A DNA stretch of 64,000 nucleotides from Gluconobacter cerinus (lineage in GTDB: Bacteria > Pseudomonadota > Alphaproteobacteria > Acetobacterales > Acetobacteraceae), in assembly GCF_002723935.1 (NCBI RefSeq), contig NZ_BEWM01000003.1, positions 434,001 through 498,000 of the forward strand, read 5' to 3'. The notes beneath the pieces are model-generated. The model was not told the DNA's origin. It saw nothing but the letters and a program-made list of their open reading frames with translations, and searched no databases. The translations under genes and the position numbers were made by a program. Of the stretch, positions 1 through 64,000 are shown in pieces; position 1 is the first letter of the stretch, and each line of letters begins with the position of its first letter.

Positions 1-209
1 CAGCTCCACCCCCGTCCCGGCAAGAGTACGCCTGATACAGGGATCAGAGCGACGCCCTGGACAACCTCATAGGATGCGGCGTCAGCCTCCCGCTCTCCAA
101 AGAAGGCCTCAGCCCCTGCGCCTGATTCGAATGACCTCTTCAGTAACGCTGATCGCGCACTGGAGAGCATCAGTGGTCGGTTCAGGAAGAGAGATGCAGC
201 ATGTGTCAT
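1..209 (-). CDS. Prophage S49 family head-maturation protease, N-terminal part
   Basis: Only the first 69 codons lie in the window; the gene continues past position 1. The reading frame starts at an ATG at 209, which overlaps the portal stop codon by four bases (ATGA). The N-terminus begins MTHAASLFLN and reaches a VALIPVSGVLLPGRG stretch typical of the start of the SppA/S49 serine protease fold used as lambda gpC-like scaffold protease. Being next after the portal gene matches the lambda order B-C. The catalytic Ser/Lys region lies outside the window, so the assignment rests on the N-terminal motif and gene order. Confidence 0.75.
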   Translation of the reverse strand, partial: MTHAASLFLNRPLMLSSARSALLKRSFESGAGAEAFFGEREADAASYEVVQGVALIPVSGVLLPGRGWS

Positions 210-1894
210 TTCGCGTCCTCCTCCTTTGGTTGGGCAGCATCTTCCGCCGCTACACCGCTAAGAGCCCACTCCGGCGGTGTAAGCCCCAGCTCTCTAAAGC
301 GATTGACCTCGACAGCACGCTGATCGACTTTTTCTTCCCAATCTGCACCGCTGTTTTCGGCAATTTCGTCTTCCAGCGTCGTGAGACCTGCATCGATCCC
401 CATGATCGAGCCTTTCCGCTCAGCCACAGGATCAATCCACCCTCGACCTGGACCAAGCCAGTTGCATCGCGAAAGCGGCGTCCTCAGCCGTGGGAAATAC
501 TTGGACAGGAAACCGCGAGGCGCCCCCATCGGCAGTGGGAGATCGTCGTACAGCGCAACACATTCCTCCAGCCATGCCGCCCGCATAGGAGACGCATATC
601 CTTGAGCGAAATTTTTACGCCTGCGATCTAGTGTCTTGTATGCCTCAAGCATTGCGGCGCGAGCCGAGGAATAGTTCACGTCCGACCAGTTGTTACTCAC
701 CTGCATGGATGAGACCCCAGCTCCGGATGCAACGTTTCGAAGAACAGCGCTCTCGAAAGCGGCAAAGTTAGAATTGGGGCGAGCGGCATCAACTGTGTTG
801 ATCTTTTCTCCAGGCGCGAGCATTGGCATCCGGACCCCTCCCAGCATGACACGATTTTCCTCATGGAAGGCTGATCGGACATCCTGATAGGCCATCACAC
901 CGTCCCCTCCGCCAGCGCCGAGAGCGTCTGCGACCATTTCCTGATCGTACGGGGATTCAACGTATGCGCCGAAAATGGAGTTGACGATTGCTGCATCCAG
1001 CTCCGTGCCATCATACTTGATAAGCATTTTGAGGCGCTGAACTACCGGAGCAAGGATTCCAGCACCACCGCGATGCTGACCCGCCCTTTCTGACTGGAAG
1101 TGATGGACCATATTGGCGCGCCCCCAATCGGTCTCTCGCTCGATGTAGTCCCACTCCTGCGTCTCGGCCGCAGAGAACCAGTCTCCCTGGTGAGCACGGC
1201 GGATATGATACCCAAGAGGCGCGCCCCATTGGTCAATCTGCACACCACCCCGGCAATATTTCAGATCCCAGTTGTTTTGCGGGACCGACAGCCTATCGGG
1301 ATCAATCAGGTTGAAGCAGGTGGCATATTCCGCTTTCCCCTCTCCCAGACGCTCTGGAAGCCAACAGACCTGCGCGAGGCTGTCACCATCGATGAGATCA
1401 TGACGCATGGCAGTCCAGCACATCTGCGTGAATGTTAGACGCCGGCCAACATCGCAATACCGGCCGTCATCATCAGCAAAAGTCCGCCAATGGCTATCAA
1501 TCGCCCTTCCCCATTCATCTGCCCAAACGGCGTCGAAGGAGAGGCCTGTCTTAACACGGAGCGCGCGGTAGTCCGGCTTGCTGATTGCGCGGAAAGAGCC
1601 GCCAATAGCGTTGTCCAGGACGCGAGTAATCGTCCCTGAGGCCCAGCCATCGTTTCGGACCAGGTCCCGGATACGGGAGACAATCCGATCACGATAAACG
1701 TTGAGCTCGACGTCCGGAGACCACAGAAGCGGGTTCCATGCTTCCATGTGTGGGCCGGTGATATCGGCAGCATCGTAAGGTGTCTGTCCCCATCCTCCAG
1801 CCAAGCCCATCGCGCGGCGACGACGAGGCAACGCAGGCGTCCGAGGCATTCCTTTTCCGTCAGGCCCCAGGATGACTGCGCTACGTTCTGTCAT
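206..1894 (-). CDS. Phage portal protein, lambda family
   Basis: This 562-residue protein is the dodecameric vertex through which DNA enters the capsid. The region NPLLWSPDVELNVYRDRIVS followed by R-D-L-V-R-N-D and a VLDNAIGGSF segment is characteristic of lambda gpB-type portals, and the length fits the family. It lies downstream of gpW and upstream of the S49 protease, with four-base start/stop overlaps on both sides, so it is part of the translationally coupled head operon. The C-terminal tail is acidic and hydrophilic. Confidence 0.9.
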   Translation of the reverse strand: MTERSAVILGPDGKGMPRTPALPRRRRAMGLAGGWGQTPYDAADITGPHMEAWNPLLWSPDVELNVYRDRIVSRIRDLVRNDGWASGTITRVLDNAIGGSFRAISKPDYRALRVKTGLSFDAVWADEWGRAIDSHWRTFADDDGRYCDVGRRLTFTQMCWTAMRHDLIDGDSLAQVCWLPERLGEGKAEYATCFNLIDPDRLSVPQNNWDLKYCRGGVQIDQWGAPLGYHIRRAHQGDWFSAAETQEWDYIERETDWGRANMVHHFQSERAGQHRGGAGILAPVVQRLKMLIKYDGTELDAAIVNSIFGAYVESPYDQEMVADALGAGGGDGVMAYQDVRSAFHEENRVMLGGVRMPMLAPGEKINTVDAARPNSNFAAFESAVLRNVASGAGVSSMQVSNNWSDVNYSSARAAMLEAYKTLDRRRKNFAQGYASPMRAAWLEECVALYDDLPLPMGAPRGFLSKYFPRLRTPLSRCNWLGPGRGWIDPVAERKGSIMGIDAGLTTLEDEIAENSGADWEEKVDQRAVEVNRFRELGLTPPEWALSGVAAEDAAQPKEEDAK

Positions 1895-2178
1895 CGAAAT
1901 ACGAACCTCATTGGACGGCGTCGGGAAATCCCGAGCTGTTTCTGGAGAAGCTGAATGTATTGGGTCAGATCAGTCTTATTGGCGGCGGTGTACGTTACGG
2001 ATCGCGAGCCGTTCACCTGGGAATAGGAGACCGCAACCGGCTTTCCACCAATCATCAGGTCATTATACGCTTGCTGAGCAGTCGCCAGATTGGCCTGCAA
2101 TTGAGCAGTCGTGAGACCTGACAGTGTGGTTTGTGGTGGCTTCCGGACATACTGTCCGCGCCCAGATAGGGTTGTCAT
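1891..2178 (-). CDS. gpW-like head-tail joining protein
   Basis: A 95-residue protein. In its middle, LATAQQAYNDLMIGGKPVAV is followed by a short hairpin (SRSVTYTAANKTDL) and a helix TQYIQLLQKQLG. This is the alpha-beta-beta-alpha pattern of lambda gpW, which closes the portal and recruits the head-tail connector. Lambda gpW is about 68 residues; the extra N-terminal stretch of about 25 residues here is basic and low in complexity. Placed directly before the portal gene, as in lambda, with four-base overlaps at both ends. Confidence 0.75.
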   Translation of the reverse strand: MTTLSGRGQYVRKPPQTTLSGLTTAQLQANLATAQQAYNDLMIGGKPVAVSYSQVNGSRSVTYTAANKTDLTQYIQLLQKQLGISRRRPMRFVFR

Positions 2179-2927
2179 CGCAAACCTCTTTTACGGAAAA
2201 CCTTGATGATTTCTTCGTTGACGATGCGGTCCTGCCGACGGGAAATCGTCTCATTTACGATCTCCTCCACGGGCAGCCGCGCCTTGTAATGCGGGGCAGA
2301 GACAAATCTTAAGATTTCTCCCACCTGCCCCTTGGCCAACAGCTTGAAGATTCCGCGTGGACGCCGATTACCGCGTTCGTAGCCAACGAAATATTCGCTC
2401 CGTGAACCGCGGACATTTTTGAGTTGCCTTGCGATCCGCCGAGCCGTTTTGTCGCCAATGTTAGAGGTCGGATCCTGCATAAGGCTCATACGGCTAAGGA
2501 TCTGTATAATAACGCCGCGCTTGATGTTCCCATTTTCATCAAGAGGGCAGTCCTTACCTGGCACAACATACTGCCCTCCGGAGACCGACCGAAGGGCCTT
2601 TTCAAAGCGCTTCATATCTCTGTCCCCGCCGTGGATTTGCGGGCCGAGATAGGTGATCGCAGCAGTTCCTCGACGCGCATAATCTCGTGTCGCGACCCAT
2701 GCTTCCAGATTTTTCCCTGTCGCAGGCCGCGTAAAGAAACCGTTCAAAGTAAACGCACTCGGCCGATCGAAGACCTCCCTCATGCGGTCGACAACCTGCA
2801 GGCGAGCCCCGGTGGCCAATCTATTAAGAGCTGATGCCGCGGCTTTCGGGATTTCTTTTTCAGCCAGAGCACTCAGATCACGCTGAAGAGCCTTGGCATC
2901 CAGGCCGACTTTAAGATCAATCGGCAT
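2175..2927 (-). CDS. gpZ-like phage tail/virion protein
   Basis: A 250-residue basic protein. The N-terminal helix (EKEIPKAAASALNRLATGAR) and the C-terminal helix with many Arg/Glu (NETISRRQDRIVNEE) resemble the ends of lambda minor tail protein Z, and the length is close to that family. The position is unusual, because lambda places Z after the head genes and not between terminase and gpW. The stop codon overlaps the gpW start by four bases. The name is tentative; a head-completion protein is the alternative. Confidence 0.45.
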   Translation of the reverse strand: MPIDLKVGLDAKALQRDLSALAEKEIPKAAASALNRLATGARLQVVDRMREVFDRPSAFTLNGFFTRPATGKNLEAWVATRDYARRGTAAITYLGPQIHGGDRDMKRFEKALRSVSGGQYVVPGKDCPLDENGNIKRGVIIQILSRMSLMQDPTSNIGDKTARRIARQLKNVRGSRSEYFVGYERGNRRPRGIFKLLAKGQVGEILRFVSAPHYKARLPVEEIVNETISRRQDRIVNEEIIKVFRKRGLR

Positions 2928-2937
2928 CTGACTGTTC

Positions 2938-5091
2938 CTATCCAGGTAAACGCTTCACCAGACGCTTCAAACGCTCCTGTCTGGACTGATTGCTGCCCTC
3001 AACAGGGAGACGTTCATTTGGGGCGTTTTCACGATTAAGACCGCCGACTACCTGAGTAACTTTTGCGAGGCTCTCGGCCAGAATTTCAACCGACGACACA
3101 ACGTAGCTGTTTTCATCCCAAGGGGCCGCCCAGACAGGGGGCGATCCCCAAGGCATTCTGGAAATACCGAACAGGAATGCCAGTGCATTTGTCATGACCA
3201 TCAGATCGAGCGCTTCATTTCGGGCCGATGGAGTCACCTTCTCCCACTTTCCATCCGGTCGTCTTTGCTCCGCTACCAGCTGCTCAAAAAATGGATGCGG
3301 CGCTTCCTTGGCGAGCAGAGCCGCAGGAAAATGAACTCGCCACGCCCCAATGTCAGCGACCTGAAGCTGAGATGATGCATCATCCTTGAAGCGATTAGGG
3401 TTAAAGAAGCCCACTGGGATCTCACCCCTGGCCGCAGCAGCCCTGTCTTTTCTTTGCGTGTCCGGATAGGTCACGACCAGCGTTGGCGCGTTAAGGGAGC
3501 TTGCACCCTTCAAAGGCAGGATCGTCCAACCGTCACGACCATCAAAACGACCCATCCGCCGTGCTGTACGGCGTTTTCTCGCCCTTCTCCATGCTCCGTA
3601 AGCCTGAAGCGTAACGCCGTCTTGTCCGCCACTATCATACCCAATTGCAAGGATCTTCATGGCCCGGTTTGAGTCGTCGTCTAGGGGATATCTAGCCTCT
3701 TCAAGAGAGGTCAAAAGATCGTCCCAGTCCTTCTGACTTGTCGCTGGATCAGCCGTTACCTTGCGATAGTCGATAATCCAGCTCTCACCGTCGACACCCC
3801 ATCCACGGACCAAAAGCTCAAACCGGTTGGACTGGACGTCCACGGCGGCCGTCAGGAAGCGAACGCCTTCCGGGACGTATCCCAGACGCAGACCAGGTTC
3901 AGCCCTGTTGGCTATCGCTTGCGAGTCCAAAGACCCGGCTGCCCGTGGTGGCTGATAAGGCAGTCCCCAACGCTTTACTGTAACGGCCCGAAGATCTTTG
4001 TCGTCTTTTGTCGTTTCATAATCACGCTGCGCCTTGACCATGTCATAGGCAAGCGAACCCATACCCCCAATAATGAAGGGCGACATGAGGCCAGTGATCC
4101 AGAATCCCGCCGTGGTGCTGGATATCAGTTCGCCGCTGACCTCCCCGTCCCGACTGATGTCCTGTCCCTTTCCGACCCAGATCCCGTCACGGTTCATGGC
4201 GCGCCGCCATTTGTCCTCGATCAGAGTCCCGCAATGTGGACACATAAGCGCCGCGCTATCCCGGATTTCATCCAAGGGGGCGTCTGCATCCCAGTGCAGC
4301 GTCATAGGTACCGACGCCGTAGGATTGGGGCTGGAGAAGCCGTTGCAGTGGGGACATGGCCACCACCAAATGCGGCGGTCGCTGTCCCGATACAGCTTCA
4401 TGATTCCATTCGTCCACCGAGATGGATCACTGCCAAGCGCCGCATCAGGATGGCTCTCAGCCAGCACCATGCTCTCTTGTCCGAAGGTTTCCCGTCGGAT
4501 CGATGCCAACGCGTAAGCATCACCGAGATTGGCCGGGTAGGCATCAATTTCGGTCATGATGATCCGCGGCGCGGATTTGTTAATCAGGTTGTTATAGGCG
4601 GCCGCAAGGAACTCGATCCACATGGACCTGAAGCGTTTGAATTTTAGCGAGTTGTCGACCGGCCGCGTGCCCAGCTTTTCCTTCATAGAAGGATGAGCAT
4701 CGATCATCGGGGCGATTTCGCGCTTAACATAACTCTCGATGACGTCGTCTGTCTGGGCATAAACCAGAAAATCTGCGGGATCGACGTCTACGGACTGAAG
4801 CAGCCAGTTCTGGCCAATCGTCGTCTTGCCCGATCTGGCAGGGCCCACAACGGCAGTTGTGAGGAACTGCTTTTCTGTCAGGGCCTCCATTGGACCAACC
4901 AGATAAGGAGCCTCGTCGTGGCTCCAGCGACCAACAAATCCGCCGCCTCGATTGTCCAAGATGCGATATTTGGCCGCATAGTCTGCGACATTGATCTGTT
5001 CCGCAGGACGGTATGATTCAATCGCTCTGGCAATAAGCGCACGCGGATCGGCAAACAGCACTTCCTCAGGTGAGATGAAGCTGTCGCTCAT
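2938..5091 (-). CDS. Phage terminase large subunit, GpA family
   Basis: This 717-residue motor cuts the phage genome and pumps it into the procapsid. The ATPase domain carries a Walker A (VGPARSGKTTIG, about residue 85) and downstream EIDAYP, which fits the Walker B region. Two CxxC pairs (WPCPHCNGF and LMCPHCGTL) look like the zinc-binding insert of lambda gpA-type terminases. The C-terminal half includes VDVQSNRFELLVRGWG, matching the nuclease domain start. The start overlaps the end of the small-subunit gene by 26 bases. Confidence 0.93.
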   Translation of the reverse strand: MSDSFISPEEVLFADPRALIARAIESYRPAEQINVADYAAKYRILDNRGGGFVGRWSHDEAPYLVGPMEALTEKQFLTTAVVGPARSGKTTIGQNWLLQSVDVDPADFLVYAQTDDVIESYVKREIAPMIDAHPSMKEKLGTRPVDNSLKFKRFRSMWIEFLAAAYNNLINKSAPRIIMTEIDAYPANLGDAYALASIRRETFGQESMVLAESHPDAALGSDPSRWTNGIMKLYRDSDRRIWWWPCPHCNGFSSPNPTASVPMTLHWDADAPLDEIRDSAALMCPHCGTLIEDKWRRAMNRDGIWVGKGQDISRDGEVSGELISSTTAGFWITGLMSPFIIGGMGSLAYDMVKAQRDYETTKDDKDLRAVTVKRWGLPYQPPRAAGSLDSQAIANRAEPGLRLGYVPEGVRFLTAAVDVQSNRFELLVRGWGVDGESWIIDYRKVTADPATSQKDWDDLLTSLEEARYPLDDDSNRAMKILAIGYDSGGQDGVTLQAYGAWRRARKRRTARRMGRFDGRDGWTILPLKGASSLNAPTLVVTYPDTQRKDRAAAARGEIPVGFFNPNRFKDDASSQLQVADIGAWRVHFPAALLAKEAPHPFFEQLVAEQRRPDGKWEKVTPSARNEALDLMVMTNALAFLFGISRMPWGSPPVWAAPWDENSYVVSSVEILAESLAKVTQVVGGLNRENAPNERLPVEGSNQSRQERLKRLVKRLPG

Positions 5092-5668
5092 GTTCAGTGT
5101 CGGTATCCTGTTTCAGCATTGCCAAGACGCTATCAACGGACTTGGCCTGCATATCTTTCATACGGCTTTCAGCCTGCCTGAGAACGGCGTCTGGCCAGCT
5201 CTGATCACGGGCGAGTTGCCGAAGAAAAGCCCCCATATCCCGTGACAACGTGGCAAATGCCGTGGCCATCATGTCCTGCATCTGATCGGCTATAACCAGC
5301 TTCGCGCACCTTTCCGCTTCTTTGCGCTTAAGGTCGCGTAATCGCCATATATCGATCTGTTCTTTGGTAGACACCAAGCTGGATCGGGCGGGCGCTTCTT
5401 CCTCTGCGAAGAGGTCATCGAACTGCAGCTGCAGCTCCATCAACTTCTCATCGCGCCCGATCGTGGCTTTTTCTTCCTCTTCCCGCTTTGACGCCAGGAA
5501 GTCGAAAACAGCATGCGGATCAAACCGCCAACTTTTCCCGTTAGTGCCGCGATGCTCCGCTGGAAAGTCAGGCCAGCGATCAATCCAGTTGGTTAGCGTG
5601 GGAAGGGAAACCTTCAGGCGCTTAGCCATCTGAGCTTTATTCAGGGTGACGGGCTCTTGCAGCTCCAT
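5066..5668 (-). CDS. Phage terminase small subunit, Nu1-like
   Basis: A 200-residue protein. The N-terminal winged helix-turn-helix (NKAQMAKRLKVSLPTLTNWI, then DPHAVFDFL) is the Nu1-type domain that recognises the packaging site; the remainder is charged and helical and probably mediates assembly with the large subunit. The ATG at 5668 is preferred because an AGAGGAA ribosome site lies about eight bases upstream. A longer frame from a TTG at 5707 would add an Leu-rich stretch encoded by a GTTGTT repeat. It precedes the large subunit in the same operon. Confidence 0.85.
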   Translation of the reverse strand: MELQEPVTLNKAQMAKRLKVSLPTLTNWIDRWPDFPAEHRGTNGKSWRFDPHAVFDFLASKREEEEKATIGRDEKLMELQLQFDDLFAEEEAPARSSLVSTKEQIDIWRLRDLKRKEAERCAKLVIADQMQDMMATAFATLSRDMGAFLRQLARDQSWPDAVLRQAESRMKDMQAKSVDSVLAMLKQDTDTEHERQLHLT

Positions 5669-5958
5669 TGCCGGTTCCTCTTGAGACGACAACAACAACA
5701 ACACCAACCCATTCTGAAATTTACTCGAAAAGTGCCTCTTACCGGGGTGCGAATTACCCCCGGACGGCTACCCCTCCAGGAGGGACCCAAGATTAATTGG
5801 CTCATTAAATTTTCGTGGCATTTTTGTCACACCTGACCGCCCTCCGAAAGACGACGAAGGCGGCCTGAGGTTCCCCTTCAGCCGCCTTCACCACCCGCTC
5901 ACCCCGAACGAGAAAGGGGACGACACCCTTGCGAGCATACGTCCCCTCATCATGCCAA
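5669..5958. other. Gap between terminase genes and DUF6362 gene
   Basis: No supported gene lies here. The segment holds an imperfect inverted repeat at 5857-5888 (AAGGCGGC paired with GCCGCCTT, plus CTGA/TCAG inside) without a clear T-run on either strand. This is the natural place for the start of late (packaging and head) transcription and possibly the cohesive-end site, since terminase normally acts near its own gene. No promoter or cos site could be assigned by eye. Confidence 0.35.
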
Positions 5959-6438
5959 CTACATACGTTCAAAATGGCGATAATGGCGAGAGAAAAATTC
6001 AGGTAGGACGATTTTTCTTGCTATCACGCGGCATGCCTCGTGATGCCGGGCCTTTGCTGTCTCATGGCCGATCCCCAGTTTTCTGCCTATTTTCCGCCAT
6101 GTCCATTGGTGCTGCCCCGACATGGGATGCACAATCAGCCTCATATTCACAACGGGCCGCAGTATCCGATTCTCGTCAGCAAGCAACCCTAACCATTCAA
6201 GCGAGCAATCCATGCGTTCGATTTCATCTGACGATGGAGGCGGTGGCTTCAGATCACTCTCAAGTGGCCAATCTAGGTCCTCTCGATCCGGAACCATCTC
6301 AGGCCAGTAAGCACGCAGCCCACCAGGGCGGCATCCGGACGCCGGAAGGGCAGCCAACGTGTACGCAGCGTCGTCCAGCCACTGCTCCACCTGAGCTGGA
6401 ATATCCTGAGCAAGGTTGATCCGCTTGACCTTTTTCAT
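5959..6438 (-). CDS. DUF6362 family phage protein
   Basis: A 159-residue protein. An N-terminal part (EQWLDDAAYTLAALP, then YWPEMV) and a conserved PPPPSSDEIERMD-WL segment match the DUF6362 family of phage and prophage proteins. The C-terminus (TWRKIGRKLGIGHETAKARH) has the look of a sigma-70 region 4 type helix-turn-helix. The function of the family is not known. Its place just upstream of the terminase genes is where many lambdoid phages keep their late-gene activator, so a regulatory role is an inference from position. It overlaps the next gene by four bases. Confidence 0.7.
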   Translation of the reverse strand: MKKVKRINLAQDIPAQVEQWLDDAAYTLAALPASGCRPGGLRAYWPEMVPDREDLDWPLESDLKPPPPSSDEIERMDCSLEWLGLLADENRILRPVVNMRLIVHPMSGQHQWTWRKIGRKLGIGHETAKARHHEACRVIARKIVLPEFFSRHYRHFERM

Positions 6439-7376
6439 GCTGCCACCTGCCCCACGAAGTCAGACAGCTCCGGACGACGCAGCCCCGTCTCACCACAGGC
6501 GCGACGCTGATTGTAGTCCGCCATAGCCTCTTCCCAGGCACGCTCACCCTTGATCTGATCCAATGTCTTTGGCTCTTCCGGCACATCGCCGCGAGCAATC
6601 GCCTGCGTGACGGCCTTGTGGAAATACCCGAAGCTGATGCCGTTGCCCTTGGCCCGTTCACGCGCCGAGACCTCGCGAACCACGAACAGGACCAGCCGCT
6701 CAATCTCGGCTTCCGTCAGCCCCTTGGCCAAACCATCCGCACACCACTGCCGGGCAATGCCGTAATTTCCCATGTCGCGAGCCGGATCGAGATCAGCCGC
6801 CTCATAGGCCTTGGGTCCAATGCGATTGAATGCCGCATCAAGCTTAAGCTTATCTTCTGAAGAAGATTTAAAGCTAAGCTTAGCTTCCGCGCGCGTACGT
6901 GTAGGCCGGGTTTTTTCTAGGTTTTCTTGCGCCACGTCTTTGCCTCCTGAAATGGGCAGCATGATACTGCTCTGACGATTGTCCTGAACCTTTCCTTTCT
7001 TGGCTTTTCCCGGCGGTCTACCGCCCTTTCTTCCATTTTCACGGGATGCGATCTGGCGAGCGGTCGCGCCCAGATCAGACGGCAGACTGATGGTTTTCGC
7101 CTGCTGGTCCCAGGTTATCAGTTGGGTTTCCGCGTAGGTTTTCAGGTAGGTTTCGATTAGGTTTTCGTCGCAGAAAACCTTGGTGCGGGCGAGCGCAGAC
7201 AATGCACCAGGGAACGACACGTTCAGGACGCCGTCCGGGCAGTTCAGGATCAGATAGGTGCAAAGCCGCACCCATGACAGAACCATCACGGCATCAAGGG
7301 CATTCAGCGCAAGGTTCTCGACCTGCATCAGGGCGATCTTGGCGAGCTGCGTGCGATGTGTTGCGCTGACTTTCAC
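6435..7376 (-). CDS. Phage replication initiation/organiser-like protein
   Basis: A 313-residue protein encoded near the DnaB gene. Residues 1-115 look like a folded domain, residues about 115-180 form a basic, low-complexity linker (GRKGGRPPGKAKKGK and a Lys/Ser-rich part), and the rest is a second helical domain (PARDMGNYGIARQWCADGL). This arrangement recalls lambda O-type initiators, whose gene contains the origin in the linker region. Here the linker-coding DNA contains three tandem palindromes (6840-6886). I do not recognise a specific family; the role is inferred from context. Confidence 0.5.
   Translation of the reverse strand: MKVSATHRTQLAKIALMQVENLALNALDAVMVLSWVRLCTYLILNCPDGVLNVSFPGALSALARTKVFCDENLIETYLKTYAETQLITWDQQAKTISLPSDLGATARQIASRENGRKGGRPPGKAKKGKVQDNRQSSIMLPISGGKDVAQENLEKTRPTRTRAEAKLSFKSSSEDKLKLDAAFNRIGPKAYEAADLDPARDMGNYGIARQWCADGLAKGLTEAEIERLVLFVVREVSARERAKGNGISFGYFHKAVTQAIARGDVPEEPKTLDQIKGERAWEEAMADYNQRRACGETGLRRPELSDFVGQVAA
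6840..6886. repeat. Three tandem palindromes inside the replication gene (candidate phage origin)
   Basis: Three perfect dyads follow one another in 47 bases: AAGCTTAAGCTT (6840-6851), ATCTTCT-GA-AGAAGAT (6852-6867) and AAGCTAAGCTTAGCTT (6871-6886). The stretch is much richer in A/T than its surroundings. Clustered dyads in the linker-coding part of an initiator gene, two genes away from a helicase gene, resemble a theta-type phage origin. Origin function is an inference. Confidence 0.5.
7135..7166 (+). repeat. Direct repeats TAGGTTTTC (iteron-like)
   Basis: TAGGTTTTC occurs at 7135-7143 and 7158-7166, with TAGGTTTC between them at 7147-7154, giving 11-12 base spacing. A further copy lies at 6918-6926, and an inverted TAGGTTTT lies at 7414-7421, just upstream of the gene. 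In the protein, part of the repeat encodes ETYLKTYAET, so a protein-level cause cannot be excluded. Confidence 0.35.
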
Positions 7377-7426
7377 GTCAGAAACTCCTGAACCCGCAGC
7401 AAGGGCGGGATAAAAAACCTAGAAAC

Positions 7427-7708
7427 TCAGTAGGATTTGAGACGGAAACCGGAACCCACTGGCTCCATGACGTCGCACTGGACCAACTCACTGACAGCGG
7501 ATCGGACGACATCGGTATCTGTGGCCAGATAGCGGGCATAATCCTCGACAGAGACGCCCGTGCGGCCAGGTGCTCGAACAGCAGGGACAACATCCCCGAC
7601 ATCCGTACTACCAAGCCACAGGGCGCGCGCCGCCAGCGACAGAAGCGGCCAGCGACGATCGGACATCACCGACCGCGCATGCTTGCCGGGACGCTGGCGA
7701 CTGCTCAT
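7427..7708 (-). CDS. Small phage protein, possibly winged-helix
   Basis: A 93-residue basic protein. It starts at an ATG sharing one base with the DnaB stop codon (TGATG), so it is probably translated with the helicase. The second half (SVEDYARYLATDTDVVRSAVSELVQCDVMEPVGSGFRL) has the helix-helix-strand pattern of a winged helix, like small replication accessory proteins, but I do not recognise the family. Confidence 0.55.
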   Translation of the reverse strand: MSSRQRPGKHARSVMSDRRWPLLSLAARALWLGSTDVGDVVPAVRAPGRTGVSVEDYARYLATDTDVVRSAVSELVQCDVMEPVGSGFRLKSY

Positions 7709-9252
7709 CAGGCGCTTGCCAGTTCACGGCCCCATGCGGGGCTGCGCGGATCTTCACTTTCGTCACGGAACCAGGTGGTCTCATCATCGAACAGCATCCG
7801 GCAACGGCCCTCCGGGCCATGACGGTTCTTGACGATATGCACGTCACCCCTGCCCCGCGCCTTGTCCAGGCGATCATTGAACTCCTGACAGCGCAGACTG
7901 AACTGCTCAGGACTTTCACGATCACGCCGTGTCAGCTCACCGGATGACGCCTCTTTCTTGAGATAATAGTGCTCACGATGAATAAGGCCGATGACGTCCG
8001 CGTCCTGTTCCAGAGCGCCGGTATCCCGAAGATCCTGCATCTGCGGACGCTTGTTTTCGCGCTTCTCTGATTCACGGTTGAGCTGCGCCAGGACAATGAC
8101 CGGCACATCCAGTTCCTTCGCCAGAACCTTCAGTTCATTGCTGATTTCGGTCATTTCCTCATATCGCAGGCGACCACGCACACGAGGCGATCCGCGCATC
8201 AGCTGGACGTAATCCAGCACGATGGCATCGAGACCCTTCTTGGAGCGCTTCATGCGCCGCGCGCGCGACCGCAACATCGCAACCGACAAGCCGCCGCGCG
8301 TGTCTGTTTCCAGAGCCAGATGATAGGCCGCGTCACAGGCACGATTGAGCGCGGCCCACTGCCAGTCTTCCAGCGGTGGCTGCTCGCCCGTCATGGCTTC
8401 TTCAGGAACATCCCAACGACGCCCTGAAAAGACCGATCGCAGGTTCAACCCACTCTTGGCCGCACCACCGCGCGCGCCGAGCTGGTCAGCCGTCATCTCA
8501 CCCGACCAGAACAGGACGCGGGCACCGTTGGACGCGATCCGGAGCCCGATGCCCAACCCCAGAGAGGTCTTGCCCATGGCAGGCCGCGCGCCGAGGACGT
8601 ACATATTCCCGCCGACAAGACCGTTCGTCAGACGATCAAGCGACTTGTATCCCCAAGACAGACCCGCAAGCGCAGATCCACGCGCAACAGCTTCTTTTGC
8701 TTTCGTAACAGCCGTGCAAAGGGCCTCATGAAAGGTGACGTTCGGTTGGGTTTCCGTATTGCCAGAAGCCAGATGCATCAGGGCCGCTTCATGCCCTTCA
8801 AGAATCTCTTCTGCCTTCTGGTCTTCCGGCTTGCAGCACGCATCAGATGTCTGCTGACAAAGCGCCATCAGGTCACGGCGCATCGCCGTTTCCCGGATTT
8901 CCCGCGCGTAGTCATAGGCAAGCCGGTCACTGACGTAAGCGGCGGCCAGCTTGCTAATATAAACCTTGGGATCGACCTCGCCCCAGAGATCCAGATCAGG
9001 GTGCTCGAAATGACGGATGATTGTGAAGGGATCGACAGTTCGCCCTTCATTGTAAATCATCAGGGCCTTTTCATAGATCACACCATTCAGACGATCATAG
9101 AAATGCTCTGGCCGCAGAATTTCCTCCACGGCTTCCATGGTCTTCTTGGACTGCATGAGGACAGAGCCAAGAAGCGCACATTCACAGGACGTGTTGTTCG
9201 GAACTGACCGCATGGCCCCGCCGAACAGACCGGGATTAAAGTCACCACTCAT
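7708..9252 (-). CDS. Prophage replicative DNA helicase, DnaB family
   Basis: A 514-residue hexameric helicase. The N-terminal helical domain (SCECALLGSVLMQ, residues about 22-120) binds primase or loader. The RecA-like C-terminal domain has Walker A GARPAMGKTSLG (near residue 222) and Walker B DAIVLDYVQLM, then VLAQLNRESEKRENKRPQMQDL, which contains the DnaB H4-type motif. The start ATG overlaps the previous stop by four bases. Carrying its own helicase points to a phage that builds its own replisome at its own origin. Confidence 0.93.
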   Translation of the reverse strand: MSGDFNPGLFGGAMRSVPNNTSCECALLGSVLMQSKKTMEAVEEILRPEHFYDRLNGVIYEKALMIYNEGRTVDPFTIIRHFEHPDLDLWGEVDPKVYISKLAAAYVSDRLAYDYAREIRETAMRRDLMALCQQTSDACCKPEDQKAEEILEGHEAALMHLASGNTETQPNVTFHEALCTAVTKAKEAVARGSALAGLSWGYKSLDRLTNGLVGGNMYVLGARPAMGKTSLGLGIGLRIASNGARVLFWSGEMTADQLGARGGAAKSGLNLRSVFSGRRWDVPEEAMTGEQPPLEDWQWAALNRACDAAYHLALETDTRGGLSVAMLRSRARRMKRSKKGLDAIVLDYVQLMRGSPRVRGRLRYEEMTEISNELKVLAKELDVPVIVLAQLNRESEKRENKRPQMQDLRDTGALEQDADVIGLIHREHYYLKKEASSGELTRRDRESPEQFSLRCQEFNDRLDKARGRGDVHIVKNRHGPEGRCRMLFDDETTWFRDESEDPRSPAWGRELASA

Positions 9253-9686
9253 GCTGCGATAGTCCGTTCTGCGCGCCGACGATAGCGAATGAGGCGACGA
9301 AATCCTGCCGCCCTGACAATCGCATCCGTGGCACTACGTTCATTATCGAGGAACTGCGCAACACTGGTCGGCGGAAGGCCATGCTTCCTGCACCAAGCGC
9401 GCATTGACCCGGACTTGCGGATCACCGTTCCCACTTCTGTAAAAAATTGGAGTGAATTGAGGAGCGGAGCCTTTTCCTCGATCCCAAGCGGGCGGTAGCA
9501 TTCAACGCGATCGTAGCCAGCGGCATCGAGAAATTTCGCTGAAGGCATCAGCCGCCCGTTGATAACTGACGACACTGTCGCATTCGCTTTGCCGATACTC
9601 TCGGAATAGGCAATCTGCGATGGAAACGCCGCAATGTCTGTTCCCAGATTTGCATAAAGTCCGATCAGATCGAGAAGATCATTCAT
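9249..9686 (-). CDS. Phage protein with two HTH-like repeats
   Basis: A 145-residue protein of unknown function. Two segments share a pattern: GKANATVSSVINGRLMPSAKF followed by AAGYDRVECYRP, and GLPPTSVAQFLDNERSATDA followed by AAGFRRLIRYRR. Each could be a helix-turn-helix plus a basic tail, so the protein may be an internal duplication of a small DNA-binding unit. The start at 9686 was chosen over an upstream in-frame start because it overlaps the previous gene by eight bases, as in the rest of the operon. Confidence 0.6.
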   Translation of the reverse strand: MNDLLDLIGLYANLGTDIAAFPSQIAYSESIGKANATVSSVINGRLMPSAKFLDAAGYDRVECYRPLGIEEKAPLLNSLQFFTEVGTVIRKSGSMRAWCRKHGLPPTSVAQFLDNERSATDAIVRAAGFRRLIRYRRRAERTIAA

Positions 9687-9924
9687 GACCCGATCCCCAT
9701 TTCGCAGGCATCCGCATCGCACCACCGCGTGAGAACGTGTGGCCGGACGCCGTGCGGCGCACCTGATTGGCTAGATCGGGACGAACCCGCGCGCTCTCGC
9801 GAACCGCTTTCGCATTGAAAGGCTCAGGGAACCGGAGAAATCCAGTGCCAACTGGTACGCGCCAATGACGAACCTTGATCGGCGCTTCCTCAGATAACTC
9901 CATCACTGAGGAATAATCAGACAT
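9679..9924 (-). CDS. Hypothetical phage protein
   Basis: An 81-residue protein starting MSDYSSVMELSEE. The ATG at 9924 has a strong GGGAGGGG ribosome site seven bases upstream. The C-terminal half is basic and contains many Arg residues. I do not recognise a family. It overlaps both neighbours in the leftward early operon. Confidence 0.6.
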   Translation of the reverse strand: MSDYSSVMELSEEAPIKVRHWRVPVGTGFLRFPEPFNAKAVRESARVRPDLANQVRRTASGHTFSRGGAMRMPAKWGSGHE

Positions 9925-10156
9925 TCGCCCCTCCCAGGGACAGACCCATGCCGACCGGCAGCGGGCGACGAACCGGACGGCGCACAGCCTTGCGCGGCTG
10001 AACTGGCCGCACCAGGCCAAGGCGCCCGATCATGGCGTGAGCACTGCCAACAGAAATGCCCGCATGTTTTGCAATGATGCGCGCACCAGCGCCACCTGAG
10101 TGCAAACTGCGAACCATCGGCTCAATTCTGGAGTAATCGTGGGAAGGGCGAGCCAT
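9917..10156 (-). CDS. Small HTH phage protein
   Basis: A 79-residue protein. The core RSLHSGGAGARIIAKHAGISVGSAHAMIGRLGL fits a homeodomain-like helix-turn-helix, followed by a basic Pro/Arg-rich tail (RPVQPRKAVRRPVRRP). A GAGGA ribosome site precedes the ATG at 10156. It probably binds DNA in the early operon; the target is unknown. Confidence 0.6.
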   Translation of the reverse strand: MARPSHDYSRIEPMVRSLHSGGAGARIIAKHAGISVGSAHAMIGRLGLVRPVQPRKAVRRPVRRPLPVGMGLSLGGANV

Positions 10157-10163
10157 GCGATCC

Positions 10164-10355
10164 TCAGAGCGTTCTGATCCAGCCCTCTAGGCACCGCATC
10201 ACCTTTTCGACGCGGCGCTCACGGCGCTGGAGGTTGCTGATTTCCCGCTCGACCCACCACTGAACCACATAGATGACGACAGATTTCGCCTGAAACCTGA
10301 CGTAAATCACCCATTGCTCAGCAGCTGGCCCGAACAGGCAGATAATGACGTTCAA
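10164..10355 (-). CDS. Small hypothetical phage protein with possible TTG start
   Basis: A 63-residue frame whose start would be a TTG overlapping the previous stop (TTGA at 10352-10355). The N-terminal half is hydrophobic with aromatic residues (VIYVVQWWVE) and the C-terminal half is rich in Arg and Glu. Its support is the overlap and its fit in the gene chain. It could also start at an internal GTG. Confidence 0.4.
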   Translation of the reverse strand: MNVIICLFGPAAEQWVIYVRFQAKSVVIYVVQWWVEREISNLQRRERRVEKVMRCLEGWIRTL

Positions 10356-10630
10356 GCGGCACCTCGATCAGTGTCATGAAGACGCTCCAGCTGCTGCTGA
10401 AGATGAGATTGCCGCACTTGCAGCGCCTCAATCCGACCGCGCCGAACAGATTCCCACTCCGCCGCACCTACGAAACGGACTTCACCATGCCAGCAGGCAC
10501 GGACGCGCCGTTCCGTGATTCCGTAAACGCGCGCGACCTCACGGAACGCAGCCTTGAGGCCACGCCCGCGGCGATCCTCAATCTCGTCACGAACAAGAGT
10601 TTGAAACTGATCGGTGAGCGCGTCAGACAT
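10352..10630 (-). CDS. Phage HTH-containing protein
   Basis: A 92-residue protein. The middle GLKAAFREVARVYGITERRVRACWHGEVR fits a helix-turn-helix of the kind found in small early regulators, followed by a long charged helix (LQVRQSHLQQQLERLHD) that could form a coiled coil. The ATG at 10630 is chosen; an upstream GTG at 10687 would add 19 residues. The DNA target is unknown. Confidence 0.6.
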   Translation of the reverse strand: MSDALTDQFQTLVRDEIEDRRGRGLKAAFREVARVYGITERRVRACWHGEVRFVGAAEWESVRRGRIEALQVRQSHLQQQLERLHDTDRGAA

Positions 10631-10783
10631 GGCGCCACCACTTGCCTTGGGTGAAATACCCAAGCCCGCGGATGTAATACCCGACACCTCGGACTCTCCC
10701 TTCCCGTATGACTGTCCTTGCGAGGGGACATCTTGGAATTGAGGAGAGGACCGAATGATGAAGGACAGGAGCGCGGGCGATCA
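10631..10783. other. Short gap after Cro-like gene
   Basis: No supported gene. The start of the next leftward gene lies at 10630 and the Cro-like stop at 10784. A GGGTATTTCACCC dyad near 10650-10662 is the only feature noticed; it could be part of a leader structure. No T-run terminator is present, so the leftward operon probably reads through. Confidence 0.3.
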
Positions 10784-11002
10784 TCACGCAGCGCGCTCCG
10801 CTTTTTCCGCTAACGTCAGCGGCTCAGGGCCGAAGACGTCTGGACGGATGATATGAACGGAAACGCCGGAAAGCTCGGAAATAACCCGGGCATGACATGG
10901 CGGGATCTTATCCCAGCCACAGACTGTCGAATGATGGCGGTGAATCACTTGGCTTACGCGAAGTGGCCCCCCAGCCTTTCGAATGATCTCTTTCGTGTTC
11001 AT
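10784..11002 (-). CDS. Cro/YdaS-like phage regulator
   Basis: A 72-residue protein. GGPLRVSQVIHRHHSTVCGWDKIPP is a helix-turn-helix and the segment HIIRPDVFGPEP matches the conserved end of YdaS/Cro-type regulators. It is the first gene of the leftward operon and is divergent from the CI-like repressor, the usual place of Cro. The ATG at 11002 is preferred over an upstream frame that would run through operator 11012-11026. It has no ribosome site, and a promoter at 11009-11038 would start transcription at or near this ATG, so translation may be leaderless. Confidence 0.8.
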   Translation of the reverse strand: MNTKEIIRKAGGPLRVSQVIHRHHSTVCGWDKIPPCHARVISELSGVSVHIIRPDVFGPEPLTLAEKAERAA

Positions 11003-11008
11003 AGCCAA

Positions 11009-11038
11009 TATGTGGGACATTCCCACCATTGGTGTCAA
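11009..11038 (-). promoter_or_regulatory. Leftward early promoter (PL-like)
   Basis: On the minus strand TTGACA (11033-11038) is a perfect -35. A weak -10 CACATA lies at 11009-11014 after 18 bases. Operator 11012-11026 fills the spacer, so repressor binding would block polymerase. The predicted start of RNA is about 11002, the A of the Cro-like ATG. Confidence 0.5.
11012..11026. promoter_or_regulatory. Repressor operator copy 1
   Basis: GTGGGACATTCCCAC: arms GTGGGA and TCCCAC around a three-base centre. It lies between the -35 and -10 of the leftward promoter, and the same pattern recurs at 11046, 11931 and 11966. Confidence 0.65.
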
Positions 11039-11045
11039 TCGAAAT

Positions 11046-11060
11046 GTGGGAAAATCCCGC
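11046..11060. promoter_or_regulatory. Repressor operator copy 2
   Basis: GTGGGAAAATCCCGC: one mismatch from the dyad. It lies 34 bases upstream of the repressor ATG, where binding could autoregulate the repressor gene. Confidence 0.55.
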
Positions 11061-11093
11061 CCTCGAAATCCTTTGTTCGGCCAAAATCCTTCT

Positions 11094-11435
11094 ATGAAAA
11101 CATCTAATCTGCAATCTCGATTGAGAACATTAAGAGAACAAAAAGGCTTGACGCAAGCTGCCGCTGCGGTGGAGATAGGGATATCGCGCGCCCATCTCAC
11201 AAAAATAGAGACTGGAGCTGATGCACCTGGGAGAGCAACGCTCGTGGCTATTGCCAACTATTTTGATGTCTCTTTGGACTGGCTAACAAGCGGCAACGGG
11301 AACATGAAGCCCGCCCGCGCACTCAATGCTGGTGAAGCCGCATTGTTAGATGCATATCGTCGCATGCCAGAGACTGAGGCAACTGCCTTTTTGCAGTACG
11401 CATTAATCAGAACTCAGGGAGCGAATGATGCCTAG
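11094..11435 (+). CDS. CI-like phage repressor (XRE family)
   Basis: A 113-residue protein. The N-terminal XRE domain is clear (SRLRTLREQKGLTQAAAAVE, then ISRAHLTKIETGADAP and IANYFDVSLDWL). The short C-terminal part (LLDAYRRMPETEATAFLQYAL) is helical and probably for dimerisation; there is no LexA-type autoprotease domain, so induction would not be by simple RecA-stimulated self-cleavage. The ATG at 11094 avoids a longer frame that would cross operator copies 1 and 2. It is convergent with the secreted protein gene, and their stop codons overlap within CTAG. Confidence 0.85.
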   Translation: MKTSNLQSRLRTLREQKGLTQAAAAVEIGISRAHLTKIETGADAPGRATLVAIANYFDVSLDWLTSGNGNMKPARALNAGEAALLDAYRRMPETEATAFLQYALIRTQGANDA

Positions 11436-11863
11436 TATAACTCCTTATAATCAATTCCTACTACATACTTAGTAGCTCCATATATTGAGTATGCAGCACA
11501 ATGTATCTCTCGTTTTTGTATATCGGCTCTGCAATAACCATCTGTCACATCAAGTTCTCTATTATCTACCCATAAATGTATTGCTTTCCCCTGTCCGTCT
11601 TTATCCGGAAGGTAGGTAAATCCATATATTCCGCTACTTCCTGAAAATTGGACCATCGTACGCCCACCCGAGAAATCTTTCAGAATCGCACTGTCGCAGC
11701 GAATGGGGACAGCCGTTCTCGCTAGATCGTCTTCCACGCCGCCATGTGCATAATTGGATCCTTTGAGACACGATCCATTCGACGTGATTATTCCCCCAGC
11801 GTGAGCTAAGGGGCTCAGCATCAGCATGATATCGATGCTCAGTAGAAAACTAAGTCCGCGCAT
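11432..11863 (-). CDS. Secreted prophage protein of unknown function (moron candidate)
   Basis: A 143-residue protein with a signal peptide (hydrophobic SFLLSIDIMLMLSPLAHA, likely cleavage after AHA). The mature part has five Cys and reads as beta-rich (TMVQFSGSSGIYGFTYL). The ATG at 11863 has an AAGGA site. It sits in the immunity region convergent to the repressor, and is visibly more A/T-rich than the other phage genes. A separately acquired gene expressed in the lysogen is likely; a role such as blocking superinfection or altering the host surface is only an inference. No family recognised. Confidence 0.7.
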   Translation of the reverse strand: MRGLSFLLSIDIMLMLSPLAHAGGIITSNGSCLKGSNYAHGGVEDDLARTAVPIRCDSAILKDFSGGRTMVQFSGSSGIYGFTYLPDKDGQGKAIHLWVDNRELDVTDGYCRADIQKREIHCAAYSIYGATKYVVGIDYKELY

Positions 11864-11930
11864 AAATCCTTCCCTTTCGCAAACATGACGAAGTGCGAGA
11901 AAGGATTTCGCAACTATCAAAAATATTACT

Positions 11931-11945
11931 GTGGGGAATGCCCAC
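11931..11945. promoter_or_regulatory. Repressor operator copy 3
   Basis: GTGGGGAATGCCCAC shares GTGGG-N5-CCCAC with the other copies. It lies upstream of the secreted-protein gene and upstream of the rightward promoter. A possible leftward -10 (TAATAT on the minus strand) lies next to it. Confidence 0.55.
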
Positions 11946-11954
11946 AAAATTATC

Positions 11955-11983
11955 TTGACTTCATTGTGGGACAATCCCACATT
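11955..11983 (+). promoter_or_regulatory. Rightward early promoter (PR-like)
   Basis: TTGACT (11955-11960) and a weak CACATT (11978-11983) are separated by 17 bases. Operator copy 4 lies in the spacer, mirroring the leftward promoter, where TTGACA, operator and CACATA are arranged in the same way. It would drive the chain of genes from 12016 to the integrase. Confidence 0.5.
11966..11980. promoter_or_regulatory. Repressor operator copy 4
   Basis: GTGGGACAATCCCAC, flanked by T and A so that the dyad has perfect seven-base arms (11965-11981). It is the best match among the four copies. Confidence 0.65.
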
Positions 11984-12010
11984 CTCTCCATCGCCACCCG
12001 CGATGGAGAG
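11984..12010. repeat. Perfect 10-bp inverted repeat covering the ribosome site of the first rightward gene
   Basis: CTCTCCATCG and CGATGGAGAG form a perfect stem around a seven-base loop. The right arm contains GGAGAG, the ribosome site five bases before the ATG at 12016. In any RNA that begins upstream of 11984 the site would be hidden. It may instead be a DNA-level operator for a second regulator. Confidence 0.5.
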
Positions 12011-12015
12011 ATTTC

Positions 12016-12309
12016 ATGTCGTTCGGATATACGCCCGAGCAGATCCGACTGCTCATTGGTCCTGAAACCCGTTTTGTTAAGGCTTATGACGCAGCGCTTT
12101 GGCATGTGACGCATGCTCCAGTGGCTTGTGCGCTTGCTAATCAGCTCGCGAACAAGAACGAGGCCATTGCTGCCCTTCTCGATGTCACCAGATCGCGTCA
12201 CACGCGCTTTGAATGGCAGATGCGCGCTGAGCTGCACCGCGTTATCGCCACAGCTTTCCGCTGCAAATCCCCGAAATTCCAGATCGCATACGAGGGAGCC
12301 GCAGCATGA
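12016..12309 (+). CDS. Hypothetical early phage protein
   Basis: A 97-residue protein, first gene of the rightward operon, with a GGAGAG ribosome site. It is mainly helical (CALANQLANKNEAIAALLDV, RAELHRVIATAF). No family recognised. It overlaps the next gene by four bases. Its first position behind a repressor-controlled promoter suggests a very early role after infection or induction. Confidence 0.6.
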   Translation: MSFGYTPEQIRLLIGPETRFVKAYDAALWHVTHAPVACALANQLANKNEAIAALLDVTRSRHTRFEWQMRAELHRVIATAFRCKSPKFQIAYEGAAA

Positions 12310-12725
12310 AGCGCCCCCTACCCCCAATGCTGATCTTCACGCGCACCCAGAGAGCGTTTGACCACTTCCTGTCTGAGAACATTGAGCCGGAAGCTCACAA
12401 TCAGGCCCGGGATATCCAGATCCGCCTTCAGCATTGCCGCAACCTCGCTGCGAATGCCGAGCACGAGGGCGACAAGCGCATGGCCATGATCTGGGATGAA
12501 AGCGCATTCGGTCTTGAGGATCAGCTGCAACGCCTGCTGATGGCGAACCGGCTTCCGGAAGATGTCCCGGAAATTCCTGCGCCGCCCGCCCTCCGTCCGA
12601 TCGCTACGGAACTCTTCAGCCAGCCTGAAATCAATCGCGCCCAGACCCTGAGCGCCTGGTGCGCAAAGCAGGTGGAGCATCTCCGGGCAATTACCGTAGG
12701 CGCAGCCATAAGGAAGTACCCATGA
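12306..12725 (+). CDS. Hypothetical phage protein
   Basis: A 139-residue helical protein (IQIRLQHCRNLAANAEHEGD, FGLEDQLQRLLMANRLPEDV). No family recognised. ATGA overlaps join it to both neighbours, so it is translated as part of the rightward chain. Confidence 0.6.
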   Translation: MKRPLPPMLIFTRTQRAFDHFLSENIEPEAHNQARDIQIRLQHCRNLAANAEHEGDKRMAMIWDESAFGLEDQLQRLLMANRLPEDVPEIPAPPALRPIATELFSQPEINRAQTLSAWCAKQVEHLRAITVGAAIRKYP

Positions 12726-12988
12726 GCGGAAAGAGCATCCTGGCATCAGGGGCCCTCTCCGGGACCTTTGCCCTGATTGGGGTCTTCATCGGCTCACGCC
12801 TGGTCAAGCCTCCTGCTCCATTCGTCGCCCCCAAGGGAGCAGGGATTGTCGTCCCAAAAGCGAATGGAACAAAACCGATGCCTCCGCCGATACGGCGGGA
12901 GGATGTCGCACCGAAGCCGGTTCCCAGCACAGGGAGATTTTCCGACCTGTGTCTTTGGAAATCCTGCAACCGAGGTGGTGAGCTATGA
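12722..12988 (+). CDS. Small phage membrane protein
   Basis: An 88-residue protein with one N-terminal transmembrane segment (ILASGALSGTFALIGVFIGS) followed by a Pro/Lys-rich tail that would lie outside the membrane. The ATG at 12722 overlaps the previous stop by four bases. A single segment near the N-terminus is compatible with an inner-membrane accessory protein. It is far from the lysis genes expected on the other arm, so a holin role is not favoured. Confidence 0.55.
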   Translation: MSGKSILASGALSGTFALIGVFIGSRLVKPPAPFVAPKGAGIVVPKANGTKPMPPPIRREDVAPKPVPSTGRFSDLCLWKSCNRGGEL

Positions 12989-13212
12989 CCAAGGCAAAGC
13001 GCCCACCTTACGGGATTTGCGACAACAAGGGCCGCATCGTCATGCGCTATGCCACACGTCAGGGCGCAAACGTGGCCGCCTTGAGCTGGGCTCAGTGCAA
13101 GCGCGGCCCCGTGTCGATTAAGCATGGCCGGAAGGTCATCGCCAGGGCCACGCCTCACTGGCCAGATCACGCGACCCTCGACGAAGGGTTTACGCCGGAT
13201 CTCCCGCTATGA
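12985..13212 (+). CDS. Hypothetical phage protein
   Basis: A 75-residue basic protein. The start (PPYGICDNKGRIVMRYATRQGAN) reads as beta strands, and the middle is Lys/Arg-rich (KRGPVSIKHGRKVIAR). No family recognised. Four-base overlaps on both sides support translation. Confidence 0.55.
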   Translation: MTKAKRPPYGICDNKGRIVMRYATRQGANVAALSWAQCKRGPVSIKHGRKVIARATPHWPDHATLDEGFTPDLPL

Positions 13213-13424
13213 CCGGCCGCTCTTCCGCAAGCAATGCAGGCCGCAAGCCTAAAGTGGACCCGGAGCGCGTCCTCAAGCTGCTCGAACAAGGCATGCCCTT
13301 AAAGACGATCGGACAGCGCTTAGGCCTCTGCCCGACAACAGTGGGCTGGCGTCGAGATCAGTTCATCAAGCAGGGCCTGCTTTCCCCCGTTGCAACCTCT
13401 CACCGAGGCAAGAAAAATGGCTGA
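13209..13424 (+). CDS. Small HTH phage protein
   Basis: A 71-residue protein. PERVLKLLEQGMPLKTIGQR followed by LGLCPTTVGWRRDQ is a clear helix-turn-helix of the resolvase/homeodomain type, with basic residues at both ends. It probably binds DNA within the phage programme. The start overlaps the previous stop by four bases and the end overlaps the next gene by eight. Confidence 0.65.
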   Translation: MTGRSSASNAGRKPKVDPERVLKLLEQGMPLKTIGQRLGLCPTTVGWRRDQFIKQGLLSPVATSHRGKKNG

Positions 13425-14094
13425 CAAAACTGTTTTCGTTGAGGGTCGCGCCCTCGCCTTTGTGTCTTTTGCAACCGATCGTCGGTCCTGCCGCAGCCCC
13501 CTGCGCGGCATGCGCATCGAGCATCACAATGGCCAGACGATTTGTGCAGCGACCGATCGAAAGATCATGCTTTACGCTAGGTCCCGCGATGTAAATGAGT
13601 CGTTTGATCCGTTCTACATCGATACGCACCAGGGCGAGCGCCTGATCCATATCTGCCGCGACCGCGATATCGATCATGTGGCCTTCGAACTGACAGGCGA
13701 ACTCATGATTGTCTGGCTCGCCCTGTCTGCCGACAACATCGAGATCGAGCGCGGGTTTATCCGTCTGATACGCCCGTCCGATATTCCAGAATGGGATTGG
13801 AGGTCCGCGCTCCCGTCAGAACCGTTCATGCCTGCGGAATTGCTTGAGGTGCTGAACCCCAGACCACTCAGCAGGGTCTGCCGCGCCATCGATCGCTACA
13901 TTCGTGACGGGAGCGGATCTGTCAGCATCGTGTCCTGCGGCTCATTTCGCCCCGCCCTCATTTCCATCCAAAGCACCGATGACATCGGCGGCGCGATAAC
14001 ATCAGAGCAGACGAAATGGGCCGGGCCTCGCTGCCTGCCCGACTTCACGCGCCCGAATGCCGCGCTGCCAGATGCCCGCGAGGTGGCAGCATGA
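13417..14094 (+). CDS. Possible divergent sliding-clamp-like phage protein
   Basis: A 225-residue protein. The order of segments RGMRIEHHNGQTICAATDRK, then an Ile/Val strand-rich middle, then FIRLIRPSDIPEWDWRSALP resembles a DNA polymerase III beta domain, in which a 'VATDGHRL' strand is followed by a 'FPDWRRVLP' segment. The match is by eye and weak. If right, the protein could form a phage clamp or compete with the host clamp. The ATG at 13417 follows the AAGAAAAA leader; it overlaps neighbours by eight and four bases. Confidence 0.5.
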   Translation: MADKTVFVEGRALAFVSFATDRRSCRSPLRGMRIEHHNGQTICAATDRKIMLYARSRDVNESFDPFYIDTHQGERLIHICRDRDIDHVAFELTGELMIVWLALSADNIEIERGFIRLIRPSDIPEWDWRSALPSEPFMPAELLEVLNPRPLSRVCRAIDRYIRDGSGSVSIVSCGSFRPALISIQSTDDIGGAITSEQTKWAGPRCLPDFTRPNAALPDAREVAA

Positions 14095-14648
14095 GCAAGC
14101 TTCCCATCACGAAGGCAGGCCAAAGCGCGCTTGCCGACATCATGACCAAAGCAGTCCAGAAAGCAGTGCTGGAGGGAGATGTAGATCAAGACCTGATCAT
14201 CATCTGTCTGATCGCGCTTTTGATTGGAGGACGGTACACGGATCGAGATCTGTACGAGCCCATCCTGAAACATGGGTGTGTGCTGGAAACCTGCGAAATC
14301 ACGGGCCTTGCGCTCCAGGTCATCGCAAGACATGCCGTGGTGGTTGCCCCACATCGTCGCACCAGTACCTCAAAAAACGATCAGAGCTATCAGATTGGCG
14401 AGATGATCGGGCGAATACTTGGAGCGGACGACTATATCGATCGGATTGATACCGCGTCAGTGCTTGAGCATTTCAACGGCAATGAGCTCTGGAAGATCGC
14501 CATTGATCAGAGGCTAGTGTCCGATCCGATTAGCGACGAAACAAAGCCTGCGAAGTATTCGGCCATCAAGCTGCGAGAGGCGATGGTCGGGAAAATGCCG
14601 AACTGGCGTCCGACCAGCTTTGCCACGTTCACGGAGGATCTGTCGTGA
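14091..14648 (+). CDS. Hypothetical phage protein
   Basis: A 185-residue protein, mainly helical. A hydrophobic segment (DLIIICLIALLIGGRY) could be buried or membrane-associated. A later part (IDTASVLEHFNGNELWKIAI, then REAMVGKMPNWRPTSF) looks like a conserved domain, but I do not recognise it. The ATG at 14091 overlaps the previous stop by four bases; an upstream in-frame ATG at 14016 would add 25 residues inside the previous gene. Confidence 0.6.
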   Translation: MSKLPITKAGQSALADIMTKAVQKAVLEGDVDQDLIIICLIALLIGGRYTDRDLYEPILKHGCVLETCEITGLALQVIARHAVVVAPHRRTSTSKNDQSYQIGEMIGRILGADDYIDRIDTASVLEHFNGNELWKIAIDQRLVSDPISDETKPAKYSAIKLREAMVGKMPNWRPTSFATFTEDLS

Positions 14649-14854
14649 ACGGACTTCATTCAGACATGCGCCAGCTACGCAAGCAGGCGGCGGCCCTTGG
14701 CTGGAGCGCTGGCCGCAGCAATGGCGGACATCTCAGGTGGACGCACGAAACAGGCGGGATTGTCTTCAGCTCATCCACGCCAGGCGACGTCCGATCAATC
14801 CGCAACACTCTCGCCCAGATCAAGCGCAGCACGCCGAAAGGAGCCGCGAAATGA
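14645..14854 (+). CDS. HicA-like (YcfA fold) small protein
   Basis: A 69-residue protein with a GTG start overlapping the previous stop (GTGA). The pattern LRKQAAALGWSAGRSNGGHL, RWTHETGG, then VFSSSTPGDVRSIRNTLAQIKR fits the HicA double-stranded-RNA-binding fold: a helix, the glycine-flanked His near residue 29, and a final basic helix. HicA toxins cut mRNA and are normally paired with HicB. No HicB-like frame is adjacent, so this may be a solitary or repurposed RNA-binding protein. Confidence 0.6.
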   Translation: MNGLHSDMRQLRKQAAALGWSAGRSNGGHLRWTHETGGIVFSSSTPGDVRSIRNTLAQIKRSTPKGAAK

Positions 14855-15477
14855 CCCAGAACACGGAACAGAACGTGCGGACTGTGCGCGAACAGGACGG
14901 CCAAGTTCAGGAAATGCACGCGGATATGGTGAAAGCCGTTTGCGGTCGTCGAAGCGATTACCCTGAAGATGTATTCCGGGCATACCTGAAGCGTCATATC
15001 GTCCTGGCCGAAGCCCGAGGCGCGGAAGAACAGCGCCGGAAGGATGCGGAGGGGGATAGGCCTGTTGCTTGGCAGGTTCGTGATATGCGCGGCGGAGCAT
15101 GGCCTTGGAAACAGTGCTCCGAAAGCGCGCATGAAGAATACAAAAAGCACAGTACTGTTGAGACACGGGAGCTATTCTCCCGCCCCGCCAACGTCGCCGC
15201 GCTGGAAGCCCGCATTGCGGAGCTGACTGAAGCCGAGCAGCTTGCGCGGGCTGATGCCGAGGCGAGTAAGGCGCGTTACGCCATTCTGCACGCTGCCGCG
15301 CTCTCACTTGTCGTCTCCTGTGAACAGGACATGTGCGGTGAGGCAGTAGCGGACGAATTGGACAGCGAACCAGTTTCTTTCTTCCAGAAAGAGGACGGGA
15401 CTATCGGCCATAGTATTCTGACGTTCGGACATATTCGCAACGCCCGCGCCGCCCTCACACGCGAGGGAGGGGTGTGA
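14851..15477 (+). CDS. Hypothetical phage protein with central coiled coil
   Basis: A 208-residue protein. After an acidic N-terminus, RPANVAALEARIAELTEAEQ continues into a long helix rich in Ala/Glu (ARADAEASKARY), typical of the coiled-coil 'phage-associated' proteins of Proteobacteria. No domain of known function is visible. The ATG at 14851 follows a good AAAGGAG ribosome site and overlaps the HicA-like stop by four bases. Confidence 0.6.
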   Translation: MTQNTEQNVRTVREQDGQVQEMHADMVKAVCGRRSDYPEDVFRAYLKRHIVLAEARGAEEQRRKDAEGDRPVAWQVRDMRGGAWPWKQCSESAHEEYKKHSTVETRELFSRPANVAALEARIAELTEAEQLARADAEASKARYAILHAAALSLVVSCEQDMCGEAVADELDSEPVSFFQKEDGTIGHSILTFGHIRNARAALTREGGV

Positions 15478-15662
15478 TGGACAAAAACGTCATGGACGTC
15501 GCTACACGCGCCATCCGCATCCAGATCGCAGATGAACAGCGAGGCATGGTGCTAGCTCAGGAGCGTATCAACGCTCTCACAAAGGCAGAAATTAGAGTTG
15601 AGCAAGCTATAGCCGACTTTGAAAAAGCACAGGCACGCAAGCCCGCAGGAGACCCGGCATGA
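15474..15662 (+). CDS. Small helical phage protein
   Basis: A 62-residue protein that is almost all helix (QERINALTKAEIRVEQAIAD). It begins ATGATG (15474 or 15477), overlapping the previous stop. Its final codons and the start of the next gene lie in a 19-base sequence repeated exactly at the end of the next gene. Confidence 0.55.
   Translation: MMDKNVMDVATRAIRIQIADEQRGMVLAQERINALTKAEIRVEQAIADFEKAQARKPAGDPA
15644..15662 (+). repeat. 19-bp direct repeat, copy 1
   Basis: CGCAGGAGACCCGGCATGA includes a ribosome site, the end of one gene and the start of the next. An identical copy lies at 15961-15979, so the two flank one gene exactly. Confidence 0.85.
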
Positions 15663-15979
15663 AGGCGAATGCAGTAGGAAAAGTGCGCCACAAAACCGCA
15701 ACGATGCTGTCAAAAGCCTTCGAACGTGCGGGCGTAAGCGTCCTGCCATTCGATGGAAGCAATCTCGTGCCTGCAACAGGGTATTGGAAGAAAGCAGATT
15801 GTTTCCGGTGGGAAACTGTTGGTTTGAAAGCGGTCAATCCGGCTTCGGGCAACGCGATGGGACTTTCTGTAGGCTCATGGGACACTATGACTGACATTCT
15901 GAAGGCGGGGAGATTGGACCTTACTCAAGAGCGCCTCGGCGGCTGGGAAGCTCATGCGCGCGCAGGAGACCCGGCATGA
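15659..15979 (+). CDS. Hypothetical phage protein flanked by identical junctions
   Basis: A 106-residue protein with no recognised family. It has several Trp and Gly residues (GYWKKADCFRWETVGLKAV, LGGWEAHARAG). Both its start and its stop lie in the same 19-base junction sequence, which carries the ribosome site and the ATGA overlap. This makes the gene look like an inserted module. Its C-terminus AGDPA is therefore identical to that of the preceding protein. Confidence 0.6.
   Translation: MKANAVGKVRHKTATMLSKAFERAGVSVLPFDGSNLVPATGYWKKADCFRWETVGLKAVNPASGNAMGLSVGSWDTMTDILKAGRLDLTQERLGGWEAHARAGDPA
15961..15979 (+). repeat. 19-bp direct repeat, copy 2
   Basis: Identical to 15644-15662 and 317 bases downstream of it. 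It forms the junction to the 270-residue gene. Confidence 0.85.
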
Positions 15980-16788
15980 GCGGGCGGACGGATACGGATC
16001 AGTACGTCATCGTGGATCTGCGCCGAGAGTGGGCACGGCGGCGGTTCCTGACATTCTGGCGCCCCAACTGCGCAGGGTACGTATACCCGCTTTCATGGGC
16101 TGGCGATTACGCCAGAGCTACAGTGATCGAGAAAGATGAGTACCTGACAAGGCGTCGATATTCTGTTGCGACCGGCAAGTACACTGGCAAATGGGAGCGC
16201 TTTGCTGTCCTGCGATCAGTCGCAGAAGCAATTGCCATCGCCCCACCACCTGGTCAGATCGATGGGAACGCAGGACCTGTCGTGGTCAACAACAAGAAGA
16301 ACCGGGATCACCTGATCGCAAACCGGCTGCGGCTACCGCCGACCGAGCGCATCCGTAAGGCTTGGACAGTGCGCGTGGCCTGGTGGGATGAGGGTGATGG
16401 CTGCATCCTGTATGGACCCTCAGCCAGCAAGGTTCGCGCCAAAGTACAGAGGGATGTTGACGGCGTCTCATTTGCAGGCATCACAGTCCGGCGCTGCAAA
16501 GAAAAGGACATCACTCTCCCTGCTCCAGGTGAAGTTGCCCTGGGACTGACACCCAAAGAGCGGCATGCGCTCCTGCATGCGCATGGATCGACTTGTGGCG
16601 ATGTCATGAAGGCAGGCTTCAGGGATTATTTCTACACGAGCGCAAACGATCCTGTTCTTTGCTCCCTAACGGAGAAAGGACTGATGCGGAAAACAGGAAA
16701 AGGTTGGGGAGATGAAAGCGTGTATTTCGTCACGACAGACGCGGGCAAGCACTGCGCGAACTCCCTTACGCCGGAGTACAACCCATGA
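15976..16788 (+). CDS. Hypothetical phage protein, 270 residues
   Basis: The largest unknown protein of the rightward arm. The N-terminal 70 residues are rich in Arg and aromatic residues (EWARRRFLTFWRPNCAGYVY). The C-terminal part (LTPKERHALLHAHGSTCGDV, then CSLTEKGLMRKTGKGWGDE and FVTTDAGK) has the helix-helix-wing pattern of a winged-helix DNA-binding domain. The ATG overlaps the preceding stop inside the 19-base repeat. Confidence 0.6.
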   Translation: MSGRTDTDQYVIVDLRREWARRRFLTFWRPNCAGYVYPLSWAGDYARATVIEKDEYLTRRRYSVATGKYTGKWERFAVLRSVAEAIAIAPPPGQIDGNAGPVVVNNKKNRDHLIANRLRLPPTERIRKAWTVRVAWWDEGDGCILYGPSASKVRAKVQRDVDGVSFAGITVRRCKEKDITLPAPGEVALGLTPKERHALLHAHGSTCGDVMKAGFRDYFYTSANDPVLCSLTEKGLMRKTGKGWGDESVYFVTTDAGKHCANSLTPEYNP

Positions 16789-16946
16789 ACGAGCCTACAG
16801 ATACGGAGCGACTGGATTGGCTGGAAAAGCAAGCAGCGTTCGCAGTTCTTGACGGCCATAGCGAATATTATCCCATTGACTGGGAATGCGCTCGCGATTC
16901 TCGAAAACGGATTGATAAAGCCATGGACGCGGAGTGGAGGCGATGA
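16785..16946 (+). CDS. Very small phage protein
   Basis: A 53-residue frame from the ATG at 16785 to the TGA at 16946, with four-base overlaps at both ends. The start NEPTDTERLDWLEKQAAFAV is a short motif often seen in small Proteobacterial phage proteins, followed by a Trp-rich acidic segment and a basic end. Function unknown. The support is the unbroken overlap chain. Confidence 0.6.
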   Translation: MNEPTDTERLDWLEKQAAFAVLDGHSEYYPIDWECARDSRKRIDKAMDAEWRR

Positions 16947-17323
16947 GTGATATCTCCTATCCATTGACGAGTGTATTTACCGTAAATGACGTGTTGTCTC
17001 ACCTGAAAGGGCGCATCGGACGCAGGAAGCTCATGGATCACCTGCGCGCCACCCCATCTTTCCAGGGCGGACCAACCCATCTGCGATGGCCAAACAGGAT
17101 CGTGTTTCGTCCCGCTGATTATGAACGTCTTTTGCTGAGCCTCGAATGTCCCTCAAAATCGTCAACCGCCATGGAACGCACCGCCTCTACATCCGCGGCA
17201 CCGTCAGCGGACAAAGCATTAGCGAAAGCACGGGAACTTCTGACCCAGTCCGGGCGGAAGAATACCGCGCCAAAAGGGAAGCCGAGCTCTGGAAAGAGGC
17301 AGTCTATGGCAAGCGCGCTGTAG
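16943..17323 (+). CDS. Excisionase-like winged-helix protein
   Basis: A 126-residue protein. Residues 12-65 (FTVNDVLSHLKGRIGRRKLM, then THLRWPNRIVFRPADYERLL) read as the MerR/Xis-type winged helix used by recombination directionality factors. The C-terminal half is a basic Ser/Lys-rich tail. The gene lies directly before the integrase gene and overlaps it by 178 bases in another frame, which is unusual. The position and fold fit the protein that steers integrase toward excision. Confidence 0.65.
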   Translation: MSDISYPLTSVFTVNDVLSHLKGRIGRRKLMDHLRATPSFQGGPTHLRWPNRIVFRPADYERLLLSLECPSKSSTAMERTASTSAAPSADKALAKARELLTQSGRKNTAPKGKPSSGKRQSMASAL

Positions 17324-18240
17324 TCACATTTGCCCACGCTGTAGGCGCCTATCTTGAAGACTGCGAAAGATCCGAGACCACGAAATTTCATCTAAGGCGT
17401 CTTCTGGATCACTTCGGGACAACCCGTTTGATGGAGATCGCGCAACCCCAGGTCGATGAGGCCTACAAAGCTATTTTGCGAGATGGAGCCCAGGCTTCCC
17501 CCGCGACAAAAATGCGAGGAGTTTTGACTCCACTCAGGGCAATCATGGAGTTTGCAGCAATTCGCCAATGGTGCGAGAGACCCGCTTTTTCAACGCCAAA
17601 AATTCCCAAGCGCAGGACGAACTACTTACAGCCCGATGAAGTAGATCGGCTGATCAGTAGCGCCGCCCCTCACCTACGCCCGCTGATTATCTTCCTGGTC
17701 GGAACAGGCGCAAGACTATCCGAGGCCCTGGAACTCGAGTGGAAAGACGTCGACATCCGAGGGAAGCGCGCCGTTGTCTGGCAGAAGCAAGGCAACGAGC
17801 GCCGTATAGACCTGCCCCCTAGAGTGATTCGAGCGCTCCTCACCTTGGGATACCGCGACGGTCCAGTCTTCCGTCCAAGGATCAGGCGGCCTGATGCTCT
17901 TGGCGTGATCAACGACGGATATGCCAGTAAAGGACGCCTATCAGGCGGCCAGATCAAAAGTGCATGGGCCTCAGCTTGCAGAAAAGCGACGCTTCCCGGC
18001 CGGATTCGGGTTTGGACACCAATCGGCAGCAATACCCAGAAAAGCGCCTTTGTCCCCGAAATCACTCCTCATGATCTGAGACATACATGGGCAACCTGGC
18101 ACTATTGTCTCCATCGAGACATCCTAAGACTGAAAGAAGATGGAGGCTGGGCAACAATTTCGATTGTCACGCGCTACGCAAAAAAGATGCCAGATGAGTA
18201 CAGAAAAGATGTGGAAAACTGGCTTTCTCAGGCTGATTGA
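17146..18240 (+). CDS. int: Prophage tyrosine integrase
   Basis: A 364-residue site-specific recombinase. The N-terminal arm-binding and SAM-like core-binding domains span about 1-165. The catalytic domain shows GTGARLSEALEL (first Arg), the box HDLRHTWATWH (His-x-x-Arg and the later His), and GGWATISIVTRYAK with the nucleophilic Tyr. The start ATG at 17146 lies inside the excisionase-like gene. The gene points toward the 3' end of tRNA-Val 150 bases away, the normal geometry for a tRNA-integrating phage. Confidence 0.93.
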   Translation: MSLKIVNRHGTHRLYIRGTVSGQSISESTGTSDPVRAEEYRAKREAELWKEAVYGKRAVVTFAHAVGAYLEDCERSETTKFHLRRLLDHFGTTRLMEIAQPQVDEAYKAILRDGAQASPATKMRGVLTPLRAIMEFAAIRQWCERPAFSTPKIPKRRTNYLQPDEVDRLISSAAPHLRPLIIFLVGTGARLSEALELEWKDVDIRGKRAVVWQKQGNERRIDLPPRVIRALLTLGYRDGPVFRPRIRRPDALGVINDGYASKGRLSGGQIKSAWASACRKATLPGRIRVWTPIGSNTQKSAFVPEITPHDLRHTWATWHYCLHRDILRLKEDGGWATISIVTRYAKKMPDEYRKDVENWLSQAD

Positions 18241-18241
18241 G

Positions 18242-18279
18242 CGTACAGAACAAAGTCAGAACAAACTGTACGGATTTTT
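18242..18279 (+). terminator. Possible terminator after integrase
   Basis: CGTACAG (18242-18248) pairs with CTGTACG (18266-18272), followed by GATTTTTG. The loop is 17 bases, so the hairpin is weak. Two copies of CAGAACAAA (18246-18254, 18257-18265) lie in the loop region and could be integrase arm sites instead. Confidence 0.35.
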
Positions 18280-18391
18280 GCCAATTCACTCCGAGTCTTG
18301 CGCGCGTTCAGGCGACAACCGGATGCACACCCAAGCAATATCCCGAATCGTGAAACCGGGAACAATATTGAGTATTTTCATGGAGTTCGAA
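18280..18391. other. Prophage end next to tRNA-Val (attachment region)
   Basis: No gene is present. An imperfect inverted repeat (CAATATCCCG at 18336-18345, CGGGAACAATATTG at 18357-18370) lies just inside the tRNA 3' end. The crossover core should overlap the tRNA 3' part, but its exact bounds need the other prophage end, which is outside the window. Confidence 0.45.
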
Positions 18392-18466
18392 TGGTGGGCG
18401 CGACAGGGATTGAACCTGTGACCCCTGCCGTGTGAAGGCAGTGCTCTACCGCTGAGCTACGCGCCC
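18392..18466 (-). tRNA. tRNA-Val (anticodon CAC)
   Basis: The minus strand folds as a complete cloverleaf: acceptor GGGCGCG/CGCGCCC, D-stem GCUC/GAGC, anticodon stem CUGCC/GGCAG with loop UUCACAC, T-arm ACAGG-UUCAAUC-CCUGU, and an encoded CCA end. The anticodon CAC reads GUG. Its 3' end faces the integrase gene, so the prophage very likely used it as its insertion site while keeping the tRNA intact. Confidence 0.95.
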
Positions 18467-18588
18467 ATTCGTTGAGCGGGCTTTTAACAGTGGCGATACA
18501 GTCTGACAAGACGATTTTTTGGCCATGCCATCGCCTTTGTTTGAACTCATTGCGCCGTCAGAAATATTTTGTCTGACTGGGAGCGACA

Positions 18589-19728
18589 ATGAAACGGAAT
18601 GCAGCTTTGGATTGTCTGCGAGGAGCAGCAATTCTTTTTGTGATCAGTAATCATATTGGAATACGCATTCCCCTCTCTCATACGAGGTTGGCCAGCTTTC
18701 TGCCGCGTTGGTTCCTGGTGGGCCTGAACTATAATGGCGGTGAGGCTGTCAGCATTTTCTTCGTCTTGTCCGGCTTTCTGATTGCGTCCCGAATTACGCA
18801 GACCTTCGGTGCTTTGGATCGGATACAGCCGGTCAGGTTCCTCATTCATCGCGCCATTCGTATCCTTCCCTGCCTCGTGTTGCTTGTGAGCGTTCTGGGA
18901 GTGCTCGACTATGTCGGCTTTGAAGATTATCGCTTCTCAAAGCCGGGTCAGAGCTTCCTAGGCGCGACAATGGCAGCTTTCGGGCTGTATTTGAACGTGT
19001 GGCAGGCGCGGCATGGTTGGAGTGTTGCAGGCTGGACGATCCTTTGGTCCCTGTCGATTGAAGAGCTTTTCTATCTGCTGTTCCCGTTCCTCTGCCGATT
19101 GAATGTGTGGTTGCGTGTGGGCGTGCTCCTCCTGCTGGCTGTAACGGCACCCGTGTATCAGGTAACGCTTCAGGGCAATGAAATCTGGCGAGAGCAGGCC
19201 ACCCTGACCGGTTTGGGAACCATTGCGCTGGGTGTTCTCATGGCAATCGTGGCAGCGCGGTATCGTCCTAACGGAAGCTGGCCCGTTGCGATGGGGGGCG
19301 TTGGTTTGCTGATGATGCTGTCAGAGATGTTTGGTCCGCCATCCTGGTGGCATCTGCTGTCTGACGGCTGGTTTGCCGTCCTTTATGGAGGCATTGCCAT
19401 GCTGGTTTTGGCCTGTGGCTGGCGTTCATTTGAAGGTGGTCGATGGAGTTGGTGGATCCGTAGAATGGGGCAACTGTCATATGAGGTCTATCTCACTCAC
19501 ATGTTTGTTGTCATGGCTGCTGTTCGGATCTGGAGGCATAATCATTGGCCGCAAAGCAATGGATGGATTGTCTATCCAGTCTGCCTGATCGTGATCTGGG
19601 GGCTGGGCGAAGCTGTCTCGCGGCTCTTTACCAAGCCCGTTACCAAGTTTCTTGATCGAGCGTTGACGTCCCGGATCTATCAAAAAAGCCGAGTGACAAG
19701 TTCGGTTCAGCCGGAAGTGGGATGCTAA
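18589..19728 (+). CDS. Acyltransferase family 3 membrane protein (OafA/YrhL type)
   Basis: A 379-residue integral membrane enzyme with about ten membrane segments. It starts RNAALDCLRGAAILFVISNH, which includes the conserved R-G and the putative catalytic His, followed by SIFFVLSGFLIASRI and WSLSIEELFYLLFP, all characteristic of the family. These enzymes transfer acetyl or similar groups to envelope sugars. A ribosome site GGGAG lies before the ATG. It is convergent with the GT2 gene and may modify the glycan made by the nearby glycosyltransferases; this link is an inference. Confidence 0.88.
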   Translation: MKRNAALDCLRGAAILFVISNHIGIRIPLSHTRLASFLPRWFLVGLNYNGGEAVSIFFVLSGFLIASRITQTFGALDRIQPVRFLIHRAIRILPCLVLLVSVLGVLDYVGFEDYRFSKPGQSFLGATMAAFGLYLNVWQARHGWSVAGWTILWSLSIEELFYLLFPFLCRLNVWLRVGVLLLLAVTAPVYQVTLQGNEIWREQATLTGLGTIALGVLMAIVAARYRPNGSWPVAMGGVGLLMMLSEMFGPPSWWHLLSDGWFAVLYGGIAMLVLACGWRSFEGGRWSWWIRRMGQLSYEVYLTHMFVVMAAVRIWRHNHWPQSNGWIVYPVCLIVIWGLGEAVSRLFTKPVTKFLDRALTSRIYQKSRVTSSVQPEVGC

Positions 19729-19795
19729 TAGTCCGCCTCCGGCTTAGATGCTTCTTTTCAGAACGCGCGCAGTGAGTTGTCTCAGAACGCTATTT

Positions 19796-20752
19796 TTACT
19801 GTTCTTCCAGCAAGGGAGGTGCGGCCAGTGACAGGTAATGCATACGCTTCAACTCGCGTCGACCCAGTGTGATACTGTCCAGGATCAGGCCGCAAACCAG
19901 TGAGAGTGCTGCAAGGATCATACTGCCTGTGGCAAGGAGCGCTGTAGGAAGGCGTGGGACGAGCCCTGTGTTGAGGTAAGTCACCACGACAGGAATTCCG
20001 AGGATCAGACCGACAAGGGTAAAAAATAGTGAGAGCGCTGCGAAGAACATCAACGGGCGTTCCTGCTTCACCAGATTGATGATGGTTCTCAGGATTAGCA
20101 GTCCATCTGAGTAGGTGCGCAGCTTGGATGCTGAACCGGGCGGACGCTCGATATAAGCTGTTGGAATTTCCCCAATCGGCATGCCGAGTTCGAGGGCATG
20201 GACCGTGAATTCGGTCTCGGTCTCAAAGCCTGCAGAAAGAGCCGGGAAAGATTTTACGAAGCGCCGGGAAAATACGCGATAACCTGAGAGCATGTCACTG
20301 AGGCGACGGCCGAAGACGAGCGTTACCAGTCCTGTCAGTACCTTGTTGCCCAACACATGTCCGCGGCGATAGGCGGCTTCGCGGTCTGTTATGCGCGCAC
20401 CATTTACCATGTCCAGCCCCTCTGACATGGCAGCATGAAGCATGCCGGGTGCTGCTGCAGCCTCATAGGTGGCGTCACCATCAACCAGAATATAATAGTC
20501 TGCCTCAATATCCGCGAACATCCGGCGGATAACGTGTCCCTTCCCTTTCATCCGCTCCGTACGGACAATTGCTCCCGCAGCTTTGGCGACTTCCTTTGTG
20601 CGATCTGTCGAGTTGTTATCGTAAACGTAAATATCTGCGCTCGGCAGTGCTGCACGAAAATCCTGCACAACCTTCTGAATGGTCACTTCTTCATTATAGC
20701 AGGGCACAAGAACAACCGTGCGAGAAGAAGAGAGATGCGCGTTGGAAAGCAT
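19796..20752 (-). CDS. GT2 glycosyltransferase (polyprenyl-phosphate type) with C-terminal membrane segments
   Basis: A 318-residue protein. The GT-A fold is clear: VLVPCYNEEVTIQKVV, YVYDNNSTDRT, then the metal-binding DGDATYE and LSGYRVFSRRF. Two hydrophobic segments (FFAALSLFFTLVGLILGIPV and ALLATGSMILAALSLVCGLI) anchor it in the inner membrane, as in dolichol/undecaprenyl-phosphate sugar transferases. The ATG at 20752 is chosen; a TTG at 20773 is also possible. A good promoter lies at 20799-20827. Confidence 0.88.
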   Translation of the reverse strand: MLSNAHLSSSRTVVLVPCYNEEVTIQKVVQDFRAALPSADIYVYDNNSTDRTKEVAKAAGAIVRTERMKGKGHVIRRMFADIEADYYILVDGDATYEAAAAPGMLHAAMSEGLDMVNGARITDREAAYRRGHVLGNKVLTGLVTLVFGRRLSDMLSGYRVFSRRFVKSFPALSAGFETETEFTVHALELGMPIGEIPTAYIERPPGSASKLRTYSDGLLILRTIINLVKQERPLMFFAALSLFFTLVGLILGIPVVVTYLNTGLVPRLPTALLATGSMILAALSLVCGLILDSITLGRRELKRMHYLSLAAPPLLEEQ

Positions 20753-20798
20753 TGAGATGGGACCAATATTCAAAATGTGTGGAATATCATCTTACAGA

Positions 20799-20827
20799 AG
20801 TATAAATTTATTCTGCGTAAAATTCAA
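20799..20827 (-). promoter_or_regulatory. Sigma70-type promoter of the GT2 gene
   Basis: On the minus strand TTGAAT (20822-20827) and TATACT (20799-20804) are separated by exactly 17 bases in an A/T-rich patch. The predicted leader before the ATG at 20752 is about 40 bases. It is one of the best promoter matches seen in the window. Confidence 0.7.
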
Positions 20828-20898
20828 AGGCCGATGGAAGCTAGTGGGTTCACTGCGGACGGACATGGTTTCGTCAGCTAGCGTAAGCCGCCGTGTTT

Positions 20899-20936
20899 CT
20901 TGTTGAAGAAAGGACCGTAACCCATTCCTCAACAAG
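20899..20936 (-). terminator. Possible hairpin after the 624-residue gene
   Basis: CTTGTTGA (20899-20906) pairs with TCAACAAG (20929-20936) around a 22-base loop, 14 bases past the stop at 20950. There is no long T-run, so it is a weak candidate. Confidence 0.3.
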
Positions 20937-20949
20937 AGGCCTGAAAGGT

Positions 20950-22824
20950 TTAGAAGCCGAACATGTGATCGAGGGAGAAGCCGCCTTCCCCGTTTTCAAG
21001 GCCATGGTACCCGAACAGGCGGCATGTGAGATCGCGGATCAGGATATATCCACCGACACCGGCTCGCTCCAGGTGGGCGCTCTCAAAAAGTTCATGGGGA
21101 CGAACCATGTAGGAGCCTGATGGCTGGATGCGGATACCCGTCTCGGCCACCAGGGTGCCGTCAGCGGCATGAAGCAGCAGAACCGTTTCGGATTCATCCG
21201 TCCCCTCAATTGAGGCGGGATGAATCAGGCAACAGAAACTACGCAGATGATCATGCCCAAGCTTCAGGAAGAGACGCGTTGTCAGGCCCGGCGGTGGACC
21301 GGAGTAGGATTGCGGCTCGGAACGCCATGTCATGAGCGTGTTAAAGATGTGCGCTCCAAAGCTGGTTTCTGCCGCATGATCGGTCTCTCGGTTGCGATAG
21401 CGCATGAGCGCATGAAGCCAGCCGTCAGCTTCCCCTCCGTCTCGGAAGTCATATACCAGATCTGCATGCCCTGGCCGGTCTGTCAGGTCATGCAAGGCGA
21501 TGGCTGTTGAGTGGCTGCGCGGAAGATTTCCAAGGAAGTGGGAGCCTACCGGCTGTCCGGCATCATCGAAAATATCCAGCCGCACAGGAAGCGTTTCCAG
21601 TGCCTCGGACATGGGGTTGGGTTGGATAAAGCTTTCAAATTTTGCAGGGTCCAGAATGGGAAAAGGCAGCAGAAAGCCTCGGCCTAGCGATGGTGCAAAA
21701 TTTCTGATGGCTGGGTCCGGGCGAATATTGTCCCGCTCGATATTCAGGTGTGCAATGCGTGTGCGTCCACGCTGCGTTATTTCATAGCGCGGGCGAACCA
21801 GATGACGTCCTGCGCGCATTTCGAGCTGGGCAGGCCATGCGAGTTCGGGAAAGATTTTTCCAACATCGACCGCGATGGTCTCAAACGGGCCGATCGCCCG
21901 ATCAACGCCACGATGTTCTTCCACGCCCATGGGGTTAAAGGTAATGCCTCCCGCCGGGATCGTGGTGGCATGGCTGTTCTGGACCCAGACGGTAAGGGTC
22001 TCATCTGCTTCCGGAGCCGGTAGCGTGGCATAACGGACAGATGGCCAGGCATTGGCGTCATGCGTGACGGACAGGCTTGGGTCACCGTTTCTGCCCCAGA
22101 CATCCAGCGCGTACTTGACGACGTCATGCCCGCGCGCACCGATCACATGAATGAAAAGCTGCCCCATAAACGGCGGCAGGCTGAAACGTTCACGGATTTG
22201 GGCGCTATCGATTGTGATGCCTGCGCCAGACTGGGAAACGGGCTGCTCCCATTGGGCGATGACCTGCCCGGACTGGTCATAAAGACGTAGCCAGTAACGC
22301 AGATCCTGCGAACCATAATTGGACCAGTAGTTGGCCGTCACGATCCGCGTGGAGAACTGATCGTCATCCCGGAAAAAAGCAAAATTTGTCGCGAAATTGA
22401 GCTTGTCGAGATAGGGGCGACCACGGACGATCATATCATCGGGCAGGCGTGCCGGGGCGAGAGTGTGTAATGTGCGCCCGTTCAGGAGCTTGCCCAGACG
22501 ACCGCGCATTTTCGCGTCATCGAACGAGAGCGCCAGAATGGTATCTGCCTCAGTGTTGGGCAGTTCCAAAAGGGCTTGCTTCGCCCCACCAAAGCCGTCG
22601 GGTTGGCCAACCTGCTCGGTATCATGAACCAGAACGACAGAAGGTTTTAGTCCGGGATAAAGGGCAACCAGCGTTCGGACGGTGTCTTCGGGGTCGTAAA
22701 TGACGATTGTCTGCCCGGCGAAAGCCTTCTCCATGCGCGTCAGCGCTTCGGCTGCTAGCGGGTGGGCCAGCGCCTTGTAGAGCACGTTTCCACCCTGTGG
22801 ACCGAAAGTGCGGATATCGAGCAT
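20950..22824 (-). CDS. Unknown 624-residue protein paired with ELM1-family gene
   Basis: I do not recognise this protein. The first 150 residues look alpha/beta (AFAGQTIVIYDPEDTVRTLV, then PSVVLVHDTEQVGQ). The rest reads as several beta-sandwich units (TANYWSNYGSQDLRYWLRLY, then TLTVWVQNSHATTIPAGG). There is no signal peptide or membrane segment, so it should be cytoplasmic. A ribosome site AAAGGG precedes the ATG. It starts 11 bases after the ELM1-family stop codon and so is co-transcribed with it, inside a glycan gene region. A role in surface-glycan biology is an inference. Confidence 0.75.
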   Translation of the reverse strand: MLDIRTFGPQGGNVLYKALAHPLAAEALTRMEKAFAGQTIVIYDPEDTVRTLVALYPGLKPSVVLVHDTEQVGQPDGFGGAKQALLELPNTEADTILALSFDDAKMRGRLGKLLNGRTLHTLAPARLPDDMIVRGRPYLDKLNFATNFAFFRDDDQFSTRIVTANYWSNYGSQDLRYWLRLYDQSGQVIAQWEQPVSQSGAGITIDSAQIRERFSLPPFMGQLFIHVIGARGHDVVKYALDVWGRNGDPSLSVTHDANAWPSVRYATLPAPEADETLTVWVQNSHATTIPAGGITFNPMGVEEHRGVDRAIGPFETIAVDVGKIFPELAWPAQLEMRAGRHLVRPRYEITQRGRTRIAHLNIERDNIRPDPAIRNFAPSLGRGFLLPFPILDPAKFESFIQPNPMSEALETLPVRLDIFDDAGQPVGSHFLGNLPRSHSTAIALHDLTDRPGHADLVYDFRDGGEADGWLHALMRYRNRETDHAAETSFGAHIFNTLMTWRSEPQSYSGPPPGLTTRLFLKLGHDHLRSFCCLIHPASIEGTDESETVLLLHAADGTLVAETGIRIQPSGSYMVRPHELFESAHLERAGVGGYILIRDLTCRLFGYHGLENGEGGFSLDHMFGF

Positions 22825-22835
22825 AGAGGGCCCTT

Positions 22836-23768
22836 TCAGAGCTTCAGTCGTCGGCGCATTTCTCTCGCCACAGTGGGGGTGTCGTCAAGCGGCTGGACAG
22901 ACCATGATGTCAAGGTCGGGTTGAATATGCGGACGCGCCCTGCTTCCTCAAGGGTTTGCACAAACCTGCCAATGCGGGCTGACTTGCCCGGAAGCGGAAG
23001 AACCATCACCGGTGCAGTCGTAGCGGCAGCTTCAGAAATCATGGAAACACTGTCTGTAGTCACGGCAATCATATCTGCGCAGGCAAGCATCCCGAGATAA
23101 GGATTGTTATCTCCCTGCCCTTCAAGAATGCGGATACCGGCTGGAACAAGCTTTTCCTTCAACACGGCAAGAGCGGCTGGGTCCGTCCGGCGTGAAGGGG
23201 TCAGGACAGCCTGCATTCCATTCCGGTTCACGAAAGCGATCAGTCCTTCTGCCATTTTGACTGCTTCCGCCGCCCCAAGAGAAAAGCGCCCGTTTGTGCC
23301 GCCGACCAGAATGGCAAGCAAAGGCCGCTCGTCACGTTTCAGACGATCAGCCCATAAGGCACGGGCATAATCCAGCTTCTGGGGCGTGACGGGGTGCAAT
23401 GCATTGCGAGAGATCAAAACATTCGGGCCATTAATGCCGTCGTGACTGTTGGCAACAATAAGATTAAATTTTGTGAGGTCAGTTCGGGGATTTTGAAGCT
23501 GCACCACGGGCAACCCTTCCCGTTTGGCAACTGCTGCCCCTGCAATGCCTCCCGTTCCACCAATACTGATGATCAGTTTTGTGTCAGGCGCTATGGTGAT
23601 GGGGGCAATGCGCTTTAAAGGGGACGGCCAGTATCGGGCCGGAATATGATTCCAGGGTTTACGGATCAGAACGGGTTGAAAGTCCCAGTCCATTCCTGCT
23701 TTCTCCGCGAGACCGGCACCTTGCGCACGCATCCCGGCGAAGTCTTCGGCGATGATCGTGGCCTTCAT
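22836..23768 (-). CDS. ELM1-family (GT-B-like) protein
   Basis: A 310-residue protein matching the 'mitochondrial fission ELM1' family: LIISIGGTGGIAGAAVAK, VVQLQNPRTDLTKFNLIVAN, then AILVGGTNGRFSL, TPSRRTD and AVTTDSVSMISEAAATTAPV, with the closing EAGRVRIF. Bacterial members have a GT-B-type fold and often lie in lipopolysaccharide or capsule loci; their reaction is not established. The ATG at 23768 gives the expected length; the frame continues upstream without a better start. It is divergent from the DEAD-box helicase gene. Confidence 0.85.
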   Translation of the reverse strand: MKATIIAEDFAGMRAQGAGLAEKAGMDWDFQPVLIRKPWNHIPARYWPSPLKRIAPITIAPDTKLIISIGGTGGIAGAAVAKREGLPVVQLQNPRTDLTKFNLIVANSHDGINGPNVLISRNALHPVTPQKLDYARALWADRLKRDERPLLAILVGGTNGRFSLGAAEAVKMAEGLIAFVNRNGMQAVLTPSRRTDPAALAVLKEKLVPAGIRILEGQGDNNPYLGMLACADMIAVTTDSVSMISEAAATTAPVMVLPLPGKSARIGRFVQTLEEAGRVRIFNPTLTSWSVQPLDDTPTVAREMRRRLKL

Positions 23769-23829
23769 GGTTGGACTCCGAAAAAAGACGCTATTTCCCG
23801 AAACGGAAGAAATTTGGCAAGAAGCGGAT

Positions 23830-24990
23830 ATGACGATGCCTGAAACACCTTCCATTTCCAATTCTGACGGTTTTGCCGAGTTTGGACTGATCCCCCCTCT
23901 TCTGGCCACGCTGGAGCAGGTTGGGCACAAACGCCCGAGCGCGATCCAGTCCCAGGCCATACCGCCGCTTCTGGCCGGGCGCGATGTGCTTGTCGCATCC
24001 CAGACAGGAAGTGGCAAAACTGCTGCTTTCGTGCTCCCCATGCTGCAGAAGCTGAATGAAGGGGAAGCTGCGCCGGGCCCGCGCGCTTTAATTCTTGAAC
24101 CCACACGGGAGCTGGCCGCGCAGACTGCGGCGGTCTGCCGTCAGTTAGGGCGTCGCCTGTCTTTGAAAACGCGTGTGATCTGTGGCGGAACACCACGTGA
24201 TCAGCAGTTGCGCACGATCCGCGATGGCGTTGACATTATTGTGGCCACGCATGGACGGCTGCTGGACCTGGTGATGCAGGGTGAACTGGTTCTGGAGTAT
24301 TTGACCTACCTCGTGCTGGATGAGGCTGATCGCCTCCTGGATGAAGACTTTTCCGAAAGCATGACGGCGCTGACACCCTATTTCCCCGATGTGCCGCCGC
24401 AAACCGTCTTCTGCTCTGCTACGTTGCCGGAGCCGGTCATGGCTCTGGCCAAGCGTGTAACGCGTGATCCGGTACGGGTGGATGTTGCTGCTGAAACCTT
24501 CACCCCAAAGAAAATCCGCCAGCGCGCGATGTTTGTAGAAAAAGACGACAAGCCTGAAACTGTCGCACGTATTCTGGAGAGGTTTCCGGGCCGCAGCATG
24601 GTCTTCGCCCGCACTAAGGTGAATGTCGATCTGATGGCGAAGGTGCTTCGCCGTCATGACATTAGGGCGGAAACCCTGCACGGTGATCGGACACAGGGCG
24701 CACGAAACAAGGCTTTGGACCTGTTTAGACAGGGTCGCGTGCCTGTGTTGGTGACCACGGATATCGCCTCACGGGGGCTGGACATCTCCGATGTTGATCT
24801 TGTCATCAACATGGACATGCCGGAAACGCCTGAATCCTATGTTCACCGCATTGGCCGGACGGCCCGTGCCGGCAAGAAGGGCGCTGCGTTCTCTCTCATC
24901 AACAGTGATGAGCGTCTGTTCCTGCGCGATATTGAAAAGCACATTGGCTATCGCATTCGTATCGCAACAGAAGACGCACTCGACACTTAA
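23830..24990 (+). CDS. DEAD-box RNA helicase
   Basis: A 386-residue protein holding just the helicase core. In order: the Q motif (FGLIPPLLATLEQVGHKRPSAIQ), Walker A ASQTGSGKT, PTRELAAQ, the DEAD box in VLDEADRLLDE, SAT, and the C-terminal TLHGD-RTQGARN, TTDIASRGLDI and HRIGRTARAGKKG motifs. There is almost no C-terminal extension, unlike RhlE or DeaD. It remodels RNA, probably in ribosome assembly or decay. The start MTMPETP is chosen; the frame is open further upstream. It overlaps the GT4 stop codon by four bases, convergently. Confidence 0.9.
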   Translation: MTMPETPSISNSDGFAEFGLIPPLLATLEQVGHKRPSAIQSQAIPPLLAGRDVLVASQTGSGKTAAFVLPMLQKLNEGEAAPGPRALILEPTRELAAQTAAVCRQLGRRLSLKTRVICGGTPRDQQLRTIRDGVDIIVATHGRLLDLVMQGELVLEYLTYLVLDEADRLLDEDFSESMTALTPYFPDVPPQTVFCSATLPEPVMALAKRVTRDPVRVDVAAETFTPKKIRQRAMFVEKDDKPETVARILERFPGRSMVFARTKVNVDLMAKVLRRHDIRAETLHGDRTQGARNKALDLFRQGRVPVLVTTDIASRGLDISDVDLVINMDMPETPESYVHRIGRTARAGKKGAAFSLINSDERLFLRDIEKHIGYRIRIATEDALDT

Positions 24991-26054
24991 GGGAGATAGC
25001 GGTCGAGAATATTTCTCCCCAGTTCCTGCCAGGCCAATGTACTGTCAGGAACTGGAAGGATTGGTGGTGGGTTTTTCAGAAGGCTGGTGATTGCCTCTGC
25101 GATAGCCGCTGGCTCCGGCTCACACAGTACCGCCTGTGAATTGTCAGCGAACTGCTCCGTGAGGCCACCCACATTCGTCGCGACGATATAACGCCCTCCT
25201 GCCGCGGCCATTGCGCCCACGCCACTTTGAGAGGCTTCCCGATAGGGAAGCAGCAATACGTCCGCCCAGCCAATCAGTTGTGACAGTTCATTTTCCGGAA
25301 CCCACCGATTTTCGACCTGAACTCCGTTGATCTTCTGAAGCTCGGCTAGTTCAGGGCTATCGGGCCCCTGCCCGATAACGCGACATTCGATAGGAACATC
25401 AACCTGCGGGAGTGCCGCAGCCAACAGGTCCAGTCCCTTATAGGGCAGAAGACGTCCAAACATCAGTAGCTTGGGTTTTCCCTGATGGCTGAAAGGCGGA
25501 GCGGCGTTCGTCCCGATAAATGGTGGATGGGAAAGCGAGAGGATCCTTTTTCCCTGACACGATGCATCGCCTGAAAGTGTTTTGGCGACGTGCTGGCTAA
25601 AGGTGACCAGACTGGATGACTGCCTGATCAAAATGCGTTGAAGAAACATCTGTAACGGGTAACCGTCTCCCGGGTGGGCACGGGCATCGTGAATGATCGT
25701 GATGACCGGTACCCCGGCCCGCCGCAGAGCGTGCGCCATGAGAACATCAAGTGGCCCTGGCATTGCACAGATGGCAATATCGGGTCTGTTGCTCAGGATA
25801 GCCATGAAAAGACGTGTGATAATCACCGGTGCCTGCAGGAATTTGCAGAACAACCCGAACGCAGAGCGATACGTCCTGAATGTCAGGACATTCGCAGGAG
25901 CGTGATGGCTATGAAGGATTTCCGCTTGGTCGGAAAGCGAGAGCTGAACACTGGTTCGGGGAAGTGCAGCAAGCCCATTGGCAAGGTCCACCGCGATTCG
26001 TGGCCCCGCGCCTCGTTTTCCCCACTGCCAGACAAAAACTTTCCTGGCTGTCAC
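24987..26054 (-). CDS. GT4 glycosyltransferase
   Basis: A 355-residue GT-B enzyme. The N-terminal acceptor domain begins KVFVWQWGKRGAGPRIAVDL; the donor domain shows PKLLMFGRLLPYKGLDLL, then LLLPYREASQSGVGAMAAAG, the family's E-x7-E region with the second Glu replaced by the A/G-rich run, and VATNVGGLTEQF. It starts at a GTG (26054) overlapping the stop of the next upstream gene by four bases, so the two glycosyltransferases are translated together. The sugar is unknown. Confidence 0.88.
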   Translation of the reverse strand: MTARKVFVWQWGKRGAGPRIAVDLANGLAALPRTSVQLSLSDQAEILHSHHAPANVLTFRTYRSAFGLFCKFLQAPVIITRLFMAILSNRPDIAICAMPGPLDVLMAHALRRAGVPVITIIHDARAHPGDGYPLQMFLQRILIRQSSSLVTFSQHVAKTLSGDASCQGKRILSLSHPPFIGTNAAPPFSHQGKPKLLMFGRLLPYKGLDLLAAALPQVDVPIECRVIGQGPDSPELAELQKINGVQVENRWVPENELSQLIGWADVLLLPYREASQSGVGAMAAAGGRYIVATNVGGLTEQFADNSQAVLCEPEPAAIAEAITSLLKNPPPILPVPDSTLAWQELGRNILDRYLP

Positions 26055-27247
26055 CCCTGAACTCCTCCCGCCTGTACCGCTTGCAGAAGGCTCTGTCCGT
26101 TCAGTCGATCCTCCACACGCTTCATGGCGGCATTTCCCAGGCGTTCCCGAAGAGCGGGATTATCAGCGGCTTCTTGTAATGCCTGTGCTGCGGATTGAAC
26201 GTCAGGGTTGGCCCAGCTGGTTTGCGGCATGTCGAGAACCCCCCGTGGATCCCGGGCGGGAGAGAGACTGTAAGCGACAGGAAGCCCGCATGAAGTATCC
26301 ATGAACTCCGCCGTTGCAGACCAGTCCGTGGCGACAACGCAGCACCCCAGCGCCATGGCTTCCGCCACAACCAGTCCGAACCCTTCGCTCCTGTGAAGGG
26401 AAAGAACGATATCAGCGCAAGCCATGAGCGCCAGCGTGTCTTCGCTGCTGTAATGCGCTGTATCGAGACGAATATTAGGAGCCCCGCCGATCGCGGCCTG
26501 AATGGCGGCCATATCGTCTGGGTAGTTCTCTGTATGGCCAATCTTCAGCAGTAAAATCCGGTCAGAACGGATGCCGAACGCTTCACGAAAGGCCCGAATG
26601 GTATCGATGGGGTTCTTCCGAACCATACTGGACGCAAGATTAAACGAAACAAGAACAATGAGGGCATCATCTGGTAGGTTGAATGCCGCCCGGTCTTTCT
26701 GAGAGGGTTTTTGACCCGCGAGCCCAACAGGGTGTTCCACCACACGAACCGGGACTTTGAGGGGCGCGATCGCATCCGCGGTAAAGCGGGACGGTACCCA
26801 GATTTCATGAACATGTCGCCGGGCGTATGTCCATGTCTTTGGAATGACGGGCAATTCCCATGCCCAATAGCCGATCACTTTCCGGCCGTTCCGAAGAGAG
26901 CGCGGCATTCTGAGAAGGACAGAGGGGAGCATTGGCGCATTGACGTGAATGACAAGAGGTGCGCCTGCCCCGACTGCGTCCCCTTCAAGTCGCCGGGTGT
27001 CTATATCCCAGGTCGCACAGGGAATGTTCAGCTTGCGCAGAGCCTTCACCATCAGACGGGCGCCTTCGCCCAGTCCTGAACTGCGGCTCAGTTCTCCAGT
27101 CACAATAATGCCGGAAGCACGGGATGGATAAGTCTTGCTGATGCTGGGCGCGACGAGGGCTGTTGCCCATGCAAAAAACCGTCGTCTCGGTTCCTGGGGC
27201 AGTTTTTGCCAGACCCTGTGAGCAACAGAAAGATCAGGGTGGCTCAC
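26051..27247 (-). CDS. GT4 glycosyltransferase
   Basis: A 398-residue GT-B enzyme. It has GELSRSSGLGEGARLMVKAL near the N-terminus, a central IGYWAWELPVIPKTW, the donor-side VLVSFNLASSMVRKNP and the GT4 signature LSLHRSEGFGLVVAEAMALG with both Glu residues. The start is a GTG at 27247 with AAGGA seven bases upstream. These motifs are typical of enzymes that build exopolysaccharide or lipopolysaccharide side chains in acetic acid bacteria. First gene of a two-gene operon. Confidence 0.9.
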   Translation of the reverse strand: MSHPDLSVAHRVWQKLPQEPRRRFFAWATALVAPSISKTYPSRASGIIVTGELSRSSGLGEGARLMVKALRKLNIPCATWDIDTRRLEGDAVGAGAPLVIHVNAPMLPSVLLRMPRSLRNGRKVIGYWAWELPVIPKTWTYARRHVHEIWVPSRFTADAIAPLKVPVRVVEHPVGLAGQKPSQKDRAAFNLPDDALIVLVSFNLASSMVRKNPIDTIRAFREAFGIRSDRILLLKIGHTENYPDDMAAIQAAIGGAPNIRLDTAHYSSEDTLALMACADIVLSLHRSEGFGLVVAEAMALGCCVVATDWSATAEFMDTSCGLPVAYSLSPARDPRGVLDMPQTSWANPDVQSAAQALQEAADNPALRERLGNAAMKRVEDRLNGQSLLQAVQAGGVQG

Positions 27248-27416
27248 GGCATGTCCTTCAAGGCGTGTTTCGTACGGAGAAAAATCTGTTTCAGTTTAAA
27301 ATCAGCTGCCGTCACGCCTGCTTCTTTACAACATGTTTCCTGCCTTGAGCATCAGCATCATAAAGCCGTTACAAGCTCTATGGCGACTGGCCAGGAACGT
27401 GCTTACACTACAATCC

Positions 27417-28592
27417 ATGACCGATCCACGCACCATTCCTCCCCGGGTAGAGACGATTCTTGCGGCATTGGTCTCGTTTGATACGACCAGCCGCCATTCA
27501 AATCTTTCGATTATCGAATGGATCGAAGGTTATCTGGCTGCCCATGATGTCTCTTTTACCCGGTATCCGGGTGGAGATGACGGGAAGTGGAACCTGCATG
27601 CCGTTATCGGTCCAGAAAAAGCTGGGGGAATGGCATTCGCCGGGCATGTGGATTGTGTTCCGGTTGACGGTCAGGACTGGTCCTCGGATCCTTTTGTTCT
27701 CAGGGAAGAGAACGGCCGCCTCTATGGGCGCGGCGCCGCAGACATGAAGGGCTACGTCGCCTGCATGCTGGCCGCAGTGCCCGATTTCAAGGCCATGGAT
27801 CTCCCCAAGCCCATCCATCTGCTTTTTACCTGCGACGAAGAAATTACCTGTGATGGTGCACGACACCTGATTGAGGACATAAAGCAGGCGCACTTGCTTC
27901 CTGACCTTTGCATGGTGGGAGAGCCAACCATGATGACGCCGGTGATCGCTCATAAAGGACGTTTCGCTGTTCGCGTCCGGCTGGTTGGAAAGCCTGGGCA
28001 TTCGTCCCTGCCTCAAGGCGGAAAAAATGCCTTGCATGCCATGGGGCGAGCCATCGCCATTTGTGCTGATGAAGCTGACAGGCTTTCAATCAAGGGGCGT
28101 CGTGTTGACGGGTTTGTGCCGCCTTATACAACCATGCAGGTTGGCCTCGCATCTGGTGGCAGTATCCTCAATATCATTCCTGAGCAGGCCGAATTCGATG
28201 TTGAGTGGCGGAATGTTCCCGGCGATGAAGGCTCCGTAGAGTTTGAGAAGTTAAGTGAGGCCCTCTCTCCGCTGGATGAAAGTCTGAGAGAGGATAACCC
28301 CGGTGGAGGCATCAGCTACCTGCTGTTGGTGGACCTGCCTCCCTTGGCCCTGTCCGCCGACCATCTCCTGACAGAACTGACGTGCCAGATCACTGGCAGC
28401 AACACGACGGGAAAAGTGTCTTATGGAACCGAGGCTGGGATCTACCAGCGTGGAGCCATGGAGAGTATTGTCTGTGGTCCGGGAGATATTGCTCAGGCTC
28501 ATCGTCCGGACGAGTTTATTGCGAAGGAACAGCTTGAACGCTGTGAAACAGTCATTCGGGATTTTGCACGGAGAGTAAGCGGGGCGGCATGA
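27417..28592 (+). CDS. argE: Acetylornithine deacetylase
   Basis: A 391-residue M20-family metallopeptidase that releases ornithine from N-acetylornithine. Metal ligands and catalytic residues are visible in order: FAGHVDCVPVDGQDWSSDPF, GRGAADMKGYVA, FTCDEEITCDGARH with the Glu pair, CMVGEPT, and AHRPDEFI at the end. The ATG at 27417 begins MTDPRTIPP; no ribosome site is seen there, and an in-frame ATG at 27333 is an alternative. The ArgE name is chosen over DapE from the overall motif set. Confidence 0.85.
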   Translation: MTDPRTIPPRVETILAALVSFDTTSRHSNLSIIEWIEGYLAAHDVSFTRYPGGDDGKWNLHAVIGPEKAGGMAFAGHVDCVPVDGQDWSSDPFVLREENGRLYGRGAADMKGYVACMLAAVPDFKAMDLPKPIHLLFTCDEEITCDGARHLIEDIKQAHLLPDLCMVGEPTMMTPVIAHKGRFAVRVRLVGKPGHSSLPQGGKNALHAMGRAIAICADEADRLSIKGRRVDGFVPPYTTMQVGLASGGSILNIIPEQAEFDVEWRNVPGDEGSVEFEKLSEALSPLDESLREDNPGGGISYLLLVDLPPLALSADHLLTELTCQITGSNTTGKVSYGTEAGIYQRGAMESIVCGPGDIAQAHRPDEFIAKEQLERCETVIRDFARRVSGAA

Positions 28593-29638
28593 GTTGTAAG
28601 GCAGGACAGAGGCACCATCCGATCCGGCTTCGTCAGCCGCGCCTGACTGAAGACCTGCCCGGAAGCGGCCGTCCGCCTTTCCCACTGACCGTTTGTCTTG
28701 ATCCACCAGATCTTTCGGCCTGGATTAGTCCCGCATCTGGAGTTCCCGGTGTCATGGTTTTTGACTCCGGCCAAAATGGCCCGGATGTCGTGATTACCGG
28801 TATGGTGCATGGGAATGAATATGCTGGTGGCCATGCCCTGGAGAGACTTCGACGTACTGCGCCTGTTCCTGCAATAGGACGGGTCACTCTTATTCTTGCC
28901 AATCTGAAGGCGTTTGATCGCTTTGATCGCTCCGCTCCGATGGCTTCGCGCTACAAGGATGAGGATCTCAACCGACTTTGGCATCCATCACGTCTGAACA
29001 GTGAGGAGCAGTCCAATGAACTGGAGCGCGCACGTGAGCTTCGCCCATTCATCGAGCGTGCGGATCTGTTGCTGGACCTTCACTCGACACTCTGGCCATC
29101 CAATCCGCTTTTCATTGTCCCGCCCAGGCGGCGGTCCAGTGATCTCGCCTGCGCCTTGGCCTCAGAAGCTGGATTGCCGACGCTGGTCCTGACAGATCTT
29201 GGGCATCATGGCGGTTCTCGCCTGATTGAACATGCACGTTTTATGGCCGTCGGCGGTACCGGGCGATCCTGTCTGCTGGAAGCCGGGCTACATTGGGAAC
29301 CACAGACCGTTGATGTCATGGAGAAAGTCAGCCGTCGTTTTCTGGCTGAAGCCCTGAATGTGCATCTACAGGGGGTGGCTCAGGATAAAACGCAGCCAGT
29401 GAGGCTTGCGGTGGTGACGGATAATGTTACGGCAAAAAGTGCAGAGTTTAGTTTTGTTGAGCCTTGGGTTGGAAACACCTGTATTCCAAGAGCAGGAACG
29501 GTGATTGCCCGGGATGGCCATGACGCTATCTGCACGCCCTACGATGACTGTCTGCTCATCGTGCCCAACCTTCGCCCCAAGCAGGGGCAGCTTGCGGTGC
29601 GTCTGGCCAGACGCACCGCAGTCCACCTTAACTCTTAG
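28589..29638 (+). CDS. Succinylglutamate desuccinylase/aspartoacylase family protein
   Basis: A 349-residue zinc carboxypeptidase-like (M14) enzyme. The zinc site is [11 protein letters not shown] (His and Glu) together with [11 protein letters not shown] (second His); DEDLNRLW supplies the conserved Asn-Arg substrate clamp. The C-terminal beta domain ends in the typical [12 protein letters not shown]. The ATG overlaps the argE stop by four bases, so both are made together, which suggests a second N-acyl amino acid hydrolase in the same pathway. Substrate unknown. Confidence 0.85.
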
Positions 29639-30939
29639 GCAGAAGCGCGATCATAGATCGGGAAGCGACGGCAGAGCGCCTTCACTTCTTCATGGACACG
29701 GTTGGTCGTGTCATTGACGTCGCCCTCTTCCAGAGCTGCCGTCAGAACTTCGTCCATCATGCGGGCAATGGTGCGAAACTCGTCTTCGCCGAAACCACGT
29801 GCCGTTGCAGCCGGGCTGCCCAGACGAATGCCAGACGTGACGAACGGCTTTTCCGGATCAAACGGAATGGCGTTCTTGTTGGCTGTGATGCCAGCGCGTT
29901 CCAGAATTTCTTCCGCAAGCTTGCCCGTCACCTTCTTCGGGCGAAGATCAACCAGTACCAGATGGCTGTCTGTGCCGCCTGTCACGATATCGAAGCCACG
30001 TAGCTGAAGTTCGTCGGCCAGTGCTTTCGCATTGGCTACAACGCGCTTCTGGTAGTCACGGAAGTCATCCTTCAGGGCCTCACCGAAGGCAACGGCTTTG
30101 CCAGCGATGACATGCATCAGCGGACCACCCTGAAGGCCTGGGAAGACCGCAGAGTTGATCTTCTTGGCGAGCTCAGCGCTGTTCGTCAGGATGATGCCAC
30201 CACGCGGCCCACGTAGCGTCTTGTGAGTCGTGGACGTCACGATGTCAGCATACGGTAGCGGGCTCGGATACAGGCCTGCGGCAACCAGACCGGCAAAATG
30301 CGCCATGTCCACCATCAGATAAGCGCCAACTTCGTCAGCAATCTTCCGGAAGCGCGGGAAGTCGATCACGCGCGGATAGGCGGAACTGCCTGCGACAATG
30401 ATCTTCGGCTTATGCTCACGCGCCAGCTCTTCCATCTGATCGTAGTCGATCAGGCCATCCTGCGCGCGCACGCCATACTGAACGGCGTTAAACCACTTGC
30501 CGGAATAGTTCGGAGCTGCACCGTGGGTCAGATGTCCGCCAGCCGCGAGGCTCAGGCCCAGAATGGTGTCGCCCGGCTTTGCCATTGCCATGAAGGCTGC
30601 CTGATTGGCATTGGCGCCGGAATGCGGCTGCACGTTTGCAAATTCTGCGCCGAACAGCTTCTTAAGGCGCTCGATAGCAAGAGTTTCAACGCGGTCCACG
30701 TCAACGCAGCCACCATAGTAGCGCTTGCCAGGAAGGCCTTCAGCGTACTTGTTGGTCAGAACAGAGCCCTGCGCTTCCATCACGGCAAAAGATGCCATGT
30801 TCTCGGACGCGATCAGCTCGATACCATCCTGCTGACGGGTCAGTTCGTCATTCAGAATTGCGGCAACTTCGGCATCAGCCTCTTTCAGAGGCGCGTGGAA
30901 AAAAGGATTCAGCGTGGACTGGCTGGCGTGTTCCGACAT
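29635..30939 (-). CDS. glyA: Serine hydroxymethyltransferase
   Basis: A 434-residue PLP enzyme that converts serine and tetrahydrofolate to glycine and methylene-THF. The start [14 protein letters not shown], the glycine-rich [15 protein letters not shown], the [16 protein letters not shown] segment and the PLP-binding [15 protein letters not shown] (Lys about residue 235) are all present. The ATG at 30939 has GGAGA upstream. It is convergent with the AstE-like gene (four-base overlap) and divergent from the permease. Confidence 0.96.
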
Positions 30940-31031
30940 CGTGGTCCATTCTCCAGGGTGAGTTCGCCCCGTCACTACCGCAGAATGCGCGCGTCGGCAA
31001 AAACAATCCGTGTTTCCAACGAGGATCTTTC

Positions 31032-33488
<2,457 letters not shown>

Positions 33489-33489
<1 letters not shown>

Positions 33490-33857
33490 TTAATCGCCAT
33501 GCACGAGGCGTTCAGGCTTATTACGGAGGCCTGAACGCAGAGGAAATCGCAAGGCGCCATATGGTGGAGGCAGGGCTGGAAATTCTGGCTCAAAGGCTCA
33601 GAACGCCATATGGCGAAATCGATCTTCTGGTTGCGGATGAAGACTGGCTTATCGCTGTCGAGGTAAAAAGCCGTTCCACACTCAGGGATAGCGTGGAAGC
33701 CCTTCGCCCTCGTCAGGCTGCGCGGCTGATGGCAGCCTTCGAGTATGTCCTTGCGACCAGACCAGACTGGTCACGCCCGAACACGCGTTTTGACGTTATT
33801 GCTGTCAATCGTGAGGGGCAGGCGCGGCGCATCATGGATGCGCTACGCCTCACATAA
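33489..33857 (+). CDS. YraN/UPF0102 family protein, likely non-ATG start
   Basis: A nuclease-fold protein of about 120 residues. The first ATG of the frame (33561) gives only 98 residues and cuts into the family domain. The frame is open upstream and encodes RGVQAYYGGLNAEEIARRHM, which fits the conserved N-terminal G-x-x-AE-x-x-A helix. In-frame stops before this leave only CTG (33486) or ATT (33489) as starts; the ATT overlaps the hemB TGA. Core motifs RLRTPYGEIDLLV and IAVEVKSR hold the putative catalytic Asp/Glu/Lys. Role in the cell unknown. Confidence 0.75.
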
Positions 33858-33859
33858 TA

Positions 33860-34159
33860 TCAGGTGCGACGGCTACGAACGTGGCGATGAGCTGTTGTTG
33901 CAGCAGCTGCATGCGGGCGGTAAGCCACGTTACGGATCACAGCGCGATGTCCGCTCCATGCCATTGAGTGGCTTGCGGAGTGACGAGCAAAGTGAACAAC
34001 CGGACGGTGGTAAACCGGGGTAGCTGTCAGCGCATCAAATGTCAGCTTGCTGGCTTCGTAATCAGTGATGGCTGCACGGGCATGAGCCTTTCCGGCTCCC
34101 ATGCATAGTCCAACGCCCATAATGCCGAGAGCAATTCGGCTAGCCCACTGTCGCGCCAT
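33860..34159 (-). CDS. Small secreted His/Arg-rich protein
   Basis: A 99-residue protein with a signal peptide (ALGIMGVGLCMGAGKAHA, cleavage probably after AHA). The mature part is basic with many His residues (PVVHFARHSASHSMAWSGHR, then TTAHRHVRSRRT). No family recognised. It is convergent with the YraN gene, with the two stops two bases apart. Confidence 0.6.
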   Translation of the reverse strand: MARQWASRIALGIMGVGLCMGAGKAHARAAITDYEASKLTFDALTATPVYHRPVVHFARHSASHSMAWSGHRAVIRNVAYRPHAAAATTAHRHVRSRRT

Positions 34160-34316
34160 TGATGTGTTTCCATCCCTGTTTTGATGGAACTACCGTATGA
34201 CGTAATCAGAGAGTTCGACAACCCCTATGGGAAAAGTTTTAGAAAAAATCAAGGTCTTGCCACTTTTGGACACATCATGGCTGAATTGTGGCATCTGCAA
34301 GCCTTGAAAAAGGTTG

Positions 34317-34344
34317 AATTCCGGCCGTTTCAGCGGCCGGAATT
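34317..34344 (-). terminator. Terminator after grxD
   Basis: AATTCCGGCCG and CGGCCGGAATT form a perfect 11-bp stem around TTTCAG, eight bases beyond the grxD stop. On the minus strand it is followed by CAACCTTTTTC, a partial U-run. Confidence 0.65.
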
Positions 34345-34351
34345 AACGAAA

Positions 34352-34687
34352 TCAGACATTCGCCGTAGCGATTCCTTTTTCGGTCAGCAGAGTCTCAAGT
34401 TCACCGCTCTGGTACATGTCCGTCACGATGTCGCAGCCACCTACGAACTCACCTTTGACGTAGAGCTGCGGCACGGTCGGCCACTGTGAGAAATCCTTGA
34501 TGCCCTGACGAAGCTCAGCGCTTTCAAGAATGTTGCAGGTCTCGAACGGCACGCCGAGGTGGTTCAGGATCTGCACAACGCGTGCAGAGAAGCCGCACTG
34601 CGGGAAGAGTTTGTCACCCTTCATGAACAGCATGACCGGGTTTGCGTCGATCAGGTTCTGGATATGCTGGAACACGGTCTCAGACAT
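34352..34687 (-). CDS. grxD: Monothiol glutaredoxin, Grx4 family
   Basis: A 111-residue protein. The active site [11 protein letters not shown] holds the single-Cys CGFS motif, followed by [19 protein letters not shown], the glutathione-binding TVP loop and GGCD. CGFS glutaredoxins bind a shared [2Fe-2S] cluster and work with BolA proteins in iron-sulfur delivery and iron sensing. BolA is encoded 88 bases upstream on the same strand, which supports this partnership. Confidence 0.94.
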
Positions 34688-34775
34688 TGGTTTTTCCTTT
34701 TGTCGGCATCAGGGAGAGGCAATGCCCTCCCTGGCTGTCAGCAGTCACTTCAGAAGGGAATGATTCCCCCTGAGT

Positions 34776-35006
34776 TCAAGGGGTCAGGGTTTTGAGAGCC
34801 ATCGCATGCAGCTCAGTACCCATGCGGGTTCCGAACGCATCATAAACCAGTTTGTGCTGGCGTACACGAGAAAGCCCTTCGAATGCCGTGCTGACCACGG
34901 TGCAGGCGTAGTGATCCCCGTCCCCGGCCAGATCCTGAATTGTGATCTGGGCATCGGGAATAGCGGCGAGGATGGTCCGTTCGATTTCGGATGCTGTCAT
35001 CGGCAT
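34776..35006 (-). CDS. BolA family protein
   Basis: A 76-residue BolA-fold protein. The N-terminal helix ASEIERTILAAIPDAQITIQ, the strand DGDHYACTVVSTAFEGLSRV and RQHKLVYDAFG with the family's conserved His/Tyr are visible. It is of the short BolA/YrbA type that pairs with CGFS glutaredoxin. The gene starts three bases after the purL stop codon, so bolA and grxD are probably read with the purine operon or from it. Confidence 0.9.
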   Translation of the reverse strand: MPMTASEIERTILAAIPDAQITIQDLAGDGDHYACTVVSTAFEGLSRVRQHKLVYDAFGTRMGTELHAMALKTLTP

Positions 35007-35009
35007 GTG

Positions 35010-37214
35010 TCAGGCGTCCTCACCCATGAATTTCGGGAAGAATGCTGCGTTGATGTCGCGCAGTCTGCTGGCTTTTAGTGCAATACCATCCGCAAGCTTC
35101 AGTTCCTTGCCGCCGGAATGACCCAGTTTGCGGGCGGGAACATGAGCTTTTTCGGCTGCGGCAAGAAGAGCCTGAGCGCTTTTGGTCGCCACAACATAGC
35201 ACGCCTGATCTTCACCGAACCAGAAGGCATGCAGTGGAATGTTGGATGGGGGTGCATTCAACACGCATCCAACATCTCCAGCCATGACCATCTCAGCCAG
35301 TGTCACAAGAAGACCGCCATCTGCAATATCGTGGCAGGCTGCGACCAACCCGGCTTCAATCTGTCCGCGCACAAAGTCACCGTTCCGGCGCTCTGCAACA
35401 AGATCAACATGAGGTGGGGCACCGTCTTCGCGATGGCAAATCTCACGGAGCCACAGGGACTGACCGAGTTCACCACGGATTTCGCCGATCAGAACCAGAT
35501 CATGGTCTGCAGGCATGGAGAGTCCGATGGACCGCGAAGCATCTGCGAGAACACCCAGAGCGCCGATCGCCGGTGTCGGGAGAATAGCCTGGGCCAGACC
35601 TGATGGTGAACGTGTCTCGTTATACAATGAGACATTGCCACTCACGACCGGGAAATCCAGCGCACGGCACGCCTCACCCATGCCTTTGATGGCTTGAGCA
35701 AACTGAGCCATGATTTCCGGGCGTTCCGGATTGCCGAAGTTCAGGTTGTCCGTCACGGCCAAAGGCTTCGCACCTGTTGCCGTAATGTTGCGCCATGCTT
35801 CGGCAACAGCCTGTGCTGCTCCGGTTTTCGGGTCAGCCTGACAGTAACGCGGGGTGCAGTCTGTCGTCAGGGCGAGGCCCAGACGCGTTCCTTCCACGCG
35901 CACAATGGCAGCATCTGCTGCACCTGGGCGACGCGCCGTATTGCCGCCGACCGATGCATCGTACTGGTTCCAGATCCATGCGCGGGACGCCAGATCCGGG
36001 CAGCCGATCAATGTCAGTAGAGCATGCTCAATCCCTACCGGGTCTGCAGGCGGCTGGATGTGCCCTGGGGCTTTTAGCGGAACAGTCGGGCGATTGTAGA
36101 TCGGGGCTTCATCGGCCAGCGGTGCTAGCGGAATATCCGCTTCGACCTTTCCGTTGTGCTTGATTGTGATGCGGCCACTATCTGTCAGTTGCCCGACGAT
36201 CGCGAAATCCAGTTCCCATTTTTCAAAGATGGCCCGGGCCTGCTCGGTGCTTTCAGGCTTGAGAACCATGAGCATACGCTCCTGGCTTTCAGACAGCATC
36301 ATTTCGTAGGCTGACATGCCGGGTTCGCGCTGAGGAACGGAATCAAGGTCAAGCTCAATACCGACGCCACCCTTCCCTGCCATTTCAACAGCAGAAGACG
36401 TCAGGCCAGCCGCACCCATATCCTGAATGGCCACGATCGCATCGGTGGCCATCAGTTCAAGGCACGCCTCGATCAGCAGCTTCTCGATGAACGGGTCACC
36501 CACCTGAACGGTTGGGCGCTTGGAGGCGGCCTCATCGTCGAACTCGGCGGAGGACATGGTAGCGCCATGAATACCGTCTCGACCGGTTTTGGAGCCAACA
36601 TAAACAACCGGATTTCCAATGCCTGCAGCAGCAGAAAGGAAGATCTTGTCCTGCTTGGCAACACCGACTGTCATCGCGTTGACGAGCGGGTTGCCGTCAT
36701 AGGCCTTGTGGAAGTTGACTTCCCCGCCGACTGTCGGAACGCCGACGCAGTTGCCGTACCCACCTACGCCGCGAACAACACCATCGACGATACGGCGCGT
36801 TCCCGGGTTCTTTGGGTCACCGAAGCGCAGGGCATTCAGGTTGGCGACCGGACGCGCGCCCATGGTGAACACGTCACGCAGGATACCGCCCACGCCTGTC
36901 GCTGCGCCCTGATAAGGCTCGATGAAGGACGGATGGTTGTGGCTTTCCATCTTGAAGACGGCAGCCAGACCTTCGCCGATATCAACAACACCCGCGTTTT
37001 CGCCCGGCCCATGAATGACCCATGGAGCCTTGGTTGGCAGCGTCTTGAGATGGATGCGGGAGGATTTGTAAGAACAGTGCTCGGACCACATGACCGAGAA
37101 AATGCCAAGCTCCGTAAAGCTGGGCGTGCGGCCCATGATGCTCAGGAGCTTGTCATATTCCGCAGGTGTCAGGCCGAACGACTGGGCCAGTTTGGCGTCG
37201 ATTGTAACACTCAT
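35010..37214 (-). CDS. purL: Phosphoribosylformylglycinamidine synthase subunit PurL
   Basis: The 734-residue small-type PurL. It starts [20 protein letters not shown]; then [40 protein letters not shown] and the duplicated ATP-binding half with [13 protein letters not shown] are seen. It converts FGAR to FGAM in purine synthesis and needs PurS and PurQ, both encoded just upstream. The start overlaps the purQ stop by four bases. Confidence 0.96.
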
Positions 37215-37912
37215 CCGACGAGAGCCTCCACCAGGCCTTTGAAGAGCGGCACGCCATCAGTCGCGCCGATTTCCGGGTCAGTCAGGTTTTCAGGGTGCGG
37301 CATCAGGCCACACACACGGCCATTTTCACTCAGGATACCAGCGATCGAGCGCGCGCTGCCGTTAGGATTGGAGTGGCGATTGCCGTCTGAGACCTGTCCA
37401 TCAGCGGCACAATAGCGGAATGCAACCCGGCCCTCTCCTTCGAGACGCTCAAGCGTTTCAGGTGAGGCCGTGTAGTTGCCATCGCCATGCGCAAGCGGTG
37501 CACGGAAAATGTCGCCGCTCTTCCATCCTTGCGTGAATGCCGACGTGGCATTTTCAACTTTCAGGTGGCAGTCCTGCGACAGAAAGCGCAGGCCAGCGTT
37601 GCGAAGCAGTGCGCCTGGAAGAAGATGCGTTTCCGTCAGGATCTGAAAACCGTTACAGACACCGAGAACATGGCCACCCTTCTCAGCGAAAGCTTTGACT
37701 TCGCGCATGATCGGAGAATGAGCAGCCATGGCACCACTGCGCAGATAATCCCCGAAGCTGAAACCCCCTGGCAGAACCACGAGATCCAGATCACCAAGGG
37801 ATGTGTCCCGGTGCCAGATCATCTTCGGGGTCTGGCCGGAAACCAGCTTCAGGGCGTGCACCATGTCGCGCTCCCGGTTCGTGCCAGGAAATACGACGAT
37901 ACCTGCCTTCAT
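37211..37912 (-). CDS. purQ: Phosphoribosylformylglycinamidine synthase subunit PurQ (glutaminase)
   Basis: A 233-residue class I glutamine amidotransferase that feeds ammonia to PurL. It starts [15 protein letters not shown]; the nucleophile elbow is [12 protein letters not shown], and [14 protein letters not shown] gives the catalytic His and Glu. The start overlaps the end of the Rap1a-like gene by four bases and the stop overlaps purL by four. Confidence 0.96.
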
Positions 37913-38298
37913 TTCTGAGCCTCCGGAGCCGTATGGCAGGGGTAAGCGTCATGCAGGGCGCGGTAAACGGCCTTGCCGCCCGACTGCGTCAACGCATCAT
38001 TATGAGCGTGCAGCCAGGAAATCAGCTTGCCGCGGACCTGCGTTGTCGTTTCGCTGACCGGAACACAAAACGCGACAGGCGCGCCAGCGTCATCGGCGTA
38101 GCTGTCGTATTTCTTGGACCAGACTTCGCTGTCCATGACGCCTGCGAGATACGCGTCACAGAGAGCGGTGGACTTGCTGGCTGAGCACATGTTGCCCAGA
38201 GCTTTTCCGGAGACCTTGGAAACGCGCTGTGCATGAGCAGGAGCCGCGGCTACCGTCACGAGACCGGCAGCCAGAAGAGCAGCGGAGAAGAGCTTCAT
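37909..38298 (-). CDS. Secreted Rap1a/Tai-like protein inside the purine operon
   Basis: A 129-residue protein with a clear signal peptide ([21 protein letters not shown]). The mature part follows the Rap1a/Tai pattern: [51 protein letters not shown], then [12 protein letters not shown], with four Cys at the expected places. Known members neutralise amidase effectors of type VI secretion or are housekeeping relatives. It overlaps purS and purQ by four bases, so its synthesis is tied to purine genes, a striking context. Confidence 0.75.
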
Positions 38299-38537
38299 GC
38301 CGCCACCTCGACGCTGAAGTCTTCAATGACTTCGTTAGCCAGAAGAGCGCGTGCCATGGCCTCACCCTCCGCAAGAGCTGCAGCATTGTCCTGCGCTGCA
38401 ACGTCCAGTTCGATCACGCGGTTAACGCGGACTTCACCAACACCTTTGAAACCCAGAGACTCAAGAGCATGGCCGACGGCTTTGCCCTGCGGGTCAAGAA
38501 CACCATCTTTCAGAGAAACGAAAACGCGGATTTTCAT
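38295..38537 (-). CDS. purS: Phosphoribosylformylglycinamidine synthase subunit PurS
   Basis: An 80-residue protein with the PurS fold: KIRVFVSLKDGVLDPQGKAV, LGFKGVGEVRVNRVIELDV, then ALLANEVIEDFSV. It bridges PurQ and PurL. Its ATG shares one base with the purC stop (TAATG). Confidence 0.95.
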   Translation of the reverse strand: MKIRVFVSLKDGVLDPQGKAVGHALESLGFKGVGEVRVNRVIELDVAAQDNAAALAEGEAMARALLANEVIEDFSVEVAA

Positions 38538-39298
38538 TATACTGCCTCCGGACCCTTGAGGTCTCCATTACTGGCTTCGGGCAGGATCCCGAGACGCCGT
38601 GCAACTTCCTGATAAGCTTCTTCGACCCGGCCCATGTCCCTGCGGAACCGGTCCTTGTCCATTTTCTCGCTGGTTTTGCTGTCCCACAGGCGGCAGTTAT
38701 CGGGAGAGATTTCGTCAGCGACGATAATCCGCATCTCCTCGCCTTCCCAGAGACGGCCGAATTCCAGCTTGAAATCAATGAGGGTGATGCCAACGCCCAT
38801 GAAGATGCCCATCAGGAAATCATTGGTCCTGAGAGCCAGCGTATTCATGTCGTCCAGGTCCTGTGGTGAGGCCCAGTCGAACGCGGCAATATGCTCTTCA
38901 GAGACCATCGGGTCCCCGAGAGTATCGTTCTTGTAGTAATATTCGATGATTGTGCGCGGCAGACGGGTCCCTTCAGGGATGCCAAGGCGCTTGGCGATCG
39001 AGCCCGCCGCAACATTGCGGACCACCACTTCGAGCGGAATGATCTCGACTTCGCGGATCAGCTGCTCACGCATGTTGAGACGGCGAATGAAGTGCGTTGG
39101 AATGTTGATGTCGTGCAACTTCATCATCAGGTATTCGCTGATGCGGTTGTTCAGAACACCCTTCCCTGTGATCACGCCACTTTTGGCGCCGTTTCCGGCG
39201 GTGGCGTCATCCTTGAAATACTGCACGAGCGTTCCGGGCTCGGGCCCTTCGAAAAGAACCTTGGCTTTGCCTTCATAGAGCTGGCGGCGGCGGGCCAT
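38537..39298 (-). CDS. purC: Phosphoribosylaminoimidazole-succinocarboxamide synthase
   Basis: A 253-residue SAICAR synthetase, adding aspartate to CAIR. Motifs [41 protein letters not shown] and [20 protein letters not shown] followed by [12 protein letters not shown] are all typical. The ATG at 39298 has AAGG upstream; a TTG two codons earlier is less likely. First of the purC-purS-rap1a-like-purQ-purL run. Confidence 0.96.
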
Positions 39299-39371
39299 GA
39301 GCAATCCTTACTGCGTTGCGCCGTCCCGTTTGTCAGGGATGCGGAAACGGCTGGTCCAGCGACGGTTTTTC

Positions 39372-39426
39372 GGTTCCATAGCATTGCGGAACCGGAACCG
39401 CGAGAGTGCGGGAAAACTATTCCCGC
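39372..39426. promoter_or_regulatory. Two hairpins between purB and purC
   Basis: CGGTTCC and GGAACCG (39372-39394 region) and GCGGGAA/TTCCCGC (39408-39426, loop AACTA) form two successive stems in the purB-purC gap. On the minus strand neither is followed by a long U-run. They may mark the purB transcript end or a purine-operon leader. Confidence 0.35.
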
Positions 39427-39441
39427 CCCCGTTTGTCCAGA

Positions 39442-40773
39442 TTAACCGAAAATGCGGTTAAAGATGCGATCAACCTGGCTGAGATGCTGCGCCGGATCGA
39501 AGGCCCGGTCCAGAACTTCCGCACTGACACGGCCGGCAACTTCCGGATCTGCCTCAAGATTCTCGCGGAACGTGCGGAAGTCAGGGTGGCCCAGCTTCGT
39601 CCATGTCTCCATGGCGTTGCGCTGGACGATCCGGTAGGCGTCCTCGCGGGAAATACCAGCGCGGGCCAGAACCAGCAGCACTTCGCCGGAATGAACAACG
39701 CCACCAAGGCTTTCCATGTTGGCGATCATCTGGTCCGGATAGACCATCAGCTTTTCCATCATGCCAGCCAGACGCATCAGAGCGAAATCAAGCCCGATCG
39801 TGGCGTCAGGGCAGATGTTCCGCTCCACGGCCGAGTGGCTGATGTCACGTTCGTGCCAGAGGGCAACGTTTTCCAGTGCAGGCGTAACATGGGAGCGAAT
39901 CAGGCGGGCAAGGCCTGTCAGATTTTCGGATAGCACCGGATTCCGCTTGTGCGGCATCGCGGAGCTGCCTTTCTGTCCCTTATGGAAGAACTCTTCCGCT
40001 TCGCGCACTTCCGAGCGCTGCAAGTGGCGAACTTCAACAGCCAGACGTTCAATACCGCTGGCAATCACGCCCAGGGTGCAGAAAAAGGCTGCGTGGCGGT
40101 CACGTGGGATAACCTGCGTGGAGACGCTTTCGGCAACAAGTCCCAGTTTGTCGGCAACGTATTCTTCAACGGCTGGGTCAATATGAGCATAAGTGCCGAC
40201 CGCACCGGAAATGGCACAAACAGCGATTTCTTTGCGGGCCTGAAGCAGACGCTCTTTGTTACGCGCGAATTCCGCATAATGGCCAGCCAGTTTCAGGCCG
40301 AAGCTGGTAGGTTCCGCGTGAATGGCGTGGCTGCGGCCGATCGTCACGGTCAGCTTGTGCTCGTATGCGCGCGTCTTGAGGGCAGCGAGCACGCGCTCCA
40401 GATCTTCAAGAAGAAGGTCGGAAGCCTGTGTCAGCTGAACGGACAGACATGTGTCCAGCACATCCGAAGACGTCATGCCGAGATGAACGAAACGGCTATC
40501 GGGGCCAACTTTTTCTGCCAGCCATGTCAGGAACGCAATCACGTCATGGCGCGTTTCCGCCTCGATCTCGTCAATCCGGGCCAGGTCAGCGTCGGAGAAT
40601 GCGGCCATTGCGGCATCCCCCTTTTCGCGGATCGTTTTGGCTGATTCGGCAGGGATTGCGCCCTGTTCCGCCATGGCTTCACAGGCCAGGGCTTCAATTT
40701 CGAACCAGATACGGTAACGGTTGGCGGGCGACCAGATTGCGGTCATCTGGGGGCGGCTATAACGCGGAACCAT
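39442..40773 (-). CDS. purB: Adenylosuccinate lyase
   Basis: A 443-residue fumarase-superfamily enzyme acting twice in purine synthesis. It starts VPRYSRPQMTAIWSPANRYR; TSSDVLDTCLSVQL, IGRSHAIHAEPTSFG and the signature GSSAMPHKRNPVLSE are present. The ATG at 40773 has CGGAG seven bases upstream. It lies upstream of purC on the same strand and is divergent from terC. Confidence 0.95.
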   Translation of the reverse strand: MVPRYSRPQMTAIWSPANRYRIWFEIEALACEAMAEQGAIPAESAKTIREKGDAAMAAFSDADLARIDEIEAETRHDVIAFLTWLAEKVGPDSRFVHLGMTSSDVLDTCLSVQLTQASDLLLEDLERVLAALKTRAYEHKLTVTIGRSHAIHAEPTSFGLKLAGHYAEFARNKERLLQARKEIAVCAISGAVGTYAHIDPAVEEYVADKLGLVAESVSTQVIPRDRHAAFFCTLGVIASGIERLAVEVRHLQRSEVREAEEFFHKGQKGSSAMPHKRNPVLSENLTGLARLIRSHVTPALENVALWHERDISHSAVERNICPDATIGLDFALMRLAGMMEKLMVYPDQMIANMESLGGVVHSGEVLLVLARAGISREDAYRIVQRNAMETWTKLGHPDFRTFRENLEADPEVAGRVSAEVLDRAFDPAQHLSQVDRIFNRIFG

Positions 40774-40854
40774 GAGAACTCCGGAGGCGAGTGGGGCTTT
40801 ACGGAGGCTGCTTAGACCAAATACGAGGATATTGCACGGACCCCTTTTGGAAGA

Positions 40855-41466
40855 ATGACAACCTTGCTCCCTGATACTTTCGTTCACGGCCTGTTTGCGC
40901 TGGCGCAGGTCACCCTCATTGATATCACGCTCGCGGGAGACAACGCTGTTGTCATCGGGATGGCGGTTCGTAGCCTTCAGGGGCGACAGAGGCGTCTGGC
41001 CATTCTGATCGGCACGGCGTTTGCAGCTGTCCTGCGAATTGGACTGGCACTGGTCGCAGCCCGTCTACTGGCTATTGTGGGCCTGACGCTTGCAGGCGGC
41101 TGTCTGCTCCTCTGGGTCTGCTGGAAAATGTATCGGGAACTCCGGCACAGTGATACGGACGTGGAGGTTGACGCCCCTTCCCGTCTTGGGCCTGCCATTC
41201 TCAAGATTGTCATTGCCGATCTTTCCATGAGTCTGGACAATGTCCTTGCTGTCGCAGGGGCTGCTGTTGATCATCCATGGATTCTCATGGGCGGCCTTGC
41301 ATTCTCTGTGTTGCTGATGGGCGTTGCCGCGTCGTTCATTGCCGGGCTTCTGGCCCGTTACAGCTGGATCGCATGGTGTGGTCTGTTTGTCGTTCTGGGT
41401 GTGGCGATTGAGCTTATCATCCGCGGCGGAGGAGAAATCTGGCATCATGTTGTGCTGCCGAACTGA
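40855..41466 (+). CDS. TerC family membrane protein
   Basis: A 203-residue inner-membrane protein with about seven segments. The N-terminal LIDITLAGDNAVVIGMAVRS and the central IVIADLSMSLDNVLAVAGAA are the two conserved acidic N/D-rich motifs of the TerC family, which exports or handles metal ions such as manganese. A GGAAG site lies just before the ATG. Its end overlaps the transglycosylase start by 20 bases. Confidence 0.88.
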   Translation: MTTLLPDTFVHGLFALAQVTLIDITLAGDNAVVIGMAVRSLQGRQRRLAILIGTAFAAVLRIGLALVAARLLAIVGLTLAGGCLLLWVCWKMYRELRHSDTDVEVDAPSRLGPAILKIVIADLSMSLDNVLAVAGAAVDHPWILMGGLAFSVLLMGVAASFIAGLLARYSWIAWCGLFVVLGVAIELIIRGGGEIWHHVVLPN

Positions 41467-43321
41467 TCGACCACTTCTGCTGGCTGCTGCCCTGTTTCTT
41501 GGGGCGGCAGCTCCTTTGCCCTCTACACCCTCGGTTCAGGACCGATTGGCTCAGTGGCTGTCACTTGTCGCGCCTTTAGCCACAGACCGACCTGCGGACG
41601 ACTATGCCGCCTTTCTTCTGCAGACCCCGGTCTGGCCACAACGCGCCAAAATTCTGTGGCGATATCAGAATGCCCTTACGCATACGTCTGATCCTGAAGC
41701 TTTAAACCGTCTCTGCCCGGCTCTTCCCCTGACACTCGTCTCGGCGTTCCTGAACTGTCAGGATCATCTCCCCAGTGCAGTGAATGAAGCGCGTAGGCTT
41801 TGGGTCTCTGGCGCGGGAACCGCTCAGGAAGAAGGTGCTCTTCTGGCGCGATATGCCACTGTCTTCAGTGCGGATGATCAGTGGCAGCGTTATGCGACTC
41901 TTGAAGCCAAGGGTCAGCTTTCAGCCGCTGGACGTCAAATCTCTCGCCTGCCGCCCGAGCGTCAGGCTCTTGCACGCGCGAGACTCGCTGAACGATCCGT
42001 CTCCCCGGATGCCGACAGCGCATTTGATGCTCTATCTCCTGCTGAGCGTGCAGATCCCATTTTAATCCGCTATCGCTTGCGGGCTCTTCGGCGCGGAGAC
42101 CGCCTGGATGACGCTTTGGCGCTCTGGAATGATGCAGGTTCACGTCTGCAAGCTGCGGCTCCTTCTCATGAATGGTCCAGTGAAAGAGCAAGTCTCGCTC
42201 GCGCCCTACTCCTCGCAGGTCGTGTGCAGGACGCTTATGCCCTGTCGCAGGACACAACACTGCCGCTCACCGAAATCGACCGTCAGGAAGCGCAAAATCT
42301 CTCGGGCTTTATTGCTCTTCGGCTCTTGAATACTCCCGACCAAGCGGAGGAGTTTTTCAAGCCGCTCCAGCAGACTTCCTCACTCGCGATGCAGGCTCGA
42401 GGCTGGTACTGGACCGCGCGCGCCCGCCAGGCCGCAGGGCATTCAGGAGACGCGCAGAACGCATTTGAGCATGCGACACGTTTTCCCACGACGTTCCATG
42501 GCCAGCTTGCTCAGGCGGCTCTTTCCGGGGAGCAGTCTTTTATTTTGGCGGGGGCGACGTCTCAGGAGTTCGATAGTGCGCTCCAGCAAAGCTTGCACTC
42601 TCTTCCATCGGTGGCATCAGGAGACTTGCAGCGACAGGATCTCGTCGAGGCTGCCACCGACCTGATGCAGTCAGGAGATCAGGAACACGCTAAAGACTTC
42701 CTTTTGCTTCTTCTGATCGCTAATCCGACGCCGCAAGGTCAGAAAGCTGTGGCAGACCTTGGCTCACGCCTTAATGTTCCTGCCGCTGAAGTCTTTGCCG
42801 CTCATGCCTTGTCACGAAAAGGCGTTGCCCTTTATCCGCAGGGTTTTCCTAATCCATGGCCGGAAGCATCGACTGTCCCAGATGGTTTGCTTCCAGCCGT
42901 CATCAGGCAGGAAAGCGGGTTCGATTCTGCCGCCATCAGTGGGGCTCATGCCATAGGACTGCTTCAGATCTTACCCGGGGCTGCGACGGATGTTGTGCGA
43001 CGGGCCCATCTGGGGGGCATGAATGTCTCCGCAGCGGCCCTGCTGGATCCTCAAACCAATCTGACCGTCGGGAATGCTTACGTATCCCAGTTGCTCGCGC
43101 GCTTTAATAACGTCATTCCCTATGCCTTGGCTGCTTATAATGCTGGGCCGCATCGGGTGGATCTGTGGCTCAAAGCAAATCCACCTGCCGATCCTTTATC
43201 TGAAGATGGCGTTCTCGATTGGATCGAGCGTCTCCCTTATCGGGAAACGCGAATGTACATCGAAAATATCGAAGCTAACATGATGGTTTATCGAGTGAGT
43301 GCTTCCAATGTCGGAAACTGA
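41447..43321 (+). CDS. slt: Soluble lytic transglycosylase
   Basis: A 624-residue periplasmic enzyme that cuts peptidoglycan. A signal peptide (RPLLLAAALFLGAAAPLPS) is followed by a long helical superhelix (residues about 30-430) and a C-terminal SLT domain: LLPAVIRQESGFDSAAISGA with the catalytic Glu, then HAIGLLQILPGAA and YALAAYNAGPHRVDLW. The ATG at 41447 is chosen because it gives a proper signal peptide; the frame extends further back inside terC. The last 14 bases overlap cinA. Confidence 0.9.
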   Translation: MLCCRTDRPLLLAAALFLGAAAPLPSTPSVQDRLAQWLSLVAPLATDRPADDYAAFLLQTPVWPQRAKILWRYQNALTHTSDPEALNRLCPALPLTLVSAFLNCQDHLPSAVNEARRLWVSGAGTAQEEGALLARYATVFSADDQWQRYATLEAKGQLSAAGRQISRLPPERQALARARLAERSVSPDADSAFDALSPAERADPILIRYRLRALRRGDRLDDALALWNDAGSRLQAAAPSHEWSSERASLARALLLAGRVQDAYALSQDTTLPLTEIDRQEAQNLSGFIALRLLNTPDQAEEFFKPLQQTSSLAMQARGWYWTARARQAAGHSGDAQNAFEHATRFPTTFHGQLAQAALSGEQSFILAGATSQEFDSALQQSLHSLPSVASGDLQRQDLVEAATDLMQSGDQEHAKDFLLLLLIANPTPQGQKAVADLGSRLNVPAAEVFAAHALSRKGVALYPQGFPNPWPEASTVPDGLLPAVIRQESGFDSAAISGAHAIGLLQILPGAATDVVRRAHLGGMNVSAAALLDPQTNLTVGNAYVSQLLARFNNVIPYALAAYNAGPHRVDLWLKANPPADPLSEDGVLDWIERLPYRETRMYIENIEANMMVYRVSASNVGN

Positions 43322-43793
43322 TTTTCGATCACTTTGTGAACAAGTGCTCGCGCATCTGGCGGCAAGAAACCTTCGCCTTGTGACTGTGGAAAGTTGCACG
43401 GGCGGGATGATCTGCGCGGCCCTTACCGATATTGCAGGGTCGTCCAGCGTGATTGAAGGCGGCCTTGTGACCTATTCCAACGCCCTGAAAAGCAGCGCTG
43501 CTGGCGTTTCTGCAGACACTCTTGCTCGATACGGCGCAGTCAGTGAAGAGACGGCACGAGCCATGGCGGAGGGCGCATTGTGGCATGCTGCGGATGCGAC
43601 AGTAGCGGTTTCTGTCACGGGAATAGCTGGACCAGACGGCGGAAGTGCTGAGAAACCTGTGGGAACTGTTTGCTTCGGGCTGGCTGTTTTTCCCGGAAAG
43701 GCAATTTCAGAACGACATTTTTTTTCGGGAGATCGAGCTGCAGTCAGAAATGCTACGGTGAGACATGCTCTTGAAATGATCCTGAGGGCCTGA
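43308..43793 (+). CDS. CinA-type nicotinamide-nucleotide amidohydrolase
   Basis: A 161-residue stand-alone CinA C-terminal domain (PncC type), which deamidates nicotinamide mononucleotide in NAD recycling. LVTVESCTGGMICAALTDIA, GGLVTYSNALK, then SVTGIAGPDGGSAEKPVGTV are the family marks with the conserved Ser/Lys region. The ATG at 43308 overlaps the transglycosylase stop; a nearby TTG at 43299 is less likely. Confidence 0.92.
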   Translation: MSETDFRSLCEQVLAHLAARNLRLVTVESCTGGMICAALTDIAGSSSVIEGGLVTYSNALKSSAAGVSADTLARYGAVSEETARAMAEGALWHAADATVAVSVTGIAGPDGGSAEKPVGTVCFGLAVFPGKAISERHFFSGDRAAVRNATVRHALEMILRA

Positions 43794-43802
43794 ACAAAAA
43801 AA

Positions 43803-43830
43803 GCCCCCACCGATCTGGTGAGGGCCTTTA
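43803..43830. terminator. Terminator after cinA
   Basis: GCCCCCACC (43803-43811) pairs with GGTGAGGGC (43817-43825) with one mismatch around GATCT. An A-run precedes it and CTTTAT follows, so it may act in both directions between cinA and the convergent small gene. Confidence 0.7.
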
Positions 43831-43854
43831 TGGCAAATTGTGCCAACTGACGAT

Positions 43855-44175
43855 TTACTGACCGTCAGTCGGGGCCGTTGCTGGCATTGTTGATGCCGCT
43901 GGCGGTACGGTCGGGACCGGCGCCGTAGGAACAACCGCAGACGTCGGTGCCGTTGCAACCGGAAGTGGAGCCGCTGGAGCCTGTGCCTGAACTGGCGTCT
44001 GAGCCTGCTGGAGAGAGCGGGCGTTCAGAGCATCTGTTGCAGACGCTTCATCAGACTTCTGCATGTGCGAAGCCGATTTTTTGCCATGGTGATGTCCATG
44101 GTGTTCGGCCATAGCCGGGGAAGCAGCAGCAATCAAAGCCGAGAAGGCAAATGCGCCGAAGGTAAATTTCTTCAT
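43855..44175 (-). CDS. Small secreted His- and Pro/Ala/Val-rich protein
   Basis: A 106-residue protein with a signal peptide (FGAFAFSALIAAASPAMA), a His-rich start of the mature protein (HHGHHHGKKS) that could bind metal, and a low-complexity Pro/Ala/Val/Thr C-terminal half (VATAPTSAVVPTAPVPTVPP). No family recognised. It would lie in the periplasm or be released. It stands alone between a terminator and the COQ10-like gene. Confidence 0.65.
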   Translation of the reverse strand: MKKFTFGAFAFSALIAAASPAMAEHHGHHHGKKSASHMQKSDEASATDALNARSLQQAQTPVQAQAPAAPLPVATAPTSAVVPTAPVPTVPPAASTMPATAPTDGQ

Positions 44176-44269
44176 TGCGTAATCCTTTCATGACACCATT
44201 CGGTGCTTGGGGCTCAAAACGCCACATGCGCCAAATGGTTCATGACGTATTACGAATTCTTTCCTGTGC

Positions 44270-44740
44270 TCAGGAAAGTCCCGGCTGCGGAGTACGGGTT
44301 TGTGGCGTCTGTACGCCATAGATATCACGAGCCCGCTTGATGAAGGCTGAGACCATCAGACGAACGCCTTCATTGAACACAACACCCATCGCATTCTGAA
44401 GCAGACGAGACCGGAACTCAAAGTCCACAAAGAAATCCACCAGGCAACCACGAGGGTCAGGTGTGAATGTCCAGACGTTGTTCAGATACCGGAAAGGCCC
44501 TTTCTCATAGCGGACGCGGATACGCGAAGGGCATTCCAAGGTCACACGGCTCGTAAAGGTTTCACGGAACGGACCGAACCCGATTGTCAGGTCAGCTACC
44601 AGTTCATGCTCCGTCTTGGATTTGATAGTCGCTTTGACGCACCATGGCAGAAACTGCGGATATCTTTCCACATCTGCGACCAGATCAAAAAGTTGCTCCG
44701 GCGTGTAGGCAATCAACCGTTGCTCGGCATGTGTCGGCAT
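44270..44740 (-). CDS. COQ10/RatA-like START-domain protein
   Basis: A 156-residue START-fold protein. YTPEQLFDLVADVERYPQFL followed by PWC is the typical start, and later LVADLTIGFGPFRETFTSRV and CLVDFFVDFEFRSRLLQ follow the COQ10 pattern. In Alphaproteobacteria this family binds ubiquinone-like lipids; the RatA toxin name used in Enterobacteria is not supported here. Its start shares a base with the lipA stop, so it is the last gene of the pdh-lipA operon. Confidence 0.88.
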   Translation of the reverse strand: MPTHAEQRLIAYTPEQLFDLVADVERYPQFLPWCVKATIKSKTEHELVADLTIGFGPFRETFTSRVTLECPSRIRVRYEKGPFRYLNNVWTFTPDPRGCLVDFFVDFEFRSRLLQNAMGVVFNEGVRLMVSAFIKRARDIYGVQTPQTRTPQPGLS

Positions 44741-45708
44741 CAGGGACTTTCTTTCAGACGGCTGTTTCGCGCAGCCTGCAGCTTCGCGAAGTCACTGTCC
44801 GCATGATAGGAGGATCGTGTCAGAGGGCTTGCACTGACCTGGAGAAATCCTTTGGAACGGGCAGCCGCAGCATAGCCGTCAAATTCTTCCGGGGTAACAA
44901 ACTTTTCGACCGATGCATGCTTTACGCTCGGCTGAAGGTACTGTCCCAACGTCAGAAAATCGACGTCAGCGACCCTGAAATCATCCATGACCTGCCATAC
45001 TTCCATCTTCTCCTCACCAAGGCCAAGCATCAGGCCGGACTTGGTGAAAATGGATGGATCAAGCCTCTTCACACCGTCCAGCAGACGCAGGGACTGATAG
45101 TATCGCGCACCCGGACGAATAGTGGGATAGAGACGTGGCACAGTCTCGATATTGTGATTGAAAACGTCCGGTCTGGCTTCCACGACAACCTCAAGAGCGC
45201 CTGGCTTCCTCAGGAAGTCAGGAGTCAGGATTTCGATTGTCGTGCTCGCTGAAGCCGTGCGGATGGCTTTGATCACATTGGCAAAATGACGCGCCCCGCC
45301 ATCGGCGAGATCATCACGGTCCACCGATGTAATCACAACGTGCTTGAGGCCGAGCTTTGCTACAGCTTCTGCCACCCTGCGAGGTTCGTCCTCGTCCAAC
45401 GCCTTGGGCAAGCCGGTTGTGACGTTGCAGAACGCGCAGGCGCGCGTGCAGATCTCTCCCATGATCATCATGGTGGCATGACGCTGAGACCAGCACTCCC
45501 CGATATTCGGGCAAGCAGCCTCTTCGCACACCGTAACCAGATTCGCTTCCCGCATCAGAGCTCGCGTCTCGTGATAGACGGGATGATTGGGCGCCTTGAC
45601 CCTGATCCAGGACGGTTTGCGCTGGATCGGGTTATCGGGGCGATGCGCCTTCTCCGGATGACGGGGAGAAGGCGCTGACCGATGATCAATGGTGATGCGC
45701 TGGGACAT
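44740..45708 (-). CDS. lipA: Lipoyl synthase
   Basis: A 322-residue radical-SAM enzyme that inserts two sulfurs into protein-bound octanoate. The auxiliary cluster motif [13 protein letters not shown] and the radical-SAM motif [10 protein letters not shown] are intact, and the C-terminal [14 protein letters not shown] has the conserved RSSYHA. Placement next to the E2 and E1-beta genes, whose lipoyl domains it serves, supports the call. It ends one base into the COQ10-like gene. Confidence 0.97.
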
Positions 45709-45713
45709 GATGC

Positions 45714-47120
45714 TCAGATATGGAGCGGGCCATCGAAGGCCGCCAGAGTCGCTTCATGCATCGTCTCGGAGATTGTCGGATGCGGGAAAACCGTCTCGAT
45801 CAGTTCTGCTTCCGTCAGTTCACTGGTCCGGGCGATAACGTAACCCTGGATCATTTCCGTGACTTCGGCACCGATCATGTGAGCACCAAGAAGCTCTCCG
45901 GTGGTCGCATCAAACACGGTTTTAACCATGCCTTCCGTCTCACCCATCGCTACGGCCTTGCCATTCGCCATGAACGGGAAGCGACCGACGCGAACCTTGT
46001 GACCAGAGGCAATAGCCTTCTCTTCGCTCAGACCTACCGAAGCAATCTGGGGACGAGAGTAAGTGCAGCCCGGAATGTTCAACGCATGAAGAGGCTGCGG
46101 CGAACGACCGGCAATCTTCTCGACGCAGAGAATACCTTCATGGCTTGCTTTGTGAGCCAGCCACGGAGCGCCTGCAACGTCACCGATAGCATAAATGCCC
46201 GGCTCTGCCGTGCGGCAGAAGCCGTCCGTGATGATATGAGTGCGATCGACCTGGACTTTGGTGCCTTCCAGTCCAAGATCTTCAACGTTCCCGACAATGC
46301 CGACAGCGCAGATTACACGATCCACCGTCAGATCAATTGTGCCAGACGCACTGTCAATCGTGGTGGAGACTTCGTTTTCGCCCTTCTGCAGCGCTCCAAC
46401 CTTTGCGCCGGTGATGATTTTCATCCCCTGCTTCTCGAAGGCCTTGCGGGCAGCGGCGCTGATTTCCGGATCTTCGGCAATCAGAATGCGATCCGCAACT
46501 TCAGCAATTGTGACTTCGCTACCCATGTTGCGGTAGAAAGACGCAAATTCAATGCCGATAGCTCCAGAGCCAATGACCAGAAGACGCTTTGGAAGCTCTG
46601 CAGGGGTCATGGCTTCACGCGCACCCCAGATCAACTTTCCGTCTGTCTCAAGGCCTGGGAGCTGACGACCGCGCGCGCCCGTTGCCAGGATCACGTTGGG
46701 CGACTTGATGACTGCGACTTCAGCGCCGTCTTTGGTGATGGAAACCTTATGTGCTTCCCCTGCCCGTCCAGCCAGTTTTGCACGACCGTCAAAGGTCGTG
46801 ACCTTGGCCTTCTTCAGCAGGTGAGCAATTCCGCCGCCCATACGGCGTGCAATGCCGCGGGACCGGGCGACAATCTTCGGAAGATCAAAAGAGACATTTT
46901 CGGCGGAGAAGCCGAACGTGTTCAGATCATGCAGAAGATGATGAATTTCCGAGGAGCGCAGGAGCGCCTTGGTGGGAATGCAGCCCCAGTTGAGGCAGAC
47001 ACCACCAAAATGCGTGCTCTCCACGATGGCAACGCTCATGCCGAGCTGACTGGCTCGGAGTGCTGCAACGTAACCGCCAGGACCGCCACCAACAACGATC
47101 AGATCGAAAGTATCGGACAT
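45714..47120 (-). CDS. lpdA: Dihydrolipoyl dehydrogenase (E3)
   Basis: A 468-residue FAD enzyme that reoxidises the lipoyl arm. It has [17 protein letters not shown], the redox disulfide [16 protein letters not shown], the NAD-binding [15 protein letters not shown] and the C-terminal [11 protein letters not shown] with the catalytic His-Glu. It follows E2 by three bases in the pdh operon. Confidence 0.97.
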
Positions 47121-47123
47121 GGA

Positions 47124-48356
47124 TCAGACCACCAGAGTGTAAGGGTTCTGTATGATGTCGCGCAGGGCGTTCAGCCACTGTGCGCCAAGCGCGCCATCAA
47201 CGGCACGATGATCAACAGAAAGTGTCGCCGTCATGACGGTTGCAATTGCAAGCTGGTCTCCACGAACCACGGCACGTTTCTCGCCCGACGCAATAGCCAG
47301 GATACCAGCCTGCGGCGGATTGATGATCGCGGCGAAATCGCGGACGCCGAACATCCCCATGTTGGAGATCGAGAACGTCCCACCTTGGAATTCTTCCGGC
47401 TTCAGCTTTCCTGCGCGGGCACGCTTGGCCAGATCTTTGGCTTCGCGACTGATTTCGCGCAGGGACTTCTGGTCCGCATTCCGAATAATTGGCGTGATAA
47501 GGCCATCTGGAATGGATACAGCCATCGAGATGTCCACATTATCGAAATGCAGCGTCTCTGAGTCTGTAAACTGGACGTTCAGACCCTGCACCTTCTTGAG
47601 TGCCAGCCCTACGGCCTTGATCATCATGTCGTTTACAGAGAGCTTGAAGCTATTGTCTTCAGCCGTCGCGTTCAGTTTGGAACGAAGCGCAAGCAGAGCA
47701 TCAAGTTCGATGTCCACAGATACATAAAAATGCGGCACCTGCGTTTTTGATTCCGTCAGGCGTCGCGCGATGACTTTACGCATCGTGGAATTCGGAACGC
47801 GCGTTACGGAACCCTCACTAGCAACAGGTGCTGCGGGCGTAGCTTTCGGTGCGGTTGTAGTCGGTTGGCCGCCCTTTTCCACATCGCGCTTTAGAATACG
47901 ACCGTTTGGTCCCGTTCCGTTGAGCGACGTTAGAGCAATTCCACGCTCTTTCGCCATACGCTTTGCAAGCGGAGAAACAAAAATACGCTCAGAACTCTCT
48001 GCCGTAACTGCTGCCTTGGTGACTGGCGTAGGTACATTTACGGGAGCAGCAGGCGCATCAGCGGCAGCTACTGAAGCCGGTGCCTGTGCTGAAGAGGCGG
48101 CTGGAACATCTTCGCCTTCTTCGACAAGAATGGCGATAGGTGTGTTAACAGCGACACCTTCCGCGCCTTCCTGAACGAGGATACGGCCGAGAATTCCTTC
48201 ATCTACCGCTTCGACTTCCATCGTGGCCTTGTCGGTCTCGATTTCAGCGATCACGTCTCCGGCAGAGACCGTGTCTCCTTCGTTTTTAAGCCAGCGGGCC
48301 AGCTTGCCCTCAGTCATTGTCGGCGACAGGGCCGGCATCAGAATATCGATTGCCAT
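47124..48356 (-). CDS. pdhC: Pyruvate dehydrogenase E2, dihydrolipoamide acetyltransferase
   Basis: A 410-residue protein with one N-terminal lipoyl domain ([18 protein letters not shown]; the lipoylated Lys is at about residue 44), an Ala/Pro-rich linker, a peripheral-subunit-binding domain ([20 protein letters not shown]) and a catalytic domain ending with [14 protein letters not shown], which has the HxxxD active site. It forms the core of the complex. Six bases separate it from pdhB. Confidence 0.95.
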
Positions 48357-48362
48357 TGTCGG

Positions 48363-49730
48363 TCAGTCCCCGAACTGCTTGCGGACCGCTTCCACAACCC
48401 AATCGGGTTTCGGAAGTGCCAGTTTTTCAAGATTGGACGCGTAGGGCAGCGGCAGGTCAAGCCCGCAGACGCGCGCCGGAGGCGCATCAAGCCAGTCAAA
48501 AGCCTGCTCAACGGCGACCGTGCAGATTTCTGCGCCGATACCCGCAACCGGCCAGCCTTCTTCAACGGAAACAATCCGGCTCGTCTTCTTGACGCTCTTG
48601 ATGATCGTTTCAGTATCAAGAGGCCGCAGCGTACGAAGGTTGATGACTTCGGCTTCAATGCCATCTTCTGCCAGCTTGGCAGCGGCATCGAGCGCAACGC
48701 CGACCATGATGGAGAACGCAACCAGGGTCACGTCTTTACCTTCACGCTCGATCTTGGCTTTCCCGATCGGCAGGATGAAGTCTTCATCGGTAGGGCATGG
48801 GAATTTCTGGCCGTACAGAATCTCGTTTTCCAGCACGACGACCGGGTTCGGATCCCGAATAGCCGCGCGCAGAAGACCCTTCGCATCGGCGGCAGACCAC
48901 GGAGCAACGACCTTTAGGCCAGGAATATGAGCATACCAGCTTGCAAAGCACTGGGAGTGCTGAGCGCCGACGCGTGCCGCGGCACCATTCGGGCCACGGA
49001 AGACAATCGGGCAGCCCATCTGTCCGCCGGACATGTAAAGCGTCTTGGCGGCAGAATTAATAATATGATCAATGGCTTGCAGCGAAAAATTCATTGTCAT
49101 GAACTCAACGATAGGCTTCAGGCCCGTCAGAGCCGCACCCACGGCCATACCAGTGAAGCCGTGCTCGGTGATTGGCATGTCGATCACACGCTTTTCACCA
49201 AACTCGTCCAGCAGACCCTGGCTGATCTTGTAAGCGCCCTGATACTGGGCAACTTCCTCGCCCATCAGGAAGACGTCTTCATCACGGCGCAACTCTGCAG
49301 CCATCGCGTCCCGAAGAGCCTCACGAACCGTAATGTTTTTCGTTTCGCCCCAGTCTTTCTCGTCGTCGGCCTGCTTGATAGCAGGAGCTTCGACAATGGC
49401 AGGTGCAGACGGAGTTTCGACAGCAACTGATGCGCCAACAGCTGGATCGGCTGAACGCGTCACGTTTTCGGCGGCGGCTACGTCTTCGCCATCTTCAAGA
49501 AGGACAGCAATAGGCGTGTTGACAGCTACGCTCTCGCTGCCCTCGGGCACGAGAACCTTCCCGAATACACCGTCATCAACGGCTTCGACTTCCATCGTGG
49601 CCTTGTCGGTTTCAATCTCGGCGATCACATCGCCAGACTTCACTACATCGCCAGGCTGACGAAGCCAGCGTGCAATTGTACCTTCGGTCATGGTCGGCGA
49701 CAGGGCCGGCATCAGAATCAGAGATGCCAT
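48363..49730 (-). CDS. pdhB: Pyruvate dehydrogenase E1 beta with N-terminal lipoyl domain
   Basis: A 455-residue protein. The first 80 residues form a lipoyl domain ([38 protein letters not shown] with the Lys), then an Ala/Pro linker and the E1-beta transketolase domain ([36 protein letters not shown]). The fused lipoyl domain occurs in a subset of Alphaproteobacteria. It is near-identical at its start to the E2 lipoyl domain, which points to duplication. Confidence 0.95.
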
Positions 49731-49735
49731 GGAAA

Positions 49736-50740
49736 TCAGGCCTCCACCAAAATGTCAGTCCAGAGTTCGGATGGATCCGGCTCGGGACAGGTCTGTGCAA
49801 ATTCAACAGCGTCCGCCACGACGGCTTTCACTTCGGTTTCAATGTCCTTGAAGATGCTTTCTTCTATGCCGTTGCGCAGCATTTCAGCCTTCAGGGTTTC
49901 AATCGGATCACGTGTCCGGCGCATTTCTTCAACTTCAGCACGGTCACGGTATTTGGCCGGATCAGACATGGAGTGCCCGCGATAACGGTAGGTTTCCATT
50001 TCTAGCAGGAAAGGTCCCTTCCCGGAGCGGCAGTGTTCCATGGCTTCCTGCGCAGCCTGGTGGACGGCAAAAATGTCCATACCGTCGACCTTGCGGCTCG
50101 CGATGCCCCAAGGCTCAGCATTGCGAGAAAGGTCTTTGGAGGCAGAGGCACGCTCAATGGACGTGCCCATGCCGTACCTATTGTTCTCGATGACGTAGAT
50201 GCAGGGAAGTTTGTGCAACGCTGCGAGATTGAAGCTCTCGTAGACCTGTCCCTGAGCTGATGCGCCTTCGCCAAAATAGACGATGGAGACTTCGTCCGTG
50301 CCCCGATACATGTTGGCAAAGGCCAAGCCCGTGCCTAGAGCCACCTGCGCACCGACGATGCCATGGCCGCCGTAGAATTCTTTTTCGCGGGAGAACATGT
50401 GCATGGAGCCACCCTTGCCGCGTGAATAGCCGCCTGCACGTCCGGTGAGCTCTGCCATCACGCCGCGGGGTGTCATGCCTGCCACGAGCATCTGGCCATG
50501 GTCACGGTATGAGGTGATGGATTTATCACCCTGCTTCATATTCAGACCGATGCCGGCCACAACCGCTTCCTGCCCGATGTAAAGATGGCAGAAGCCGCCA
50601 ATCAGGCCCATTCCGTAAAGCTGGCCAGCTTTTTCCTCAAAACGTCGGATAAGAAGCATGTCCTTGTAGGCTTGCTTCATTGTTTCCGGCGAAAGGGCCG
50701 GACCATTGCTCCGGTAGGAAGCGGACGTTGTCTCGCCCAT
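49736..50740 (-). CDS. pdhA: Pyruvate dehydrogenase E1 alpha
   Basis: A 334-residue thiamine diphosphate enzyme. [44 protein letters not shown], then the TPP motif [19 protein letters not shown], and [17 protein letters not shown] for the phosphorylation-loop region. The ATG at 50740 has GGAG seven bases upstream. First gene of the pdhA-pdhB-pdhC-lpdA-lipA-COQ10-like operon. Confidence 0.96.
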
Positions 50741-50870
50741 GGCAGGTCTCCTGCAAATGCACAAATCTGGGGAAGCTCTTACCGTCACTCGACCCGGAAG
50801 GCCAGAGTGGCCCCAGTTACATCTCCGAAAGGAAAAGCAGGAGGGCGTGAGCTCAATGCGGAATGACAAG

Positions 50871-50898
50871 GCTGAGAGGGGAAGATCGCCCTCTCAGC
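50871..50898. terminator. Perfect 10-bp hairpin after trpC
   Basis: GCTGAGAGGG (50871-50880) and CCCTCTCAGC (50889-50898) make a perfect stem nine bases beyond the trpC stop. On the minus strand the following bases are CTTGTCATT, only weakly U-rich, so it could be an intrinsic terminator or an RNA-stabilising end. Confidence 0.5.
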
Positions 50899-50906
50899 AA
50901 GAAAAA

Positions 50907-51830
50907 TTAGACGAAACCTAAAAGACGGCGCGCAGCCTGGCCTGGATCTTCTTCACGAAGGAGGCTTTCTCCGACAAGCACGGCACTCGCGCCGACTTCT
51001 CCGACTTTCAATAGATCATCCTGGGTTTTAATGCCGCTCTCGGACACAACCAGACGATCAGGTGGAACCATAGGGGCCAAATCAAGCGTTGTCTGAATGT
51101 CTGTCTTCAGGGTGCGGAGGTTTCGGTTGTTGATGCCGATCAAAGACGTGTCGAGCGCCAGAGCCCGGTTCAGTTCGTCAGCATCATGCACTTCAACCAG
51201 CACATCCATGTCCAGGCCACGCGCAATCCCGATAAGTTCCGATGCCTGAGTTTCTGTCAGGGCGGCCATAATCAGAAGGATACAATCCGCTCCAATCAGA
51301 CGACTTTCGTGGACCTGCCAGGGATCAAGAATGAAGTCCTTGCGCAGGATTGGAAGGCTGCAGGCCTCGCGAACGGCACGGATATCATCTGTGCTGCCGT
51401 GGAAGCATGATCCTTCCGTCAGAACGGACAGGCACGTTGCACCAGCAGCCTGATAAGACAGTGCGATTTCAACAGGATTGAAATTCGGGCGGAGCACGCC
51501 AGCGGATGGAGACGCCTTCTTGATTTCCGCGATCAGTCCAACCTGTCGGTCTGCTGTCAGATGCTGGAGGGCTTGACCGAAGCCTCGTGTCGGCGCCGTG
51601 ACTTCACGCGCGCGCAGCGTGATCTCCTTAAGAGACATGATCTGTGAACGCTGTTCTACATCCACCCGTGTGCGGGCACAGATGCGAGCAAGAACGTCGC
51701 TGCGATCGGTTGTCTCGACGGCGGGATCCTTGATGGGCGGCGTGGTCGTCTCCGGAACTTCCGGGTCAGGAAACTGCTCTACCCCTTCAGGTGCATAGGT
51801 CATCGCGGGTCGCTGATGCATGAAGGTCAT
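50907..51830 (-). CDS. trpC: Indole-3-glycerol-phosphate synthase with N-terminal extension
   Basis: A 307-residue TIM-barrel enzyme of tryptophan synthesis. The usual start DVLARICARTRVDVEQRSQI appears only at about residue 44; the first 43 residues are a Pro/Thr-rich extension (QFPDPEVPETTTPPIKDP). VGLIAEIKKASPSAGVLRPN, then PILRKDFILDPWQV and IGINNRNLRTLK are the core motifs. The ATG at 51830 overlaps the trpD stop by four bases, which supports the long form; it begins [10 protein letters not shown]. Confidence 0.93.
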   Translation of the reverse strand: MTFMHQRPAMTYAPEGVEQFPDPEVPETTTPPIKDPAVETTDRSDVLARICARTRVDVEQRSQIMSLKEITLRAREVTAPTRGFGQALQHLTADRQVGLIAEIKKASPSAGVLRPNFNPVEIALSYQAAGATCLSVLTEGSCFHGSTDDIRAVREACSLPILRKDFILDPWQVHESRLIGADCILLIMAALTETQASELIGIARGLDMDVLVEVHDADELNRALALDTSLIGINNRNLRTLKTDIQTTLDLAPMVPPDRLVVSESGIKTQDDLLKVGEVGASAVLVGESLLREEDPGQAARRLLGFV

Positions 51831-52918
51831 GATAGTCCTGCGTTTGTTTTTATAAGGGTGGAATTTGTCATGGCCGCTCTGTCCAGAGCTGCGCGCGCGG
51901 AGCCATCGTCGATGGCACTCGCTGCCAGAACTACATTGTTACGAAAAGCCTGTGCGTTAATTGTGCCGTTCTGCACGACGCTACCTCGGCCTGCCACATG
52001 CAAGGCAGCTGCAGCATTCAGAAGTACAGTATCACGATACGGGCCGGGAGCGCCATTGAGGAGTGCGCGCAGGGCGACGGCGTTCTCTTCAGCGTTTCCG
52101 CCGCGAACGGCAGAGATTGGCGTTCTAACCATTCCCGCCATCTCGGGCTCGAATGAAAGGGAGAGAACTTTCGCATCTTCAAGGCAGACAATCTGAGCTG
52201 GGCCTGCCAGCGTCAGTTCATCGCTGCCGCCCTCATCTGTGGTTCCGTGAAGAGCCCAGACATGCGTGCTGCCAAGATTAGCCAAAGTCCGAACGACAGG
52301 TTCGCACCAGCGGGCATCAAAAACACCGATAAGCTGGCGATGAACCTGCGCAGGATTGCACAGGGGGCCAAGTAGATTGAAGAGAGTTCTGAAGCCAAGA
52401 GCTTTCCGGATCGGGGCGGCATGACGCATCGCGGGGTGATGAAAAGGTGCCGCCAGAAAAGCCAAATTGTTTTCACGTAGCCGCTCGGACAGAAGCGTCA
52501 GGTCATCGGTCGGGGGAATACCCAGAACTTCCAGTACATCCGTGGCGCCGGAGCGGGATGAAAGTGCCCGGTTGCCATGTTTGGCCACAGGAACGCCGAG
52601 GCCTGCCAGAACGAATGCAACCGCAGTGGAGACATTGAGCGTCCCTAGCCCATCTCCGCCCGTTCCGCAGACATCCAGGGTGTTATCAGGCACATCAGGC
52701 AAGGTCGTCATATATCGTCGGACGGCCTGAACTGCGCCTGTCAGCTCCGCTTCTGTTTCACCGCGAACTTTGAGAGCTGTCAGAAATGCGGCAAGTAAAG
52801 GAGCGTCTACGGAGCCAGCCATAATGGCGGAAAATGCGGCATCAGCTTCGTGCGATGCCAGAGATTTGCCATCAGCAACCTTGCGAAGCACGGCTGCAAA
52901 ATCTGTCTTTCCTGTCAT
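51827..52918 (-). CDS. trpD: Anthranilate phosphoribosyltransferase
   Basis: A 363-residue enzyme. [20 protein letters not shown] opens it; [20 protein letters not shown] is the PRPP-binding loop and [20 protein letters not shown] the second substrate site. [20 protein letters not shown] is a further family mark. Overlaps trpG and trpC by four bases each, so translation is coupled. Confidence 0.95.
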
Positions 52919-53511
52919 GCCGCTTTAGTAGCTTTGTGCTGAATACCGGCAATGGTCAGAAAATTAGAAAGAAGTTCACGGCCTGCAACCGATGCGATGC
53001 TTTCAGGGTGAAACTGTACACCGTGAATGTCATAGTCCCGGTGGCGAATGCCCATAATCACGCCATCTTCCGTAGAAGCGTTGACGATCAGTTCGGGAGG
53101 AATGGTCGCGGGATCGAGCGTCAGGCTATGATAGCGCACGACGTGTACGGGGTTCGGTAAGCCTGCAAAAACGCCCGTCCCGTCATGATTTACAGGGCTG
53201 ATCTTTCCGTGCATCGGCACGGGCGCACGAACGACAGTAGCGCCAAAAACCTGACCGATGGCCTGATGTCCAAGGCATACGCCAAACACGGGAAACTTTC
53301 CGGCTGCTGCCCGGATCAGTTCACAGCAGATCCCCGCACCGTCTGGTGCACAAGGACCTGGCGAAATCACAATGGCAGACGGGTTGAGCGCAAGTGCTTC
53401 GTCCACGCTCAGCGCGTCATTTCGTCTCACATCACATTCAACACCCAGTGCGCCCAGATGGTGGACGATGTTGAATGTGAAGCTGTCGTAGTTGTCGATG
53501 AGCAGGATCAT
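52915..53511 (-). CDS. trpG: Anthranilate synthase component II (glutamine amidotransferase)
   Basis: A 198-residue class I amidotransferase. [32 protein letters not shown], the nucleophile in [16 protein letters not shown], and the closing [11 protein letters not shown] give the catalytic triad. It supplies ammonia to TrpE, encoded 48 bases upstream. It may also serve folate synthesis, as the same protein often pairs with PabB; this is an inference. Confidence 0.94.
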
Positions 53512-53559
53512 GGCAACAGGATGGCCTTCACGTTTCGTTACGTCAAATGCAACATTGTT

Positions 53560-54972
53560 TCAGGATTTTGCTGCGTTGGAGACAGCAACTTCGGCCGCCC
53601 TGAAAAGAGCCCTCGCCTTGACCTGTGTTTCACGAAATTCGGAGTTGGGATCGCTGTCCGCGACCACACCACAGCCGGCCTGAACATACATCTGGCCATT
53701 TTTGAGAACGGCCATACGAAGGCCGATGCAGGTATCCATTTCTCCGTCTGCTCCGAAATATCCGACGCATCCTGAGTATGGTCCCCGGCGGGTTGGTTCC
53801 AGCTCATCGATGATCTGCATGGCGCGGATTTTTGGCGCTCCGGTCAGGGTTCCTGCCGGGAATGCCGCGACGAGGGCATCCATAGCCGTCTTGCCTGCTT
53901 TGATCTGCCCTGTGACGGTTGAAGAGATGTGCATCACATGGCTGTAGCGTTCGATCACGAACTGATCCGGCACTTCTACTGTGCCAAGTTCGGAAACACG
54001 TCCGACATCGTTGCGGCCCAGATCAATGAGCATCAGATGTTCAGCCAGCTCTTTCTTGTCGGCGAGCAGTTCTCTCTCGAGTGCCAGATCATGTTCCCGA
54101 TCTGTTCCACGAGGGCGTGTCCCGGCTAGCGGACGAACCGTGACTTCCCCTTCCCTCAAGCGAACAAGAATTTCGGGGGAAGATCCGACCAGCGCGTAAT
54201 CTTCTAGCTCCATCAGGAACAGGAACGGTGCTGGATTGACGCGGCGCAGGCTGCGATAGAGGGCAAGCGGTGAAAGTGGAAACGGTGTCGTAAATCGCTG
54301 GCTCGGGACAATCTGGAAGGCATCTCCAGCCGCGATGTAATCCTGTGCCTTGCGGACGTTCGCTTCAAACTGCTCCTGCGTCATATTGCAGGACGGCGGT
54401 GCCAACTCACTTCCTGCTGGAAGTGTCTCGCTGGCATTTTCCAGTGGAGCAGCAAGGGCTTCACGCGCGCGATCCAGAAGCGCATGGCCTTCTGCTTCCG
54501 TCATTGAGCCCCGGATAGGCACTGCCAGGGTCAGCTCATCACGCACGGAATCAAAGACCGCGAAGAGCTGCGGACGGATCATGATCCCTTCCGGCAGGTC
54601 CAGATCGTTGACGGGAGCATTTGGCAGAAATTCCATCTGCCGCACCATATCGTATCCCAGAACGCCGAAGACCCCGCCGATCATGGGAGGCATATCGACC
54701 GGCAGCGTCATCTGGCTCTGGTCGATAATGTCCTTCAGGGTCTCCAGCGGGTTGCCCTCCAAGGGCGTCCCATCCAGAACCGCTTCACCGTTACGGCACT
54801 TCCAGACCAGATCAGGCAGAAGCGCAATCACGGAATATCGACCACGCGCGGCTCCCCCCTCCACACTCTCCAGAAGCATCCGATACGGATCATCAGAGAG
54901 GCGTGACAATCGAAGGTAGGCTGAGACAGGCGTTAGAAGGTCTGCGGCTTCAATGCTGTGAACGATGCTCAT
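53560..54972 (-). CDS. trpE: Anthranilate synthase component I
   Basis: A 470-residue chorismate-using enzyme. LTPVSAYLRLSRLSDDPYRM and LLESVEGGAARGRYSVIALL form the N-terminal tryptophan-binding region with the LLES motif, a sign of feedback control. The C-terminal domain has RPLAGTRPRGTDREHD, LIDLGRNDVGRVSE, AAFPAGTLTGAPKIRAM and GCVGYFGADGEMDTCIGLRM. The ATG shares a base with the stop of the PpiD-like gene, so no separate trp leader lies directly before it. Confidence 0.94.
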   Translation of the reverse strand: MSIVHSIEAADLLTPVSAYLRLSRLSDDPYRMLLESVEGGAARGRYSVIALLPDLVWKCRNGEAVLDGTPLEGNPLETLKDIIDQSQMTLPVDMPPMIGGVFGVLGYDMVRQMEFLPNAPVNDLDLPEGIMIRPQLFAVFDSVRDELTLAVPIRGSMTEAEGHALLDRAREALAAPLENASETLPAGSELAPPSCNMTQEQFEANVRKAQDYIAAGDAFQIVPSQRFTTPFPLSPLALYRSLRRVNPAPFLFLMELEDYALVGSSPEILVRLREGEVTVRPLAGTRPRGTDREHDLALERELLADKKELAEHLMLIDLGRNDVGRVSELGTVEVPDQFVIERYSHVMHISSTVTGQIKAGKTAMDALVAAFPAGTLTGAPKIRAMQIIDELEPTRRGPYSGCVGYFGADGEMDTCIGLRMAVLKNGQMYVQAGCGVVADSDPNSEFRETQVKARALFRAAEVAVSNAAKS

Positions 54973-56909
54973 CACTGCGCTCCGCCTGCGTTCCCCGGTG
55001 ACGTGGACGCCACGACCTGATTGAAGAGGTTGGTGTTCAGGTGCGACACCGGCACTGTTTTTTCAAGGCTGGCGTCCAGGGCCGCAGGGATATCAGCCTG
55101 AAGAGCCTGAACGTACTGGGCCGACAGCTCCTTTTGCAGAGAAGCAGCATCTGCTTCCGCGCCCGGCTTCTGCCCTGTCACGTTGACGATCCAGAAAGCA
55201 TCCGGCCCTTCATACATGCCTGTTGTGCCGACCTTCAGGCCGAATGCTGCACGAAGAACATTCTGAGGAAGAGACTGGTCCGGGTGGATGCGTGAAATTG
55301 TCACATCCTTGCGAAGGCTGGACGCTTCAGTCTGACCGTCGAGTGCCTTTGCCAGTGTGCTTTTCTTGGCTTCCGTGAACAGGGCCGTGGTGCGTGTGTC
55401 AGCGGCATGACGCTGCTGCTCGGCGGTCCAGGCCTGAACGATCTGATCCCGCACATCAGCGAACGGGCGGCGTGTTCCAGGATGGACTTCGTCTACCACT
55501 ACGGCGAAGGCAGAGCCATCCGGGCCGTTTACAACAACTGGCTGGGCATCTTTCTTCTGAGAGAAGATATGCTGAACGATGGACTGACGCAGGCCTGCGT
55601 CGCCCGGGATTGGTGCCGGGGTTCCGTCCTGCATCAGGCCATGGGAATCAAGTGAGCCAGCTGCTGGCACCGCACCAAGGTTGGATGGAATTTTCTCAAG
55701 CGTTGTGGAGCCTGCAATCGCGTCCTGAAACTGCTTCAGGCGCGCCTGAAGTGCTTCGGGAGCTTCCTGCTTCTGGACCTGATCGCGCAGTTCAGGCTTA
55801 GCCTGCTCGAAAGTGGTCTGATGAGGGGCGACGACATCCGTGATGTTGAATACGACCCAGCCTGCTGCCGTTTTCGTCGGACCACTGATCTGATTGGCGG
55901 GCGCTCCAAAAGCTGCCTTGGCGAGTTCGGGGTTAGGAATGTCGCTCTCGCGGACGTGCGGAAGAGCGACAGCCGCGGCATCCGGATAGGCCTTCTGGAT
56001 CGCGTCCCACGCATTGGTGTTGCGCCATGCCGTAGCCGCAGCATTGGCTTTGCTTTCGTCCTGGAACGTCAGAACCTGGAGCGTGCGTGTTTCCGGCATG
56101 TTGTACGTGCGGGACTGAAAATCATACAGCTTGTGTAGAACGTCATCCGGCACTTCAATCGTCTTGGCGACGCTGTCCGCCGTCATTATGACCATCTTGG
56201 CATGACGATATTCCGTGGTGCGGAAATCCTGCGGATGATTGTCGTAATAGCGATGAAGCTGCTCGTCGGTTGGGGCCGCTGACACTGCTGTTGAGGTGAA
56301 CGGAACGCGCAGGACATCCATGACGCGCTGATCTGCATCGAAGGCGAACAGACGGTTCAGAAGGGACACTGGTGCCTGAACGGAAGCGCCCATTCCCTGA
56401 AGCAGGGCACGGGAAATGATGTCCTCGCGAATCATCTGGATCAGGCGTTTTTCTGTAATGCCAATGCGGGCCAGTCGGTCATTCAGCATGCTGCGATCAA
56501 ATTGACCTGCTGCATTGTGAAAAGCCGGGATTGCGAAGATTTCTTCACGGATCAACTCATCTGGCACAACCATGCCGGCACGCTCGCCTGCAAGTTGTAC
56601 CTCATTTTGGATCACGAGATTGTGAAGAACCTGACGCGCAATCTGCTGCTTCGTGCCGTCCGGCAGATGCGACGGATCAGATAGTCCCATCTGCTGGGCT
56701 GCCGCTGGTAGCTGTGCGGAGAGTGCCCGTGCAAGGTCATCCGGCGTGATCGTTCTGTTCCCGATCGTGACGATCGTATTGGAGCTGCTCGTCCCCATAT
56801 TGGAATAGACGTCTCCTACACCCCACCCGATGAAGGCCAGGAAAATCAGGATTGCGGCGGCACGGCCGGCCCAGGAGTCAACAAGGAGGTGGCGTAGGGT
56901 GGTAATCAT
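54972..56909 (-). CDS. PpiD-like SurA/PPIase membrane-anchored foldase
   Basis: A 645-residue protein with one N-terminal membrane segment (RAAAILIFLAFIGWGVGDVY), then a SurA-type N-terminal chaperone domain (IQNEVQLAGERAGMVVPDEL) and a parvulin region around residues 240-410 (TEYRHAKMVIMTADSVAKTI). It should face the periplasm and help outer-membrane protein folding. The ATG at 56909 is chosen because it puts the membrane anchor near the N-terminus. It is coupled to trpE downstream. Confidence 0.88.
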   Translation of the reverse strand: MITTLRHLLVDSWAGRAAAILIFLAFIGWGVGDVYSNMGTSSSNTIVTIGNRTITPDDLARALSAQLPAAAQQMGLSDPSHLPDGTKQQIARQVLHNLVIQNEVQLAGERAGMVVPDELIREEIFAIPAFHNAAGQFDRSMLNDRLARIGITEKRLIQMIREDIISRALLQGMGASVQAPVSLLNRLFAFDADQRVMDVLRVPFTSTAVSAAPTDEQLHRYYDNHPQDFRTTEYRHAKMVIMTADSVAKTIEVPDDVLHKLYDFQSRTYNMPETRTLQVLTFQDESKANAAATAWRNTNAWDAIQKAYPDAAAVALPHVRESDIPNPELAKAAFGAPANQISGPTKTAAGWVVFNITDVVAPHQTTFEQAKPELRDQVQKQEAPEALQARLKQFQDAIAGSTTLEKIPSNLGAVPAAGSLDSHGLMQDGTPAPIPGDAGLRQSIVQHIFSQKKDAQPVVVNGPDGSAFAVVVDEVHPGTRRPFADVRDQIVQAWTAEQQRHAADTRTTALFTEAKKSTLAKALDGQTEASSLRKDVTISRIHPDQSLPQNVLRAAFGLKVGTTGMYEGPDAFWIVNVTGQKPGAEADAASLQKELSAQYVQALQADIPAALDASLEKTVPVSHLNTNLFNQVVASTSPGNAGGAQ

Positions 56910-57032
56910 AGGGTCAGGACGGATCCGGATGGCGGGATGGTGCGGACGGGGAAGGCCCGCTAGAACTTGCCGCACCATAATGTCGTGAGCCGCGCTTGAC
57001 CAGAAGCTGACAGGCCACCCCCAGGAGGAAGC

Positions 57033-57827
57033 ATGAATGTAACGCCGAAACTCGTCATCGGGAACTGGAAGATGAATGGCTTGCGGGAGGCGTCACTGCA
57101 ACTTGCAACAGCTGTGGCCGAAGGTGCGCGTTCGCTGCCTGACGATGTACGGATGGTCATTTGCCCACCCTTCACGCAATTGGATCGTGTGGCTGAGGCA
57201 CTTGAGGGCGCAGGAGCATCATTAATGCTGGGAGCGCAGGACTGTCATACTGCGGTTTCCGGTGCTCACACAGGTGATATTTCGGCTGAAATGCTCGCCG
57301 ATACAGGCGTGCGTTATGTTCTTCTGGGGCATTCGGAACGTCGGCAGGCCCATGGTGAAAACGACGCTTTGATCAGGCAAAAGGTGCAGGCGGCAGAAGC
57401 TGCCGGGCTGATTCCTGTTGTCTGTATCGGGGAAACGATGGCCGAGCGGCAGGATGGTCGTGCGGCAACAGTTCTGGCCAGTCAGATTGACGGTTCTTTG
57501 ACCGATAATTTCAATGGCGTGCTGGCGTATGAGCCTGTCTGGGCGATTGGAAGTGGCGTTACTCCATCCCGGGAAGAGCTTGAACGGACGCTGCTTTTGT
57601 TGCGTGGTCTGTTGCAGTCCCGTCTCAAGATGGATGACATTCGCGTGCCAATCCTGTATGGCGGCTCCGTAACACCGGCCCAGGCGCCGACTATTCTTTC
57701 CATCGGGGTGCTTGGCGGAGTGCTGGTTGGTAGTGCCAGCCTGGAGGCCAGAAGCTTCCTGCGCATTGCCGAAGCGGCATCGCTCCGTCTCTCATCCCAA
57801 CCATTGTCCGGACCATATCGTTCATGA
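57033..57827 (+). CDS. tpiA: Triosephosphate isomerase
   Basis: A 264-residue TIM-barrel enzyme. KLVIGNWKMNG has the substrate Lys, YVLLGHSERRQAHGENDA the catalytic His, VAYEPVWAIGSG-type LAYEPVWAIGSGVTPS the catalytic Glu, and VPILYGGSVTPAQAPTIL the phosphate loop. A CCAGGAGG ribosome site is directly upstream. Its end overlaps secG by four bases. Confidence 0.96.
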   Translation: MNVTPKLVIGNWKMNGLREASLQLATAVAEGARSLPDDVRMVICPPFTQLDRVAEALEGAGASLMLGAQDCHTAVSGAHTGDISAEMLADTGVRYVLLGHSERRQAHGENDALIRQKVQAAEAAGLIPVVCIGETMAERQDGRAATVLASQIDGSLTDNFNGVLAYEPVWAIGSGVTPSREELERTLLLLRGLLQSRLKMDDIRVPILYGGSVTPAQAPTILSIGVLGGVLVGSASLEARSFLRIAEAASLRLSSQPLSGPYRS

Positions 57828-58174
57828 CCACTTTTCTGCTTGTCATCAATCTGCTGGTCACACTGGCCCTGATCGGTACGATCCTGATCCAGCGCAGTGA
57901 AGGCGGCGGCCTCGGCATCGGTAGCAGCCAGGGCATGGGCTCCTTCATGACTGGCCGCGGCACGGCAACGCTGCTGACGCGTGCGACATCTGTGCTCGCT
58001 GGCGTTTTCATGCTGCTCTGCCTCGTTCTGGCCCTTCTGAACCGCGGTGCTTCCTCGGGTGTCGGCGGCCATGATATCCTTGCAGATCCGCCTGCCCCGG
58101 CTGCTGCAATGACGGCTCCTGCTGCGCCTGCAACCCCTGCTGCTCCGGCTCCTGCCGGGACGCCTGCTCACTAA
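57824..58174 (+). CDS. secG: Preprotein translocase subunit SecG
   Basis: A 116-residue small membrane protein with two hydrophobic segments (FLLVINLLVTLALIGTILIQ and VLAGVFMLLCLVLALLNRG) separated by the conserved RSEGGGLGIGSSQGMGSFM. The C-terminal tail is Ala/Pro-rich. It is the accessory subunit of the Sec channel. The ATG overlaps the tpiA stop by four bases, and pyrG follows at 63 bases, a gene order widely conserved in Alphaproteobacteria. Confidence 0.94.
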   Translation: MTTFLLVINLLVTLALIGTILIQRSEGGGLGIGSSQGMGSFMTGRGTATLLTRATSVLAGVFMLLCLVLALLNRGASSGVGGHDILADPPAPAAAMTAPAAPATPAAPAPAGTPAH

Positions 58175-58227
58175 CTGAATCGGGAAGCATCTCGACGCTT
58201 CCCCTCGCCCCCACCTTCGGTGTATGA

Positions 58228-60676
<2,449 letters not shown>

Positions 60677-60689
<13 letters not shown>

Positions 60690-61162
60690 TTCTGTAAAGG
60701 TGCCAGGGCTGCCATGAGGAGACTTATGACAGCCCCCACCGTCAGAACGCCTCTTAGGGGCATGTACCCCGGTGGCAGCGCGCCATTCTTCCAGGCCATT
60801 CGTTCTACAGCAAACGTTGCCAGAAAACCGATAACCTCAAGCAGGTATCCGGCGCGCAGTCCTCCAAGCAGTCCGACGCACAGTGAAAGCCATGCCCAGA
60901 GTGCAGGGCAGACTCCCAGAAGGAGTCTCTGGCGGTCGCGATCTGCTGTTCCCTGAACTGTGATGATATCTGGCCGCTCCATGGCGAGGCCCCAGTGGAC
61001 TGCACCGAGAAAAGACAGGATGCATGCCCCATAGGCCAGAAGAATAACGGTTAGGTGCGGGAGTGGGGAGAAAAGTCCGGCGAGGAAAATCCACCCTCCA
61101 AGGGTCAGGAAAGGTATAAGTCCTGCCAAACCGAGGATCAGGGCGAAGAAAGGAAGACGCAT
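60677..61162 (-). CDS. DUF3429-like membrane protein
   Basis: A 161-residue protein with about five hydrophobic segments (FFALILGLAGLIPFLTLGGW, LTVILLAYGACILSFLGAVH, LLGVCPALWAWLSLCVGLL, and two more). The core YGACILSFLGAVHWG is the mark of the DUF3429 family, which has no assigned function. The ATG at 61162 is chosen because it begins just before the first segment. The end overlaps kdsA convergently by 13 bases. Confidence 0.75.
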
Positions 61163-61174
61163 GTCGTCGATTGA

Positions 61175-62545
<1,371 letters not shown>

Positions 62546-62555
62546 TCAACGAACG

Positions 62556-62583
62556 CCGGCCTCCATTTAGGAGGCCGGTTTTA
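62556..62583 (+). terminator. Rho-independent terminator after eno
   Basis: CCGGCCTCC and GGAGGCCGG form a perfect nine-base stem around ATTTA, followed by TTTTAT, starting 11 bases after the enolase stop. Confidence 0.85.
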
Positions 62584-62692
62584 TATGCGCGCTAAAATAA
62601 TCTACTGTCTTGAACAACAGTGATTGTTTCGCAGCCTCTCTCTGAGCTAGATTGTTGGGAAGTTTTCAAGCCAAGGGAGCCTGTTACCCCGC

Positions 62693-63022
62693 GTGAGACC
62701 CGTCAGACTTATCAAACGTGCCATCCGCGCGGTTGCTCCCCCTGTGCTCTTTCTGTCCCTGACCGCTTATTTCGGGTGGAACGCCCTTCACGGCGCTCAT
62801 GGTATCCGTGCCTATCAGGATCAGCTTGTGCTTCAGCAGCAGGCTATCCAGGCGCAGCAGGATGCCAAGGATGAACAGGCGGTGTGGCACCGTCGCGTGC
62901 TGGCTCTGAAAGAGAAAGCTCTTGACGCTGACATTCTGGATGAACGTTCCCGTGCCATGCTCAATCTGACGCGTAACGGTGATATCGTTATCCCCTATGG
63001 TCCGCACGACAAACTATTTTAA
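62693..63022 (+). CDS. ftsB: FtsB-like septum formation initiator family protein
   Basis: A 109-residue inner-membrane division protein. It starts at a GTG with GGGAG about 13 bases upstream. One membrane segment (VAPPVLFLSLTAYFGWNAL) is followed by a coiled coil (QDQLVLQQQAIQAQQDAKDE), the usual FtsB/DivIC layout, then a conserved region EKALDADILDERSRAMLNL. Linkage with eno is conserved in many Proteobacteria. Confidence 0.88.
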   Translation: MRPVRLIKRAIRAVAPPVLFLSLTAYFGWNALHGAHGIRAYQDQLVLQQQAIQAQQDAKDEQAVWHRRVLALKEKALDADILDERSRAMLNLTRNGDIVIPYGPHDKLF

Positions 63023-63046
63023 GAGCCGTTCTCGGCTCTTTTTTTT
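63021..63046 (+). terminator. Rho-independent terminator after ftsB
   Basis: AAGAGCCG and CGGCTCTT form an eight-base stem around TTCT, followed by a run of six T beyond the stem. It overlaps the ftsB stop codon. Confidence 0.85.
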
Positions 63047-63084
63047 ATGTTCGGGAAAGTCTATTCGTCAGAAATTGAGCCAAT

Positions 63085-63114
63085 AAAAAAGGCGACCCAA
63101 AGGCCGCCTTTTTT
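63085..63114. terminator. Terminator between ftsB and rpmG
   Basis: AAAAAAGGCG (63085-63094) pairs with CGCCTTTTTT (63105-63114). The A- and T-runs make it usable on both strands; on the minus strand it lies 23 bases beyond the rpmG stop. Confidence 0.8.
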
Positions 63115-63137
63115 AACGTCGTATGATCCGCGAGATC

Positions 63138-63305
63138 TTACTTGATCTTGGCTTCGCGGAAGGTCACGTGCTTGCGGGCAACCGGGTCATACTTACGGAC
63201 TTCCATCTTGCCCGTAGCAGAACGTGCGTTCTTCTTCGTGACGTAGAAGTAGCCGGTGTCAGCCGACGAGACGAGACGGATCTGAATAACGTTGCTTTTT
63301 CCCAT
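63138..63305 (-). CDS. rpmG: Ribosomal protein bL33
   Basis: A 55-residue basic ribosomal protein. [40 protein letters not shown] and [13 protein letters not shown] are the complete family pattern. No zinc-binding Cys pairs are present, so this is the zinc-free form. The ATG at 63305 has a GAGGG site; the longer frame adds only non-homologous residues. A possible promoter lies at 63378-63406. Confidence 0.95.
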
Positions 63306-63377
63306 GATACCCTCGGGCTTGCGCCGTCCTGATGCCGCTCGCAAGTGCCAAAGCAGCAGGTTGATCTAGTTCGGCGC

Positions 63378-63406
63378 AACATGCTGATTTGTATGTCCTA
63401 GGTCAA
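63378..63406 (-). promoter_or_regulatory. Possible rpmG promoter
   Basis: On the minus strand TTGACC (63401-63406) and CATGTT (63378-63383) are 17 bases apart. The -35 matches in five of six positions and the -10 is weak. The leader would be about 65 bases. Confidence 0.4.
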
Positions 63407-63504
63407 GGCTTTCTGAAGAAAATCCAGGGATAAGGTGCATTTTTCCGCAAAAACCGGGGTTTTTAGCCAGATAAAAGCTTTGTTGATGCCTGGTAGATGT
63501 TCTT

Positions 63505-63533
63505 GCAGGTGGACGAACGGGAACCTATAAGGA
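63505..63533 (+). promoter_or_regulatory. lexA promoter
   Basis: TTGCAG (63505-63510) and TATAAG (63528-63533) are separated by exactly 17 bases. The -10 lies within the SOS box, so LexA would block its own promoter. The predicted RNA start is about 63540, 73 bases before the ATG. Confidence 0.65.
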
Positions 63534-63537
63534 ACAA
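63523..63537. promoter_or_regulatory. SOS box (LexA operator), alphaproteobacterial type
   Basis: GAAC-CTATAAG-GAAC, which is GTTC-N7-GTTC on the other strand, the known LexA site of Alphaproteobacteria. A further GAAC stands at 63517-63520. The box overlaps the -10 of the lexA promoter. Confidence 0.8.
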
Positions 63538-63612
63538 AAGAGCGTCGCATAAGTTTATGCAGTGTCTCAATCTTCAGATTTTGCCTCCACCGAGGCGCAT
63601 GGGAGCGCCTGT

Positions 63613-64000
63613 ATGCTGACGCGTAAGCAGCACCAGCTTTTGCTATACATTGACGAACATCTTCGGCGGACGGGCTATTCCCCTTCCTTCGATGAAATGA
63701 AGGACGCCCTCGAACTTCGTTCCAAATCAGGAATTCATCGCCTCATCTCCGCCCTTGAAGAGCGTGGCTTTCTGAGACGGCATCACCATCGTGCAAGAGC
63801 GCTTGAAGTTCTGCGTTTGCCGCATATGGGGCTTGAGGCCCCGGTTGTGGATGCTGTGGCTAATCCGGCGCCTTTCGTTCCAACAGTTGTTGAGGGTGGT
63901 CGTCAGGATCTTCCCGGGACATTTTCTGAGGCGCCCCGCTCTCCCGTTGAGAACACAAGCGTTCAGCTTCCACTTTACGGACGTATTGCTGCCGGCCTCC
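63613..64000 (+). CDS. lexA: LexA SOS repressor, N-terminal part
   Basis: The first 129 residues are in the window; the gene runs off the end. [40 protein letters not shown] and [15 protein letters not shown] make the winged-helix DNA-binding domain in the alphaproteobacterial form. After a longer, Pro-rich linker (residues about 72-115), [11 protein letters not shown] begins the region that carries the Ala-Gly self-cleavage bond. The catalytic Ser and Lys lie beyond the window. The box and promoter upstream indicate autoregulation. Confidence 0.95.

Follow-up and report, generated by a model that had tools for sequence, protein, structure and literature searches.

The stretch of DNA analysed here (the window, 64 kb in length) contains one end of a prophage, in which two arms of genes diverge from an immunity region at ~10.8–12.0 kb. 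The features considered are as follows, in window coordinates:

7708–9252, minus strand: DnaB-like replicative helicase of the left arm (PHROG match)
10784–11002, minus strand: Cro-like protein, 72 amino acids (phrog_8008, E 8.3e-5; phrog_409, E 8e-4)
11009–11038, minus strand: leftward promoter, TTGACA at 11038–11033 and CACATA at 11014–11009, read from the sequence, with conserved geometry
11012–11026, no strand: operator site 1, exact GTGGG-N5-CCCAC, on the -10 region of the leftward promoter
11046–11060, no strand: operator site 2, with a single mismatch in its CCCGC half and its centre at -41 relative to the cI ATG
11082–11087, plus strand: candidate -10 of the repressor promoter, CAAAAT, lacking a -35
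11094–11435, plus strand: cI, CI-like HTH repressor, 113 amino acids, lacking a peptidase domain (Pfam HTH_3, E 8.9e-17)
11125–11139, no strand: LexA-type box GAACATTAAGAGAAC inside the cI coding sequence, recognised from sequence only
11432–11863, minus strand: cargo gene (open reading frame), 143-amino acid protein with a signal-peptide-like start, convergent with cI
11931–11945, no strand: operator site 3, exact, the inner right site
11955–11983, plus strand: rightward promoter, TTGACT at 11955–11960 and CACATT at 11978–11983, read from the sequence, with conserved geometry
11966–11980, no strand: operator site 4, exact, on the -10 region of the rightward promoter
11983–12011, plus strand: hairpin directly past the right promoter, with a Shine-Dalgarno-like GGAG in its 3' arm (sequence and comparison)
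12016–12309, plus strand: first right-arm gene, 97 amino acids (open reading frame)
17146–18240, plus strand: tyrosine integrase at the end of the right arm (Pfam and PHROG matches)

A C-terminal peptidase domain is absent from the 113-amino acid repressor, for which only HTH families passed the Pfam cut-offs; the Lambda CI family of self-cleaving repressors is defined by a peptidase S24 domain. The Cro-like protein resembles known Cro families weakly, with Pfam P22_Cro giving just E 0.08, and its gene is of Cro type in being divergent from cI and in having its promoter covered by an operator. It stands at the head of the left arm and is followed by the DnaB-like helicase, terminase and portal genes, while the right arm consists of small genes and then the integrase, which lies close to a tRNA-Val gene. 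Of the right-arm small genes searched against Pfam and PHROG, two gave no family match. No family in either was matched by the 129-amino acid open reading frame preceding int, the putative xis.

Two divergent operator/promoter sets flank the repressor gene, and relatives have the same layout. A preliminary description of this DNA had placed the pattern GTGGG-N5-CCCAC at four positions, which is exact at 11012, 11931 and 11966, while the sequence at 11046 is GTGGGAAAATCCCGC, with one mismatch; the CCCGC half of this site 2 was found again at the same place in nine of 14 GTGGG-type loci, read by eye. The arrangement proposed for the outer promoters was as described, with TTGACA followed after six bases by site 1 and TTGACT followed after five bases by site 4. 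Each -10 candidate (CACATA and CACATT) is in part made up by the far arm of the operator, and scoring as E. coli-type promoters gave a modest 5.6 for the left and 8.1 for the right. Transcript starts are predicted at the cro ATG (11002) for the leftward promoter and at ~11990 for the rightward one. Our literature search returned no description of these operators among the matches listed.

We examined how widely this region is shared by searching with the repressor, which was matched in 56 of 299 family genomes at E 1e-8, and in 4 of 26 genus and 17 of 395 order genomes at E 1e-15 (this genome counted in each). Viral contigs gave two relatives of 76% and 75% identity, those in phage and plasmid records were all below 60%, and a nucleotide search of phage records with positions 10700–12400 gave no match. 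Repressor relatives appear here in one bacterial family and in viral contigs, with operator letters that vary by lineage. They often keep the same layout, in which a Cro-like gene and two sites precede the repressor, and two more sites and the right arm follow it, with or without a gene for an exported protein directly after the repressor. GTGGG-type operators with two sites per side, 33–36 bp apart, were present in loci L071, L091, L103, L104, L109, L122, L124, L153, L026 and L031, the last two having an additional third left site 24 bp beyond. In L142 and L144 the outer sites are intact and the inner sites partly decayed, and much of the layout is retained with other operator letters in L018, L020–L024, L030, L032 and others. 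When two operators were required to be spaced by exactly 20 bases, with no more than one mismatch allowed, one of 299 family genomes had such a pair, namely this one, although the fixed spacing overlooks pairs 19 apart that are present in relatives. We also used a detector consisting of a TTGAC-like hexamer, 4–7 bases and the palindrome GTnnn-N5-nnnAC, which is blind to operator bases 3–5. It found a promoter/operator unit beside the repressor in 39 of 54 related loci, and on both sides in 20, with no hit in 15, including all seven distant viral loci; a 55th locus, L046, was left out of this count because its repressor was not matched by that method. Over 471,508 strand-bases from eleven source sequences it gave 22 hits, 17 of which were counted as expected ones.

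A hairpin follows right after the promoter in 25 of 28 right-hand leaders (only 5 bp in L026 and L031), the exceptions being L019 and L030, which have none, and L157, which has an unrelated one. We aligned 21 of the 25 leaders, dropping the near-duplicates L031, L144, L151 and L158, and 84.6% of cells pair, compared with 32–55% when the alignment is slid. One pair is GC in nine leaders and AU in eight, and the covariation score was above that of all 500 shuffles; pairs changed on both sides were not clearly above shuffles (41/500), and further pair types were not above them (390/500 as high). As the predicted transcript start lies inside the 5' arm, the hairpin may form in the message, as a stem at its 5' end, or may be a palindrome in the DNA.

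The space following cI differs between loci. In 16 of the 30 examined there is an exported-type gene and at least 478 bp between cI and the right outer site; L156 has an exported-type gene with no right site found, L027 and L030 carry other genes, nine loci have at most 63 bp, L157 has 140 bp and L025 was left unassigned. Of the 16 cargo proteins that are intact, 15 carry a hydrophobic segment at the N terminus, and the cargo gene of L122 has an inner membrane segment. A simple signal rule was passed by 13 of 14 complete cargo ORFs (that of the window only via an upstream start), and 6 of 147 flanking ORFs pass a slightly looser rule. BLASTP placed the 16 intact proteins in 11 groups, and we predict that the slot holds unrelated exported proteins. 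The window protein (P0003) and ten others gave nothing above the Pfam cut-offs, P0003 and three others gave one weak match to PHROGs (L071, E 0.0016, a family of unknown function), and P0003 and six others gave none in PADLOC. Viral contigs contain no relative of P0003, and a search of 100 genomes gave, apart from its own, a single weak match (E 5.4e-4, 31%). Because the cargo gene overlaps or abuts cI in the same direction in several loci, its product is probably made in the lysogen there, while in the window, where the gene is convergent with cI and site 3 lies 2 bp from a TAATAT on the cargo strand, the repressor may control it. From the position of the slot and the predicted export signals our guess is that the cargo excludes other phages (superinfection exclusion). 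In L047 (L018), the exported cargo gene downstream of the repressor appears to be broken by an early stop or frameshift.

On the other side of cI, measured from the ATG, the best candidate for site 2 has its centre at -41 in the window and between -41 and -44 in 23 of 30 loci. For L026 and L031 the scan picked the third site, their 34-bp-spaced site being at ~-42, and the rule is broken in five loci (L019, L022, L025, L124 and L157). A site matching at least eight of ten bases at -41 to -44 was present in 19 of 30 loci, compared with 0.05 expected from shuffled leaders; cI start codons were chosen by us where several are possible (L104, L103). In the hexamer at -12 to -7, CAAAAT in the window, the second base is A in 21 of 30 loci and the sixth is T in 17. 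The cI transcript start is predicted at the ATG itself (11094), and cI looks leaderless. In lambda, the OR2-PRM arrangement has an operator at about -42 that activates a cI promoter without a good -35, and the spacing of site 2 matches this geometry.

Within the first codons of cI we found a second kind of motif. GAAC-N7-GAAC lies near the start of 15 of 30 repressor genes, compared with 2.3 expected from codon resampling, and does so in four codon arrangements; elsewhere in these loci there are 10 in 328 kb. It is the reverse of the alphaproteobacterial LexA box GTTC-N7-GTTC as given in excerpts of PMC3323433 and PMC12700426. The host lexA gene, at the right end of the window (start ~63613, to 64000), has the box GAACCTATAAGGAAC upstream at 63521–63535. 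The box at 11125–11139 is just downstream of the predicted cI start, so that LexA, if it binds there, would be expected to lower cI. A realistic alternative, which we think somewhat less likely than not, is that the box is a by-product of the conserved repressor residues RTLREQ and that the prophage has no direct SOS link here. In ten of the 15 genes the box does lie on these residues, where codon resampling alone yields it with a probability of ~0.19–0.22; it is absent from the other 15 genes and near the start in just one of 38 more distant loci (L038), no conserved leftward promoter overlaps it, and upstream of recA there is just a LexA variant spaced by 6 nt. Against this stand the excess over resampling and the low background, the same box type upstream of host lexA, and the other three codon arrangements, whose chance probabilities are low (L124, 0.028; L154, 0.025; L156, 0.017; L026, 0.06; L031, 0.055).

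Several further LexA-type motifs were observed. The window has five GAAC-N7-GAAC boxes against 2.4 expected, one of which, at 18248–18262, directly follows the integrase stop and may be due to chance. The sequence upstream of recA (L163) is GAACATTTGTGAAC, with LexA half-sites spaced by 6 bases and not 7. In L032 a box lies between cI and the cargo gene, and among the more distant loci that of L035 lies upstream (1 of 38). In L056 and L058 (L027, L030), a small convergent gene family downstream of the repressor has no export signal and a LexA-type box upstream, and is a candidate for an SOS-controlled antirepressor. A leftward SOS promoter at the cI box was not supported: in 14 of 15 loci, over 5% of the codon-resampled genes (29–281 of 300) equalled the best leftward promoter score; the window score was reached by 42 of 300 and that of L142 by 13 of 300.

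We assessed which protein reads the operators by comparing recognition helices with operator letters. The 39 detector loci were collapsed to 19 distinct repressor helices, and the statistics that follow handle kinship only by this collapsing of identical helices, with bases 1–2 fixed by the detector. The residue aligned with Gln33 of the 434 repressor tracks operator base 3: Lys goes with G in 9 of 9 helices and other residues with G in 0 of 10 (Fisher p 1.1e-5), and the mutual information has a permutation p of 5e-5. Asn and Gln go with T, Glu and Asp with C, Gly with A or T and Ala with A, while Thr is tied between T and C and base 3 is mixed in L041 and L043 (Gln). Likewise, the residue aligned with Ser30 tracks base 4 (p 6e-4), with p 0.09 and 0.12 for the crossed residue-base pairings. 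Both positions lie in the recognition helix of the 434 repressor (PDB 1per, 2or1), which matches the present protein in sequence at E 5e-5 and shares its HTH fold, although the operator here is 15 bp long and has other bases. Covariation of the operator letters with the recognition helix is evidence that the 113-amino acid repressor reads these sites, and the predicted assignment of repressor to operator thus has strong comparative support.

The Cro-like protein was treated in the same way. Of 40 loci tried, for six of which the site was entered by hand, 30 have the ATG of its ORF 8–11 nt past site 1. The other ten comprise seven loci with an AQW-group helix together with L018, L025 and L156, for which the string entered or the choice of the first ATG did not suit. 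Among the 30, the spacer measures 9 nt in 13, 8 or 10 in 15 and 11 in two, and none of the 30 contains GGAG, GAGG or AGGA. With the -10 formed by the operator arm, the A of the ATG would be +1 at a 9-nt spacer, and the simple reading is a leaderless cro message. Where the Cro-like helix carries His, base 4 is G in 18 of 19 loci, and where it carries another residue, base 4 is a letter other than G in 10 of 11, the exceptions being L023 and L039; counted by distinct helix and bases this is 11, 1, 1 and 7 (p 7.7e-4). Base 3 may be either G or T beside the helix RHHATVI, and the Cro-like proteins of L153 and L023 are 94% identical although their operators differ. It thus appears that both proteins read base 4, while base 3 is read by the repressor. 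These observations bear on the possibility that the main reader of the four sites is the Cro-like protein or a host regulator, with the 113-amino acid protein acting elsewhere. Covariation of base 4 with the Cro-like helix would suit such an arrangement, but base 3 tracks the repressor residue while one and the same Cro helix occurs with either letter, and the genome has no other exact copies of the motif, which argues against a global host regulator; we consider it improbable.

The exact motif has three matches in the 64-kb window, where the shuffle mean is 0.04 and none of 100 shuffles reached three. The whole genome (3,584,657 bases, 49 contigs) also has three exact copies, all of them here. 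A backward control pattern occurs four times in the genome, which indicates that the signal is the clustering and not the rarity of the motif. A functionless chance cluster of short inverted repeats would accord with a motif that is not rare by genome composition, but with shuffles never reaching three and with geometry and covariation recurring in relatives we regard this as exceedingly unlikely. The scan for further sites that had been suggested gave none that stands out in the window. Dispersed operator copies were tried and rejected, as allowing up to two mismatches gave 22 matches in the window against 32.6 expected from shuffles.

Taken together, we consider this locus to be a lambda-type two-sided immunity region in which the 113-amino acid repressor acts on four predicted sites, with a probability of about 0.85. 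A lambda-like switch had been proposed at the outset, and is supported by the short HTH repressor, the two mirror-image promoter/operator pairs, the Cro-like gene to the left and the integrase to the right. The repressor probably binds the four sites as a dimer. As sites 1 and 4 cover the -10 regions of mirror-image promoters, the left arm, with cro and the replication and packaging genes, would be shut together with the small genes and integrase of the right arm. Binding is probably cooperative with sites 2 and 3, which lie 34–35 bp further in. From site 2, at -41 and with a recurrent weakening mismatch, the repressor probably activates the promoter of its own gene, in the way that lambda CI acts from OR2 on PRM, and the Cro-like protein probably reads the same sites and so flips the switch. 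The logic was first described as simple; the graded sites, the probable self-activation site and the LexA-type box in cI make it less so.

The switch would be of an ordinary kind, one that comparison supports well, and it comes with a clear record of repressor, competitor Cro and operator apparently changing together while the distances stay nearly fixed. Should this be true, sequence would allow immunity specificity to be predicted, which is testable by single residue or base exchanges. A wider reading, to which we give slightly less than an even chance, is a heteroimmune prophage family on a fixed scaffold with a two-residue code, base 3 being read by the repressor alone and base 4 by repressor and Cro, so that a change of base 3 and the matching residue would give a new immunity type without a new Cro. 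A non-cleaving repressor would be tied to DNA damage by host LexA at a box in its own codons, and an interchangeable exported protein would travel in the cassette. The LexA-type box offers a testable prediction of the link between DNA damage and a phage whose repressor cannot be cleaved, and the uncharacterised exported phage proteins of the cargo slot are candidate exclusion factors.

The lambda immunity region has the order OL–rexAB–cI–OR, with three operator sites per side about 24 bp apart. As in lambda, one repressor lies between two outward-facing operator sets, a cro gene opens one arm and the integrase is in the other, an operator sits near -42 relative to a cI promoter that lacks a good -35, the sites are graded, and there is additional coding sequence between cI and the far operators. 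Unlike lambda, the repressor has no self-cleaving domain, there are two sites per side at 34–36 bp, the integrase and cro arms carry other genes, the Cro-like gene looks leaderless, a LexA-type box lies in cI, and exported cargo takes the place of rexAB. The CTXphi repressor is likewise short and non-cleavable. Precedent for a phage or element repressor gene under host LexA comes from CTXphi rstR and SXT setR, as described in excerpts of PMC3323433, PMC13250501 and PMC5963079, the last of which includes a drop of rstR RNA to 0.3 with mitomycin C. Here LexA binding is only predicted and, unlike in those systems as excerpted, the box lies within the first repressor codons and the prophage is that of a tailed phage. 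The host family here is probably Acetobacteraceae. According to PMC8566455, phiAP1, a temperate phage of acetic acid bacteria and probably of the same host family, resembles this prophage in its CI-like repressors and in having an integrase of the tyrosine family beside a tRNA gene; the word 'operator' does not occur in the main text of that paper.

Exact site pairs were also found in 74 viral stretches, eight of which have a repressor relative as well (L141 repeating L122). The other 66 are not relatives; in 63 of them every exact site has a different operator core, nCCCG or CGGGn, and the exceptions are L077, L079 and L081 (L081 in one of five sites). Sites with these cores (L087, L090, L138 and others among L068–L141) are often in tandem ~35 bp apart, mostly in low-GC sequence, and often adjoin T or A runs, so they are perhaps terminators. 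L072 has up to 11 of them, all exact, in 5.8 kb. Finally, a tandem pair of repressor-like genes was seen in L051 (L022).
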